DNA of 64,000 nt from Branchiostoma floridae. Taxonomy: Eukaryota; Chordata; Leptocardii; Amphioxiformes; Branchiostomatidae. Positions 1 to 64,000 of this stretch are shown one piece after another. The position numbers and the translations under genes were made by a program. Each line of letters begins with the position of its first letter. The first letter of the stretch is position 1. The notes under the pieces are model-generated. The model made no database searches and was not told the DNA's origin. It saw nothing but the letters and a program-made list of their open reading frames with translations. Location of the stretch: NCBI RefSeq assembly GCF_000003815.2, contig NC_049997.1:9199875-9263874 (forward strand), written 5' to 3'.

Positions 1-92
1 TTTTTCCTCCCTTCGTTATCTCTATCTAAACGAGCTATATAATAATTGATAAGCGACACTTATTTATTTTTCTGTTACTTTTCTCTCCACAG

Positions 93-3000
93 ATGTGGAT
101 GAGTGTTTGGTGGCCAATGCCAACTGTGCCCAGACTTGTACCAACCTCGTCGGAAGTTACAACTGCTCATGTATCGCCGGCTACGTCCTGAACTCTGACC
201 TCCACGCCTGTGATGGTATTAGCATTCAATCAATCACTTATCATGGATTATTTCGTCATTGATCAATTTAGATAGGAAATAGGGTGTTTCCGATTTGAAA
301 TCAACGAATAAACGATTGTTTTCCAGACGTGAACGAGTGTTTGACAGACAACGGCGGCTGTGACCAGACCTGCCGCAATCACGTGGGAAGTCACGGCTGT
401 TCTTGTGGGGTGGGTTATGTCCTGAGTGCCGACGGAGCTGCTTGTGACGGTAAATGGTGTTGTTGTTTAGAGGTTTTGCTTATTTTCACATGGTCAGTGA
501 AAACTCAAGTGCTCACTATATCAGTCTCATTTCAGCTCATGTATGAGATACCTCTTACTGTGTACAGGTAGGAAAATACGTCAATGTTCTGGGCTTGAAA
601 TAATTAGTGTAAACAAAACCTTTAACTCATATATCATGTTGATTTTTTTCAGATCACTAGTGTCCATTCTCTATGTTGCCTTCCCATATTTTCCGATGCC
701 TACTTCTTCTTCCTAGACGTCTCCTTACATTATACTTTTTGCTAGTCTCAGTGACCATACCAGTGTTTTCCTGATATATTTGTTTCAACAGACATTAATG
801 AATGTGATACATTAAATGGCGGGTGCGACCACCAGTGCACGAACACTATCGGAAGCTTCGGGTGCTCCTGTGGAGAAGGATACACCTTGAGCGCTGATGG
901 CCTTGCTTGTAACGGTAGGACCTTAGATTTATTTTGCTTCATTTTTTTTTAAGTATTTGTAAAACTTTATTTGTCATAGGGATAATCATAATACACGGGT
1001 AAGTACATTTTCATCATATGTAGGTGCATGGTACGTACATGATACATAGAAAATTTTCTAATAATAAACAATTTCTTTCAAACAATTAAGTAGTGGTTCT
1101 CACATAGTGTGTAGTATGTTGTGTCTTTCAGGTTATTAAACATAGGGTTATCTTTATATTTTGTCCATGACAGGAATTTGGCATACTTTACTAAAGTGAG
1201 GTACACATATGGCTTCATTCTTTCTTTAAAAAATAATCTAGTTCTAGGGCTGATATAGAATGTTTCTTCTGATGCTGTCGCTTACAGTATAACAAACATG
1301 GATACATGAGCAAGAAGAACAACCGAACAAGCGGACGAATTGATTTGTTTTTGTGTTTATCTTCACACAGACGATGACGAGTGTGCCACTGCCAATGGAG
1401 GCTGCCACCAAATCTGCACCAACTTCCCCAGCAGCTTCAACTGTTCGTGTAACGTTGGGTACGTTTTGGATATCGACAATGCTGGCTGCAATGGTAAGTG
1501 TGAAGTTAAGAGGCGATTTATTAAAATCTTTGCCATTTATGTATACCGGCATAAAACAACATGATGGACAGTCACTCCTAAAGCAACATATCGTCACCAC
1601 AAACAATGTGTACTTTGTTCACCTCTAGCGTACATCATTGCATTGTCAAAATACCAGTCTCAATATCCTTCTACTGCAATATCATCTTTCTTTCTGCAAA
1701 ATTATGGAGTTCTGGCATATTTTTCTCTCCCAAGTACAACCTACAAGACTTAAGTTTCAAAACCAACGCTTACCGTCATCTCCTAGCATATAGTCACCTA
1801 TATCTCCCGCCAACTCATGATCAGATCAGTGCTATGCAATGTAATCACGAAGCATAACGATCCTACGGTAGCATAAGATAGTATCAAAAGCTGCCAGAGG
1901 AGTGAAGCCGGCCTAGGAGTGTTTTGACTACCCTAACTATGTGTGTACTTGTCTGTGAAATAGGCTTGCGGTAGCCAAACAAACCCCCAGGCCAACTTTC
2001 CTCCTCTGGCAGATTTTGATAATAAACGGTACCGTAGGATCTGCTGAGAGACTAATGTAATGGTCTCTTGGCCTTGCACCTAAAAAAAACCGACTCTTCT
2101 TCTACGAGAAGACATCGTCTTATTTTGCCTTTTCATTCTAGCGACATGGCATTGCTAAACGATAAACAGACTGTAATATCTACACATGATGTTTTTACAA
2201 TCAGAAATGCTGCATTTCAGATGTGAACGAGTGTTGGCGCGGTAACGGCGGTTGTGAGCATAACTGTCACAACGCCCTGGGAAGCTTCTCCTGTTCCTGT
2301 CTGCCGGGGTTTCTCGACAATCCCGACGGGTTTAGGTGTGACGGTAGGTACATTGTTGCTGGTCTCATATAATCATATAAACAAATAGCCTCTTAAACTG
2401 AGCTTTAAATACTCGTAACTTCCTAAATATGTAGATAATCATGTTACATCGATGAAGGTTAGATATCAAGGCGATAAGATACGCCGAATAGCAGTTACTT
2501 CCACGACACGTAACACTGACGAAATGTGATGGATGCTACGTTAAACGTCTGACCGTTTCCAAAATCATAGTCCAATTGTTTGCATAATTGCTATCTGGCG
2601 TAGAATATCTTAGTTGAGCAGAGGTTGGTGGGGAGGCTTGCCAAAAATACGGCATATAAGGAAAAGGTCACGATTTTCCCCACCACACTCTGCTTGGAGA
2701 ATACAAAAATGCGCCAGAATGCCAGTTGACTGAATCTATTCGTCTTTTTATTAATATCATATGTCTTTGTTTACGAAGATATCGATGAATGCTTGTCCGA
2801 AAACGGCGGCTGTGAGGACTTCTGCTCCAACACCCCTGGCACCTACAGCTGCTCCTGTTCCGACGGATACGCTCTGACTACGAATGGCCATAACTGTACA
2901 GGCAAGTTCATATACTGAGAAAACATAAAGAACCCAACACACTTATCGTGAAGAGTATGGGCGACCCGGTATGCTAAAGCCACCGCTAAGACTAACGTCA

Positions 3001-5665
3001 CATTTCCAAACCGAGGACCGACCGGGCTGTTTGTGCAAACGAAAAATAGAAATGTATACGTAAAAACAAACACAATTAATACCCACGGCTATTCTCTTTA
3101 CGTCTTATGAAGTTTGGTGTCTTTTATTTTTTTTGTTCCCAAAAGCTGCCCGACCGAGCCCCGGTTTGGAAATGTGACGTAGGCCTAACTGTGGCTATGC
3201 ATTGCTATCAATAATGCAAAACAGACTACGGTCGGCTGCCCTACCTTATCCATGTCCCTGAAGTGCCATATACTGTATACAATTACCTTTCTCCAATTTT
3301 TGTATCGTATTCAGAGTTATAGTAACAATATTTCGTGGTTAATTTTAGATGTGGACGAGTGTACAGAATCTCCTGACATCTGCGGAGACCACGCGGTCTG
3401 TACGAACTATATCGGGCTGTTCGAGTGCGCATGTAACCAGGGTTACGTGATGACGGAAGGAGGATGCCATGGTAAGAACACAGCAAATGACACTCAGGCA
3501 CATGCTCAGATTTTACTCTTTTTTATAGATTCTGTTCTCATTGGTATTTTACACGTGATGAATTCCTTTTCACTATTTTTCGATGCCATGTACACTACAC
3601 TCACGTCGTCTTCTTGTCGATTCAGTACAACTACACCACCACCCCCGAATCCCCCCCCCCCTCGACAATCTCTAATTGAGTCATTTTTTAAACCCTCTGG
3701 CTCCCAATTTGTTTTAAACACCAGAGTACGATATGTCAGAACCAGACGTTCCATTGCAGTACCATAAGAAGACACCAGAGGGCTCTTTGTCAACCCAACT
3801 GACATACCAAATATCATAAAGATCCATCTACGACTTATCGATTTATGTTGTTCACAGACAGACAGACAAACACACACAGACATCAAAAACATACATATAA
3901 TCATCTTGGCCAATGTCATGAGCAGTGCTTAACTGGAAGTTATGACGTTATTTGTAGACATAGACGAGTGTGCTGCACACGAGTCCCCTTGCGATCCGAA
4001 CGCGTACTGCCAGAACACCATAGGATTCTTTGTCTGCATCTGCGAGGATGGTTACATCGGTGACGGGTTTACTTGTAACGGTAAGTACTAGATGCAGTGT
4101 CTACCTTTTGTCGGCGGTAGCGTTTAGTACAGCTATTGCTCTGACTAATGACTTTTGTTGCTATAAATTTGTATTTTGCTAGAAACTATTTCTGTGTTTC
4201 CGGTATATGTTATTTAAGAGCCCGCAACACCATTCAATAAACACTGATACAATGCTCTCAACAATTCGCTACAGAAATACAAACTACGACGCCCAAAGTG
4301 ATCACCACATTCCCAACAACAACTGATGCACCCCAAGCGGAAACAACCCACCCTACCACAACAACAACCAGTACAGTCGCCAAGACGACCGTTAAGCAAG
4401 TGGAGGAGACCTCGACAAAGGAAGACGGCTTCTTAAATGAACTGGGCACCCATGAACTGACAACGAGAGGCTTTACGCTTGGTGGTATGGTTCACAAAAA
4501 TATACCGTAGTGGTCTGCTTTCTAGTAGGAGATGTGTTTTATTTTTACGATATCAGAATATGTTACATTTGCGTAAGATTTGCGTAAGACGCATTTCGTT
4601 ATACAAGCACCATTTTGAGAGCAAAGAACATAGCTTGCTAGCGAAAATTTACTTCAATGAAGTGCAAACAAACATGTCATACACTGCAGTATTAGCCTGG
4701 TATCCAGCCATATCATAGCTCCGAGTCTCTTCTGTCCTTTCCGCAAATAAGTTTGCATGTATAGTACGGCTGGATACCAGCAATATAACTCTAATATGCG
4801 CTATCGTTTTTGTATAACTCCTATTTGCATTAGTAGCTATGTGATACATAAAATTGTAAACATTACTTACTTAATATGCTGATTCAACTTCTATAAATTG
4901 CAGCACAAGCTACAACGAGCACATCATCCACTACCACATTGAGCACAGTGGCTACTACTGAACTACAAATGACAGTAAGTGTATTAAATACTACTTTTAA
5001 TTACTAAAATATATTTCTGTTCACTGAACGAGCTCAAACTGATGGCGTTCTTTAATAGGCAGTTGTACGAGTGTCATACAATATCTGTCTGTCTTCATAC
5101 GGAAAAGTATATCTTGGATCCTAGTCGGTGGTTGGTTCAGTCACATCTTGCTTGAAAGTCCTGCAACATTAGAATCGTACGGAAATGTGACTGCAGCGTG
5201 AGTGCAGGTTATAAAATCTGAATGAAGTGCGCAACATGCGAATGGTCGTGTTTTATTTACCTCATTGACTTGGACAGAAGGGCAAGTCAGTATTTTTTTT
5301 CTGTATGATAAATGATTAACTATTTGTCTTCAACAGAATGCGGTCACTGCATCCGTCGGCGACAACCTGAAAGACATCTGGCCGGGTTTGACAAGTTTGG
5401 TACATGACCGGGGAGAGCCGGAAGACCTGATGCAGTATCTGAGCAACAACGGAGGACACGGGAGCTGTGAGCCGTCACAGCCAACAGAGTGTGAGGTATG
5501 GGGGACAAAACATCGCGCCAGTCACTAGAATCGCAGTTGTTATGTAACCCTCGTAGGCTTAGGTCACATCTCTAAACAGAGGCCCGGCCGGACAGCTTTC
5601 GGGAGCGAAAGGAATGTTATAATAGACATCAAAATACACCAAATAGCAAAATAAGATTCATGGGC

Positions 5666-5729
<64 letters not shown>

Positions 5730-8700
5730 GCCCATGAATCTTATATTGCTATTTGGTATTTTGCAATTTGCTATCTGATCAGCTAATGTGTTTTACGTGT
5801 TTTCAAAAGTCACTGATAGAATAATCATACTATCAGATACTCATCAGTCAAGTATGAATCATGAACCACTAAAGGTCAACGATATATTTTGTGACTTTTT
5901 AAACGTTTTATCTCCCAGTTGCTGAGTCTACCTGGGGCGCTGGAGATGGTTTTTAACCTGTCATCTACCGTGAACAGCCCGGATCAGATCAAGGTTCTAG
6001 CTGAAGCAACCGACATACTCCTAAAATCATCTCAGAAGCTCAATCTGGATGATCAAGTTAGTCACTACATTTCAAGTGCACTTTTGCCATTGGTGCTGTA
6101 ATGAAATACTGCTAATACACGGTTGACCTTGCAGCAATAAACGCACTTAATGACATAGAGAAAATCCGGAATCAATAAAGGTGTAGGAAGTCTTCTGCAG
6201 AAAGTATCAAACGTACCAAACTTTATGTAATCTACCGGACTAACCATAATATATCCTAGACATTTGTTTGTGTGACAAAATTATGACTTTTAAAACCATT
6301 GTATGCCATTCAGATGACTAATGATAATTCTTTTTATATTTCGTTAGTAAATGAATATGATTTCAGGCCCAATCACTTTCGATAATCAGCTATACAAAAT
6401 TCAGCTGTCTTGTTACGGAAAATTGTCACATTTTGTTTTTCACGACAAAGATAGAGAAGCCATGGATATTTCTTACACATAAAATTCATGTTCCTAACAG
6501 GTAGCGTCAGGTTACATCATCGGGAAACTGGCGAGATCCATGGGGAGGCTGTCGGGGAGTGGGGTGCGGTTTGTAGACCTGCGACCTGCTGCTTCAGGTA
6601 TCGTCAAGACAGTCTGTACTTACTTATTAACTATTTCAAATATTGTTGTTACCAATGTTGCTGTTGTTGTTGTTTTTGTTATTGTTGTTGTTGCATACAA
6701 ATGCGTCAGGGAGTACATACAAAATGAATATGTGATTGAAAATATTGGGAGAAATTCGAGAGCGAGACGCAGAATGATAAGTGAAAGAATAGAAATTATG
6801 ATAGCTTCTTCATTAGTTGCCTAGAACCATTATGTTAAAAAAAGATATATCCATTCTGATAAAAATTAAATTTTATAGATAGTAACACATACAAGCTCTC
6901 TGTAGCATCATTCAATATCCCAGAGAACAAAAGGGCGCTCCGAAGGGCGTTTATAAGAGCTATATAGATACAGATATAGATGCATTATCAACACTAACCC
7001 CTACTTCCCGTACAGCGATAGTCGACACCGCCTCTACCCTGGTGGAAGCCGGGGTCCAGGAGCAGGTGGAGCTGGAGGACCAGTCGCACTTCCTCCCGCC
7101 CAGGAAACGGAAGCGGTACCAGGAGAAACTGGAGAAGGAAAGGAAGGAAAAGCAACAAGAACAGTGGAAACTTGTGCGTAAACTCAAACGTCTCTTTACA
7201 ATTTGGAATCATAATGATTGTTTTCAATGTAGTTACGGGAAAATATTCTCCCATTGACTCCATGTATCAAAACAAACCGCCATAAGATGCCTTTTATTCC
7301 ACGAACTCTAGCCCAGAAAGGTTTTTGTTTATCTAACTGCTGATGTTAATAGATTTTGAGATTTTAAATTGACATTGTCTTATGCTGCTTTTATTTTATC
7401 TTAAATCATTTAACTGTAATAACGAGTGTTGTAAAAAAAATCAATGCAACTCAGCCCCAACGAGGGCTACAAAGTTGATTGAGAAATAAAGTTTGAAGAG
7501 GACTCCAGATTCTAAAATAAGAATAGGTCGCCCTTACCTCACCTTAAATAAGCTGATTGAAACTGAAGCATGTTTATGTCACCTGATTTATATAACGTAT
7601 GACGAGAATGACAAGAATGACAAGAAAACGAGTATGGTACTAGACAGATAATTGAGAAAACTCTTGGATAGGTACTACAATGATTTCAATTGTGTTTGTT
7701 GATGCAGGAGAAAGAGGTGATCTCTCAACTGATGGAGGAAGTCAACAACGTCGCCCAGGCCGTGTCCAACAGCCTTGAGGTCCCTGGGTCCACCATCCTG
7801 GGAACGAGGTCAATGCAGCTGGTGTTGGACTGGGAGTCTGGGCCCGAGAGGGGAGACGCCCCAGTGTCCATCCCGGCTGGACAAGTCAGATTTCCCGCAG
7901 AGAGAGCGCTGTCCCCTTTCGCCTCGTCTCCAGACGTCGAATGGAAGGTACGCCTTACTTTTGTTGTGGTACTGACATTGTGACAATGGTACCGCATGAT
8001 AATTCTCTTATTACTATGTTGTTTCCTTCTGTCAACGAATGGATACCAACATTCCTGTCCTTGGTACTGATCACTAACACTAGGTGACAACCAATATTCC
8101 AGTCCTTTTTTACTGATCACCAACATCAAGGGATACCAACATTCCTGTCCTTGGTACTGATCACTAACACTAGGTGACAACCAATATTCCAGTCCTTTTT
8201 ACTGATCACCAACATCAAGGGATACCAACATTCCTGTCCTTGGTACTGATCACTAACACTAGGTGACAACCAATATTCCAGTCCTTTTTACTGATCACCA
8301 ACATCAAGGGATACCAACATTCCTGTCCTTGGTACTGATCACTAACACTTAGGAATAACCAAAATTCTTGTTGAATATCAGCACTAAAGGATAACCAAAC
8401 TCCCGCCCTTGGCACTTATCGGATAACCAGCATTCCTGTCCTTGGTACTGAATATCAGCACTAATGAATACACACGCCCCCACCCCCATCCCCCCTTGGT
8501 ACGTACCGGATAATCAGTATTCCTGTCCTTGGTACTGAATATCTGCACTAATGGGTTGCCAACATTCCTGATCTGATAAACATTGGCTTTCTACGACAAC
8601 TTCTCATAGAAACATCGATATTTTCCAGATCACCGGTTTTAACGACAACCCGTACGTGTGGGACAGGTCGGCGGAGGACATCCACTCGTCTGTCGTGGAC

Positions 8701-11700
8701 GTCACTCTGGAAGACTCGTTAGGAAACGAAATCCCTGTTAATGTGAGTGTACCAGTGACTTTCTTCTCTTTTTTATATTAATTATAATAAGATTTAACAT
8801 GATAACAATCATGCAAAGTATAATCTTGTATGATCTCTATAGTAAAAGGTGTACACCTTACAAATGACAATGTAGTATGGAATGAGAGTAGCTTGAGTGA
8901 ATTTATTATCTAAATAATTGAACAAGATAAAGACGAAACTAAACCGTACAAAATGTGTTTTTCGTCTCTTCTCACCTATCCCTTGCCTGATCTATTGACC
9001 TTCGGGCATCACAGAATATCTGACCACCAGGATTCTCCACTCTTCTCTGTTTATCATTCTTTTAACTTAATGTTTTTTTTACTTGATATCATACCTGTAC
9101 ATTCTCTGATATTATCCTCTATTTACCTACATCTCTTTCTCCCACGGTTCCTTGCATAACAGTGTGGCCTAGCCTTTTGTACTTTTGTTTTTGGTTTTCT
9201 TCCTTTACCTGTGGTTAGAAGTTATTCGTACTACGTAAATGTGTATCATAAACATATCTATAAAGGGTCTGACGGAGGCAATCACCATCGTGCTTCAAAA
9301 CAACCCTGAAATGTTCAAAGTTAGTCATCTCGTGAACTACAAGTATTACGACAACGCCACCATGGTCCTGCGAGACTTCAAAGCTCGCGAGAACCAGACG
9401 TTCGGAATCACCCTGACGGTGCAGACCAACACCTACATCTCATCGGCCAGGATATACGGCAAGATGGGCGGAGATCCGAACGATACAGACCACGACTTTA
9501 GGTACACCAATTTCTACATGACTATATACGTCGGGATGTCCCTGTAGTTCAACCCGTAGAAGCCTCACAGTTGAGCTCCTGTTTCCATTTAGTTGGTACT
9601 TGGGAGATCACGGTTCAAATTATGGGATGGGTATTTCGGTTTGGGCTGCACCCGTCAACCATTAACAGGAAATACCCCCACTAAGTTTCTTCTTCTGTAT
9701 AACGTTGCTGTTTTGCTTTTTCTACCGAGTTTGGCTTTAAAATGTGCCATAATACTATTCCAATAACACGGGAAAAGCCAGAAAGCCACACCCCCATACT
9801 CCTTGGAGTCTGTGTAATGTTACAGTTAATTCTACAGCCAATACAAACACCAGGAAATGAGCACTCTATAACATTTAACTCATAAACAATGTTTTAAATT
9901 TTCGTTCTTGTCTGTTAAGACTGACTGACAGTAGTAATGGTCTGATGCAAAAATAATTCGATTTATAGTTTCTCATCTTCTTCAGCAAGGCCAACTCCTC
10001 TAAGAGGAGCGCCGGTGTAATTTTTCCGACTACTACTATATCAACGCGACTCAACCTCTGCTTGGAGAGTAACTTTTTGCTACAAATACGTGTATAATTC
10101 ACGTCTACTTTGACCACTGAATATTCCTGTACAAAGCAATACATATACGTACCCTGGTACACTGATGTTGTTCCTCTTGTGTAAATTTTAATTGTTCCAT
10201 TTCATCTCATATGCAGCAAATGGTTGACGTCTGACGACTTTGACATCTCGGGTAGTGTGGGGAGCCAGACTTTCACGGCTTTCTTCTTAATCTTCGTGGG
10301 GAGGGTCAACAACGGGAGCGGGCAGTACACGCTCGGTCTGCAGATTGATGGTAAGGCTTTCCAAACATGTGCATGTGAAAACGAAAAATAGAAATGTTCA
10401 CGTAAAAATTTTACACAACTAAGCCCAACGACTATTTTCTTTACGTCTTGTGTAGTTTAGTTAAAAAATATAACCCTTCTCGCGCCTGATGGCGCATAGG
10501 GCGGCGCCCATCTCTGCTTCTGTAGCCCTGGGCCACACAACGCAATCACTACAGCAGGGGGCATGTCCACTGGTAGTGGTGTGTGTTCAACTTCCATACT
10601 CTTTCCCGAATGCTGAGTGCTAAGCAAAGAAAGCAGCATGTGCCATTTTTAAAGTCTTTGGTATGACTCGGCCGGGGATCGAACTCACAACCTTCCGAAT
10701 ACAAGGCGAACATTCTATCCACTAGGCCATTCTTGTGTAGTTTGGTGTCTTTTATATCGTACTTTTCGTTCCCAAAAGCTGCAGGGCCGACCGGGCCTTG
10801 GGTTGGAAATGTAACGAACACGTGGTAACATAGACCATACGTGATAGGTATAAGACAGAGCTCACAAGCTATTTTGTAAACGCGGTTGTATGGCAAGTCT
10901 TATTTACTAGATATGATTTTGGTATCCTCACAATTTATCTTAGCGAGTTTGAACGCACTTATAAGATATAACTGTACCGCTCTTTTCAATTCATCACACT
11001 GATTTTAGTCTAACTTTTACAACTTTCTTGTACCATAACCTGGAACGCTTCTCATTACAGAGTGCCTGGAACATGGCTGTAACTACACCACGGACATGGT
11101 CAGCATGGGCTGCCGCTTCTGGGACACAGACGATAACGCCTGGAAGGGCGACGGCTGCCAGGTATATATGGGATGTTTTAACCGGCTTTGAACCGTCGAC
11201 GCCTTGTTGTTGTACGAACTTTGTGCTTTCCGTCACTGTTCGTAGTTATTTTAATGCATTATCAATAGAATGACAGGAAGTGACTGAGAAGATGATCACA
11301 AAGCTCAGACTTGCCGTAATAGAGGGAAGTACAGATTTGAGGTGGTAAAACTAATCAATAATGACTTGATAGTCCAGGTCACGGTGTCAGTGGAAGAGGC
11401 TACTAATTTATGGGAGGGTATTGGTTTTGGTTGTGAGCTCACAGTAATATATTTTCCACATGCTGATTTACACTGTAATTCTATCATTGCTAAAGATAAG
11501 ATTGTAGAAGATGTTGATTGTATGTTGACGTGTCTTTAACACATTAACGACTTTTGTTTCCTCCCAGGTCAGCCCAAAGACCACGCGGGAAGAAACCGTG
11601 TGCCTGTGTGACCACCTGACTCCGTTCGGAGTGGACATCGCGCGGGTTCCTAACTACGAGCCGTTCCACACCCGATCAGTCATCTATACAGACAGTTCTC

Positions 11701-11720
11701 TAACGTGTTTAGATGAATAG
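93..11720 (+). CDS. EGF-repeat / GAIN-GPS protein, polycystin-1-like ectodomain (5' partial)
   Basis: Twenty exons were read: 93-215, 327-449, 792-914, 1371-1493, 2221-2343, 2779-2901, 3349-3471, 3958-4080, 4275-4481, 4904-4974, 5337-5495, 5919-6056, 6501-6597, 7016-7173, 7708-7947, 8629-8742, 9266-9501, 10217-10350, 11061-11161 and 11568-11720. All junctions keep frame and give 930 residues, with one base supplied by an exon upstream of the window. Order: eight EGF modules, Thr-rich stalk, GAIN-like region, GPS motif ([11 protein letters not shown], then [10 protein letters not shown]) and a TAG stop. The GPS spacing and the VPN shortly after it resemble PKD1-like proteins. Such proteins, and adhesion GPCRs, normally continue into membrane helices; here only 33 residues follow the HL/T cleavage point. 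Role is inferred: an extracellular adhesion-type or shed ectodomain. One intron uses a GC donor (2902). Exon calls rest on splice sites and domain fit, not transcripts. The true start lies outside the window. Confidence 0.8.
1860..2041. repeat. Palindromic MITE-like element in intron
   Basis: Terminal inverted arms match: GATCCTACGGTA at the left against TACCGTAGGATC at the right, continuing with CTGCCAGAGGAG against CTCCTCTGGCAG. No coding capacity. It lies in the intron between the fourth and fifth EGF exons. Confidence 0.75.
2616..2697. repeat. Short inverted-repeat element
   Basis: Left arm GAGCAGAGGTTGGTGGGGA pairs with right arm TCCCCACCACACTCTGCTT. The end motif CTGCTTGGAGA recurs elsewhere in the window (about 10062, 12888, 53765, 55018), suggesting a shared terminal sequence. 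The flank at 2489-2570 contains ACGTCTGACCGTTTCC AAAATCAT-type sequence shared with 30518-30562 and 54077-54140. Confidence 0.55.
2978..3196. repeat. MITE with about 45-bp inverted ends (dispersed family)
   Basis: The left end AGCCACCGCTAAG, then ACGTCACATTTCCAAACCG, is the imperfect reverse complement of the right end (CGGTTTGGAAATGTGACGT, then GTGGCT). The interior carries TTTACGTCTT and TTCCCAAAAGCTG. Related copies are visible at about 10365-10812, 26700-26870 and 37505-37690, so this is a multi-copy family that inserts mainly in introns. Confidence 0.7.
4275..4974 (+). other. Thr/Ser/Pro-rich stalk exons
   Basis: Two exons (4275-4481 and 4904-4974) encode a low-complexity linker rich in Thr, Ser and Pro ([27 protein letters not shown]). 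Such segments are typically O-glycosylated, extended stalks. This one separates the EGF array from the GAIN domain. The exon at 4275 ends in phase 1 with donor GTGGTA, weaker than its neighbours, and the next exon restores frame. Confidence 0.75.
4694..4781. repeat. Small palindromic MITE (AGCCTGGTATCCAGCC family)
   Basis: Starts AGCCTGGTATCCAGCC and ends GGCTGGATACCAGC, with the interior CATAGCTCCGAGTCTCTTC. A second copy lies at 58310-58420. The ends also resemble those of the larger foldback at 42311-42865, suggesting one terminal-repeat family of different sizes. Confidence 0.7.
5638..5757. repeat. Hairpin element with central (AT)n tract
   Basis: Arms of about 33 bp (ACCAAATAGCAAAATAAG, ATTCATGGGCCTAAT and their inverse) flank about 58 bp of alternating AT. 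The whole could form a cruciform. The AT run probably expanded by slippage at the centre of a MITE. Confidence 0.75.
8041..8580. repeat. Tandem minisatellite, about 89-bp unit
   Basis: Unit starts (GGATACCAACATTCCTGTCC) occur at 8041, 8131, 8220 and 8309, giving units of 89-90 bp. Diverged shorter units containing ATTCCTGTCCTTGGTACTGA continue to about 8580. It fills the intron between the exons at 7708-7947 and 8629-8742. Confidence 0.85.
10365..10812. repeat. Dispersed MITE copy split by a SINE
   Basis: Sequence matching the element at 2978-3196 (TTTACGTCTTGTGTAGTTT, then TTCCCAAAAGCTGC and GGTTGGAAATGTAACG) is interrupted at 10459-10730 by a tRNA-like SINE. The host pieces on either side are in the same order as in the uninterrupted copy. 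Confidence 0.65.
10459..10730 (-). mobile_element. tRNA-derived SINE with 13-bp target-site duplication
   Basis: On the minus strand the head has an RNA polymerase III box A-like TGGCCTAGTGGATAGAATG and a box B-like GGTTGTGAGTTCGATCCC, as in a tRNA gene. The direct repeat TCTTGTGTAGTTT flanks the element at 10446-10458 and 10731-10743. A related copy lies at 28985-29320. The tail side is A/T-rich. It is not a functional tRNA gene, because the acceptor stem does not close. Confidence 0.8.
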
Positions 11721-12877
11721 TATAGAGAAAAGCGTACGTTTAGGAACATGCAAAACTGATAACAGTCAAGATCAACATTGTTTGCAATAATAATCTGTGC
11801 GGTACAAAGTTTGTTCTTTATTAGTTAGGTATTGTTTGATGATGTCAGCTAAACTATTTTTACAAGAACTTAATCAATGACTGCAGTAAGAAAACGTTTC
11901 CCTTAATTTGTAGTTGTACATAGTTATATACCTTTTGATGTTTTATGGTACTATTTGCATGGTGCATGTTTACGAGTATGTCCGTTTCCATACGTGATAC
12001 ACATACTTAATGGACGTACTAAGTTAGTAGTGTATGAGTGTAATAACTAAGGTTAGTCCATTTGGAGAGCATTGCATGGCATTTTGGAGGCATTTTATAT
12101 ACTTAAGATGATATTTTGGAGGAATTGTAGATAATCTAGTCTCGTTTATTTTTAGTCTAAACCGTGAAGACAATCTTTCTGTTGTAAATAATCATTACGA
12201 AAAGAAACTACAGAGAGTAAAAATTTATGTAATGTTTTAGGTAAGGATAGTTACCTTCTTTTGTAAATGTAATGTATACGGTTTGAACTATGTAACTGAC
12301 ATTGAGTCGTATATTTAAAATGCATTACATCGATAAAATGACTGGCATTAAATATGGAGTGTTTATTATCTCCCTTATGACTTGGTTTACTAGAGGTTAA
12401 TGTTTGAATATTACAAACTGTACTTAGTAGTAAAAAAACACCGTAATGAGTTTTCTTCTGCATGCAGTTCTGTGTTTTCAAAGTTGACCTGTCTGTCTCA
12501 CACCTTACAAATGCTTGATGAAATTAAAACGAACGCCAACGGAGAATGCAGAAAAGACACATTGTGTGGCCTTAGGGCGAAGGGCGAATCACCTTACGAT
12601 TAAAGCTATTATACACAACAAGTTGTTTTGTCGTGTGGATTTCAATCGTTTAGCTAATTCGAAAAAAGAACACGTAGATGTCAGCGAAGATTACCACTTC
12701 CGGTTATCTGAAAGATACTTGACAGCGCCAACTTTAGCATAAAATCATTTCTTACTCCAGACTGACTTGTTGGTTTGTTACAACATCGTCGTAACAGAAC
12801 GAATAACCTCCTGACAAAAATAACAACAGTTACTGTAGACATCAGTTTGTTACACCGGTAGTCCGTCTTCTGAAACA
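11721..12877 (+). other. 3' flank of the EGF/GAIN gene; no further exons seen
   Basis: AT-rich sequence with no recognisable membrane-helix or PLAT exons. ATTAAA at 12347-12352 is a possible polyadenylation signal about 630 bp after the stop. Short open frames here lack codon structure and homology by eye. Confidence 0.45.
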
Positions 12878-14825
12878 AGACCTAATGTCTCCAAGCAGAT
12901 GTTGGGGTGAAAGATCGTGATGTTTTCTGAGTGACGGCCGGGCTTCTCTGACAGTCCCTTACCCCATATAAGCAGAGGGTTGGTTGCGAAAAAGGCCAAA
13001 TTTGTTAAGGAAAAACGGAAGATGTCCACAGACATCCTTAACCTACTCATTACAGACAATATATGATGTACACATGAATGTAGGTGGCGCTTCGACGGGT
13101 GGACATGATGTTTCATGGGTCCTCTCGCAGCGGTTAAAATCCGATCCTTTAATGTTAGCTAGTGTCATAAGGTCATTCTAGATGTACTTATGCATATGTC
13201 TATAGCTAGTAGTGAACGTCTACACACGTCATTCACATTTTATGAGTCGGGACTACATACCCTAGGAGAGCCCAAGCTGCAGTACCGCTTCCAGCCGTTT
13301 CCTGAAAAGTGGCTTAGACGACCGTCAAATTGCCAAATTTCGGTGTTTTGGGGAATGGGGAAATTGTGGAAGACTCGCAAAGGGGTTTAAAATTTTAAGG
13401 CTTTTTGACTTTGTTTTTGAAAATGTGACCACCTGAAGGTAAGAATGGCAATATTTGAAACATCACACAAAGAAAGCATGCATATTATGTAAATAAATGT
13501 CACGTTTCCTTTACAATTCACCAACATTACGAGTCGAATGTACATGCCCTGTAAGCTGTCATGTCCTAAAAGACTATTACATCCATATTTAACTATCTAT
13601 ATATTTCAAGACGTTGAACGAAACGGTATTTCTGTTTGTTCATCAATTTATCCAATATTTTAAGAAGCGAGAAGAAGTCGAACCTGTACATACTGTAACA
13701 TATTACATGTACATTAGGCTTTGTATTCGCATGTAGTACCACATGTTCTTACTACACTAGCACTAGTACTTGTACAAAGATTACTTAGAACTGCCTAGAA
13801 CTTTATCATTCTGATCTTTACTAGCTTGCAAGAGCCGAAACGCCCAATAAAGGTCTTCTTCATTCATTATACAGCTCCAGAGTCTGATACAGCTCCGGGC
13901 CCCCAGTTTCAAGGCCCCGGGGCGCTTACTTACATCCACGTAAGTCCGCCGCATATATTTAACATTACAGCATTTCGATATTAGAAAAATTGGATTATTT
14001 ATAGTCCAAAGTGCAAATAGACAGAAATGCTGTTGCATATGTTTGACGTATGCTTGTTTCACAAAATCTGAGTGAAGTTCTAATGCTGTAAACCCTTCAG
14101 AACGGGGCAATTTCTAACTAGACAAACTCGAACACTTCTATTGGAAAATTGCAAGGATACATGTGATTGATGACCTTGTATGCCGTGTATTTGCTTATTA
14201 AATGTTTCAAATGCTGTCATTCTTACGTTTAAACGGTTGTATTTTCGAAAATAAAGGCAAACAAGCCTTAAGAATCCAACCCCTTTGCGAGCCTTTCACG
14301 ATTTCCCCATTCCTGAAAAGACGGAAATTTGGCAATTTGGCGGTCGTCTAAGTTACTTTTCAGGATGCGGCCGGGAGCGGTACTGCAGATTAGGCTATGA
14401 TAGGGTTTGTAGTACCTACTTTAAAACATTGAAAATGTACAAGAGATTAGGCGTAAGGTAAGTAAAAACTTTCCAAAATAGTTCCATATATCATTACATA
14501 CATTTACAATGGCCTATTAGGCAATAATTGACTTCAAAAGAATAGGATTTAGGCTGCGCGCGATCGATGAATCCATGTAACAACATGTCCACTCGTCGAA
14601 GCGCCACCTACATTTATAGATACATCATGTTTTGAACATAATGAGCAAGTTAATGATGTATGTTGGCATTGTCCGTTTGCTCTTGACAACTTTGGCTGTT
14701 AAATCAACCGTTCATCTTTTTATATGTGGTAAGGGACTGTCAGAAAAGCCCGGCCATCACTCACAAAACATGACAATCTTTCACCCCAACATCTGCTTTG
14801 AGCTGGTAGGGCTGTCTTCCTCCAA
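12878..14825. mobile_element. Foldback transposon with about 520-550-bp inverted arms
   Basis: The left arm (12878-13395) and right arm (14275-14825) are inverted copies. CAGATGTTGGGGTGAAAG near 12896 matches CTTTCACCCCAACATCTG near 14780. TGTAGGTGGCGCTTCGACG at 13079 is inverted at about 14595, and AAAGGGGTTTAAA at 13380 is inverted at about 14275. The 0.9-kb centre has no recognisable transposase. This is a non-autonomous foldback element, or an inverted pair of related elements, that would transcribe into a long hairpin RNA. Confidence 0.7.
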
Positions 14826-15120
14826 AAGGCAGTCTGACAGCGTAAAATTGCTTCCGCAACGGTTCTTTCAGTAGGTAGGTTTCCTTTATTCGGAGGACGA
14901 TGTAATAAAGTAGCAGAATGTCCTTTTTTTCTGTCTGAAAATCGATGCATTTGTGTTTGTAATCAAGTCAGTGAGGTCTAAGAATACTACCAGGTAATTT
15001 CGAGTATTCTCATGTTGTAGTAACTAAATATCACATTTGGGATGAAAATAGGCACCGAAAATCACTTTTATAGAAAATCCTATGCATGGGCTGAGATGAT
15101 ATTTCACTTGACGCTATCTA

Positions 15121-16404
15121 AACTCGGCACAAAAAGTTTGGAATACTAACTTTGGCTGATCATATTTCCGTTGTTTCTGCATCAATTTTGATGTGTTATA
15201 TATCAATAGAAAGCGTGTGTGATTTCCTTTCATATGGTATCAAACTCCTTATGGCTATAAATTCTTGGAACGAGCACCAGGGCTACTTACGTCAGTGGGT
15301 CACGAAAAAAAAGTGCCCAAATTTCAATTTTTGTGTTCAACTCTGTATCATCCTGCTTGTATGGGTGTGGGTGTCAATGATTCAATTTACCCTTTTTTTC
15401 ACGTAATCTTTGGTATACAGAGCATCCAAGTTCATCTTTAACATTTGAGAAGAGTATATGTGCCCTTTTGGCTGTTGATGACCGAATCGAGGTGTGGAGG
15501 CGGCAAGGAGAATGCCACGCTGACTGTCGCACGGATAGAGCGTAACAGCGCGTAGCGCTTGGTGGAGGCAGTGTCATGGTGTGGTGTATGTATGGCTGCC
15601 ACAGGTAAAACGAAGTTCACCCTCATCCCAGACAAGACAACCTCAATGCTGTGAGATACAGGGACACCATTCTCCATGCAGTCGCAATGTCATACCTCGT
15701 CAGCGTGTGTGGGGGACCAAATGCAATTCTGCATGTGTTAGACTACAACGCCCGTCACACAGAGCAAGGATCAATGCAGACTGTGTGCGTGGACGGGCGG
15801 TGTAATCTTACAGAATGTCATTCGACCCCATATTGAAGGGGTAAGACATTGCGACTGAATAGTGAATGGAGAATGGTGTCCCTGTATCTCACAGTATTGA
15901 GGTTGTCTTGTCTGGGATGATAGCCAACCTTGTTTTTCCTGTGGCAGCCATACATACACCACAACAAGCGCTACGCGCTGTTACGCTCTATCCGTGCGAC
16001 AGTCGGCGTGGCATTCTCCTTGCCGCATCCACACTTCGAATCGGTCATCCAACACCCAAAATACACATATACTCTCCTCAAATGTTGAAGATAAACTTGG
16101 ATGTTCTGTATACCAAAGATTACGTGAAAAAAGGATAGATTGAATCCTTGACACCCACACCCATACAAGCAGGATGATACAGAGTTGAACACAAAAATTG
16201 AAATTTGGGCACATTTTTTTCGTGACCCACTGACGTAAGTAACCCTGGTGCTCTTTTCACGAATTTAAAATCATGAGGAGTTTGATACCATATAAAAGGA
16301 AATCACACACGCTTTCTATTGATATATAACAAATTAAAATTGATGCAAAAACAACGGAAATATGATCAGCCAAAGTTCATATTCCAAACTTTTTGTGCCG
16401 AGTT
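15121..16404. mobile_element. Tc1/mariner-like foldback element with inverted transposase fragments
   Basis: Ends are AACTCGGCACAAAAAG and its inverse, flanked by TA on each side (15119-15120 and 16405-16406), the Tc1/mariner target signature. The left half carries broken Tc1-type transposase sequence: GGSVMVW-type at about 15565, then an RPSHRARINADC-like stretch near 15755, echoing the DNARPHRA-like region of Tc1 transposases. Much of it (15460-15690) recurs inverted at 15866-16075. Stops and frame breaks make it non-coding. It looks like two head-to-head copies collapsed into one palindrome. Confidence 0.8.
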
Positions 16405-17594
16405 TATATACTGATGATCAACACGTACCTTCAAAATCTAACGTCATTATGACATTCAACAATCGACCTTGATTATTCAGCCAATCTCAACGGTTCAAAA
16501 GCGCCGACTAGCAGTTCTAAACATTATTGCAGCAATCATTGTAACTGCAATGACCATGACGCTGATCGTAATGTTTAATTATCATCACACAAAAGCTATC
16601 CTTGATTTCGACCGCCTGCTTAACTATTTCCATTGACGATTGCATCTTTTTACACGGAAAATGTTGATAAAAAAACTCGACTGTATAGCCCTACTGCACC
16701 GTACTGAAATAATTCCTGCAATAATATTTTGAACCGTTAGTCGGCGCTTTTGATCCACTGCGGCCAATTGTATGTGGGAATATACATCATAGGCTTTGGG
16801 AATTTGAATAAAATGGTGTTTCCTACCAGAGGCTCTTTTTTCTTAAGGGAAAGTAAAGTTCTATACGAAGTATGGGGTATTGACTTAACAATCTTGTTTC
16901 ATTTGTTGTCCTAAATGGATGATTCTTGTACCCTGCAGTTATAAGAAATATGGAATCAAATAAACACCTCACCATAATGCTACATCATCATCATAAGACT
17001 AGGAGCACAAAACAACAACAACAAAGATTTTCTAAGACGTTTTATTGCAGAGAAAGATGTACAGATCTTCCGACCACCTTCCCGAATAACTTAAATAGAC
17101 ATTTTCATAAGGTTAAAGAATACATACATCTATTGCATGGGTGTAAAAAGTTTCACTTCAATATCGTACAGCACTGTCTATAATGACAAGTTGACATGGT
17201 TTTTGCATCCTAGTACCTTGATGTTTCTGTGTTATTTACTAAATTGTAGACAAGAAAGATTAACCTGAAGTTACATGCATATCTTTAGAAAGAACGGATA
17301 TACAAACTACATTTCCCGTGTACAAAAAGACAAGTTTTGATATTGTTACATCGATAATCAGATGAGGAACTAGACGGTAAAATCTTTTATAGACAAGAAT
17401 TGATATATAAAGACTCAGTAGCAGCAGTAGCAAACCATAACTCCCTCTACAGTAAGGTCATACTTCAGAACATTGCACCACGATAACATCACTCAGTTAA
17501 TAGAGTTTTCTAGTAGCAGATTCATTCCTATAGAAAATAAATCTTTCTATGAGCCTCACCGAACATATTGCAAAACGAAAAAAGTAGAATTTGT
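16405..17594. other. Intergenic / 3'-UTR region
   Basis: Contains a MITE at 16492-16756. From about 17040 to 17594 it is the probable 3' UTR of the minus-strand secreted-protein gene; a minus-strand AATAAA (plus-strand TTTATT at 17041) could be its polyadenylation signal. No open frame with gene-like features was seen. Confidence 0.45.
16492..16756. repeat. MITE with about 50-bp inverted ends
   Basis: GGTTCAAAAGCGCCGACTA at 16492 matches the inverse of TAGTCGGCGCTTTTGATCC ending at 16756. The similarity continues inward through ATTATTGCAG. Non-coding. Confidence 0.75.
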
Positions 17595-20412
17595 CTAAAC
17601 AAGGTCGAACATGGCCTTGCGAGCTTCGTCATCGCCGTGAGGCTCGAAGAAGAGCGCCCTGTTGGCCTGTTCCTCCTCCTGAGGCTTCACATCATCATCG
17701 CCGCCATCTTGGGTCTCCTCGATGTTGCGGACTTCCTCCATGGGCAGGTCAGGCATGGGGGTGGGCTGGGGGGACAATATCAGAACCAATCAGATGGGAC
17801 AGTGGGCAGGAAAATAATGTAATGTTTTGGTTTGGCTGTTCAGAACGCACAGCCGGGGCTGCCCAACTAGCCTATGGCTATTACAAAGGGCTAGCCCTGC
17901 TGACAAAAATGGAGACAATGCATATGAAATTGGACAGGATACTCATCAATAACAATATTCTAAGTTCATAAGAAGTTAGAAATAAGAATTTATTCAGCTT
18001 TATCACATTTGTGGAAGGATTGACATAACAGGTGACTTTTACCGGGAGGAGGTCAGTAACCCCAGCCTGCAAGAGATTGTGTGAACACATGCTAGAGATA
18101 TTGAAGGGATTATACAATAAAGACCAGAACTTAACATTTCAGAGCAAGGGACATCCCAAATGTTTTACCAACACAGATCCAAAACAATCCAAACAAATAT
18201 ACTTTCATTCTAGATAAAGTTGAACTTTAACTCCTAATCCAAAAATTGAATTTTTCTACTGTTCAACTTAAGTCTTTGTCAAGAAATAAATGATACCCTT
18301 TTAAAGTTTAACTTTATCCAGCATGACTTTTACCAACACAGATGAACTTACAAGTTAGCAAATCTGTTTAAGAAGCATAAAGATCTGAGTAAGGAGTAAA
18401 TCACAAGGGTTGCAGTTTTACCGATGGGATGGCGTCTGGACCGAACAAGGCGGGGTCCAGCTCATCCTCCTCAGCTGTGGTGTCTCCCTCCATCTCAGGA
18501 ACTGTCTCGTCAGAAACAGCCTCGTTCTCAGGTTCAGCCTCATTCTCATCTTCCGCTGGGAGCTCAGGCATCGGAGTTGGCTATGAACAGAGTCATGGGA
18601 ATCATGGGAACATGCATGACTGTGGCACTTGATACACCCGATCCCTTGATTTCAGAAGTTAAGAAATGTTTATTTTACCAGTCCCCTGAGTGAGTGGTCT
18701 TCCTGGGCAATTTTGTAGTCAGGAGCATGCCATGACTGTCCAAGCTCATGATTAAATGTAACATAAATACAGTTAAAGATTGAATACTTCATTCCAAAAA
18801 ATGAATGCTATTCGAAAAATGAATGACTAGCATTCATTTTTACTCTAATGTTTTGAAAACAATAACTTATCAAGAGGCTTAATCTATATGAACATAACGC
18901 TGATTTCTTTCTTCCCACAATGTTTGACATTAACCTACCGATGGCACTGCATCCGGTTTGAACAGATCAGCCATGCTGTTGTCGTTCTCATACACCTTAA
19001 CAATGCTGTAGCTAACAGGTTTCATCTATATAAAGTTAACATGAAGCCGATTTTCTTCCTACAATGTTTGATCAAGTCCTACCGATGGTACTGCGTCAGG
19101 TCCGAACAGATCAGCGAGGCTGTTGTCGTTCTCATACACCTTCACCACGCTGTAGCTGTGGCCGCGGGCCTGCTGATTGTGGTATTCATCCCAAAACATG
19201 ACTACCATCCATTCTAACTATAGTTCAGTTCTGATCTATATGAACATGTTTGACAAACCCTACCGATGGCACTGCGTCCGGTCCGAACAGATCAGCCAGG
19301 CTGTTGTCGTTCTCATACACCTTCACAACGCTGTAGCTGTGGCCGCGGGCCTGCTGCTTGTCGACCGTGTTGATGTAACTCACACTGCCGTCCTTCCCGG
19401 TGTGCTTCGACTCCTTCTTGTGTGTGACGATGGTGTCACCACCCACCTGCAGGGGTGCGGGCACAAGGGTGATATGTAAGAACTTCATATCATCTTTCTT
19501 ATAATCTATACAAACAGAATACAACACGTATTTCGTATCACCCGAGGTACCATCCCTCCTGTGGGTCAGATAGCCCGACGTCAACATCAATTCAAGAAAA
19601 ATTTAAACAAAAGAACTCATTTAGCAATGGTGGGTGTGGAGTGCATTCTATTTGATCAATAAAAGCCTGTGTGATACAACTTAGAAGCCTGTGTGATACA
19701 GTAACTCAGAATCAGCAGACTCCAACTGTGATGGAAACAATTTGCTATCTACTACAGTAACTGAAATAGTAAAAATGGCATTAATTGTAGCAGGGCTTTA
19801 TCCAATTTTTTTCTGCCCCTCTCATTGTTTGGGAGGACATGTAGCTCATTTTCCTTGTACAATCTGTCAACTTTAGCTTATGCAAACACCTTTTGATCAA
19901 GTTCAGATTTTTGGGACAGGTGGGGTGAAATTTTTCTCCATCCCAGCAAGCAAATATGCATCCCAGGACAGAAGGACAGGTCCTGGAGACAGCCATGGTT
20001 TGCACCTCCATACCTTCTTGGACTCAGTAGATTCCTTGCTGAAGTCAGGATCGTCTGTGTCCAGGTTGATGTCGATCTCTCCCATCATATCCCCCATATC
20101 AGGCAGTCCTCCCATCATCTCCCCAAAACCTGGCATGTCGTCCATCATGTCTCCCATGTCGGGCATGTCATCCAAGTCCTTCATCATATCTATAGGGAAA
20201 GTCATATGTTATAAGGTGGTCTTGCATGTGGTTAGGGTTCTTGACTTAGAACCTTAAGTTAAAGGGTTATGAGACACAGATGCCATCAACATCAGATTTC
20301 TAGCTAGAAAGGCAACCATTTTGCAAAAATGCAGAATGTTTTCCCTCTAGCCTTGTGTCAAGCTACTCGCATGCAAATTACTATAGCATTAGGCTCACCA
20401 CAAAGTTGTGTG

Positions 20413-20447
<35 letters not shown>

Positions 20448-22733
20448 ATGAATGGGGGTATCTGAGGCCACACCGATTTAATTTCTTGGTTCACGGATTT
20501 TTTCATAAAAAATATGGAGCGAAGGGGCGAAATAAAAATAAAAATAAAAGTTGTAAAATGGTTGGGGTAAAAGTAACGGCTAATCCAAAACATAAAGAAA
20601 AAAAGTTTTCAGCTTGAAAAAAGTACAAAAACACTATTATTGTACAGTAACAGCACCTGTACCCACACTTTAAGGAGCTTATGATATAAAGGCCAATTTG
20701 CTACACCAGGAAGTTAGTGAGTGGTTTCATTAATGGTGAAAATTTGCTGAGTGGTAATTTTTATTTTTATTTTATTTTCCAAAAAATAGGAGCGAGCGAA
20801 TCCATGAACCAAGAAATTAAATTGGTGTGGCCTGAGGAGGAAAATAATGCACCAGCAAGAACAATACAGAATTTTCAGATGGGTGTATATTTGGTGTAAA
20901 TGTTTATGTTCATTGAATGATACTATTCCTATTAATTTTATAGATACTTACACCCTTTTAAGGTCTGAGTTTCTTAGGCTACTAGAATGAACCTTCAACT
21001 ACAATTTTACAGAAATGTGGCCCATTTCATACTAATTTTTCTCTTGATATTAAGTCAGTATCTAGCACTGTTGAATACAGAGAATGATCTAGATCAGATG
21101 TTGAACCAGTTTGATTTCTTTCAGCTGACCAACGGGCCACATTCCCACGCTACCTGTATTGTACCTGTGCATCGGTGCGTGAAACATTGACATTTTCTGG
21201 CCATCTTACATAACATACCAATTCAAAATTTGCAACTGAACTGAGTTCTGGTTCCTGAGACTAGATACAGATCTTCCAACCTTCCTACGTTTAATACATG
21301 TAGACATTTTCATGACCATGGTAAAGAATACATACATCTATTGCAGGTGTGTAAAAAGTTTCACTTTGATACCGCACAGTACTGTTTATTATGACATGCT
21401 GAAATGATTTTTGCAATGTAGTACCCTAGTATCTTTGTGTGACATACTAAGATAATAAAAATCTACCTGAAGTTAGAGGCAAATATCTATGAAGAGTGAA
21501 CTTTATTTTATTTGTCACAAATGTCACACGAATGTTGCAATAGTCATGTCAGCTTCAGAAATTCAAGCCAAGGAACAATAAAATATGTTTCATATAATTA
21601 TAAATCACTTACTGGACATCATGGGACCGAATCCCTTCATCATGTCAGACATCCCTTTCATCATGCCCATGGCTCCCTTAGCAAACATGTCATCTGTAGG
21701 GAAACAACATGTCAACATCAACATTCAAGTCTTAAAACAACAAGGAGAGGAACATTATGTTACAAATTTAACTTCAGACTTTATATCCGTGCACAAAATA
21801 AAGCGCTTACCAACAAGCTTATGATCTTATCGAAAGCTTGTTGGTAAGTGCTTTATTTTGTGCACGGATATAAAGTCTTAAAATTAAAATATAATGACGT
21901 CACAGATGGACTTACATTCAAGGAGAGGAACTATGTAACTTAAACTCAGTCTTGCTTTATTATCAGTGTGCTAGCCTATCGTTTGACCAAATTTTGCTGC
22001 ATAAAATGAAAACATTTCAAGACCATTCTGTCCACCTTGATGGACAAAAATCTGTGAGCAAAGATTTTTATTGAATGTCAAAATTAAGAACGGATTGTTT
22101 GGAATAACCAAGAAGATTCTGTCCTTGGCAGAACTATAGAGGCTTCGCATTAAAGTGTTTGTTTGTTTGTTTGCAAAGAGGGTGACAACAAATAAGCTAG
22201 TCTAAGAACAATTTCAATAGCGACAGTGGGTTGGGATAACCATGCTGTTGTTTGTTTGTTTGTTTGTTTGTTTGTGATTGTTAGTTTGTGTGTATACAAA
22301 AGTTACACAGAAGAAGCTGGAACATTCCAGAGCCCGCATAATTTTCAATAAAACCTTGCCTCAGGTAAAATATGACGTGTACATTTGCCTATATGTTGCA
22401 ATATAAATACATGATGTAATTTGTTGCTTTATATTTTGTCGCCTGCTGGCACTTACCCAACTCGGTTCCTTCCTTCTTGTCCTTTTTCTCAGGTGCAGGT
22501 TTGACGTCTTCAAGATCCACCTCCTTAATTTCTTCAGGCGGAGCAACTTCTTCTTCTTCTTGGAGCTCACTCGGTTCGGGGAAGAAGGTTCCGACACGGT
22601 CGAAGATGTTAGCGATGGCGTTCGCCATCCCTCCGATCGCCTTGGCCGATTCTTTGCCAGCGACATCGCTCACAGGCATCGCCTGGACTCCTAGGAGCCC
22701 GAGGCACGCCAAGAGAAGGGCTAGAGCCTTCAT
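17595..22733 (-). CDS. Unrecognised secreted acidic Met/Asp-rich protein, 8 exons, 407 aa
   Basis: Exons in transcript order: 22733-22457, 21693-21613, 20189-20014, 19446-19264, 19172-19083, 19025-18939, 18580-18422 and 17765-17595. The total of 1224 bp stays in frame throughout. The first exon starts with a signal peptide (MKALALLLACLGLLGVQA) and then a Glu/Pro-rich acidic region. Exons 2-3 are Met/Asp/Gly-rich (GAMGMMKGMSDMMKG, DMPDMGDMMDDMPGFGEMM). Exon 4 holds a Thr/Lys-rich part and the segment SYSVVKVYENDNSLADLF. Exons 5 and 6 repeat this segment, each ending (G/K)PDAVPS at a conserved donor; exon 7 ends with FGPDAIPS. Exons 7-8 share (P)TPMP(E/D)LP and are acidic. No family is recognised, and there are no transmembrane helices beyond the signal. 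An upstream in-frame Met at 22763 is possible, but the chosen start gives a standard signal peptide. Confidence 0.7.
20410..20450. repeat. (TA)n(TG)n microsatellite
   Basis: Alternating TA followed by TG dinucleotides in an intron of the secreted-protein gene, directly beside a foldback element. Confidence 0.85.
20466..20833. repeat. Foldback MITE
   Basis: GGCCACACCGATTTAATTTC at the left is the near-perfect inverse of GAAATTAAATTGGTGTGGCC at the right. The inverted similarity continues through the TTGGTTCACGGATT-type sequence. The interior is A-rich and non-coding. Confidence 0.75.
21260..21505. repeat. Intronic copy of sequence found in the same gene's 3' flank
   Basis: This stretch resembles 17060-17310 in the same orientation. 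Shared blocks include AGACATTTTCAT, AAAGAATACATACATCTATT and GTGTAAAAAGTTTCACTT, followed by the order GTACC, then TACCTGAAGTTA or the very similar TAACCTGAAGTTA. One copy lies in the intron between exons 2 and 3, the other about 0.3-0.5 kb past the stop codon. Confidence 0.7.
21771..21880. repeat. Near-perfect hairpin (about 50-bp arms)
   Basis: ACTTTATATCCGTGCACAAA, then ATAAAGCGCTTACCAACAAG, is inverted immediately downstream with a loop of about 13 bp. Intronic MITE or cruciform-forming sequence. Confidence 0.8.
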
Positions 22734-22812
22734 TTTGGGTGGAATTTTCACAGTTTTGTCCAACCTTTCCGTCCTACGTAGTTGATTTGTCTGGTCGGTG
22801 TGTTTGTTCTGG

Positions 22813-22820
22813 TGACGTCA
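22813..22820. promoter_or_regulatory. CRE-like site upstream of the secreted-protein gene
   Basis: A perfect palindromic TGACGTCA lies 80 bp upstream of the chosen ATG (minus-strand gene). This is the consensus bound by CREB/ATF-type bZIP factors. Use in vivo is inferred from sequence and position only. Confidence 0.45.
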
Positions 22821-23586
22821 CGGCAGGTGTTTAGGAAGGCCCCTCTATAGATGGCTTCTGTAAACTGCGCCTGAAAGATCTGACGTAGGTGGCCTCTGTC
22901 GACTGTGCCTTCATTTAGATAGGAAATCAACTATCTAAAATAGTGGAGTAGATAGAATTCCTGAACCAAAATCGTGCAAAGAAGAATTAACTGTTTAAAT
23001 TTTGGTCCCTTTTTTCCACAGCTCTTTTCATTTTCTACCCTGGGCACCCCCCTAATTAGACCTAAATAGACTGTGACGGTGAGACCGGTTTGTTGGGTAC
23101 GTCACTTAATGATGGTGACCAGGCCACAAAAGTGTGCATAAATCATATTACGTAACGTGGCTTCTAAGAAGGCGTAAAAACAATGATGTTACTTCTTATC
23201 CAATAGGTGTTATCTATCAACTGTATAGAGACTGGAATTGCTAAAGATAGGTAATACTAATAGGCGAACTATAGGCATCTACATCATACACTCTAGAGGT
23301 TGAAGAGAATATCTACAAAATCATATTTGTCATGAATAATTAAACTTCATCATGGGACAGGGCTTGAGGCTATGCCACGAAGTAATTCTTTTTCCGGATC
23401 AGTAGTTCCTGACAAAATATCATTTTCTTCCCTTTTTTTTTTTTGCTTTGCTTTTCTTTGTATTTTTTTTTGAAGACCAAGAAGTTTTTTAAATATCATT
23501 ATTAGTTAACCTTCCAAAACAGCAACATATGTATAACACAACTGTTACGTCAATCGAACAAAGTCTTCTTCGTTTCACAACCTTGT

Positions 23587-23686
23587 NNNNNNNNNNNNNN
23601 NNNNNNNNNNNNNNNNNNNNNNNNNNNNNNNNNNNNNNNNNNNNNNNNNNNNNNNNNNNNNNNNNNNNNNNNNNNNNNNNNNNNNN
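23587..23686. other. Assembly gap (100 N)
   Basis: Exactly 100 undefined bases, the usual placeholder for a gap of unknown size. Confidence 0.95.
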
Positions 23687-24419
23687 ATTGACCTACCAAC
23701 CTGATGGAACTATTTACGGGGGAATTGTTATGTCAGTTCGGATTTGTCACAATTTCGTTGTATACTTGAGGGTCATGGAAGCAAAAAAAGGCCATGGAAT
23801 ATTATAGATGAACCAGTCAGAGCCCAAACTTGTTTTGTTTTTAAATTTATTAAGATATAAAGAATACAGCACACAAAACCAAACAAGTACAGTATCCTAC
23901 TGCTGAGACCAAACGAGCTGTGCCTTTCCTTATTAGCAATGCTGAGAAACACAGTACATTCAGACCTGTTTCTATATATGTTAGTAAATATAGGAAAGCA
24001 CATTTATCTAATTGACTTTATCTGGTTATTCTATGATTGCTTTTCACCATACCTCATTTCATCTTTTTTCTTTATCTATTAAATTCACGTATAAGAGTTC
24101 CCTGATATATGTTATTGCAATCGCTCACATCAGCACTTATAAGCTATAGGTAACGTCAAACCTGTTCAAGTGGCTAGTTCTACCTAAAGACCATCTCGCC
24201 AATGTGACCACTTTTTGATGGTCCCTTAGATAGTTTTCCATTGACCATGTCCAAGGTGACCACCTGTCTACACAGACAATATTCTATCGATCCTCTGAGT
24301 CCTCTTGGGCTGAGTTTTTATCATATGCTGAATATCAGCACCTTTTTCATGTCCCTTTTACATGTGCGTAAGTGAGCCATATAACGTAACGTTGACGCTA
24401 GTTCACTTTTATTCGCGAA

Positions 24420-24600
24420 GTAACCTATATCCGTTGTAATCTTTAAATGGGTATTAAAGGAATTCAAATCGAGGGACGGTGGTTTCAAATTGGAATACAT
24501 TTGTATTTTCAAAATATTGCTGTTTGAAACCACCGTCCGTCGACTAGATACCCCTATCAATATGATCTGTTTTTAAAAAGAACGGATATAGGTTACCCTG
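24420..24600. repeat. Palindromic MITE
   Basis: Outer arms TAACCTATATCCGTT and AACGGATATAGGTTA. Inner hairpin GGGACGGTGGTTTCAAA against TTTGAAACCACCGTCC. Confidence 0.75.
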
Positions 24601-24679
24601 TGAAGAAATATGAACAAGCGTTTAACAATGCCATCCCTACGTGTTAACTAGTCTCTACTAGGTTCCACAGGTCACTGCA

Positions 24680-24812
24680 AAAAGTAGCAGAAATTGTCCA
24701 AATAAGACAGAAAACACGCCAGAGAAGTTAGATGTCCGAGGAAAACGACCCAAGGTATTCCTCGGCGATCTAACTCCTTTGGGGTGTTTTTTGTCTTATT
24801 TGGACAATTTCC
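24680..24812. repeat. Palindromic MITE
   Basis: GAAATTGTCCAAATAAGAC at the left is inverted at the right as GTCTTATTTGGACAATTTC. Inner CCGAGGAAAACGACC pairs loosely with GGTATTCCTCGG. It sits just past the stop codon of the SLCO gene, so it may lie in its 3' UTR. Confidence 0.8.
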
Positions 24813-24864
24813 ACTATATTTCCAGCGACGTTTGGAGCCTGGTAGAGGCAACAAGTCAACAGAA

Positions 24865-25196
24865 CTACTTATATTTGCTCGAGTTGCCCCGCCCCCTCTC
24901 AAACACAACCCATCCTGCCGACAGTAGCATGAAGCTGATCCAGAAGTAAATCCCGGTCAGCCCGATGGTCAGGTAGCGGTTAGCGTCCACGTCATACAGG
25001 AGACACTCCCCCTCCGTCCGGCCGCACCGCTTAGCGAAGATGATACAGGACACGTCAATCACCGCGCCGAATATCACCGGAGCGAGCAGACCGCCTGGAG
25101 AAAGAGGAAATGCAGTCAAATTAATTAATACTTTTTGTATTTACCTCCATGAAATATCATGGAGGTTATATTTTACCCAGCGTTTGTCTGTCTGTC

Positions 25197-25227
<31 letters not shown>

Positions 25228-28200
25228 AAACAAGATAACTAAAGAACGGCTGGATGGATTGGTTTCATACTTGGTGTGTTGGTAGGGTGTCATGAAAGCT
25301 GGAAATGATTAGATTTTGGGCCAACTAGCGGCCCCCTTGGTACTGCAGCGCAACGTCTGGTTTTGATATCTCGGTGTTTTGAACATGCTATGGTCACGAT
25401 TTTTTAGTATTAGATAGCTCTTGTGCTCAGGAAAAAATGACATAAGTTTGGGCCCCCTAGCGCCTAGTTTTGGGATAGCAGGGGCATTTATGTCAAAAAC
25501 TTCTGACGAGGATAACTCAAGAAGGGAACAACGGATTTTCATGATTTTCGGTATGTAGGTACCTTAGACAATGTTGTACAAGATAAGATACTAATTATGC
25601 AAAATAGGAGTACATTTGCATAATTAATGAGACTATTCTTTCATAGCAGTTTTTTCAATGTATCTCTTGTCCCGGACGTAATATGGTCGTGCCATTTGGG
25701 TGGTAGATAGCTTTTAGCGTCATGACAAAGTGGGACAAGTTTCAGTCCCCTAACATTTAATTGTGGAACTGCAGGGGCATTTTTGTCAAGACACTACAAA
25801 GAGGATAACTGCAGAAAGGAACGACTGAAAGCCTGCATTTTAGGTATGTAGGTAGCTTGGGCAAAGATATTCATAATGATATGAAGTTTATGCAAATGAT
25901 GGCTTAATTTGCATAATTAATGAGGAAATTGTATAATTCCATTGTTTGCAATATTTGGACTTGTTAATTATAATCGGTGGAACATATGCAGATATCAAAT
26001 ATGCAAATGAACTTATTTGCATAATTTATGCAAAACAACTTAGTGATTAATTATATGAATTGGGAATTTTACTTGTGACTGTACGTTATTCAATGATGAA
26101 CAACACCATGCATAAATCATCTTAATGTTAAGTCATTTGCATGAAATTAACAAAAGCTCTAAATATTCATGGAGGCATGAGGTCGCCGAACTCTAGTTAT
26201 ATTATGCTTTTGAACTTGTATGATTGCACTGTCCGATAGGACATAGATGCGCAGCAGATTTTTTATCATCGTCACTCCCATTAATGGTATCATTATCACC
26301 ATTGTCATTATCAGTAATATCATCATTGTTATCATCACCAATATCCTTAATGTCATATCGTTATTGTCATCATCATCATTATCGTTATTAGCATCATCAT
26401 TATTGTTGTTGTTGTTTATCATCACTAAACAGAAAATCTAACTTACCAAGTATACGACCAAAGAACCCGGCTGCACCAAATGCCATCGGTCCCTCATTGG
26501 TACCAACCGACCTTCAAAGAAAAGGGAGAAAACTTTCTGTAGTCAATTTTGTCATAGTTTGTACTTGGTATGCACTACAGTAAAGATTTCTTAAGCAACT
26601 AAGAGAGAGACAGGGGTCAGGAACTAGCTAATTACATCGGATGAACATTACCTCATGATATTACCCCAAACTACCCTTATCAGTATGATATGTTCGTATT
26701 TCCAAACCAGGGCTCAACCGCGATGTGTGGAACAGAAATTATCAAGCTGATGACAATTTTTCCGCTCTGTGTGTTTTGCTTTCTTTCATGCTATTTTTTG
26801 TTTGTTCATACGTTTCTTTTCGTTTCCCGAAAGCTGCCCGGCGGTTTGGACATGTGAGCTTAGCATTGGCTAAAAATATACTAGTACTCCCTATTGGCAT
26901 TGTAGTCGTGGACGAGTCTGGTAGAGAGTGTAGATTTAGAATACGCACCTTCGAATCCCGACCACTGCACTAGCAGACACAGTGGACTACAAAGACTTTC
27001 CAAGCAACGGCCTGGGCCAGGCACTACTACTAGCAAATATGCTTTTTAGGCATAGTAGTCATAGACGAGTCTGGTAGAGAGAGTGGTTTTAGAATATATA
27101 CCTTAGAATCGCGATCATGAACGGCGTGACGAAGAAGGTCATGATGAATGCCGTGATGAAGAGCAGGAAGACCAGAAACACGTCACTGGTGCAGTCTTCA
27201 TCCGGGCACTGGTTACTCTCTGCGTAGGAGCCGCTGTACCGTCTGCCCTCCAATGGGATCACGCCGTGGTGCACGCATGCGCAGTGGGAGTACACCTGTG
27301 ACAGATATAACATTAAGACATTATAAATCAGATTGGTAAACATACAACTCATCTGAGATGAATTTATGATCACATCCAACCCATTGCATGTCCGTTATTC
27401 TCTGGTCAAGTATCTGGATCTGTCATTCTGATGAGGGCTACAGCATGACTAAAATAGTAATTTTTCAGTGTATAAAAAGTTCTGTTTTGGCAGAAAACTT
27501 ATAAAGACTAAATATTTATAGCCTCATTTCTGTCACTTTTCGATATGATTCCTTTGTGATTTTCCTCCTTCTAATGTTCTTGGTGTTATTACGTTCTTAG
27601 TGAGTTCTCAGCCGGGACGGGGGTGATACAAACTTCCAACAACCTTTGACCCATTGCTGACGTCATGTATGTATAAAGTAACGTGTCCTAAGCAATTGGG
27701 TCAGATAGCTGAAGAAGACTGGGCAAGTCTATGAAAAATTCAGGTGAGTCCATTGTATCATAGTTGAAGGACAGTTTGTGTCATACGAGAGCAGGTATGG
27801 TAAGCTACAACGATAAACTTCAACTTACAAATATCTCCAGTTCTGACGTGTTGGACACTTTGGTGCGATCCTTGCAGCCGGCGTAGCACGGGGAGAAGTA
27901 GGTGACGTCATTGGCGCCACAGACGGGAGCGAACTCCTCGTCCAGACAGTGACAGGCCTGGTTACACTCGTCCTCTATCAAGGGAGCGTACGTATGGAAG
28001 TTCAGGAAGTTAAACCTGGGGCGGTGCCTGTGTGGAGGGAAATAAATAAAACATTCAAAACAAGAGGTTAAAGGTATCAGGCCTCCGTGAAATATGTAGA
28101 GTTCCAATTTCACTTCGTTCTCTATCAAGGGAGCTTACGTCTGGAAGTTCAGGAACTTGAACCTTCAGGAAGTTAAAACTTGGGCGGTGCCTGTGTGGGG

Positions 28201-31200
28201 GAAATGGATAAAACATTCAAAGGTGACTCCCACATCAAAGCCACGTACTGTGGTCTCACAAGTGCATTCTTTGGGAAATAGGAAACCCCCAAAATAAGAA
28301 ATCGAACATCTCATACCTCCTGTAGTTTTGTAAATATCTTGTTTCATTCATTATGGCGAATTTATCGCTCATTGCGTGCATGCATTTTTCTGCCAACTTT
28401 AAATCCGGGTCGAGCTAGCCAACCTTCCCATCCTGCCAGTCTTCGGTTACTCCATTTGTCTTTCATTTCTTAAAGGTCTTAGCGTTATTGTTTCGGCACT
28501 AGAATAATGATTTCTATTACTGTTTGGTCTGCTTCACACAACAAGACAGTCAACCTAATCAAATACATGTATTGGACAAATTTGTATTTCCCTTTTACAT
28601 ACCATTTTCCATGGTATGACGTGGTCAGTCCGGCGAAAGGCTGCTGGTCACAGAACAGGCCCATGGCCGGGATGGTCAGCAGGCAGAGGACGAAGCTGAT
28701 GGCGGCGCACAGCAGGACCATGCCCCGGTCAGAGATGTGCCACACCCGCATCACCACGGTGGAGGCCACGGTACCCAGCATAGCGGCTGGTAACACTGTA
28801 AAACCTGTGGAAGATAATCATCATAATGTGTGAATAGTTTCATCAAGTACGAATTGGGACTGCATTCGCAATACTAGAGCAACATCACCACGGTAGAGGC
28901 CTCGGTACCCAGCATAGCGGCTGGTAACACTGTGAAACCTGTAAACAAATAATGATGGTGAAAATCAAACCTGCAACAGATGGTGCATTTGGCGGTACCA
29001 ATCATCGCCCTTGGGCCACACAACTTTGTCCACTTCAGCAGGGGGCTTGTTCACTGGTAGTCGTGTGTGCTCATCTTTCCCAAATACTGAGTGATATTAA
29101 CCAGAGAAAGCAGTATGTGCTTTGCAATCACTAAAGCAGGAGCTATTGTTCTGGTAGTAATCTGTGTGATCAATTGCCATACTCTTTCCCAAATGATGGG
29201 TGCTGAGCAGAGAACACAACGTGTACCATTTTTAAAAGATTTCGTATGACGCCGGGAATCGAATTCAAGACCTACCACACGCCTAATACAAGGCGAACAC
29301 CCTACTAGTACATGACCATTGCACCGACTGTACTATAATATAACAAATGGTGCTACATATATGCAATGTCTTCGATGGCTTGGATATCATTGCAAACAGT
29401 CACTGCTATGGGATAAGAAGCGACCCCTACCGAGAAGCCTGGCAGCTGCAGACGTGGACAGTCCGAACTGCACGCTGATGTACTTGGGCAGGAAGGTGAC
29501 GAAGCCGTTCCCGATGGACAGGACGCACGCCGCCGCCAGCACCAGGGTGATGTACACCATGTTCGTCATCAGGTTCCTCATCAGGCGCTTAAGACCTGGG
29601 ATGTCTGCAAAGGAAAATAGGGGGGTGTCTGTTTATTTGGTTGTTTTCAGAATTTAACGCATCTGATAAAAGACATGTAAATGCTCATGGCAGGTCTGTA
29701 TTAGTCTGTGTGTATGTAAGTCAGTGTGTGTGTCAATGTGTAGCCTGTCTGTCTGTGTGTGTGTTTGCCTGAGTGTAGTGTCTCTCTCTCTCTCTCTCTC
29801 GCTCTGTCTGCGTGTGTGTGTGTGTGTGCGTATGTGTACGTGTGCATGCGTGTACGTGAGTGTGCGCGCGCGAGAGAGAGGGTATGTGTGTGTTTGTGTG
29901 TCTGTGTGTGTCTGTGTCTATGTCTGCCATTTATACTTTATACAAATTTTTACCTTTCATTGCTTTCAAGTCTCTATTTCCTACTGACGTAACCACTGAA
30001 CAAGACTAAATTGTAACCATTCTGAACGTACCATCGAATTTAATGAGCTGTCCCTCCACGTTCTCTATATCCTCCAGCGGATCGTCCTCGTCCGGCTCCT
30101 TGAACACTACTTCCTCGGTGTGCGTGTGCCTCATCTTCCGCGGGAAGCACATCATGGGCACGGCGGTGAGCAGGAAGGCCAGGCCGATGGGCACGAAGCC
30201 GAGCCACCACGCGCCGATCCACCGCGGGTCCTCGTAATCAATACCTGGACGAACAAGAGTATGTCATGACCATTCCTGGAATTCGTGCATACGCACATAC
30301 GGTACACAATATTTAACTACTCGGCTCGCTCCCTCAGTGATCGTCACAAAAAATCATAATAGCAAGTCTACGTTTTACGTCGGCCAAAAAGCATTTACTT
30401 AAGTAACTGGCCATGGATATGATTTCGGAAAAGGTCTTATACTGTATCATATTCACAGCTAGGATATAAGAACTGTCTCCAGCAAGATGTCTCCACTTTC
30501 ACTGACGAAAGACACCAGATTGTTGTCTGAAACGTCTGGCCCTTTCAAAAATCATATCCATGTGACGAAAGCTATTTACAGGCCGATAACAACATTCGCC
30601 GAGGCAGTGATCATCACATTCATACGAAGATGAACATGTCTTAGAAAGGTTGTTAGTAAGTATGATGTCATGTCTAAAGTAGGGAAACAGTTCCAATCCA
30701 GTTTTACCTCCGTGTCAAGAAAGGCGTTTCAGGAAATTTTCCTATCAGTGTGAAACGCCAGGATGGCTGAAGAAACAGAGATTGTCTTACCTACGCGTGT
30801 GGAGTCCGCGAACGGCCAGTTGACGTGATACCTGAGTGTGTAGGAGCTAGAAACAGAGTATGCCTTACCTACGCGTGTGGAGTCTGCGAACGGCCAGTTG
30901 ACGTGATACCTGAGTGTGTAGGAGCTAGAAACAGAGTATGCCTTACCTACACGTGTGGACTCCGCGAACGGCCAGTTGACGTGATACCTGAGTGTGTAGG
31001 AGCTAGAAACAGAGTTTGCCTTACCTACACGAGTGGAGTCTGCGAACGGCCACAGTTGACGTGATACCTGAGTGTGTAGGAGCTAGAAACAGAGTTTGCC
31101 TTACTTACACGTGTGGACTCCGCGAACGGCCAGTTGACGTGATACCTGAGTGTGTAGGAGCTAGAAACAGAGTTTGTCTTACCTACACGTGTGGAGTCTG

Positions 31201-32853
31201 CGAACGGATTATCCGATACCTGAGTGTGTAGGAGCTAGAAACAGAGTTTGTCTTACCTACACGTGTGGAGTCTGCGAACGGCCAGTTGACGTGATACCTG
31301 AGTGTGTAGGAGCTAGAAACAGAGTTTGTCTTACCTACACGTGTGGAGTCTGCGAACGGATACCTGAGTGTGTAGGAGCTAGAAACAGAGTTTGCCTTAC
31401 CTACACGTGTGGAGTCTGCGAACGGCCAGTTGACGTGATACCTGAGTGTGTAGGAACTGAGCAGCAGGCCGAGGGGCTGGCCGGTGTTGGGCAGGATCAG
31501 GGACAGACCTGGGGGAGGGGGTCAAGTTTTATTCCGTTTCCATGTTATGTTATTTGATACAAGTCTGACATCCCCCAACTCATGTCATGCCAATCTACTG
31601 GCAGTGTATTCAAATGAATATGGACTCACACGTGCACCGAGACAAACAGACACGCCAGTCAAAAATATACAACTAATCACACAAAAAATCTATACTTTTA
31701 GTTTGCCATGTTTGATCTTATACGTAGTTAGCGTCACACGTGTCCAGTCATCATTTTCTATCACTCGCTATGACTAGCTTATGGAAAACTGAGCATACGA
31801 AAACACAACCAGACAGGCCAACAGCAACACGTCGTCGTGAATTAGTAGACTCTTCCATCTGTGCTGTTTATCATGTATGATTAATGACAGGTTCTACCAA
31901 CTCTGAACTGTACTTCCTGCTATCGATTTTGGCAAGTCTGACTTTTGCGGTCATCTCCCACTCACTTTATGCCAATATACTGGCAATGTATTCAAATAAA
32001 TACGGACTCAAATCAACACAAACAGACACACGTGCACGAAAAACGATACCTCCGCTTTTATAATTATTAATTACGGAGTCAATAAAACTATCAAGATTGA
32101 CCACTCACCAATATACAGGACTGAGTTCAGTTTGGACACGTGATCGTCCAGATACGTTGTTCCCAGAGGAAGCAGCGGCGCCTCCCCCATCCCGGAAATG
32201 AACTGCGCGATCACCATGGTGATGACCCACCCTCCTGACTTCAGCCTCTGCCTCGCGTCGCACTCCATCTCCACCGTCTCGTTCGACTGTTTGGCCGCCC
32301 GACACAGCAGCGAGGAAATCCCGCTCGTCCTCTCCTTGAGCTGTATCTTGTACCAGTACCTCTCCCCTCCCGTCCCGAAATGAGGAAGCGCGAAGAAAAA
32401 GCACGACAGCGCCATGATGATGATCCCGATAGCGATCATCTTTGGTCTGTGAGCGTTCGGTTTCCCGCCAAAATACGACACTAAAAGGATCATGCTGACG
32501 AAGCCTAGATCGTTGGAGCCGTATATGAACCCTGACAGTTTACTCTCCAAGTCGAAAACTTTTTCGACAGTTGTTAGGATCCCTTGCGTGTACCCTAGCC
32601 ATAGGTTACATAGGGTTATAGCAAAAGTCCAGACGACAGAAAACAAGGCAGGGTTTGCGAAACATTGGCAACAGTCAGGCGTGCACTGACAGCACCCACA
32701 GCGGTTTTCGTGCAATTTAAACTCTTCTTCTGGGTCCTCAGCGTAGTCGAGTGTTAGTCGCCGTCCGTCGGGACTCGGAGGGATGCCGAAGTCATCTTCG
32801 GAGTCTAATTCGCCTCTGTATAGGCTACTGTTTCTCTCCATGAAAGACGTCAT
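24865..32853 (-). CDS. SLCO: Organic anion transporting polypeptide (OATP/SLCO family), 9 exons, 709 aa
   Basis: Exons in transcript order: 32853-32109, 31508-31401, 30244-30032, 29604-29431, 28804-28603, 28027-27829, 27295-27102, 26511-26447 and 25094-24865. The total is 2130 bp with every phase matched. OATPs are 12-helix plasma-membrane carriers for amphipathic organic anions. Visible marks are SGFIYGSNDLGF and VSYFGG in the first helices, GTTYLDDHV near helix 4, the OATP signature around EDPRWIGAWWLGF, and a Kazal-like extracellular loop with conserved cysteines (CNQACHCLDEEFAPVCG, PCYAGC). Late helices include GGLLAPVIFGAVIDVSC, the usual OATP ending. TYLDDHV looks nearer to group 4 OATPs than to the YIDD groups, but the subfamily is unresolved. 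Start MTSFMERN chosen; another in-frame Met lies upstream at 32958. Exon 2 ends in a 78-bp tandem array that multiplies its donor, and two introns hold partial exon copies. Confidence 0.9.
25138..26190. repeat. Large non-autonomous repeat with palindromic ACCTCCATGAAAT end
   Basis: Begins TACCTCCATGAAATATCATG, followed by (TCTG)n/(TG)n (25185-25229) and GAACGGCTGGATGGATTGG. It ends near TATTCATGGAGGCATGAG. Inverse copies occur at 38640-39192 (CCAGCCGTTCTTGAGT, TTTCATGGAGGTAATAATG) and 57860-58258. The interior has internal near-repeats (GCATAATTAATGAG twice). No open reading frame of note. Confidence 0.7.
26259..26423. repeat. Degenerate ATC/ATT trinucleotide-rich tract
   Basis: Loose runs of ATCATTATC, ATCATCATCATT and TTGTTGTTGTTG in the intron just downstream of SLCO exon 8 (minus strand). 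It ends about 20 bp from the exon's donor. Confidence 0.75.
28118..28190 (-). pseudogene. Degenerate copy of the 5' edge of SLCO exon 6
   Basis: The 5' edge of exon 6 (28027 downward) and its acceptor recur about 160 bp upstream in transcript direction. The copy has CCCACACAG, then GCACCGCCCAAGTTTTAAC against GCACCGCCCCAGGTTTAAC in the true exon. After a small internal insertion it again matches exon sequence (TCTATCAAGGGAGC). The acceptor is preserved, but the copy has no downstream donor or Kazal cysteines. Confidence 0.7.
28881..28938 (-). pseudogene. Partial copy of the 5' edge of SLCO exon 5
   Basis: An acceptor (TGTTTACAG) followed by about 56 bp closely matching the start of exon 5 at 28804. 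Of three differences seen, two are synonymous (TTT/TTC, TCC/TCT) and one changes Val to Glu. The copy ends after the ACCGTGGTGATG block, then diverges without a donor. Confidence 0.75.
28985..29320 (-). mobile_element. tRNA-derived SINE (same family as 10459-10730)
   Basis: The minus-strand head includes TGTTCGCCTTGTATTAGGC and a box B-like GAATTCGATTCCCGGCG. The body shares CCCTTGGGCCACACAAC and CATACTCTTTCCCAAATG with the copy at 10459-10730. Part of the body appears twice (about 29010-29110 and 29120-29215). Located in the SLCO intron between exons 4 and 5. Confidence 0.7.
29700..29930. repeat. Compound (TG)n/(TC)n/(GA)n microsatellite
   Basis: Long TG-rich runs interrupted by TCTC and GAGAGA blocks in the SLCO intron between exons 3 and 4. 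Open frames here are composition artefacts. Confidence 0.9.
30412..30562. repeat. Inverted-repeat element
   Basis: CATGGATATGATTTCGGAAA at the left pairs with the inverse TTTCAAAAATCATATCCATG at the right. The motif GAAACGTCTGGCC with a preceding CACTGACGAAAG also occurs near 2505-2570 and 54077-54140, so it is a dispersed family. Confidence 0.7.
30786..31445 (-). repeat. 78-bp tandem array duplicating the end and donor of SLCO exon 2
   Basis: Nine copies of the exon 2 terminus (encoding VNWPFADSTRV) with its 5' splice site GTAG/GTAAG occur. Exon-end positions are 31401, 31335, 31257, 31183, 31105, 31025, 30947, 30869 and 30791, so spacing is 66, 78, 74, 78, 80, 78, 78 and 78 bp. The 31401 copy joins directly to the unique part of the exon and splices in phase to exon 3 (giving STRVGIDY). 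The 78-bp unit is 26 codons with no stop in the coding frame. Every unit also carries the acceptor-like TCTGTTTCTAG. Confidence 0.9.
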
Positions 32854-34885
32854 TTTGTTAGTTCTTGTGTACTTTTGGCTTTTGTTGATAAAATGCTGAC
32901 CGTTTTCACATATCAAAAACTTCCAGTGTAGTGTTTCTGTTAGGAGAAAACAAATCATTTTAGAACGCTTTTTTCAATGATTCATATTATACAAAGATAC
33001 AACATTCTTGTTTCATTACCAGCATTAGAACGATTCACAAGGCCGCCTGTTCAATTTTCAAATCCATTTTTCACAGTTTTACGATGGCAAAAATAAAGCG
33101 CTGCAAGTATACCTTAGACTTTTAAGATATAATTAGATAGTTACGATTCAAGATTACGAAACTACCCCTGAGTATGGTGTATTTTTTCAGTGTTGCTTGA
33201 TTTTCGATATGAAGGCCCCTCCCACTCCGCCATCTTGAAGGCTCCGGCACCATTTTGAATATCATCATTACACCTTTTCCTGCCATCCTATATCTAATAC
33301 ATTTTACTGGTGAAACATATGTTTGTATGCTCACGTAATATTGTCATACCACGTATACATAAAACCAAACGTAACGAAATATATGATGCCAAAAGGGTCA
33401 GAAAAAGAAAAAGTTTAGCAACACATGTTATGAAAATGTGTGGTATCGACGCTTATTTGCCCTCTGGCGGTTTCTCTTGTACACTGCAACCACATGTTAG
33501 CAAGAAGCTGTCTTGCGTTACTACAGTGGCCAAAACAGCCTCAATAAAGTTTCCATGACATTAGAAATTACCAATATTGAAACAGAAATGCACTGTATCT
33601 CACCTGGTTACGTGTTCTCGTTGCTTATGGGTCCTAACACTGCCATGTTGTTCGAGCGTTGTAGCATCTATAAGTAGAAGCCTCTGTTCTAAACCGGACG
33701 GACAGGTTTGGAACTCAGTACTGTGAATCATGTAAAGTTTGCAACCCATTTTTCTCGACCATGTGGCGAAGAATGCCATTAGAAGAAGAGTTTGGAAACT
33801 TCTCACGCGTCTTTTAATTCAAATTGTATATATATTCTTTCGTTGTCATTTGAAAAGTTAAACTTGCTCTATTGAATTGTTTTCAATAATATTCATGTAG
33901 GCAAAAATTAAATGCTATGGCGTGTCGTTATTGGGTTCAAACTTTCACTGATTACCGCGATTCGTCCCTTTGTTAGCAGATAATCGGCTGAACAGATGTC
34001 GCAAAACATCTCTCAGGTGTCGCAAATCTCTTGCACTTCGTATTGTTTTGGATTCATTGAATGAGATGCACGCATTGCAAATAACGTTATATTTTGTCTT
34101 TGTGGTCCAGATTTGCATCAATTTATCCGTTCTAAGCTAGCATACAAGATAAGTTGTAAGCATTTTTCTTTGTTAACGCGGTTAGGTTGTTGAAATTTAG
34201 ATTTTCTATCATTGTTGATGTTAAGTTACGAAGAGTTTTCCAGTACGCATCATAGATACCATACTGAGATAAAACAAAAGGCATCTATCGACGGCTTTCT
34301 AGAAATAGCAACCTCTAGCGGAACATACCTAAACTGCACGTCACATCCATTCACTGATTTGACCAAGCCTTGTTTTAGTTAATCATTTACAAGGTTCAGT
34401 TGACATTGTCCAAACAAACTAGAATCTGCAGCCAACGATCAACACCTGACCTCCCAGTGACCCTTGAACTCAGATCGCAGTTGTCAGAGAAAGGGGCGGA
34501 CCTCAAAGAACTGCGTGGGGTTCGTCGTTTTAAGGAAGAAAGGACGATATGAAAAATAAAATGAACATTGAAGAGGCTTCTCCAAAGACTCTAGCCTCTG
34601 TAAGAACGAAATGCTAACGATAGAGTAAAGTAACACTTACATTTAAACTTACGTTGGTGCCTTGTACGTGAAACTATATAGACTTGTGGACACACAAAAA
34701 TCACAATGCAGAATCATTCTTGAACATGGGCTGCTCCAATATTTACAGACCCCAACCACCAGGGTTCTAGCTGACCTGAAATGAACCGTCCCTAGATGCG
34801 AACTTTTACCCCTGTCATCCAGCCCACAGTTTTTGGCGGTTAGCTTCTAGAGGAACGCAGAAACTCTGTCGTATGTACCACCACC
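32854..34885. other. Divergent intergenic region between SLCO and SGLT genes
   Basis: The two transporter genes are head to head about 2 kb apart, so this region should contain both promoters. It holds an HNF1-like site (34378-34390) and a TATA-like ACTATATAG at about 34674-34682 on the SGLT side. No repeat family or further open frame could be recognised with confidence. Confidence 0.5.
34378..34390. promoter_or_regulatory. HNF1-like binding site
   Basis: GTTAATCATTTAC matches the HNF1 palindrome GTTAATNATTAAC at 12 of 13 positions (N counted as a match), about 0.5 kb upstream of the SGLT start codon. HNF1 factors are established activators of mammalian SGLT genes. A chance match cannot be excluded. 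Confidence 0.4.
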
Positions 34886-37800
34886 ATGGCGGGAGTTCAG
34901 ATCGAGGTGGCCGACATTATCATCATAGTACTGTACTTCATACTGGTTCTTGCAGTCGGACTATGGGTGAGTTAAGGCTCTTTTGACATCTCTGCGCCTT
35001 TCTTCTCGAGAAAGAGGTGTACTGGGGCGTGGTATGTCTCTCTTCAGTCGTACAGAGCTGTAAAGCTGCGACACTTGTAGCTACATCGTCCCTTGTACAT
35101 CGTACACATAATTTGTGACACACGGTAACTGGGAGTCACATTCATCGTTGAAAGACCGTTAACGTTGTACTATTTGATGCATGGGTGTGATAGGATTTCC
35201 AGCATAAAAGAGCCAATCGCCGATAAGACAGACTTTTCCGTACCTAGACAGCTCAAAATTCCACACGACACGTGCGCGATTATCGCAATAATGCCTTCAG
35301 TTTGTGATCGTACGAAGTACCACAAATGTGGCTTAAACTATACCCTAACATGCAAGTGTATAACAACTTGTTATCATAAACGATGTTCATATTGTGGGTA
35401 TGGCTAGCCCAATAGAAAGATTGATGATTCAGCACATCTGGTCCTTGTTGTTGAGAGGTAACACGCCTAGGACACTCCCCTTTCTGTCAACTTCTGTCAA
35501 CTATCACAAACAAACGCGACCTTTTCGAGAGCACGCTACAACAGAGCAAGGCCGTGGTCAGAGTCCTGTTTTATTAGTTAGAGCTAAAGGTGGTATCTCA
35601 CTGTCCTTGGGGCACGGCACAGCAGGGTTCAAAAGATTACTCAACGAATTTCAGAAAGAAAGAATGAATTTACTTATGTTTTGTGTATTTTGTTGTCTTC
35701 TAAGTCATACTGTTACGTATTACGCAATATCTAGATTATTAAAGAATCGGCGAAAATAACACAACAGTGCCGCAGTAAACGAACCCCGCAGTGTCGCACA
35801 GGTGCCCCAAGTACAGTGAGATACCATCTACAGTTAGAGCTAACGCTATTAAACATTGCAGGAGTTGTAAAGATTTGCCATGACTTAAACAATTTGTTAA
35901 GCTAAGTTTGATTTTCAAAAGACTCGAAAGTGAATGACATTCATCTTGGCCTCCACCTTGTTCGCCGCTAGCATGAGTTTGTTCCCAGATGGCAGATTTA
36001 AAGATCGAAAAACTGACCGCATTCCGCCCAACCCCACAGGTTTGTAACAGCTTTTCCAGACCAGTTCTAGTGTGTGTTTTTTTTTCCTGACTACAATTTG
36101 TACAAATCATTACGCTTTGTTTCTAGTCGATGTGGCGGTCCAACCGAGGCAGTGTCAAAGGGTACTTCCTGGCGGGAAAGAACATGTGGTGGTTTCCGGT
36201 AAGTCACGTGACCTCAGAAGTTATCGTCATCATCGGATGATACTCGTTTTGAGAACAAAAACATGTATCTTAAGATAAAATATATTCAACTATTTTGTGT
36301 TGTACTATGCATTTTTGACTTCTAAACCCTATGGTGGTTATCAAAAGACATATAAATCATTGTATACCACTGGGATGATTTAGATTTAGATGTATTGAAA
36401 TTGCAGACAATGCGCAATACAACTCAGGCAGCTAAGTCGATATTGGGTGCCAACACATACATTTACACTTTTCATAGAATACACATTATTAACTCAAATG
36501 GTTAACGTATACTTCAAAAGACAAACCTTTTTGAGTAGAATATGTTTGTTTTCATTTCAGGTTGGAGCGTCTCTGTTTGCCAGTAACATCGGCAGTGAAC
36601 ACTTTGTGGGACTGGCCGGGACCGGAGCGGCGGCTGGGATCGCTGTGGGACAGTACGAGTGGAACGTAAGAACTTTATCGTCCATATCATTTTCATGCAT
36701 GTAGTCTATGAGAAAACGTGCATTTAAAGCAGTTTTAGACCGACAGAAAGCCTGTATGTCTTTTTCTCCATCAGTCGCAGCGAGCCATTTTAGTTCACCG
36801 TTAATCATAGCTGGCCAGTTCTGATTCAACGTTAAGGATCGTTAAGCGTTTTTCAAAGTCACAATAGAGCATCCGGTTGTGTTGGTACTCCCACAAACTA
36901 AAGTTTATTTTTGCCGGTTATACATGTAAGATGAGTACAATGGAACAATTCAACTAAACTGTCTAAACTGACGAACATATACACTTGTGCATTACGCTGT
37001 TTGACTCCATTTATTTAGGATTCATAAAGTATTCTTTTTCTAGTCCCTGTTTATCGTCCTCCTACTCGGCTGGGCGTTCATGCCCATCTACATATCGGCA
37101 GGAGTCTACACCATGCCAGAGTACCCCAAATCTCACTTTGTAAAGTAACAGATAAGATAGATGATTGCTATAATTCACCCTGTATCATCAGAATATTCTG
37201 CTCTTGTTTTATCTACTAGTCCCTGTTTATCGTCCTCCTGCTGGGCTGGGCGTTCGTGCCCATCTACATCTCGGCGGGAGTGTACACCATGCCCGAGTAC
37301 CTCACGCGCCGGTTCGGTGGACAGCGGCTCCGGACTTACCTCGCCACCCTGTCTCTGTTCCTCTATATCTTCACTAAGATATCGGTAAGAACATTAACTT
37401 GGACAATATAGCTTGGATACAAAAGGTATAGGATAATATAACTGTACTTCTCGTCATTTATTCTTGTGTAGGTTTTCACGTTATCTGAGTGACACTCTAC
37501 TCTACTAGTCGTCCATTTAAAACGGAACCCGGCCGGGCAGTTTGTGTGAAGTATGGCATAAAAGACATCAAACACACAAGACGTAAAACAAATTAATCAT
37601 TAGCAAGGTTTGTGTATATTTCTTGATATACACTTTTGTTTCTCATCCTAGCAAACAGTCCGGTCGGGCACCGGTTTGGAAATGGCACCCTAGCATTAAA
37701 AATCGTACTATTCCAACAACACATTTACCTACAATGAAATACATACTATAACAGTTACGTCCCTCTTCCCATATAGCACTATGTATGTATCCTTTGCTGT

Positions 37801-40800
37801 AATTATAAAGCAGAATGTAAACCACTAAAAAACCTTGTGAGGGGTTTCTTACGACTATTATAGACAACTAGAGTTCGGCGATCTCATACCTCCATGAAAT
37901 ATTGATTGTTTTTGTCGATTTTATGTTTGTTGATGATGATTAGTATGTAATGATATTCGTGTTATTTCTACTATTTGTGTCGGTAGTTATCACTTGGGCA
38001 CTATGGTAACATGCAACAGGTGTGGAGAATCTTTATGATGTTTATATTATCACGTTATGATAGTACTGGCAACTTGCAAGGTAGAGAGTATGTTTCAGAA
38101 TTCATAACAAATAACTGCGACACATCAGGATACAAACACATATTCAACACAAGCCACCGTGCACAAGCAATAAGACACAAAATGTCCATCAACCAATACC
38201 CACATATAGGTTACGGGGACAGGTTTATGCCAGATATATAATAATCCAAGTACATATCAACACAACATCAGCGTAACGCCACGTGGAGCACGAAAAATCT
38301 AACAGCACAAACGAAGTATAACACACCAGGTCCCCAAAGGCACAAGTGGATAAATACAAAGTTAATTATCATATTCAAATTGTCCAGGATCGGCAAACAG
38401 TTTCTCTAAGGAGTCAACTGTTACAGATACCCTAACCAGTTGCTATATGACGTCAACTGTCCAGATAAGGTAATACCAAACACATCCACATAATAGATAT
38501 GTAATAAAACCGAGTACATACTAACAAAACTTCAGCGTGACGCAAGGTGGACCACATAACATCTAACAGCACAAAAGAAATATAATACAGCATGTCCCTA
38601 AACGAACAAGTACATAAATACAATTTATTATCACTTTCAATAAGCTGATTAACAAAGAGGAAAACCACGATGCCTGTTCCAATATATTGCAGATATAGGG
38701 GTGATTTCTTATATCATTACATCGATTATATCAACAGATACGGGGTCCAAAATCTAATCACTTCCAGCTATCATCACACCCCACCGACACATCAAGTATG
38801 AAACCAATCCACCCAGCCGTTCTTGAGTCGAGGCTATCGTTTCCCCCAAACAGTTGTTGTCAACTGATCCCAAAAAAACATATGTTCATAGCTATCACTG
38901 GCGAAACAAATCACCTCAGCACCTGCTTGGAGCTAAGCCCATTAACAAACACTTAAAGCACGATGCCTGTCCCAATATATCGCAGATATAGGGGTGATTT
39001 CTGATATTATATTACATAGATTATAACGACAGATACGGCGCCCAAAATCTCATCGATTCGAGCTTTCATCACACCCCACCAACACAACAAGTATGAAACC
39101 AATCCATCCAGCCGTTCTTGAGTAATCATCTACACAGACAGAGACACATAACAGAAAATATAACCTCCATTCCATGACATTTCATGGAGGTAATAATGAC
39201 TAACCTTTCGTTAATGAACCCACTGACAGGTGAACATGTACGCAGGCGCAGTGTTCGTCCAACAGGCTCTGGACTGGGACCAGTATCTGTCAATCATTGT
39301 TCTACTGGCGGTCACGGCTGTGTATACTATACTGGGTCTGTATTCATAATAACCATATCTCGGTCCTCTCTATTTCATATACTGCTTTCATTTTCATATT
39401 CAACCATTCGTTATTCATATTAAAAAGTGTAGGTATAAGGTGTCCTTTTATTCCTGTATCTTTAATCATCTCTTGAATAAACAGTTTCCCCACCGTCACA
39501 TCCAATTACTTTTGTAGTTAGCGATGGGCCATTCGCTTTAATGTACAGTTTTCTGTCATTGAAGGTGCTTTGCATGAAGTGGTAGAGTTAGTATTGCAAG
39601 CAGAACTTTTGCAATGAAAGCAAGTCAGCACCAAGGACAGGCATGGTAATGATATTCATTGTATGTAATAGATCTATGTTGTAATGTTCTTTTTTTCAGG
39701 TGGTCTGAAAGCAGTTATCTACACCGACACGTTTCAAGTCGTGGTTATGGTCATCGGAGGGTTCATTCTCATGATTATAAGTAAGCATAACTGTTCAATT
39801 TATTTACAAAATTGGACTTAAGCTCCGATGTTAAAGAAAAAGACTATTACTGTTAGGAATAGAAAACTTGTATGCGTATTTATTTGTTCGACGATATCTG
39901 GAGTTGAATTTTTACGTCTAAAACTTTGCTGGTTAATAATATCAAAGAACAGTACTCAAAACTAAATGCTACGTTTTTAAAGGTTTTGTGGAAGTCGGTG
40001 GAATGACGGGTCTTGCGGAGAAGTACTTCGCAGCCATCCCCGTGACGAACAACACGGCCCTGGCGGCGTGCGGCGCGCCTAAAGCCGACGCCTTCCACCT
40101 GTTCCGCCCGGCGGACGACATGCACCTGCCGTGGCCTGGCGCCCTGCTCGGCATCACCGCACTGGCCATCTGGTACTGGTGCACGGACCAGGTAAGTAAA
40201 CGAATAAACAAACTAATAGCAAGCAAATAGCAAACAAGAAATCATACTTTTGTGGGAGTTTGTTGCTTTGAATTTCTTGCAAATTCTGTCAATGCCTTTT
40301 TCTGCATCGCTGTGGCCTTTGAACCCGGGTCAAGCCTGGTGGCACCAACTTTGGACAAGGGTCAAACCATCTTTTAATTTCTGCAAGTCTCTGGTTACAC
40401 CATTTTCCGCCTCATATGATGATCCTGCCACTCTGCAATATTCAGATAACTACAAATATGCATTAAACTAACAGTACCTCTGTTTTCACGGAGGTAATAA
40501 ACAGGTCTTTTCACCAAGCAGGCAACATGCACCTGTCTTACGCAGGAAATACAAAATGATTATACGCAAAATACATCTCCGTGTTTTCCGTAGGTAATTG
40601 TCCAACGTTCCCTGTCAGCTAAGAACATCCACCACGCCAAGGCCGGCAGTATCGTCTGCGGTTACCTGAAGATCCTCCCTGTCTTCATGATGGTGTTTCC
40701 CGGCATGATCAGCAGGGCCTTGTACCCAGGTTAGTGGAAATAATCTCTCAACATTTTAGTATGTGGGGAAGGACAACCTCAAGCCAACCGTTCACACTTA

Positions 40801-43457
40801 CGCCACATCTTCAGAAACGACGCGTACGCTGGAGCCGCATGTTCCCCGTTTAGGAACTTTATTCGAACACCAACACACAACAAACAAATCTCTCAACATT
40901 TTGTTATGTCGTGTTTCTTAGTATCAAAATGTGTCTAAACATCACGGATACCTAGTACCTCTTCCTCTTCTTCTGATTCGAAGTACCTCCAAATTACCAC
41001 ATCAGGTGCAAAGTATGAGGGAATAAGGGAAGGATCAGGGCTAAGGCTTGCAGGCGTACAGCCTGGCTCTGAACGACTGGGGCTGTTGCTACTGACCCAG
41101 GCAGGCGGTTCCACTGAGGGATTGGTCGGAGGAGCATATTTGTATGTGTTGGTACTAGTGGTGATGGGTATAAGACGAAACTTGAACATGTCACTCCCTG
41201 GGGTGCGCCCCTGGGCTGTATTTAGTATACTGTCTGTTTGGATGTTGTTGATCTGGTTTTACATACTAACTTAAAAAGGGTAGTGAGGCTATGGGCTACA
41301 TGTACAGTGTAGGTGGAAAAGACGTCGGTTGATGAACCATTTGAGGGCTATTTTATAGGGCCTTCACACGGAAATCGAATTAGGAGGAATCAAGCCGAAC
41401 CAGCCGGAATGAAGTATTTGCAAACTTCGTGTCACATTCGGGGCCATTCGGGTGGGAATTCCAAATGGGCGCCTTAAATCCCCTTCGCACGAGAAGGAAT
41501 GAGCCAGAATGCCGTCAGAATGAAAATTCTTGTCTATTCCTGTGAATTCGTAGTGCATTCTAGACATTCTTACGGCATTCGAAATATTCTTTCGGCCACA
41601 TTCTGGCAGGATTCGAGGTGGCTTGCCGTTTCGGTTCTCCATCGAATGAGATAAGAATGTTTCGAATAATGTTAGAATGCCGTAGAATGCGGTCAGACTG
41701 CAGTTAGAATAGTTAGAATACACTTAGAATCCACTGCGAATGCCATTCGATATTTCTCCACTTCGAATGCACCTCGACAGTTTTTAACATGTCAAAAACT
41801 TTCGAGTCAGCCAAAAGAACGGGGACGAATATCTCGAATGCAGTAAGAATGTTTAGAATACAGTACGAATTGCGAGGAATTGCCACGAATAGAAAAAAAA
41901 TTCATTCGGACGGCATTCCGGCTCATTCGTGCTCTCGTGTGGAGGGGGCTTTAGATGTTGTTTAAATGTTGGCAGAAGAATAATGTCCTTTGCCTTGCTG
42001 CCTAAATTAGATTTATAAAATTCATAACATCTTCTCGCCCTGCCCAGATGAGGTAGCCTGTGTGGACCCTGCCAAGTGTATGGAGGTGTGCAGAAACCCT
42101 GTCGGCTGTTCCAACATCGCTTATCCAAAACTCGTCATCGAACTCATGCCCACAGGTCAGTGTTTTTATAGAGTTCCATGTTAAGTGAATACTCAACTGC
42201 AGTTTGATTAGTATCTGTATGGAGGCGCTGATGTAACAAATCAAAGTACATTTGTTTAACTCTCATTGCATTTAGCGCGTTCACAATCGCTGTAGACCGT
42301 CCTACGATATAGCCTGGAATCCAGCCGTATTGTGCTTTGGTCGCTCCCCTGAGGTACGCTTCCTGCCAATACGACTGGCCTTCGTTACCATTCGAACGAT
42401 CGGCATTTGAATATTCGCAGAGATTTTATGCGAGATTTCTGATTGGCTGAATTATGGATGGTTCAAGCGCTCGTTCGAACAAGCGTTCCAGTATCATCAA
42501 CAGGGCCACGCGTCAGACGTTCATAATGCCTAAACTACTTAGCAAATTACCCGGAATTTCTTCACTAAACGATCAAACAAAGACCTTAGAGGCTTTTCTC
42601 AACGGAAAGGATGTTTGAATAGCACTCTTGCCAACCGAGTATGGCAAGAGTTTGACTTATCAGATCGTTCCAATAGTCTCGAAGAAGATGGGTCGTTGAT
42701 GATAATAGAACGCCTGTGCTTGAACCAGCTAAACAGAAATCTCGCATAAAATCTCTGCGAATATTCAAATGCCGATCGTTCGAATGGTAACGAAGGCCAG
42801 ACGTATTGGCAGGAAGCGTACCTCAGGGGAGCGACCAAAGCACAATACGGCTGGATTCCAGGCTACCTACGATATTGATGTTGTAGAATTTTCAAGCAAC
42901 ATATGTATGCACCGAAGAATCTAAGACGACCCTTTCCATAACAAAACTGCGGAATCTTACACGAGACATGCACAACCATCCCTAACATGTCTTTACTCTG
43001 CGGTCATACGCCAGTTGTGCGACGAATGTGACCCCTTACATACAACTTTGCCATTTCACCAACATAGCTGGTGTGGTACACCGAAGGGCGGTTATACCAG
43101 CTGCAAAGTACCGTACAACTTGAGAGGTCCTGACGGAGAGGAGCAAGGGGCCAGTCTAAGCACTTAGGCAGGCAGGCAGAAAGATACAGATATACAGATT
43201 TTTTTTTCAATATTTCCACGTCTACTCTTCTGTCTCAGGTCTCCGTGGACTGATGCTGGCTGTTATGATGGCGGCTCTGATGAGTTCATTGACCTCCATC
43301 TTTAACAGCGGCAGTGCCGTCTTCACCATAGACATCTGGAAACGAGTCAGGAAACAGGCGTCCGAGAGGGAGCTCATGTTGGTCGGCAGGTGTGTAGATA
43401 TATTTGTACTACTTCTCTGAAAGGATGTCCCTGTAGCCCAACTGGTAGCAGGCTCAT

Positions 43458-43521
<64 letters not shown>

Positions 43522-46500
43522 GGGGAGATGGGGAGATGGGGAGATAGCAAGAGAGGGGGAGAGATAGAGAGATAGAGACAAAGAGAAAATAGCCTATCAG
43601 TTCCTGTATCCTACTTATCTCCGAATCCCTCATTAAGTGAATCCAGACTGTAAGGCTCAGTTAGTCAGTACTACTTTATAATGAGTAACGTTACGTCCAT
43701 GAAGGTGAGATACGCGAAATAGCAGTTTCTCGTGCAACTGTACACGATTTTAGAAACCGTTGTTTCAGGTACCATCCATTAGCTTTCATCAGTGGCACTA
43801 AGTAACATTCTCACAAGATATATCTCACAACATGGACCCCTCTATCCACTATCCCAAGACTGCTGGTGCTAGTGATGGTGGGAGTGAGTATCGTGTGGAT
43901 CCCGATCCTACAGGGTGCGAAAGGAGCCCAGCTGTACCAGTACCTACAGCTCATCCAGGCCGTCATCGGCCCGCCTATCTGCTGCTGCTTCGTACTGGCC
44001 GTGGCATGGAAACGAATCAACGAGCCCGTAGGTTCAATGTTTGTCATGTCTTGTCAGGTTTATATGTATACCTTCACACAATCTAAGGCATTTGAGAGTT
44101 TATATGATAGGCAACACCTTTGGTCATTGATCCTGATGAAGACGACAGTGGTCGTTGAAAATTTGATATGTGTATTCCTTTCTGTCGTCTGAAGAAAGTT
44201 TAGCATTGTACTATGATTACTTACCAACACAGATGAGCTTCCATCATAGCAACACATTTCAGTTGGAGTTAAGTGCACTGCGCTTTTAGTGCCGCATGTA
44301 CGATTTTAGGTGCAGGTGGATCGTATCCTTGAAGTTGATAGTGTCTGTAGTTTGTGTTCAGTCGAATGGTTTTCCTTCACATGAATGTTGCAAATGGTTC
44401 TGTTTGTGTGATGGCAAATTCAGCACCAAGGACAGGGCACATGATCACTGCATTTCGTCTGCCAGCTGGTTCCATACGAGTACGCTTTAACCCTCTGTCT
44501 CGTGACATAGACACGGGAAATGGGCAGCAATTTATCAAGAAGAGAAGCAGTTTGTTGTGTAACTGATAGATATAATAGATGGATATTTCTAAGGTTTGAC
44601 ACTTGTGTTGAAGATATAATTATGGTTATAGTAGCAGAGAAGAGCTACCACAGTGCCAGTCACCGCCTTACGGTTACCGAAAACTACAGACAAGGATCGG
44701 AATTACTACCTTGTACATTACTTTTCCCCAGGGCACGTTCTGGGGCCTGATGGCGGGCCTCGCTGTCGGACTCGTTCGTCTGATCATGGAGTTTGCCTAC
44801 GGAGAACCCGGATGTGGGGAACCTGACCTTCGACCCGCCATCTTGTCCAAGGTTCACTTCCTGCACTGTGGGATCATCGTCTTCCTGGTGACCTTTATAG
44901 TAACGGTTGTTGTCAGCCTGCTGACTGAACCAATACCGGACGAAAAGGTAACATTTTGTTGATGAATTGATCATTCAGAAAACAACGTTGTATTTCTTTA
45001 ACAAAAAGTAATCTTTTAAAGATCATAGACGCATCATGCCCATACACAAGGTAAAAACTTCTCAGCAAGATTTCGATCAGTCCTCTGACCCTTCTCAAGT
45101 TTATAGGACCTTAAGCCTTCGTCACGTGACCTGAACGGATGTATAACGTCAGGAACGGGTCAATGGTACATGGAAGTTGGTATCGGTCCCCGTCTCAGAA
45201 ATTTTGTGGGTAATTCTGTTTAGTCAGTGTCAGAGCAATATATCGCGATCGGTTCCAACTAATTTTCTCCTTATACATTTCTTGTGTATCAAAGCTGGTT
45301 GGTTTGACGTGGTCGACTATGAGAAAAGAACAAGAGAAAGAAGCAGTAGAAGTCCCAACGGAACACTCTGATGATATCGAGAACCCGGATGAAAAGAACG
45401 AACTTCCGGATAACCCAGAAGAGGTCGAAAAGATGGAAGTCGATGAGAAGGCTGGTGGGAAGCAGGATGAAGGTAACTTTTACTACAACAGCATTGCATA
45501 CCACCTTCCAAGTTCAATGTCAAGCAAGAAACAAAAGGCAAAATCTCAGCAAACCAAAACAATCCCGGACCGTCGTTGTGCATGTTTTGTAGTCTTGATG
45601 ATAATATTTTAAGAATACCATTTGTTTGTTTCCAAAACAAATTCACTTAGTGTAATCTTAAGAAACTATAACAAGGAGAATACTCCGATATTGAATCATC
45701 AAAATATTTACGAAAAGCTAAGTGGCAAAGGGAACTCTACACTGGCAGAAGTACCTCTCTTCTTCGCTAGTCGTCGCTTCACTAGGGCGAACCCGCAATA
45801 TAACGTTTCATATTGGTGCCTGAATTCGCAAGGTCAGGAATGCCACTGTTACAATTGTTGATTACAAACCAACCTCATTACTGTAACTTATCAAGCACGT
45901 CGAACCAGACTTGACATGGGGGTAAGGCCACAGCAAGTAAAGTTTATGGATGACATCGTACCAAGAATTTAAATCTAATGCGAGAGCTCGAAAAAAGATG
46001 GGTAGAAATTAATAAGACACCTAATGTTTTTCTGAACAAACACCACAATAAACAGTTAACACCACAAACAAACAAATGTAAGCGAAACATACAGTATCAA
46101 AGCGAAGTCTTTTATTCCCGTATTCAAGATAGAAGTGCCCAATGTGACACTCGTGTGGTGGTATATATTATCACTTAGCATGTAATCACTTAGCAAGTTG
46201 ACAACAAAACTTAGATCTGCCACATGTATACAAGTACAATCAAGGTTATCACACGACATATCTTTCCATGCATAGCCTGTATTTTCTTGTCACGTTGACC
46301 ATCTCTTGAGGGAAAATGCCTTTTACTTTTCGATCAGAAGAAAACCATACATAACTTTACTAGCTGTTGCCTTATCGCACTTGACCATCACCAGTGTAGG
46401 AAGTCGAAAGGAAACAGATGTGGACAATTTCCTCTCAGACACTAACCGCTGAGAGGTAACAGTCGTCAGGATATAATTAATTTCCACGTCCTTGTGGTCG

Positions 46501-49500
46501 AGTTCACAGTTCCAAGACATCTTGGCGGCGGTTCTTGTCCTTAAAGGTGTCACTGGAAGTCCTCAAGACGTAATTGACTTAGCACTGTTGTAGGGTCAAG
46601 GTAGCAACAGCGAGAGGTCGTGCCGAAAAACGCCTGGTCCCAAACTAATTGTTATAAATTTATATAAAGCACAGCTGCATTGAGGTGTGCGTTACCGAAA
46701 GATTTACGGATTTGAGCTAATGACTGCATGTAACGAGAATACGTGTCTGGAAATAATGTTCCACTGTAGCTAATTGACAAACTGTGCTAAAACCTTAAGG
46801 TGGCGGTATCTCACTACACTTGGGGCACCGGTGCGGCACTGCGGGGTTCGAAAGATTACTAGACGAATTTCAGAGTTAAAGAACGAATTTTCTTACGTTT
46901 TGTGAATTTTGTTGTCTTCTAAGTTTTGTGAATTTTCTTGTCTTCTAAGTCACTACTTTTACGTATAACGCAATATCTAAATTATCTAAAAAAAATCAGC
47001 GAAAATAACACAACAGTGCCGCAGTGAACGAACCCCAAGTGCAGTGAGATATCACCTTTACTCATCAAGTCGACGAAGAAACATTAGAATCTTTCCCAAC
47101 GTACTAAATTTCGTCATTTGGTTTTTCCACAGTACGCTATAGATGCTTTTAATCTCTGTTGAGCTAAGTTTATCAAATCTATATCTTCATAAGACCTTGT
47201 TGGCGCCCGAAACGATCATATAGTAGCTATTTTTTGTGGTTTTATGTGTAATTTCAGACCTCTGGTAGATATCACTATTTCCGCACCCGTAGGTTCCATT
47301 TATACACCAAGGATTAGCTAGATAGAACAAGACTCACGGGTCAAGACTAAAGACCAAAACCCTGTAACAGAATCTGTTCCACCGAGTTTAGACGAGGACA
47401 AGCACAGAGACGCTACTATGATAATACTACAGGCTTTCATAACGACTTCCTTGGCAAGGATATGCTATTAAGTCCCATACCACTGAAAAACAGCGTTTTG
47501 AGCTCACTCAACTCAAGCAAGGTATTGAAAGGTGCTTAAACAAACTTTCCAACGTTTTCTTACGCCTTTGCAATCTATGTTTGGTACCACAACACTCCCC
47601 ACGCCCCAATAACGCCCAAGTACATGTGGCCTGTGGTATCGAGTCAGTTGCAACTCAGTATGACGTTTACTACTGCAAATATATAGCAGTCTATTAAGAC
47701 TTAACAAGATTTTACTTCACGATAAAACGTACAAATGACAATTTACTTGACATTATTGCTGAATGTTTAGATTTTACCCTGATTTCGCTAACGAGGTAAC
47801 ATGATTCTTAAGTTTTATTTGCAATCCAAGAAGATGTTGGATAATGCGAAGACAAAACAAAGAATTTCAAACGTAATCGAAACTACCCTGGACATTAAAA
47901 TAGTATTATCGGGATATCAATCTTGACATTTAAGGATTTTATGAGTTTATCTTACTTTAGTTTTCTACTTCAACCTAGGAAAGAACCTTGGCCTTTACGG
48001 GACACTGTATATCTTGTGTTTACGAAATAACTTTGTTCACACGTGGAAACTTTTGGGAAATGTTACAACGGAAGTCTGATTGAAATATAAGCTTTAATCG
48101 AACATTTTTTGGACCTTTGCCCATTGTGTATTTTCATCAAAGCACAGGAAGTAAAGGAAAGTGGGAGAGAAGGAGTTAGACAGTTAGAGTAACTTTATCG
48201 CTGAAAATCCGTTAGTTTCAACAGAAGTCTGATTGAAATATAAGCTTTAATTGAACATTCTTTGGCCTTTTGCCCATTGTGTACTTTCAACATAGCACAG
48301 GAAGTAAAGCAGTGTGGGAGAGAAAAAGGTGGGTAGTTAGTACAACTTTATCGCTAACTGTAAATCCGTTAGTTTGGGAAGTCATCTGTTTATGTGGCCC
48401 TCTTCCAATTCTATAATTTGAACAGCTTGCGACATCTTTCAATCTAATACACTCTGGTATAATGTCTTCTACAAATACAATAAAGGCTACAATCGAAATT
48501 TACAATATGGGTCATTGCCAATATCATTTTTAAAAGCTTGTACATGTACACCTCTACTGAATCTGGATGCGTTGAACGGGTATTATCCAAGAGGTTACGG
48601 AGTTTAAGCGTCCTAGACTCCTTACATCACAAGTATTCAAACTATAAAGAAACCGCCACAAAATTGAGTAGACTTCTTCTTTAATATAATAGTCTACCGC
48701 TCACTTAGACTATTTAAATTGCCAGAAGCATGTTTTGGGGTCACGTACAATTCTTCCTGTCAGAGGATTAGGACCAAGGCTTTGGAGCTAATTAGAAAGG
48801 CACGTAGTCTTAATTATCGAATTTGAGACTTTCTGTACTCATGGTGTATCTCTGACCTTGTTGCATCACTCGCCTACGGTTCTGTGTCAAATTTTCCCGT
48901 TATTTTGTCTATCATTGGAAGAACAGGCAGGAAAACGAAAGCTTTGTGGTAAGGTTTCTTTTCCGCTCAAGTGTGATAAATATGTAGTCTTCATTGATGA
49001 ATTTGAAACTTTCTGTACTCGTGATATACCACTGACCTTGTTGTGTCACAGGCCTACGGTTCTGTGTCAAATTTTCAGTTATTTTGTCTATCATCAGAAG
49101 AACAGACAGGAAAACGAAAGCTTTGTGGTTAGGTTTCTTTTCCGCCCAAGTATGATAAGTATGTAGTTTAATTGCTGAATTTTAAACTTTCTGTACTAAT
49201 GATATATCACTGACCTTGATGTTTTACTCGCCTACGGTTCGGTGTCAATTTTTTCAGTTATTTTGTCTATCATTAGTAGTTCAGGCAGGAAAACGAAAGC
49301 TTTGCGGTAAGGTTTCTTTTCCGCTGAAGTGTGATATGGGAGGACTTGTCCAATTAGCCTTAATTCTAAACGGAAAGAACTGTAGACGCGCTCCAAGGGC
49401 AGGCCCTTAACAAGCTGTGTTAGCAGGCTGCAGTTAACCCCCAATCGGTGTCCGCTGCCTCTTAATACCATTAATGTTAGGAACTTATCTTGACCTTGAG

Positions 49501-50150
49501 TTCACCTTGTGGAGGAAAATGCCTGAAGGTCAGACTGCAAGTCACGAAATATTTCTTCAGAGAATGGTCAGGTGTGATTTTATTACCTCCGTGAAAATGG
49601 AGGTTTTTTTTAGGTTAGGGTGTTTGTTTGTTTGTCAGAGTATGAGTTCGTACAATGTACCTACTCAAATATATTGTTCAGTGGCAGGATGTGAGGTAAC
49701 CAGAGACTGGCAGGATGGGGAGGTTGGTCTGTCCAATGATAGTCCCACATGCTTGGCCAAGGTCCAAAGTCCCACAGCAAACAGGAAAATGCCTAGACAA
49801 AATTAGAAAGAAATTCACAACAATGAATAAAACCAAAAAATATATATTTCCCGAACATATGAGATCTTCAATTTCTTAGACAGTTTTTATTTTTTACTTT
49901 TACTAAATACTAGGCATTTAGTTTATGTCTGATTCCATTTAATTTCATAACTCTAATGTTCACAGACGAAGCGCCTCCCAAGTGGCTTCGTGTGTACGAC
50001 TTCATCTGTGGAACTACGTCATCAGAGGCTGACCAATCACAGCAGGCCTTGCCGTCCATCAAGGAGGACCCATTCTGGAGGAGGGTCCTAAACATCAACG
50101 CCATCGTGTGTGTGACTGTCGCTGTTTTCTTATTCGGATTCTTCTTCTAG
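34886..50150 (+). CDS. SLC5A: Sodium/sugar cotransporter, SGLT type (SLC5A9/SLC5A10-like), 14 exons, 653 aa
   Basis: Exons: 34886-34966, 36127-36198, 36561-36665, 37220-37384, 39230-39335, 39700-39780, 39983-40191, 40594-40729, 42048-42155, 43239-43389, 43859-44027, 44732-44947, 45295-45472 and 49966-50150. The total is 1962 bp with all phases matching. SGLTs couple inward Na+ flow to sugar uptake across the plasma membrane through 14 helices. Conserved marks are [19 protein letters not shown] (sugar-site Asn and His), YEWN (Glu), [14 protein letters not shown] (Lys), [10 protein letters not shown] (Na2-site serines) and QLYQYLQ (Gln). All SGLT1 sugar-contact equivalents checked are present, so transport is likely intact. 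SEH in place of SGH, IDIW and CGEPDLRP favour an SLC5A9/10-like member over SGLT1; substrate is unknown. The ATG has a good context (ACCACCATGG). A truncated copy of exon 4 lies just upstream of it. Confidence 0.93.
35587..35832. mobile_element. MITE with target-site duplication (copy 1)
   Basis: Inverted ends share GGTATCTCACTGT, then CTTGGGGCAC, against GTGCCCCAAG, then ACAGTGAGATACC. The 12-bp direct repeat AGTTAGAGCTAA flanks the element at 35576-35587 and 35832-35843, overlapping its ends by one base. A second copy is at 46798-47060. Lies in SGLT intron 1. Confidence 0.8.
37044..37148 (+). pseudogene. Truncated duplicate of SGLT exon 4
   Basis: An acceptor (TTTCTAG) and 82 bp copying the start of exon 4 (37220) lie 176 bp upstream of it. 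Seven differences were counted in 82 bp; six are synonymous third-position changes and one is Met for Val. After MPEY the match ends and a TAA follows at 37146, with no usable donor before it. If spliced in, it would terminate the protein in an early helix. Confidence 0.85.
37505..37690. repeat. Copy of the 2978-3196 MITE family
   Basis: Shares GGCCGGGCAGTTTGTGTGAA, then ACAAGACGTAAAAC, and ends CACCGGTTTGGAAATGGCACC. Located in SGLT intron 4. Confidence 0.5.
38640..39192. repeat. Inverse copy of the ACCTCCATGAAAT repeat, internally duplicated
   Basis: CACGATGCCTGT, then CAATATAT and CAGATATAGGGGTGATTTCT, occurs twice (about 38667 and 38959), each time followed by GTATGAAACCAATCCA and CCAGCCGTTCTTGAGT. 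It ends with CCATGACATTTCATGGAGG. It is the reverse-orientation counterpart of 25138-26190 and stops about 40 bp before SGLT exon 5. Confidence 0.7.
41360..41955. repeat. GAATG/CATTC-rich degenerate repeat
   Basis: About 600 bp in which GAATG, GAATTC, CATTC and close variants recur every 10-20 bases on both strands (AGAATGCCGTAGAATGCGG, TAGAATAGTTAGAATAC). Imperfect inverted ends (CTTCACACGG near 41363, CGTGTGGAGGGG near 41936) suggest a decayed mobile element. Lies in SGLT intron 8. Confidence 0.6.
42311..42865. mobile_element. Foldback element with about 130-bp inverted arms and 9-bp target duplication
   Basis: The ends TAGCCTGGAATCCAGCCG and CGGCTGGATTCCAGGCTA extend inward as near-perfect inverted arms through CGAACGATCGGCATTTGAA. 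The 9-bp direct repeat CCTACGATA flanks it (42302-42310 and 42866-42874). A 9-bp duplication fits Mutator-like elements, but no transposase is present. Confidence 0.85.
43462..43520. repeat. (GA)n microsatellite
   Basis: About 29 GA units followed by GGGGAGAT repeats, in SGLT intron 10. Confidence 0.95.
46798..47060. mobile_element. MITE (copy 2 of the 35587-35832 family)
   Basis: Starts AAGGTGGCGGTATCTCACTA, contains GGGGTTCGAAAGATTACTAG and ATAACACAACAGTGCCGCAG, and ends GCAGTGAGATATCACC, as in the copy at 35587. TTTTGTGAATTTT with TTGTCTTCTAAG is locally duplicated. Lies in the 4.5-kb last intron of the SGLT gene. Confidence 0.75.
48065..48378. repeat. Two tandem copies of an about 157-bp unit
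   Basis: AGTCTGATTGAAATATAAGC starts each copy (about 48073 and 48229) and AAATCCGTTAGTTT ends each. Within the last SGLT intron. Confidence 0.8.
48828..49345. repeat. Three tandem copies of an about 179-bp unit
   Basis: Copies share CTTTCTGTACT, CCTACGGTTC, TTATTTTGTCTATCAT, AGGAAAACGAAAGCTTTG and GGTTTCTTTTCCGC. Unit starts are near 48828, 49007 and 49187. The open frame across them has indels between copies and no recognisable domain. Confidence 0.8.
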
Positions 50151-50767
50151 TGTTTGATATTGACTCTTTTTTTTTTACTGTGGACCTGGTACTTAGATTA
50201 TAAAAGCATATACGGATAGATATAGACTAGACGTTTTGTATCTTTTACGTTATCTTATCTGTGTTTCAGATAGATCTGACTAGATATTTTGTACGTTTTT
50301 ATGTCATTGTATCTGTGTTTCTCCTGCAAATTAGCCTTCGGGCATGAGTTTGCAATTTAATACGTTTATTATTCAAACACATTAGAAAGAGGCAACGTAA
50401 TACTTAGAAGTGTAACATAGTACATAGGACCGTATAGGTAACTACTTCGGTTTTTATGTATACTGTTGTGCATGTATAGACTTGAACGTTAAATTATTTC
50501 TTAGTCGATATAATTTGGTAGTATCGTAGCGTTAGCTACATGTAAACGATTGGAAAGAAATCTACCTCTCACTAAAGCATAGACTTACTTACGTTACTAA
50601 ACAGACATGTAAAGTTTTACATTAGAGGTAACAAACAGTTGTAAAACTGTCTAGTATCACGTCGACGTGTATGGCAGAAATTACAAGTTGTGATAATTAC
50701 TTTTATAGTTTGAAGATTTTACACTAACAAGAGAAACAGAAGATTTTATGTATCATCATCTTTTTTC

Positions 50768-50773
50768 ATTAAA
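50768..50773 (+). terminator. Polyadenylation signal candidate of the SGLT gene
   Basis: ATTAAA about 620 bp after the stop codon, in an AT-rich 3' UTR with no other coding feature. ATTAAA is the commonest variant of AATAAA. Confidence 0.45.
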
Positions 50774-51319
50774 GAATTTAAAACTGTCTGGAGTCTTGCT
50801 TAGCTGCCTGTGTGTCGAGCCTGCGCAAGGCCCTCTTGGATGATATTCAATAATCTAACTGATATCAGCTGTAACATCATTTTAGAACGCCAAGATACAA
50901 CAATACTCATGTGCAATGTGTAAAGAAACCTTCACCTATTTTAGATTAATCTGGTAATAAATCTTACTGCAAATTCGTCAGAGGCCAAGACCGCTCCGAC
51001 GCCACGGGACAGCGGCTTTGGCTCTCGGTATGGGTCGGAACGAAGATCCGGAAGGCCGGATTTCTCGCTTGCTGTTGTAATACCATTCCAAAGTAGAAGC
51101 TTTGTGTATGCGCAATATGATTACGAAAAGAACAAGCTTGTTACATTGTCCCATTGTTGATTTTCTTCCGTTTCTCGGAAGCCTGTGGATCAGATATCCT
51201 TCAATTATAAAGTTTTTGTGTAGATTTGACGTGTGGTGTATTATATATATGCACACAAAGTACCCTCCGCTGGACGCATCGTCTTGCTCTTTTCTCCTCT
51301 TCTCCATAATTATTCCTGG

Positions 51320-51417
51320 CCTCCATAGCAGGTTCTGTGGGCCTTCTTTTTACTCATATTACACTTTTGCTGGCCATTTCTTTTATGTGCTGGGACGCTT
51401 GGACTGCTATGGAGGCT
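51320..51417. repeat. Short inverted-repeat element
   Basis: GGCCTCCATAGCA at the left and TGCTATGGAGGCT at the right are inverted. The same end motif (TGCTATGGAGGCTA) follows the gap at about 54057. Confidence 0.6.
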
Positions 51418-51924
51418 AGATTATGCCCTATGCTAGATTTACACGTGTAAATCTTATCTTCATTTTACTTGTCATCATTGTGATGTATTCATGTATAGGC
51501 GCGGTTACGGCCATCGCAGTACGTTACACGATTTTGATGCCGTACGAGTAAAGGTAAAATCAACCACTGCCAACAAAAACAGTCTTTTCCGTAACAAGAC
51601 AGTCGAATTTTGCACGACAAGTTTAAAACTTTTTCAAGAATGCCCCCAGTTTGCGGTCGAACGACAATCGTACGATGCATGTGACAGACCCTGTGATGTG
51701 TATGTGTGTGAGAGAATACAGCCTATGGGTTATAGGAAGCGAACCCAGCATGACGTAGCGACCTCGAGCTCTGGCATGACCTCTAGCGGAAGAACACCCT
51801 CTTTGCAATTTAAGGCTTACATGTGTATGGTTACTCGTGACAATGAGACTGACATCATTACGTCATTATCTATGTATCTACTTCCAAAATATTTCATTCT
51901 TCGTTGCTGTGTTTGACTATATGC

Positions 51925-51926
51925 GT

Positions 51927-51975
<49 letters not shown>

Positions 51976-51980
51976 TGTGT

Positions 51981-52030
<50 letters not shown>

Positions 52031-52047
52031 CTGTGTGTGAGTGTGTG
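51925..52047. repeat. (GT)n(GA)n(GT)n microsatellite
   Basis: A GT run, a GA run of about 12 units and a longer GT run, nearly pure. Confidence 0.95.
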
Positions 52048-53343
52048 TTTTGATTCGCTATAACTCGAGCTATTCTGAACATCTGAACTCTTTGCGATAA
52101 GAGAAAGACAAATCTGCAGTTAGAAGACTACATTCTTCCCCGTGGCGGGAATCTCTGTCTAGTCACATACCTGAGATGGTTCATGACATGATTGGTAGCA
52201 GGTTAGAACCTCCATAAAAACCATAAAAGTTTTATCCCCCTGATTATGGTCCCGACATGGCAATTGGAGTGCTAATTCGTGTCGTACGGTTTACGCAAGG
52301 GACGATCCGTTGGTGATCTGTATGTATGTAGTGCTAATCTAATTATTTTAGACTCTTTAAACGGCCATCTTTAAACGGGGATACGAGGATAGTAGAATTC
52401 GGCAAAAAAAAACGGGAAATTGGCCAGGGGAGTCAGTCCACGCTAAGGTTCTAACTTCTAGTAGAAAAACTTCCCTGGCAAATTATTCTCCCAATAACAG
52501 AAAGCTGATTAAAAGGCTATGGGACGAACGAACGAACAGCCAGCGTAGTCAGTCTGGTAGAGACTAGGTCATACTAGTTGTAGGTCGTCGCACGACTTTG
52601 ATGTAAATTTTTCAAGTCTGTTGTGACAGAACGAACTCTGGTAAGGATCTAAGACAGTCTATTATGAAGGAAGACAGCTGAACTTGCAAGACACACTAGT
52701 GTGCAAGACATGACTTACTCTCATATTAACGGCCTCAGTTCAGTGGCGATCGCAGGACGCCGATGATCGTAAGAACATGTCGTCGATATCGGTCGCAAAG
52801 GGGCATTTCTGTCGGAAAATGTGCCGGATTTGTAGACCCATTGGTTATACATCTACTTACCTGCTTAGTTAGAGGCTGATATAAGATGGCAGTCTGTCGG
52901 AAGCCTTTAAACAACTTGCATGTTTTCAAACAGTTTTCTTCATGTGCCTGCTGTCACTCTTGCCCGTGATATTGACATAGAAGAAATATCATGTTCACTT
53001 TCTTCCATTTCATCCCATCATCATGGTTTGCTATGTCTGAAAGGTAAGGTAGTGTCAAAGCTATTAAACAGACACCCTGGCGAGACAGGAGTTTTTGTTT
53101 CACCGCAGGGAAGGACCCCAGAGGTCAGAGGTCAACTCATCACGTCGCAAATCTCGTCCGAAATCTCGGGCCGGTCGTCACGGTTCGTTACCACTTCACA
53201 CCGGCTCGTTTTCGGACGCAGACAGACCCTGACAGGACCGGTCAAGATAACGTCCGGTATGTGCTCATGGTCAGTAGTGGTCACGCGTCAGGGCTTTAAG
53301 TACTTAGCACCATCACTGAACGATCTCCATATTTTAGAGCGCG

Positions 53344-53505
53344 GTCACATAGGTCGTGCGATCGTCGTGCGATTTTGATGCCATAGGATTTTCAACACAA
53401 GATCCAAAACAGCATTTTGTGTACCAAGGCAGTTGAACTTTGCAAGAGTCGTGGATTTTTGTCCTCCAAAATGCCTGAAGATAGCGATCGTATGACCTAT
53501 GTGAC
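53344..53505. repeat. MITE with inverted ends
   Basis: GTCACATAGGTCGTGCGATCG at the start (key part CACATAGGTCG) against the inverse CGATCGTATGACCTATGTGAC at the end. Confidence 0.75.
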
Positions 53506-53784
53506 AACGCCCTTGGAAACCCCTGTTTTAGTATAGTATAGGTTCAGCTCCTATACAGTTTGACAGCAAGTTGTCGACCCTTAGATTGTTATGCCTTTGA
53601 ACGCAGGTAAATATTTGATAGGATTAGGAGGGGTTACTACTCATCGTTTATCGGTATTTTGATACATCTGCGGCCAATATGTCCCAATGGGAAACTAGAA
53701 CGCGAGTAAAATAGGCACTGTAACTGTAACCTCAATAACAAGAAAACTTACCACGTAATTACTCTCCAAGCAGAGGTTAGGCTC

Positions 53785-54045
53785 NNNNNNNNNNNNNNNN
53801 NNNNNNNNNNNNNNNNNNNNNNNNNNNNNNNNNNNNNNNNNNNNNNNNNNNNNNNNNNNNNNNNNNNNNNNNNNNNNNNNNNNNNNNNNNNNNNNNNNNN
53901 NNNNNNNNNNNNNNNNNNNNNNNNNNNNNNNNNNNNNNNNNNNNNNNNNNNNNNNNNNNNNNNNNNNNNNNNNNNNNNNNNNNNNNNNNNNNNNNNNNNN
54001 NNNNNNNNNNNNNNNNNNNNNNNNNNNNNNNNNNNNNNNNNNNNN
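53785..54045. other. Assembly gap (261 N)
   Basis: 261 undefined bases. Its left edge carries CTCCAAGCAGAGG, a repeat-end motif seen at several other sites, so the gap probably falls inside a repeat. Confidence 0.95.
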
Positions 54046-55012
54046 ATAGAGAGCATGCTATGGAGGCTATTACTTGATATGATTTCAGAAACGGTCAGAC
54101 GTTTCAATTAGCATCCACTAGTTTTCGTCAGTGACACTGAAGAGATCTTGCTTTGTATTTTTCGATATGGTTTGTATTTTTTCGATAAATGCCAAGCTAA
54201 TAATGTAGCATTCCTTTGGAAGTTTATCCTGTTTTCCAGATGGTAAATAGCTGGAACTTGTAGATGTGTTGTCCTTGTTTAATGGTGGTCGATAAAAATA
54301 GCGCACAAGGATCAATGTAGTCTGCAGGAGGCTTAGACTGTGAGAACTGACCAGATGTTCTGATCAACTCCTCCTGTTGCTTGTTTTCGAGTCGCGCTTC
54401 GGCCAATAACCTGAGGAGTATGCACCAGTAATATGGCACTCCATATGTGCGATACAGGGAAGGCTAGAGGGTGGGAGTAGGTCGTTATAAGGACTTTCCT
54501 TGAACTTGAACGAGCGTTCTTACACACAACGTCAGGCGGTTATGTGATGGACTTCTTACGGGCAAACATGTGGCGATCCCAGCATGCCATGGGTCAGGAG
54601 AAAAGACGCAAAGGATCATGGCCCGGGGTTCGATTTCAGGGGGAGGGGTTCGTGAAGATATCAACTTGACATTTACTGAGCTGGGATTGGGTCTAATGAA
54701 TTCCTCAGAGACGTTTAGGCAGTCAGACAATACCTCCCGTGCAGTTAAGTCATTCTAGGTCATTCAACAGAAACAAAAGGGCGATTGTGGACATTTTAGG
54801 TCTCTGAGCAGCAATTTCATGACGGCAAATCTCATTTGCCCGTGAGTCCGGACAGGTGGGAGGGTCCTAAGAGATGCAGCGACACGAAAGACCACCCCTG
54901 CAGTTGTGCAATAAGAGACGGTGTCAAACGTATGCTTGTTCTGAGTTACAACCAGGAAGGTGGAATATTTAACCTCCTTGCTGCTAAGCCCAGAAACGTT
55001 TGCTGACTCTGC

Positions 55013-55164
55013 GTTTATCTCCAAGCAGATGTAAAAAGGGCAAATCGTAATGTTTCTCAAGCTTCCTGTTTTAGAGAATACCCAATGCCTTAGCCGCAAA
55101 GCCCTATGTTCTGGCTACTGGTGGGAAACTTGAGAAAAGTTACTACATCTGCTTGGAAATAAAC
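55013..55164. repeat. MITE with CTCCAAGCAGATGT ends
   Basis: GTTTATCTCCAAGCAGATGT at the left is inverted as ACATCTGCTTGGAAATAAAC at the right. The end motif is shared with the foldback at 12878-14825. Confidence 0.75.
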
Positions 55165-56102
55165 TCTGCACCACTGAGGTCTAACAGGGGCTTGTCACGT
55201 AGAACAAAGGTTCGCCATTGTCGTCTGATGACCCTTTGTATCGCTGCTCTTTCGCCAACGGCGTCCAGTCTCTCTCAGCATGTGTCCACCTGCTAGTTGC
55301 CCCTTCACCCCTCACTGGTACACGAAGTACAGAAGCACTGTTCAGTAGTGGTATGATGTACATGTGGCGATCTCACCATATACAGAGGACCGCTGTTGTG
55401 CGAGTCGTCGACCCCCACATAACTGACACTAGACACCGCGTGTAAAATGAATGGGTGTCATTTTAATCCTGCTGGGGGTCAGAGCGCTCGGTATTCCTGT
55501 GATGTCCCGGAGATAGTGGAGATGGGCTCAAGTTAAGGACCAATTATTCTCTGCTGCAGGTGTACGGATTAAGTGCAAGCTGTTCATGAAAAAGTGAAAG
55601 GGACAAGTAAGAGAATGTCTGACAGGTGTGATACACGGATGGGATACAGCGAATTGGGCGGGAAGGAGGACCACCTAAAGTTGTCCTACATGTAGCAATG
55701 AAAGGCAGGTGGGGATCTTCACAATAGTAGTAGTCGATTTGTTAGAAGCACCTTCGGGTATATTTCAAACTTGTAGATTCTCTATTTACACCATGGCCAA
55801 TGCCACATTTTAGAATGAAAACGTGAGAAATCATAATAGTTCCCAGCCACCGTTTTTATTCCTAATATCGTTCTCCAGCGTCACTAATAAGGCGTCTGTC
55901 AAAGTTTGGTAACTCTGGGACATGATTTTTTTTGTCTTGTCCTCCCCTACACAAGTTTGGTACGGTCCATTCTTGATTGACAACTACAACGAATGCCTGC
56001 GTGATAGGGTCTGCTGAAGAGGAATTCTAGTCTCTCAATCTGATCCTTGTATCAAACTCTCGTCTGACACTGTCAATTTTTCCCGCGGCCCTGGGGGAAT
56101 CC

Positions 56103-56369
56103 CGCGCATGCGCGTCCTGTCAGCAAGCACTGGGACATGAACGGCTAAACAACAGTGGCATTGGTGCGACCCGCCGAGCTCGGGAGTGACATTTTTAAAT
56201 CGTCCGACTCTGGAGCCGGGGTGTTGCTAGGGAAGAGTGTTTTATTTTGAGGACAACTACTGTCGAGCACCAGACGCACCGCCAGAGAACAGTGCCTTGC
56301 CAGGGGGACTCATTGGTGGAATTGTTTGAACGCCGAAGGGCCGGGGCAAGGAGCGGTGGACTTACTAAG
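56103..56369 (+). promoter_or_regulatory. Candidate promoter and 5' untranslated exon
   Basis: The palindrome CGCGCATGCGCG (56103-56114) is the consensus of NRF1, a common factor at CpG-rich promoters. The following 250 bp are locally CpG-rich and end at a good 5' splice site, CTAAG/GTAAGG (exon end 56369). No ATG-led frame continues convincingly to the donor. The link to the exon at 61188 is inferred from order and strand only. Confidence 0.35.
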
Positions 56370-57859
56370 GTAAGGTCGTCTGGTGGAGAATCAGTCGTGA
56401 TTTACCTAGTCAGATCAGGATTGTTTAGATTCCTCTTGTTCTCTTCTTTCCTGCCCGTCACAAATAGAGCTAAATCTTCCTTTAAGTCAACAATCTTACA
56501 TTTGTGGTGTTAAAAGCGGCATAGCGCTTTGTTTCCAACGTTGTATACCGTTGCTAGCCAAGTCGCAGGCTTTAGAGATGTTGACTGGAAGTATCTCTTG
56601 CCAGCGGTTCGCATAATGAACGCATCTTCGGTGTCAACAAGCGTGTTATTATTACCGTGAGATTGAGAACATATTGGGGCGCGGGTGTTTTGTGTACATT
56701 ACCAGCCTGTGATGCCCATCTCGTCAGTCTCGATCGGAATTGAAAAGAGACCGGGCATGGGCCCAACTAGCCCGCAAGGCAATACCTGCGGTATACATTT
56801 GACGCCCAAACATTGGGATACAATGTGTCGAGGTATTTTAAGCGACTCGACAGTGCTTGTTACTTTCGCTGGCAGTGAATGAGAGGAAAAGGGCGGGCGC
56901 GTTGTCTGAAGACGCATGAATGAATCTGACATCGCCGTCGGCAAGAACTCGCACCAAGGCGGCAGGAAAGCCCCGGCTCTCGGGCAAGGTCTCGCCTGCC
57001 CCCGGCGCGGAAGGATAGCCGAGAGGGGTCCCCGACTCCTAGACAAACGTTACAAAGTCAGCTGCGTATACAGAAAGGGAATGTTTAAGTCAAGGCTTTG
57101 GCTGTAACTATGGGATTAGATTTTGAGGTCGTGGTAGCATCGGCCAAATTTCTCAAGGTCTCAAGCGGACGGCAGCGTCGTTCTAAACGTTATCGTGGTC
57201 CAAATCTCGTAACAGGTCTGGTTCAGTTCTTTCACTGGTATGCACTTGGTCACCGACCTTGAGCCATGAACTTGAAATACAGCCCACTTGGCACCGTCCG
57301 CATTTATGCTTTAATGAGTTCTATAGCTGGATACTGAGTGAAGGCAAGATAAGAGTGGTAGACAGAGAGAGAAAAGTTATATTTGCTTAAGTTACATCGT
57401 TCAATGTCGTTCAAGAAAAAATTGACAGTTAATTTTACAGACGTTGGTGTTGAAATGAAAAATAAAGAACGACTCCATGTTGTACTGGTACCCCGGATGT
57501 TACCAGGTGTCGCCAAGGTCGAATGGACGCGCATGACAGACGACGCTGACGTCACCCGACCGCCACACGACTTGCTCCCGACCTGTAACGACCGTTTAAA
57601 GGAGCGAGCCAAAACAAAGGAAATATTCAAGCACTTCTGTCCGCTCCGTCCTAGGAGGGGTCTTGACCCCTGCATTTAAAGGTCAGCCCGAGTTTATGAA
57701 AGGCAGACCACCTAAAAGATCGCTAACACATGACCGGGTTCGGCGGAGAGAGCGCCTATGCTTTGCAGTGGTTCTCTCTCGAAGAGGTTAGGTCTCAGAT
57801 TGTTTGGGATGTCTTGTAATGTGTTTTCATAGGAATTTAAATTTGGTCAGATTTTCTTT

Positions 57860-58153
57860 TTGTCTGCCAGCCAACAAGGAAGCCTGACAAAACTAAAACC
57901 CTATAAAACGTCTAAAAGACATCCAAAACAAGGGGACCCAAATTTACGTCACCCAATTCCCCAAGCACAAGAGCTAACGCCTAAACATCGTATCGCTTGT
58001 TCGGAATACGACAAAGCAAAACATGAAGTTACGCTGCAGTACCAAGGGAAGTCACCAGGGGGCCCCAAATCTTATCATTTCAAGCTTTTGTCCCACCGTC
58101 CCACCACACACCAAATATAAAAACAATCCATCCAGCTCTTGTTGACAGACAGA

Positions 58154-58193
<40 letters not shown>

Positions 58194-58258
58194 AACACGC
58201 ACAGACACACAAACGCTAGTGAAAATACAACCGCCGTGAAGATCTTATGGAGGTACCA
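57860..58258. repeat. Copy of the ACCTCCATGAAAT repeat with (CA)n
   Basis: GTTGACAGACAGACAAACAC is followed by about 20 CA units (58152-58192) and ends near TCTTATGGAGGTACC. Upstream it carries ACCAAATATAAAAACAATCC, then ATCCAGCTCTTGTTGA, as in the other copies. Confidence 0.65.
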
Positions 58259-58309
58259 AGCCGGAGCCTAACGTATGCTTGAAGAGAACCAAAGCGGCAC
58301 TGTCCACGT

Positions 58310-58420
58310 AGCCTGGTACCCAGCCGTATGATAGCCCCCAAGCCTCATCTGTCCGCTCCACAAATATTTGCGGAGGGGGCAGAAGAGACTCGGGAGCTAT
58401 GATACGGCTAGATACCAGTC
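58310..58420. repeat. Small palindromic MITE (second copy of 4694-4781 family)
   Basis: Starts AGCCTGGTACCCAGCCGTAT and ends ATACGGCTAGATACCAGTC. Interior GAGACTCGGGAGCTATGAT is the inverse of the CATAGCTCC-type left arm. Confidence 0.75.
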
Positions 58421-61195
58421 TACTGTCCCCGTTGGTTCACCAAACACACTCGCCCGCAGGACAGAATTCTTAACTCTTGTGTTTCTCCAGATGTTTTGAA
58501 ATCCCTGCAACAAGAGAGGGCATCGATAGGTTTAAATGTTGGTTTGGCAACGGTTCAAAACGTCGCTCAAAAACTCCAGCGATAACTCGTCTGTCCGCAT
58601 CCGGGCCTTGCCTGCGCTTTCTCTCTCGCACTCTACCCTCAACTCCGGGTCGACAGACGTTTTATTTACCGTTAAATCATCACCTATGTAATGTCAAAAG
58701 ATCGCCCCAGTCGTTGACATGTTATCTTTTCTCCAGAATACGGCCTGAGTTTATTTGATGCGATTTACAGCCCATTGCTTTCAAAAACACATGGCTGTGT
58801 CCCTAGAGGTTCGTTGCCAAACGCTGTGGTCTGAAACTGGTATCATATATAAATCTTTTAACACCCTGTGTCTTTCAAGACATATCGTCATGATAGGACT
58901 GCGTAAGCCACAAAAACAGTCTATTTCCCGCCAGATGGCCGTAGAAATACCTCCTTGAGACAATAACTTCCTCACATAAATGTCACATATCTGGTAATTG
59001 GTCAATCCAATGAAAAGATTACCTCTACTGCCTGCAGTCAATTTCCCGCCAATTGTGAGAGGAAAGCTAGTTCCGCCTTTTGTCTCTCAGATTCTGACCG
59101 AGGAATGTGTGTGTAACCTAACATACGTGTTTCTAGGTCGAATCGTCTGATGATATCGACCCACTTTTACGACTAGATTGCTTTGTCAGCTGAGCACTGT
59201 CGGCCTATGATGTTGTACTGTCGTCTGATCGTGACGTCATTCCCGCCAAAAGAAGCCGGGTCTTCCTCTATCGTCTGCAGCGCGTCTAACCGACGAATCT
59301 CAAGTCTAGATCTAGACACTGGTTGAAAAACAAGACGTCACCTGAGACAGTTTGTTCAGAAGTACAGGATAACAACAATGGGAGACTGACACGGGCAAAA
59401 CGGCCTTCAATGTAACGTTAACAAAGAAAATGTTTTGTGCAGGCTAAACTTCCAGACTTATTTCAGATGTCTGAAGACGATAACGTTAATGACAATAATC
59501 ATAGGTTTCGTTCTAGATTGCCTCTAATCTTATGATTATATAGGGGTATCTTTAAATGATAGCACAGTGGCATTACGATCTGAGAAATAAGTCATGCGTC
59601 TATGTCGATAAGGGCAGTAACACATACCGCCCTGTAATGATAAAGTTTACGGAAAGCAAGGAGCTTTTTACACTGTAAAGAAAGCAGAGAGGAGATTTAT
59701 ATACAGTGGGCTCCCTAACCCAGCGGGTAAGCGATTTTAAGAGGAAGTGGATTGGATTCAACTTGGTGGTTTATAGACAGGATTAAGCCTTGCACGAACT
59801 ATCTTTTTTAACTAGCTGGCTCGGTGCTGTAGTATCATCTGGTAAGGCCCGGGGCTTGTCTAGACCCCAGTAGCCAAGACTTCGGTTTATCTGACTCTTC
59901 TCTGGATTCAAGAAACTATTCTAATAGCGTCCTCGAAAAAAGAGACCAAACGCTACAAGGTCAAAGTCAACAAAAGATTCCGTCACTTTCTTGACGAGGT
60001 ACCAGCATACTACATAATTGCCCAGACGCGGGGGAAATGAGAGGAGTTAGAACTATGACAAAAGACACATACCTACTGTATTTGAGACATGTGGTGGTTT
60101 ATAAAGACTGCTCTAGGTGTGGCCCTCCTTAAAGATTGCTGTCATTCCCTTCAGTCTATGTATACAAGACGTGCTGTAGTGCTGTTATGAAAAGGATTTG
60201 GTCTTCATCTTCTTTGGCATCTATGTACGAACAAGAATTCCTGATCCCTTAATCGAGGAAAGAAATTCTGCCCTGCAATGACATTTGAAGCTGGATTGGA
60301 GGCTTTGTACTTGTCGCATACCTGTTATCCATTACCTGAGCCGCAAAACCCAGATAATATTCGCACCCAGACAACTTCACATCAATCTTACAGGTCTTTA
60401 CACGCTGTAATTTGTCGGACAAATAGACACAGTATAAATCGTTTGTCTTCAGACGTGCCGAAGGGATTTACGGATTCTAAGACGCACAGCAAGTCTCCTT
60501 CTTGTAAATATGGTCTATTGGTCGCGCTGGGAAGGGAACAAAGGAATGTCTCCAACAGCTGTACAATCAAACGCGCCGTGACCCTCAAGGTCAAAGGTAT
60601 AGGCCCTGGGAACGAGACTATCAGACGATAATTACCTCAGCGCGTTCTGGACGATTCCAAGCTGTTGCCTTGGTGACAAGAGGTGGGGAAGGGGTGTGTG
60701 AAGTGAAATAGTTTCCCGAGGAAGGAATGATATCTGTGTTGCATGTTTGGTTTATCTGAATCTGGAAATTAACGCCCAATAAATCTCAGAACTACATGTA
60801 AGTGAGAGTAGACATAAGCAAGACATGAATTCCTGACAGCGACCTGTCAAAGAGGACGGTTGATCATGAGACAAAGAGTTTCGGCAGATACCAAGTTGAG
60901 GGCTGTTTAGCTGGCGTTAGTTAGAAAAAAAACACAACCAACAAAACAACCAATTTCAAAACAATCCATTAACCAATCAACCAATATCACTAGGTCCCAG
61001 TTCTTATGCAAGGTCAGTCTTGAAATAGAGACTGAATACACGTATGTATGTGTGATACTTTCTCTGTGTGAGGAGGAATGCTGGCCAGCGAACAATTTCA
61101 TGACGGCGAGGTCAACTAGTTATTCATTCCTACAATCAACCACCGAGTCCATCATTCCACCTGACCGACATATTTTGTTTCCCCCAGTCTGCACC

Positions 61196-61279
61196 ATGCT
61201 GAGCTTCAGCGCCTGTCTCATCCTGACCTGCTACGGAGCGTCACTCAAGAGGCGGGAGCAGGATGTCGGGCTGGCAGTG
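61196..61279 (+). CDS. Candidate signal-peptide exon of a gene continuing past the window
   Basis: After an acceptor with a pyrimidine tract (TTTCCCCCAG, exon from 61188), an ATG in fair context (GCACCATGC) opens 28 codons ending in phase 0 at donor GTG/GTACGG. The peptide starts MLSFSACLILTCYGAS, a short hydrophobic signal-like core, followed by charged LKRREQD. No partner exon was found in the remaining 2.7 kb. It could instead be an internal exon or chance. No family assignment is possible. Confidence 0.35.
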
Positions 61280-61989
61280 GTACGGACGGTTTCATTATTA
61301 CCTTCGCCAAGAAGGTTATGTTTTGGGTAGCGTGTGTATGTACGTGTGCGTGTGTGTGTTATTCTCGACTGAATCGCTTATTAGTCCTCTTTGGCCATCT
61401 GACCAGATTTCTCAAGGCCCAAGACTTTATGCGCATATACGTGACATCAACAATGGGTCAAGAGTTGTTGGAAGTCTATGTCGTCTTGATGTTTCATCGA
61501 CAATCTTTTATAGATTCTTCATCAATACAAACTTTAGGCATTTAGATTTGTTATAGAGTGCACTTGTCTGGAGATTGCAGCCTTTCCTTTGCGAAAGAGT
61601 CTACCACTTCTCTTGTTATGATCATTTACTCATTCCAGTGTTTCCTTTTGTTTTCCACCCTCCTTCTAAGAAAGACCCAGTGGCTTGTGGTCAGGCCTGG
61701 ATAGACGACACGCAGCCTGTTCTGCGCTGCCAGGTCCTGGCTTAAGCGCCATTTCTCCGGTTTCATCTCTGATATCATTGTGGGATTTCTTATCTAAGTC
61801 CTGTCTAATTGGGTAAGGGAGGGGCGCTGCGGGGTGTCGGTAATAAGCAATAGTAGGTCATACGTTGGGCTTTAGTAAGTTGGGAGGGGGCACGTATGAA
61901 ATGGCGGACATTGTAGATAGGCTTCTATTCAGGTTTTGATTTCAAACCTAACGCTTGTTAAGTTCACCTGCTGCTGTCTGTTCAAAAGT

Positions 61990-62395
61990 CAGTCACAAAA
62001 GCCACAAATATAGCTTTAGTACTTTTTTGAGGTGAGCCCTTGGCCCCTCTGAGGCCATAGGGACAGTGGGTTGTTATCAATATTGTGTCTAGGGCACGAT
62101 ATTGGAAGGTGGAGTCCATCCCTCTCCTTTCACCGCCTTTTATATTATACCTCCACAACCGATATCGGGACTCAGGTATCCATATCTTTATTACACCTGG
62201 GTGGAGTGATGGAGGTCTTGTAAAGTGCCTTTCCCAATGACACAAGGTCAAACTAGCTATCGGTGTTTAGCAAGCGAAAGTAGTGAGCCAGCGGTCACTA
62301 CGGAGGATGGTGCTCAGGCTAAGGTCGAACTTGTGACTTTTAGATATAAGACCGCTAGCGCAGTCAGTCAAACACTCGATGCCCCCCTAGACTAA
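61990..62395 (-). mobile_element. tRNA-derived SINE-like element
   Basis: Minus-strand TGACTGCGCTAGCGGTCTT resembles a tRNA box A region and CACAAGTTCGACCTT a box B. The remaining body is unrelated to the SINE at 10459. Element ends are approximate. Confidence 0.5.
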
Positions 62396-63009
62396 TTATG
62401 CTTCTTTTATATCCGATGGGTCATGATAGTCTTTTATGACTATAACGCTAGAAAATAAAAATATTTGTTTCTACTAATTTCTCAGTTTATATTTGCCCTT
62501 TCTCAGTTCTTCTGCGCATTTCTTAAGCTTTATTCCCATATACCTCAACCCCCCTCTTATCCATACCCTACTCCTTAGCGCGAGTGATGACTTTAAGGGT
62601 TGACGGGTTATAGGTCAGTGGCACTCAACACCATAGGAGTTAATGTGCTTTTCATTAAGTTGGTGCGATGACAGGTTAGTGGAGGTGAAAGGTGGAATAA
62701 TCAGTGTTAGAAAAATAACAAATGTTTCGAATTACGGCAGTAAGAAGCGAACGTCTGTCCAGTCCACACAAATAAACAGTCAAAGTCTCAATCTCTAACC
62801 CAGAATTACGAGGGGTGTTCTTACAACTGTTGCAAAGCTCAATGTAAAGCAAAGAGGGAGGGGGGTCATACAGTCACAGCTTGAGAAGAAAAGTCCTGTC
62901 GTCACTTTGGTCAAGGCATTTTATTGACCTTTATTAGAAGATGAAGCCATTCCTTCTCCCTCCAAAGCTTTTTAAGTCCCCAAACGAAGTCAGGTATTGA
63001 ACCATAAGG

Positions 63010-63180
63010 ATACTCTTTTTATACAAATCATTGCTTTATTCACACCAATGTTTCGATGAGTCTGTCACGTGCACCTTCTTCAGGGCAATACTGACTGGTT
63101 CACAATCGTTTGACTAAATAAAGCAATGGTTGTGTAAAAAGAGTCTTTTTAATTCAACGACGTACCAACCTGATGAAACT
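63010..63180. repeat. Dispersed repeat with GAAGGTGCACGTGACAG-type core
   Basis: The minus strand reads CCTGAAGAAGGTGCACGTGA, then CTCATCGAAACATTGG and AATAAAGCAATG. ACTCTTTTTATACAAATCATT recurs inverted as AATGGTTGTGTAAAAAGAGT. CCTACCAACCTGATG-type sequence at its right edge also occurs next to the gap at 23687. Confidence 0.55.
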
Positions 63181-64000
63181 ATTCTATTCAAGGATGAATT
63201 CAGGTAGTCGTGTAAAGTACAATTCTCAAGGACACGACGTCTACTCAGGAATGGAACGCGTAGAACCTATTCCATCTTGACCCAGCCACCCGGCTATTTG
63301 ATGCCACTTAGGAGTTAGGAAGGTGATGAGGTCAAGGCCAATTAACAGATATTTGGGAGTTCGTTTTAACGTAAATAGGTACAAGAACGTAAAAACATAC
63401 ATATGATTTTTAAGATGGCTTAGTTTAGCAATGGAAGCATGTTAAGATGGACGGTTAATGGCAAAATAATGCTCAGTTTGCGTGCGGTGGTGGGAGGCTG
63501 TATCTCTATATACCGGCTCGTGATTACTCGCTCAAGGCCAATTAACAGATAATTAGTAGTTATTTTCAACACAAGTACGTCCAAAGGTCTTAAATGCAAA
63601 AACACACAAAGATTTTTAATTGAAATAATCCTTGATGCAAAATATATAACACAAATTGGTTATATCCCATGTCAATTTTCCTCGTGTGCTTACATCAAAT
63701 AACTGGTGCTAAACCGTAAAAAGTAACCTGCTACACACTCAGAAAGTGAGCAATATGGTCGCCAGTGAGTCTTTCCTAGCCAGCAAAGGAAGCAAATAGG
63801 CCCAGAGAACCTGCTATATAAGCTACGAAGTCTTTCCCATGCATGTCTACCTCCCTGTCCCGTCCCTGGCCTGACCAGGTTCCACAGATGTCTTCCTTCG
63901 CAGCAGAGAATATGTTGCAGGGATCCTGACCCTCTCAAGGCCCAGAGATCGCCTTTTGTGCCTCCTGTTACCAGATTTGTTTTAGAAGAAAGGCTGGCTG

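Follow-up and report, generated by a model that had tools for sequence, protein, structure and literature searches.

Tandem repeats lying across exon/intron borders, known as mirages, have been described in lancelets for Adh3 (Canestro et al. 2002, via PMC3087553) and for the globins BflGb6 and BflGb9 (PMC3087553), and are also carried by PGBD5 and TnC (PMC3902484). Reported unit lengths are 10-72 bp for Adh3 and 150-160 bp for the globins (PMC3087553), and 60 and 108 bp for PGBD5 (PMC3902484); the duplication in BflGb9 has a spacing of 157 bp, and the 150-160 bp units of BflGb6 are present as six and three extra units in two haplotypes (PMC3087553). The Adh3 data, together with RT-PCR of the globins, are said there to suggest that regular splicing is undisturbed by mirages, and the same source notes that mirage copies could serve as cryptic splice sites (PMC3087553). 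In the case of PGBD5, the JGI model of the lancelet gene annotated repeat copies as exon without transcript support, according to PMC3902484. The parts of a huntingtin paper that mention tandem repeats in that gene do not say of any of them that it spans a border (PMC2206037).

The array described here, at the end of exon 2 of an SLCO gene, resembles the mirages of Adh3, the globins, PGBD5 and TnC in that border-spanning units multiply a splice site, with units of tens to about 160 bp and at either border. It differs from them in belonging to another gene family, in its nine donor copies, in being one of four mirages in a single gene, and in offering two in-frame, open extensions of the exon. 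An SLCO array as a member of the known mirage class, the presence of four mirages in one gene and the two open extensions are what is new. Among the best matches listed from the open-licence literature on lancelet border repeats or SLCO, no title or abstract opening reports such an array. The sequence-only reading that pointed out the array had overlooked both this known class and the same kind of duplication at three other exon edges of the gene.

The window, i.e., the whole stretch of DNA that was analysed, comprises 64,000 nucleotides of Branchiostoma floridae (contig NC_049997.1), and the SLCO gene runs on its minus strand from 32853 to 24865. With the donor at 31401, nine coding exons joined by GT-AG at every junction encode 709 residues: exon 1 (32109-32853), exon 2 (31401-31508; 108 nt, phase 1 to phase 1), exon 3 (30032-30244), exon 4 (29431-29604), exon 5 (28603-28804), exon 6 (27829-28027), exon 7 (27102-27295), exon 8 (26447-26511) and exon 9 with the stop codon (24865-25094). 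The Pfam OATP profile (PF03137) matches exons 1 and 3, and a Kazal domain matches exon 6, which holds a Kazal-like segment. Exon 3 begins G/GT ATT GAT (a slash marks the border throughout) and carries DPRWIGAWWLGF, an instance of DxRWIGAWWxGF, which we take to be the OATP signature; profile and signature together place the protein among the OATP/SLCO transporters. The protein matches the solved chains of OATP1C1, 1B1, 1B3 and 2A1, and its residues 69-695 align to OATP1C1 with an E-value of 5.8e-84 and with no gap at the joint of exons 2 and 3 when the donor at 31401 is used. This joint directly precedes the DPRWIGAWWLGF motif and presumably falls in the loop that links transmembrane helices 5 and 6. 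The gene, exon, phase and copy number assigned by the sequence-only reading all agree with the gene model and the unit dissection. A search of the genome with PF03137 gives 113 OATP exon matches, which are spread over many contigs and cluster on C17, C3, C13 and C10; the SLCO family of this genome is large.

The mirage array consists of nine tandem units of ~78 bp at 30771-31455 on the minus strand. Tandem Repeats Finder fits a period of 78 with 9.0 copies and a score of 1107 over this span, which is slightly wider than the limits of 30786-31445 given earlier for what is a real array, and it also fits a period of 158. A full unit is made up of 56 nt from the end of exon 2 and 22 nt from the start of intron 2, and the unit lengths from the exon outward are 78, 66, 78, 74, 78, 80, 78 and 78 bp, followed by the ninth copy, which runs into unique intron sequence. 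GTAAG stands at an identical point in 9/9 copies, as had been noticed, and the claim that only the copy at 31401 is joined to the unique exon body is likewise confirmed: unique exon sequence continues into copy 1 only, which forms the end of exon 2, and the surplus copies are all intronic in position. The authentic donor, GTAAGG, has its first base at 31400, and the eight surplus donors (30785-31334) have their first intron base at 31334, 31256, 31182, about 31104, 31024, 30946, 30868 and 30790. Compared with the authentic donor from -3 to +6, they differ at +6 only, with the exception of copy 5, which differs at -1 instead and reads AA/GTAAG in place of AG/GTAAG, so that an extra, overlapping GTAAGT arises four bases upstream. 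Over ungapped columns, the copies are 86-100% identical, with copy 4 responsible for the low values, and 94-97% identical when copies 2 and 4, which have large indels, are set aside; this likeness is far beyond chance. One of the three altered-length units (66, 74 and 80 bp) keeps the frame, copy 2 having lost 12 nt in frame. The units run across the border of exon 2 and intron 2, repeat its splice site and, at 66-80 bp, fall within the published lancelet range; the array belongs to the amphioxus mirage minisatellites.

A copy number inflated in assembly, or an array misassembled as a whole, has to be considered here, given that published lancelet mirages were misassembled in a draft genome and vary from one assembly or haplotype to another (PMC3087553, PMC3902484). 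The units are nevertheless distinguished in an ordered way by private substitutions and indels, and when the 513,431,437-base genome was searched at the DNA level, a single place was matched, the array itself; we regard an artefact as very unlikely. The existence of the array looks secure and its exact copy number less so. A dispersed repeat or introner is likewise not supported by the single match in the genome.

The age of the donor and of the intron can be read from paralogs. When the peptide of exons 2-3 was compared with 29 SLCO loci (29 of 30 cut out of the 113 matches), the highest-ranking matches to exon 2 that have an intron here were two paralogs (L006 and L007), each with the same 108-nt exon 2 and a single donor, ending ATTG/GTAAGT and ATTG/GTGAGT, respectively, at the same codon and in the same phase as in the window gene. 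More distant SLCO loci (L003/L013, L019-L021 and L027) have no intron at the place of the exon 2/3 joint and reading continues through it. A 9.7-kb stretch with 8/9 exons of one close paralog and exons 1-3 of the other held no local direct repeat found by the detector used. Since L006 and L007 keep the 108-nt exon 2 and one donor without the array, the donor at 31401 is ancestral to the three genes and the intron predates the array. It has been proposed that new introns can arise from mirages (PMC3087553), and tandem genomic duplication is described as a route of intron gain in the Rogers model (cited in PMC3087553) and for potato RdRp (PMC4974935). The SLCO array shares with these cases a local duplication with a splice-like AG/GT, from which intron 2 itself might have been created. 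It differs from them in that intron 2 is old, with the array inside a pre-existing intron and no intron created, and the presence of that intron at an identical codon and in an identical phase in two paralogs that lack the array makes its birth from the array extremely improbable. We thus reject a gain of intron 2 by tandem duplication, the intron being present already in L006 and L007.

Only two of the surplus donors, the second and the third, are compatible with coding. Their use (exon ends at 31335 and 31257) adds 66 or 144 nt, i.e., 22 or 48 codons, in frame and with phase 1 kept, exactly as had been calculated, and yields open reading frames of 732 or 758 codons, stop included. Translation from any of donors 4-9 meets a stop at codon 357, where the TAG that ends copy 4 is read owing to the frameshift of the 74-bp unit; the earlier statement that the unit holds no stop in frame is thus correct for copies 1-3 and wrong for the donors beyond. 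In tandem alternative 5' splice sites, several usable donors stand behind one exon, a few nucleotides apart. The SLCO array also has several donors behind one exon, though these are candidates only, and they lie 66-80 nt apart by duplication and not a few nucleotides.

Donors 2 and 3 might be used at a real rate, in which case the loop joining helices 5 and 6 would gain 22 or 48 residues and its length would vary with repeat number. Such functional donors would be in keeping with the two open, phase-preserving extensions, with the in-frame nature of the 12-nt deletion in copy 2 and with the close match of the surplus donor sequences to the authentic donor, yet several observations make this unlikely. 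Neither of the two paralogs nor OATP1C1 has a matching insertion; one in-frame unit among the three of altered length is the chance expectation; and each of this gene's decoys at exons 5-7 would bring in a stop if spliced. The retention of GTAAG in 9/9 copies also needs no selection to explain it (P about 0.33, taking the rough substitution rate of the array itself), and this retention test across the nine copies does not demonstrate selection on the surplus donors. Of the alternative donor choice put forward in the sequence-only reading, the arithmetic survives; the use of surplus donors is improbable and not supported, given the single donor of the paralogs, the ungapped alignment to OATP1C1 and the published Adh3 and globin RT-PCR data. 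It is quite improbable that the array acts as a tunable length switch, with donors 2 and 3 used in some tissues or alleles; if it did, some SLCO isoforms would carry an additional 22 or 48 residues beside the OATP signature, and repeat number would set the possible isoforms. Each unit also holds two acceptor-like spots, TTTCTAG and CTCAG, through which small cassette exons could in principle be spliced, with a shift of frame; cassette exons of 56 nt inside the array are rejected as coding exons, as by unit arithmetic they would shift the frame.

In all likelihood, the exon 2 array is a lancelet mirage minisatellite whose first donor is still used and whose surplus donors are removed with intron 2. 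The exon-side break (CTCAG/TTCC) and the intron-side break after the last copy (TTCAG/CC) have TCAG in common, and the internal junctions read TTTCTAG/CTCC. A local tandem duplication at such a short shared sequence probably captured the final 56 nt of exon 2 together with the adjoining 22 nt of intron 2, after which one altered junction may have been amplified to nine copies by unequal exchange or slippage, in part through steps of two units, since copies 5-9 alternate between two variants (GCGGA and GCAGA) and the period of 158 also fits. Under exon definition, the spliceosome would use the donor closest to the acceptor of exon 2, i.e., that at 31401, which gives the shortest exon (108 nt); the other eight near-identical donors would leave with intron 2 and the protein would be unchanged. 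Exon definition, neutrality and this mode of expansion are inferred. Preference for the first donor is most likely, to judge from the paralogs and from the published RT-PCR of other genes. In vertebrate reporter genes, equal duplicated donors often behave otherwise, the one nearest the 3' end of the intron being favoured, and textbook reporter results would not predict that the first donor always wins. Were the donor nearest the 3' end of the intron favoured here, the protein would be ruined. Mirages serve as natural experiments in splice-site choice, with nine near-identical donors in a row in the present case, and those of lancelets could bear on whether exon length alone fixes donor choice.

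Duplications of the same kind are found at other exon edges of the gene. Seven direct-repeat families are present in 24800-33000, of which D2 is simple sequence, D5 lies in intron 1 and five fall on four exon edges, viz., the end of exon 2 (nine copies), the start of exon 5 (two copies), the start of exon 6 (two copies, in two families) and the end of exon 7 (two copies, with 16 nt of the exon). The 5' end of exon 5 (28749-28808) is duplicated upstream at 28883-28942 on the minus strand, with the acceptor TTTACAG/GTTTCACAG, at a spacing of 134 and 95% identity, and the use of this copy results in a frameshift and a stop. The 5' end of exon 6 is likewise duplicated upstream (28115-28221, minus strand) with the acceptor CACACAG/GCACCGCCC, at a spacing of 147, an acceptor shift of 163 and a gapped identity of 77.8%; its use also results in a frameshift and a stop. 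The last 16 nt of exon 7, together with the beginning of intron 7 (27049-27117), recur downstream at 26896-26964 on the minus strand, with the donor GAAG/GTGCGT, at a spacing of 153 and 83% identity, and reading through gives a stop. In the acceptor mirages, the copy joined to the exon body, which would be the one used, is the last. Taken with the authentic edges, the duplications at exons 5, 6 and 7 span 28749-28942, 27968-28221 and 26896-27117 (minus strand). A neighbouring gene for a sodium:solute symporter (SSF) on the plus strand has a surplus exon start at 37040-37128, the authentic one being at 37216-37304 (spacing 176, 91% identity). Other local repeats in the window lie at 8041-8551, 18929-19361, 48062-48355 and 48804-49336, with spacings of 89, 144/181, 153 and 179 bp.

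The frequency of local duplication at exons was compared with that in intervals shifted by 600-1200 bases off the exon matches, using self-blastn with a spacing of up to 450, a length of 30 or more and an identity of 75% or more. The exon sample was drawn from SLCO (29 of 30 loci cut out of 113 matches), SSF (27 of 30 out of 69), globin (9/9) and CCT loci (41 of 60); the window loci (L001, L005, L045, L049 and L056) and an array piece (L071) were left out of the exon count, and some of the loci overlap or come from one gene. Local duplications touch 6/106 exon matches (SLCO 3/29, globin 2/9, SSF 0/27 and CCT 1/41) versus 26/479 shifted intervals (Fisher P = 1), where the exon rate is a lower bound, as the matches are profile matches and not full exons, and where a few of the shifted intervals, screened against the listed matches of the same locus only, may hold unlisted exons. 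Two further loci (L039 and L066) have repeats within 30 nt of an exon match. The sampled loci thus show no targeting of duplications to exon borders. We read this as lancelet DNA duplicating locally at a fair rate anywhere, with copies that enter exons surviving when the surplus is intronic and spliced out; the sample suggests that mirages are the visible edge of a general local duplication rate that is not aimed at exon borders. The window SLCO gene has mirages at 4/9 exons versus 6/106 in the sample (Fisher P 0.003), or at 3/8 without exon 2, by which the gene was chosen (Fisher P 0.016), a clustering that is suggestive only, as the comparison was made post hoc and sets whole exons against profile matches.

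Mirages are also found elsewhere in the genome, among them two in SLCO loci on contigs other than that of the window. An SLCO locus on C17 (L071 and L025; C17:7697300-7701659) has 17 copies (16.9 according to Tandem Repeats Finder) of a ~91-103-bp unit at an exon start with its acceptor, and a related locus on C6 (L024; C6:17211237-17214431) has six copies of a ~91-103-bp unit at the same exon start. L024 and L025 are 88.9% identical over 2280 aligned columns and differ strongly in copy number. The globin search of the genome gave nine matches, of which one (L036) has an exon-end copy at a spacing of 157 bp by self-comparison, equal to the spacing published for BflGb9, and another (L040) has an exon-start array of 4.2 copies of 158 bp, which is BflGb6-like. 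Further duplications of exon edges are seen in an SLCO paralog (L019, 1642-1861; spacing 113, 88% identity) and in a CCT chaperonin gene (L076, 6750-6920), where 37 nt are duplicated at a spacing of 134 with 97% identity.
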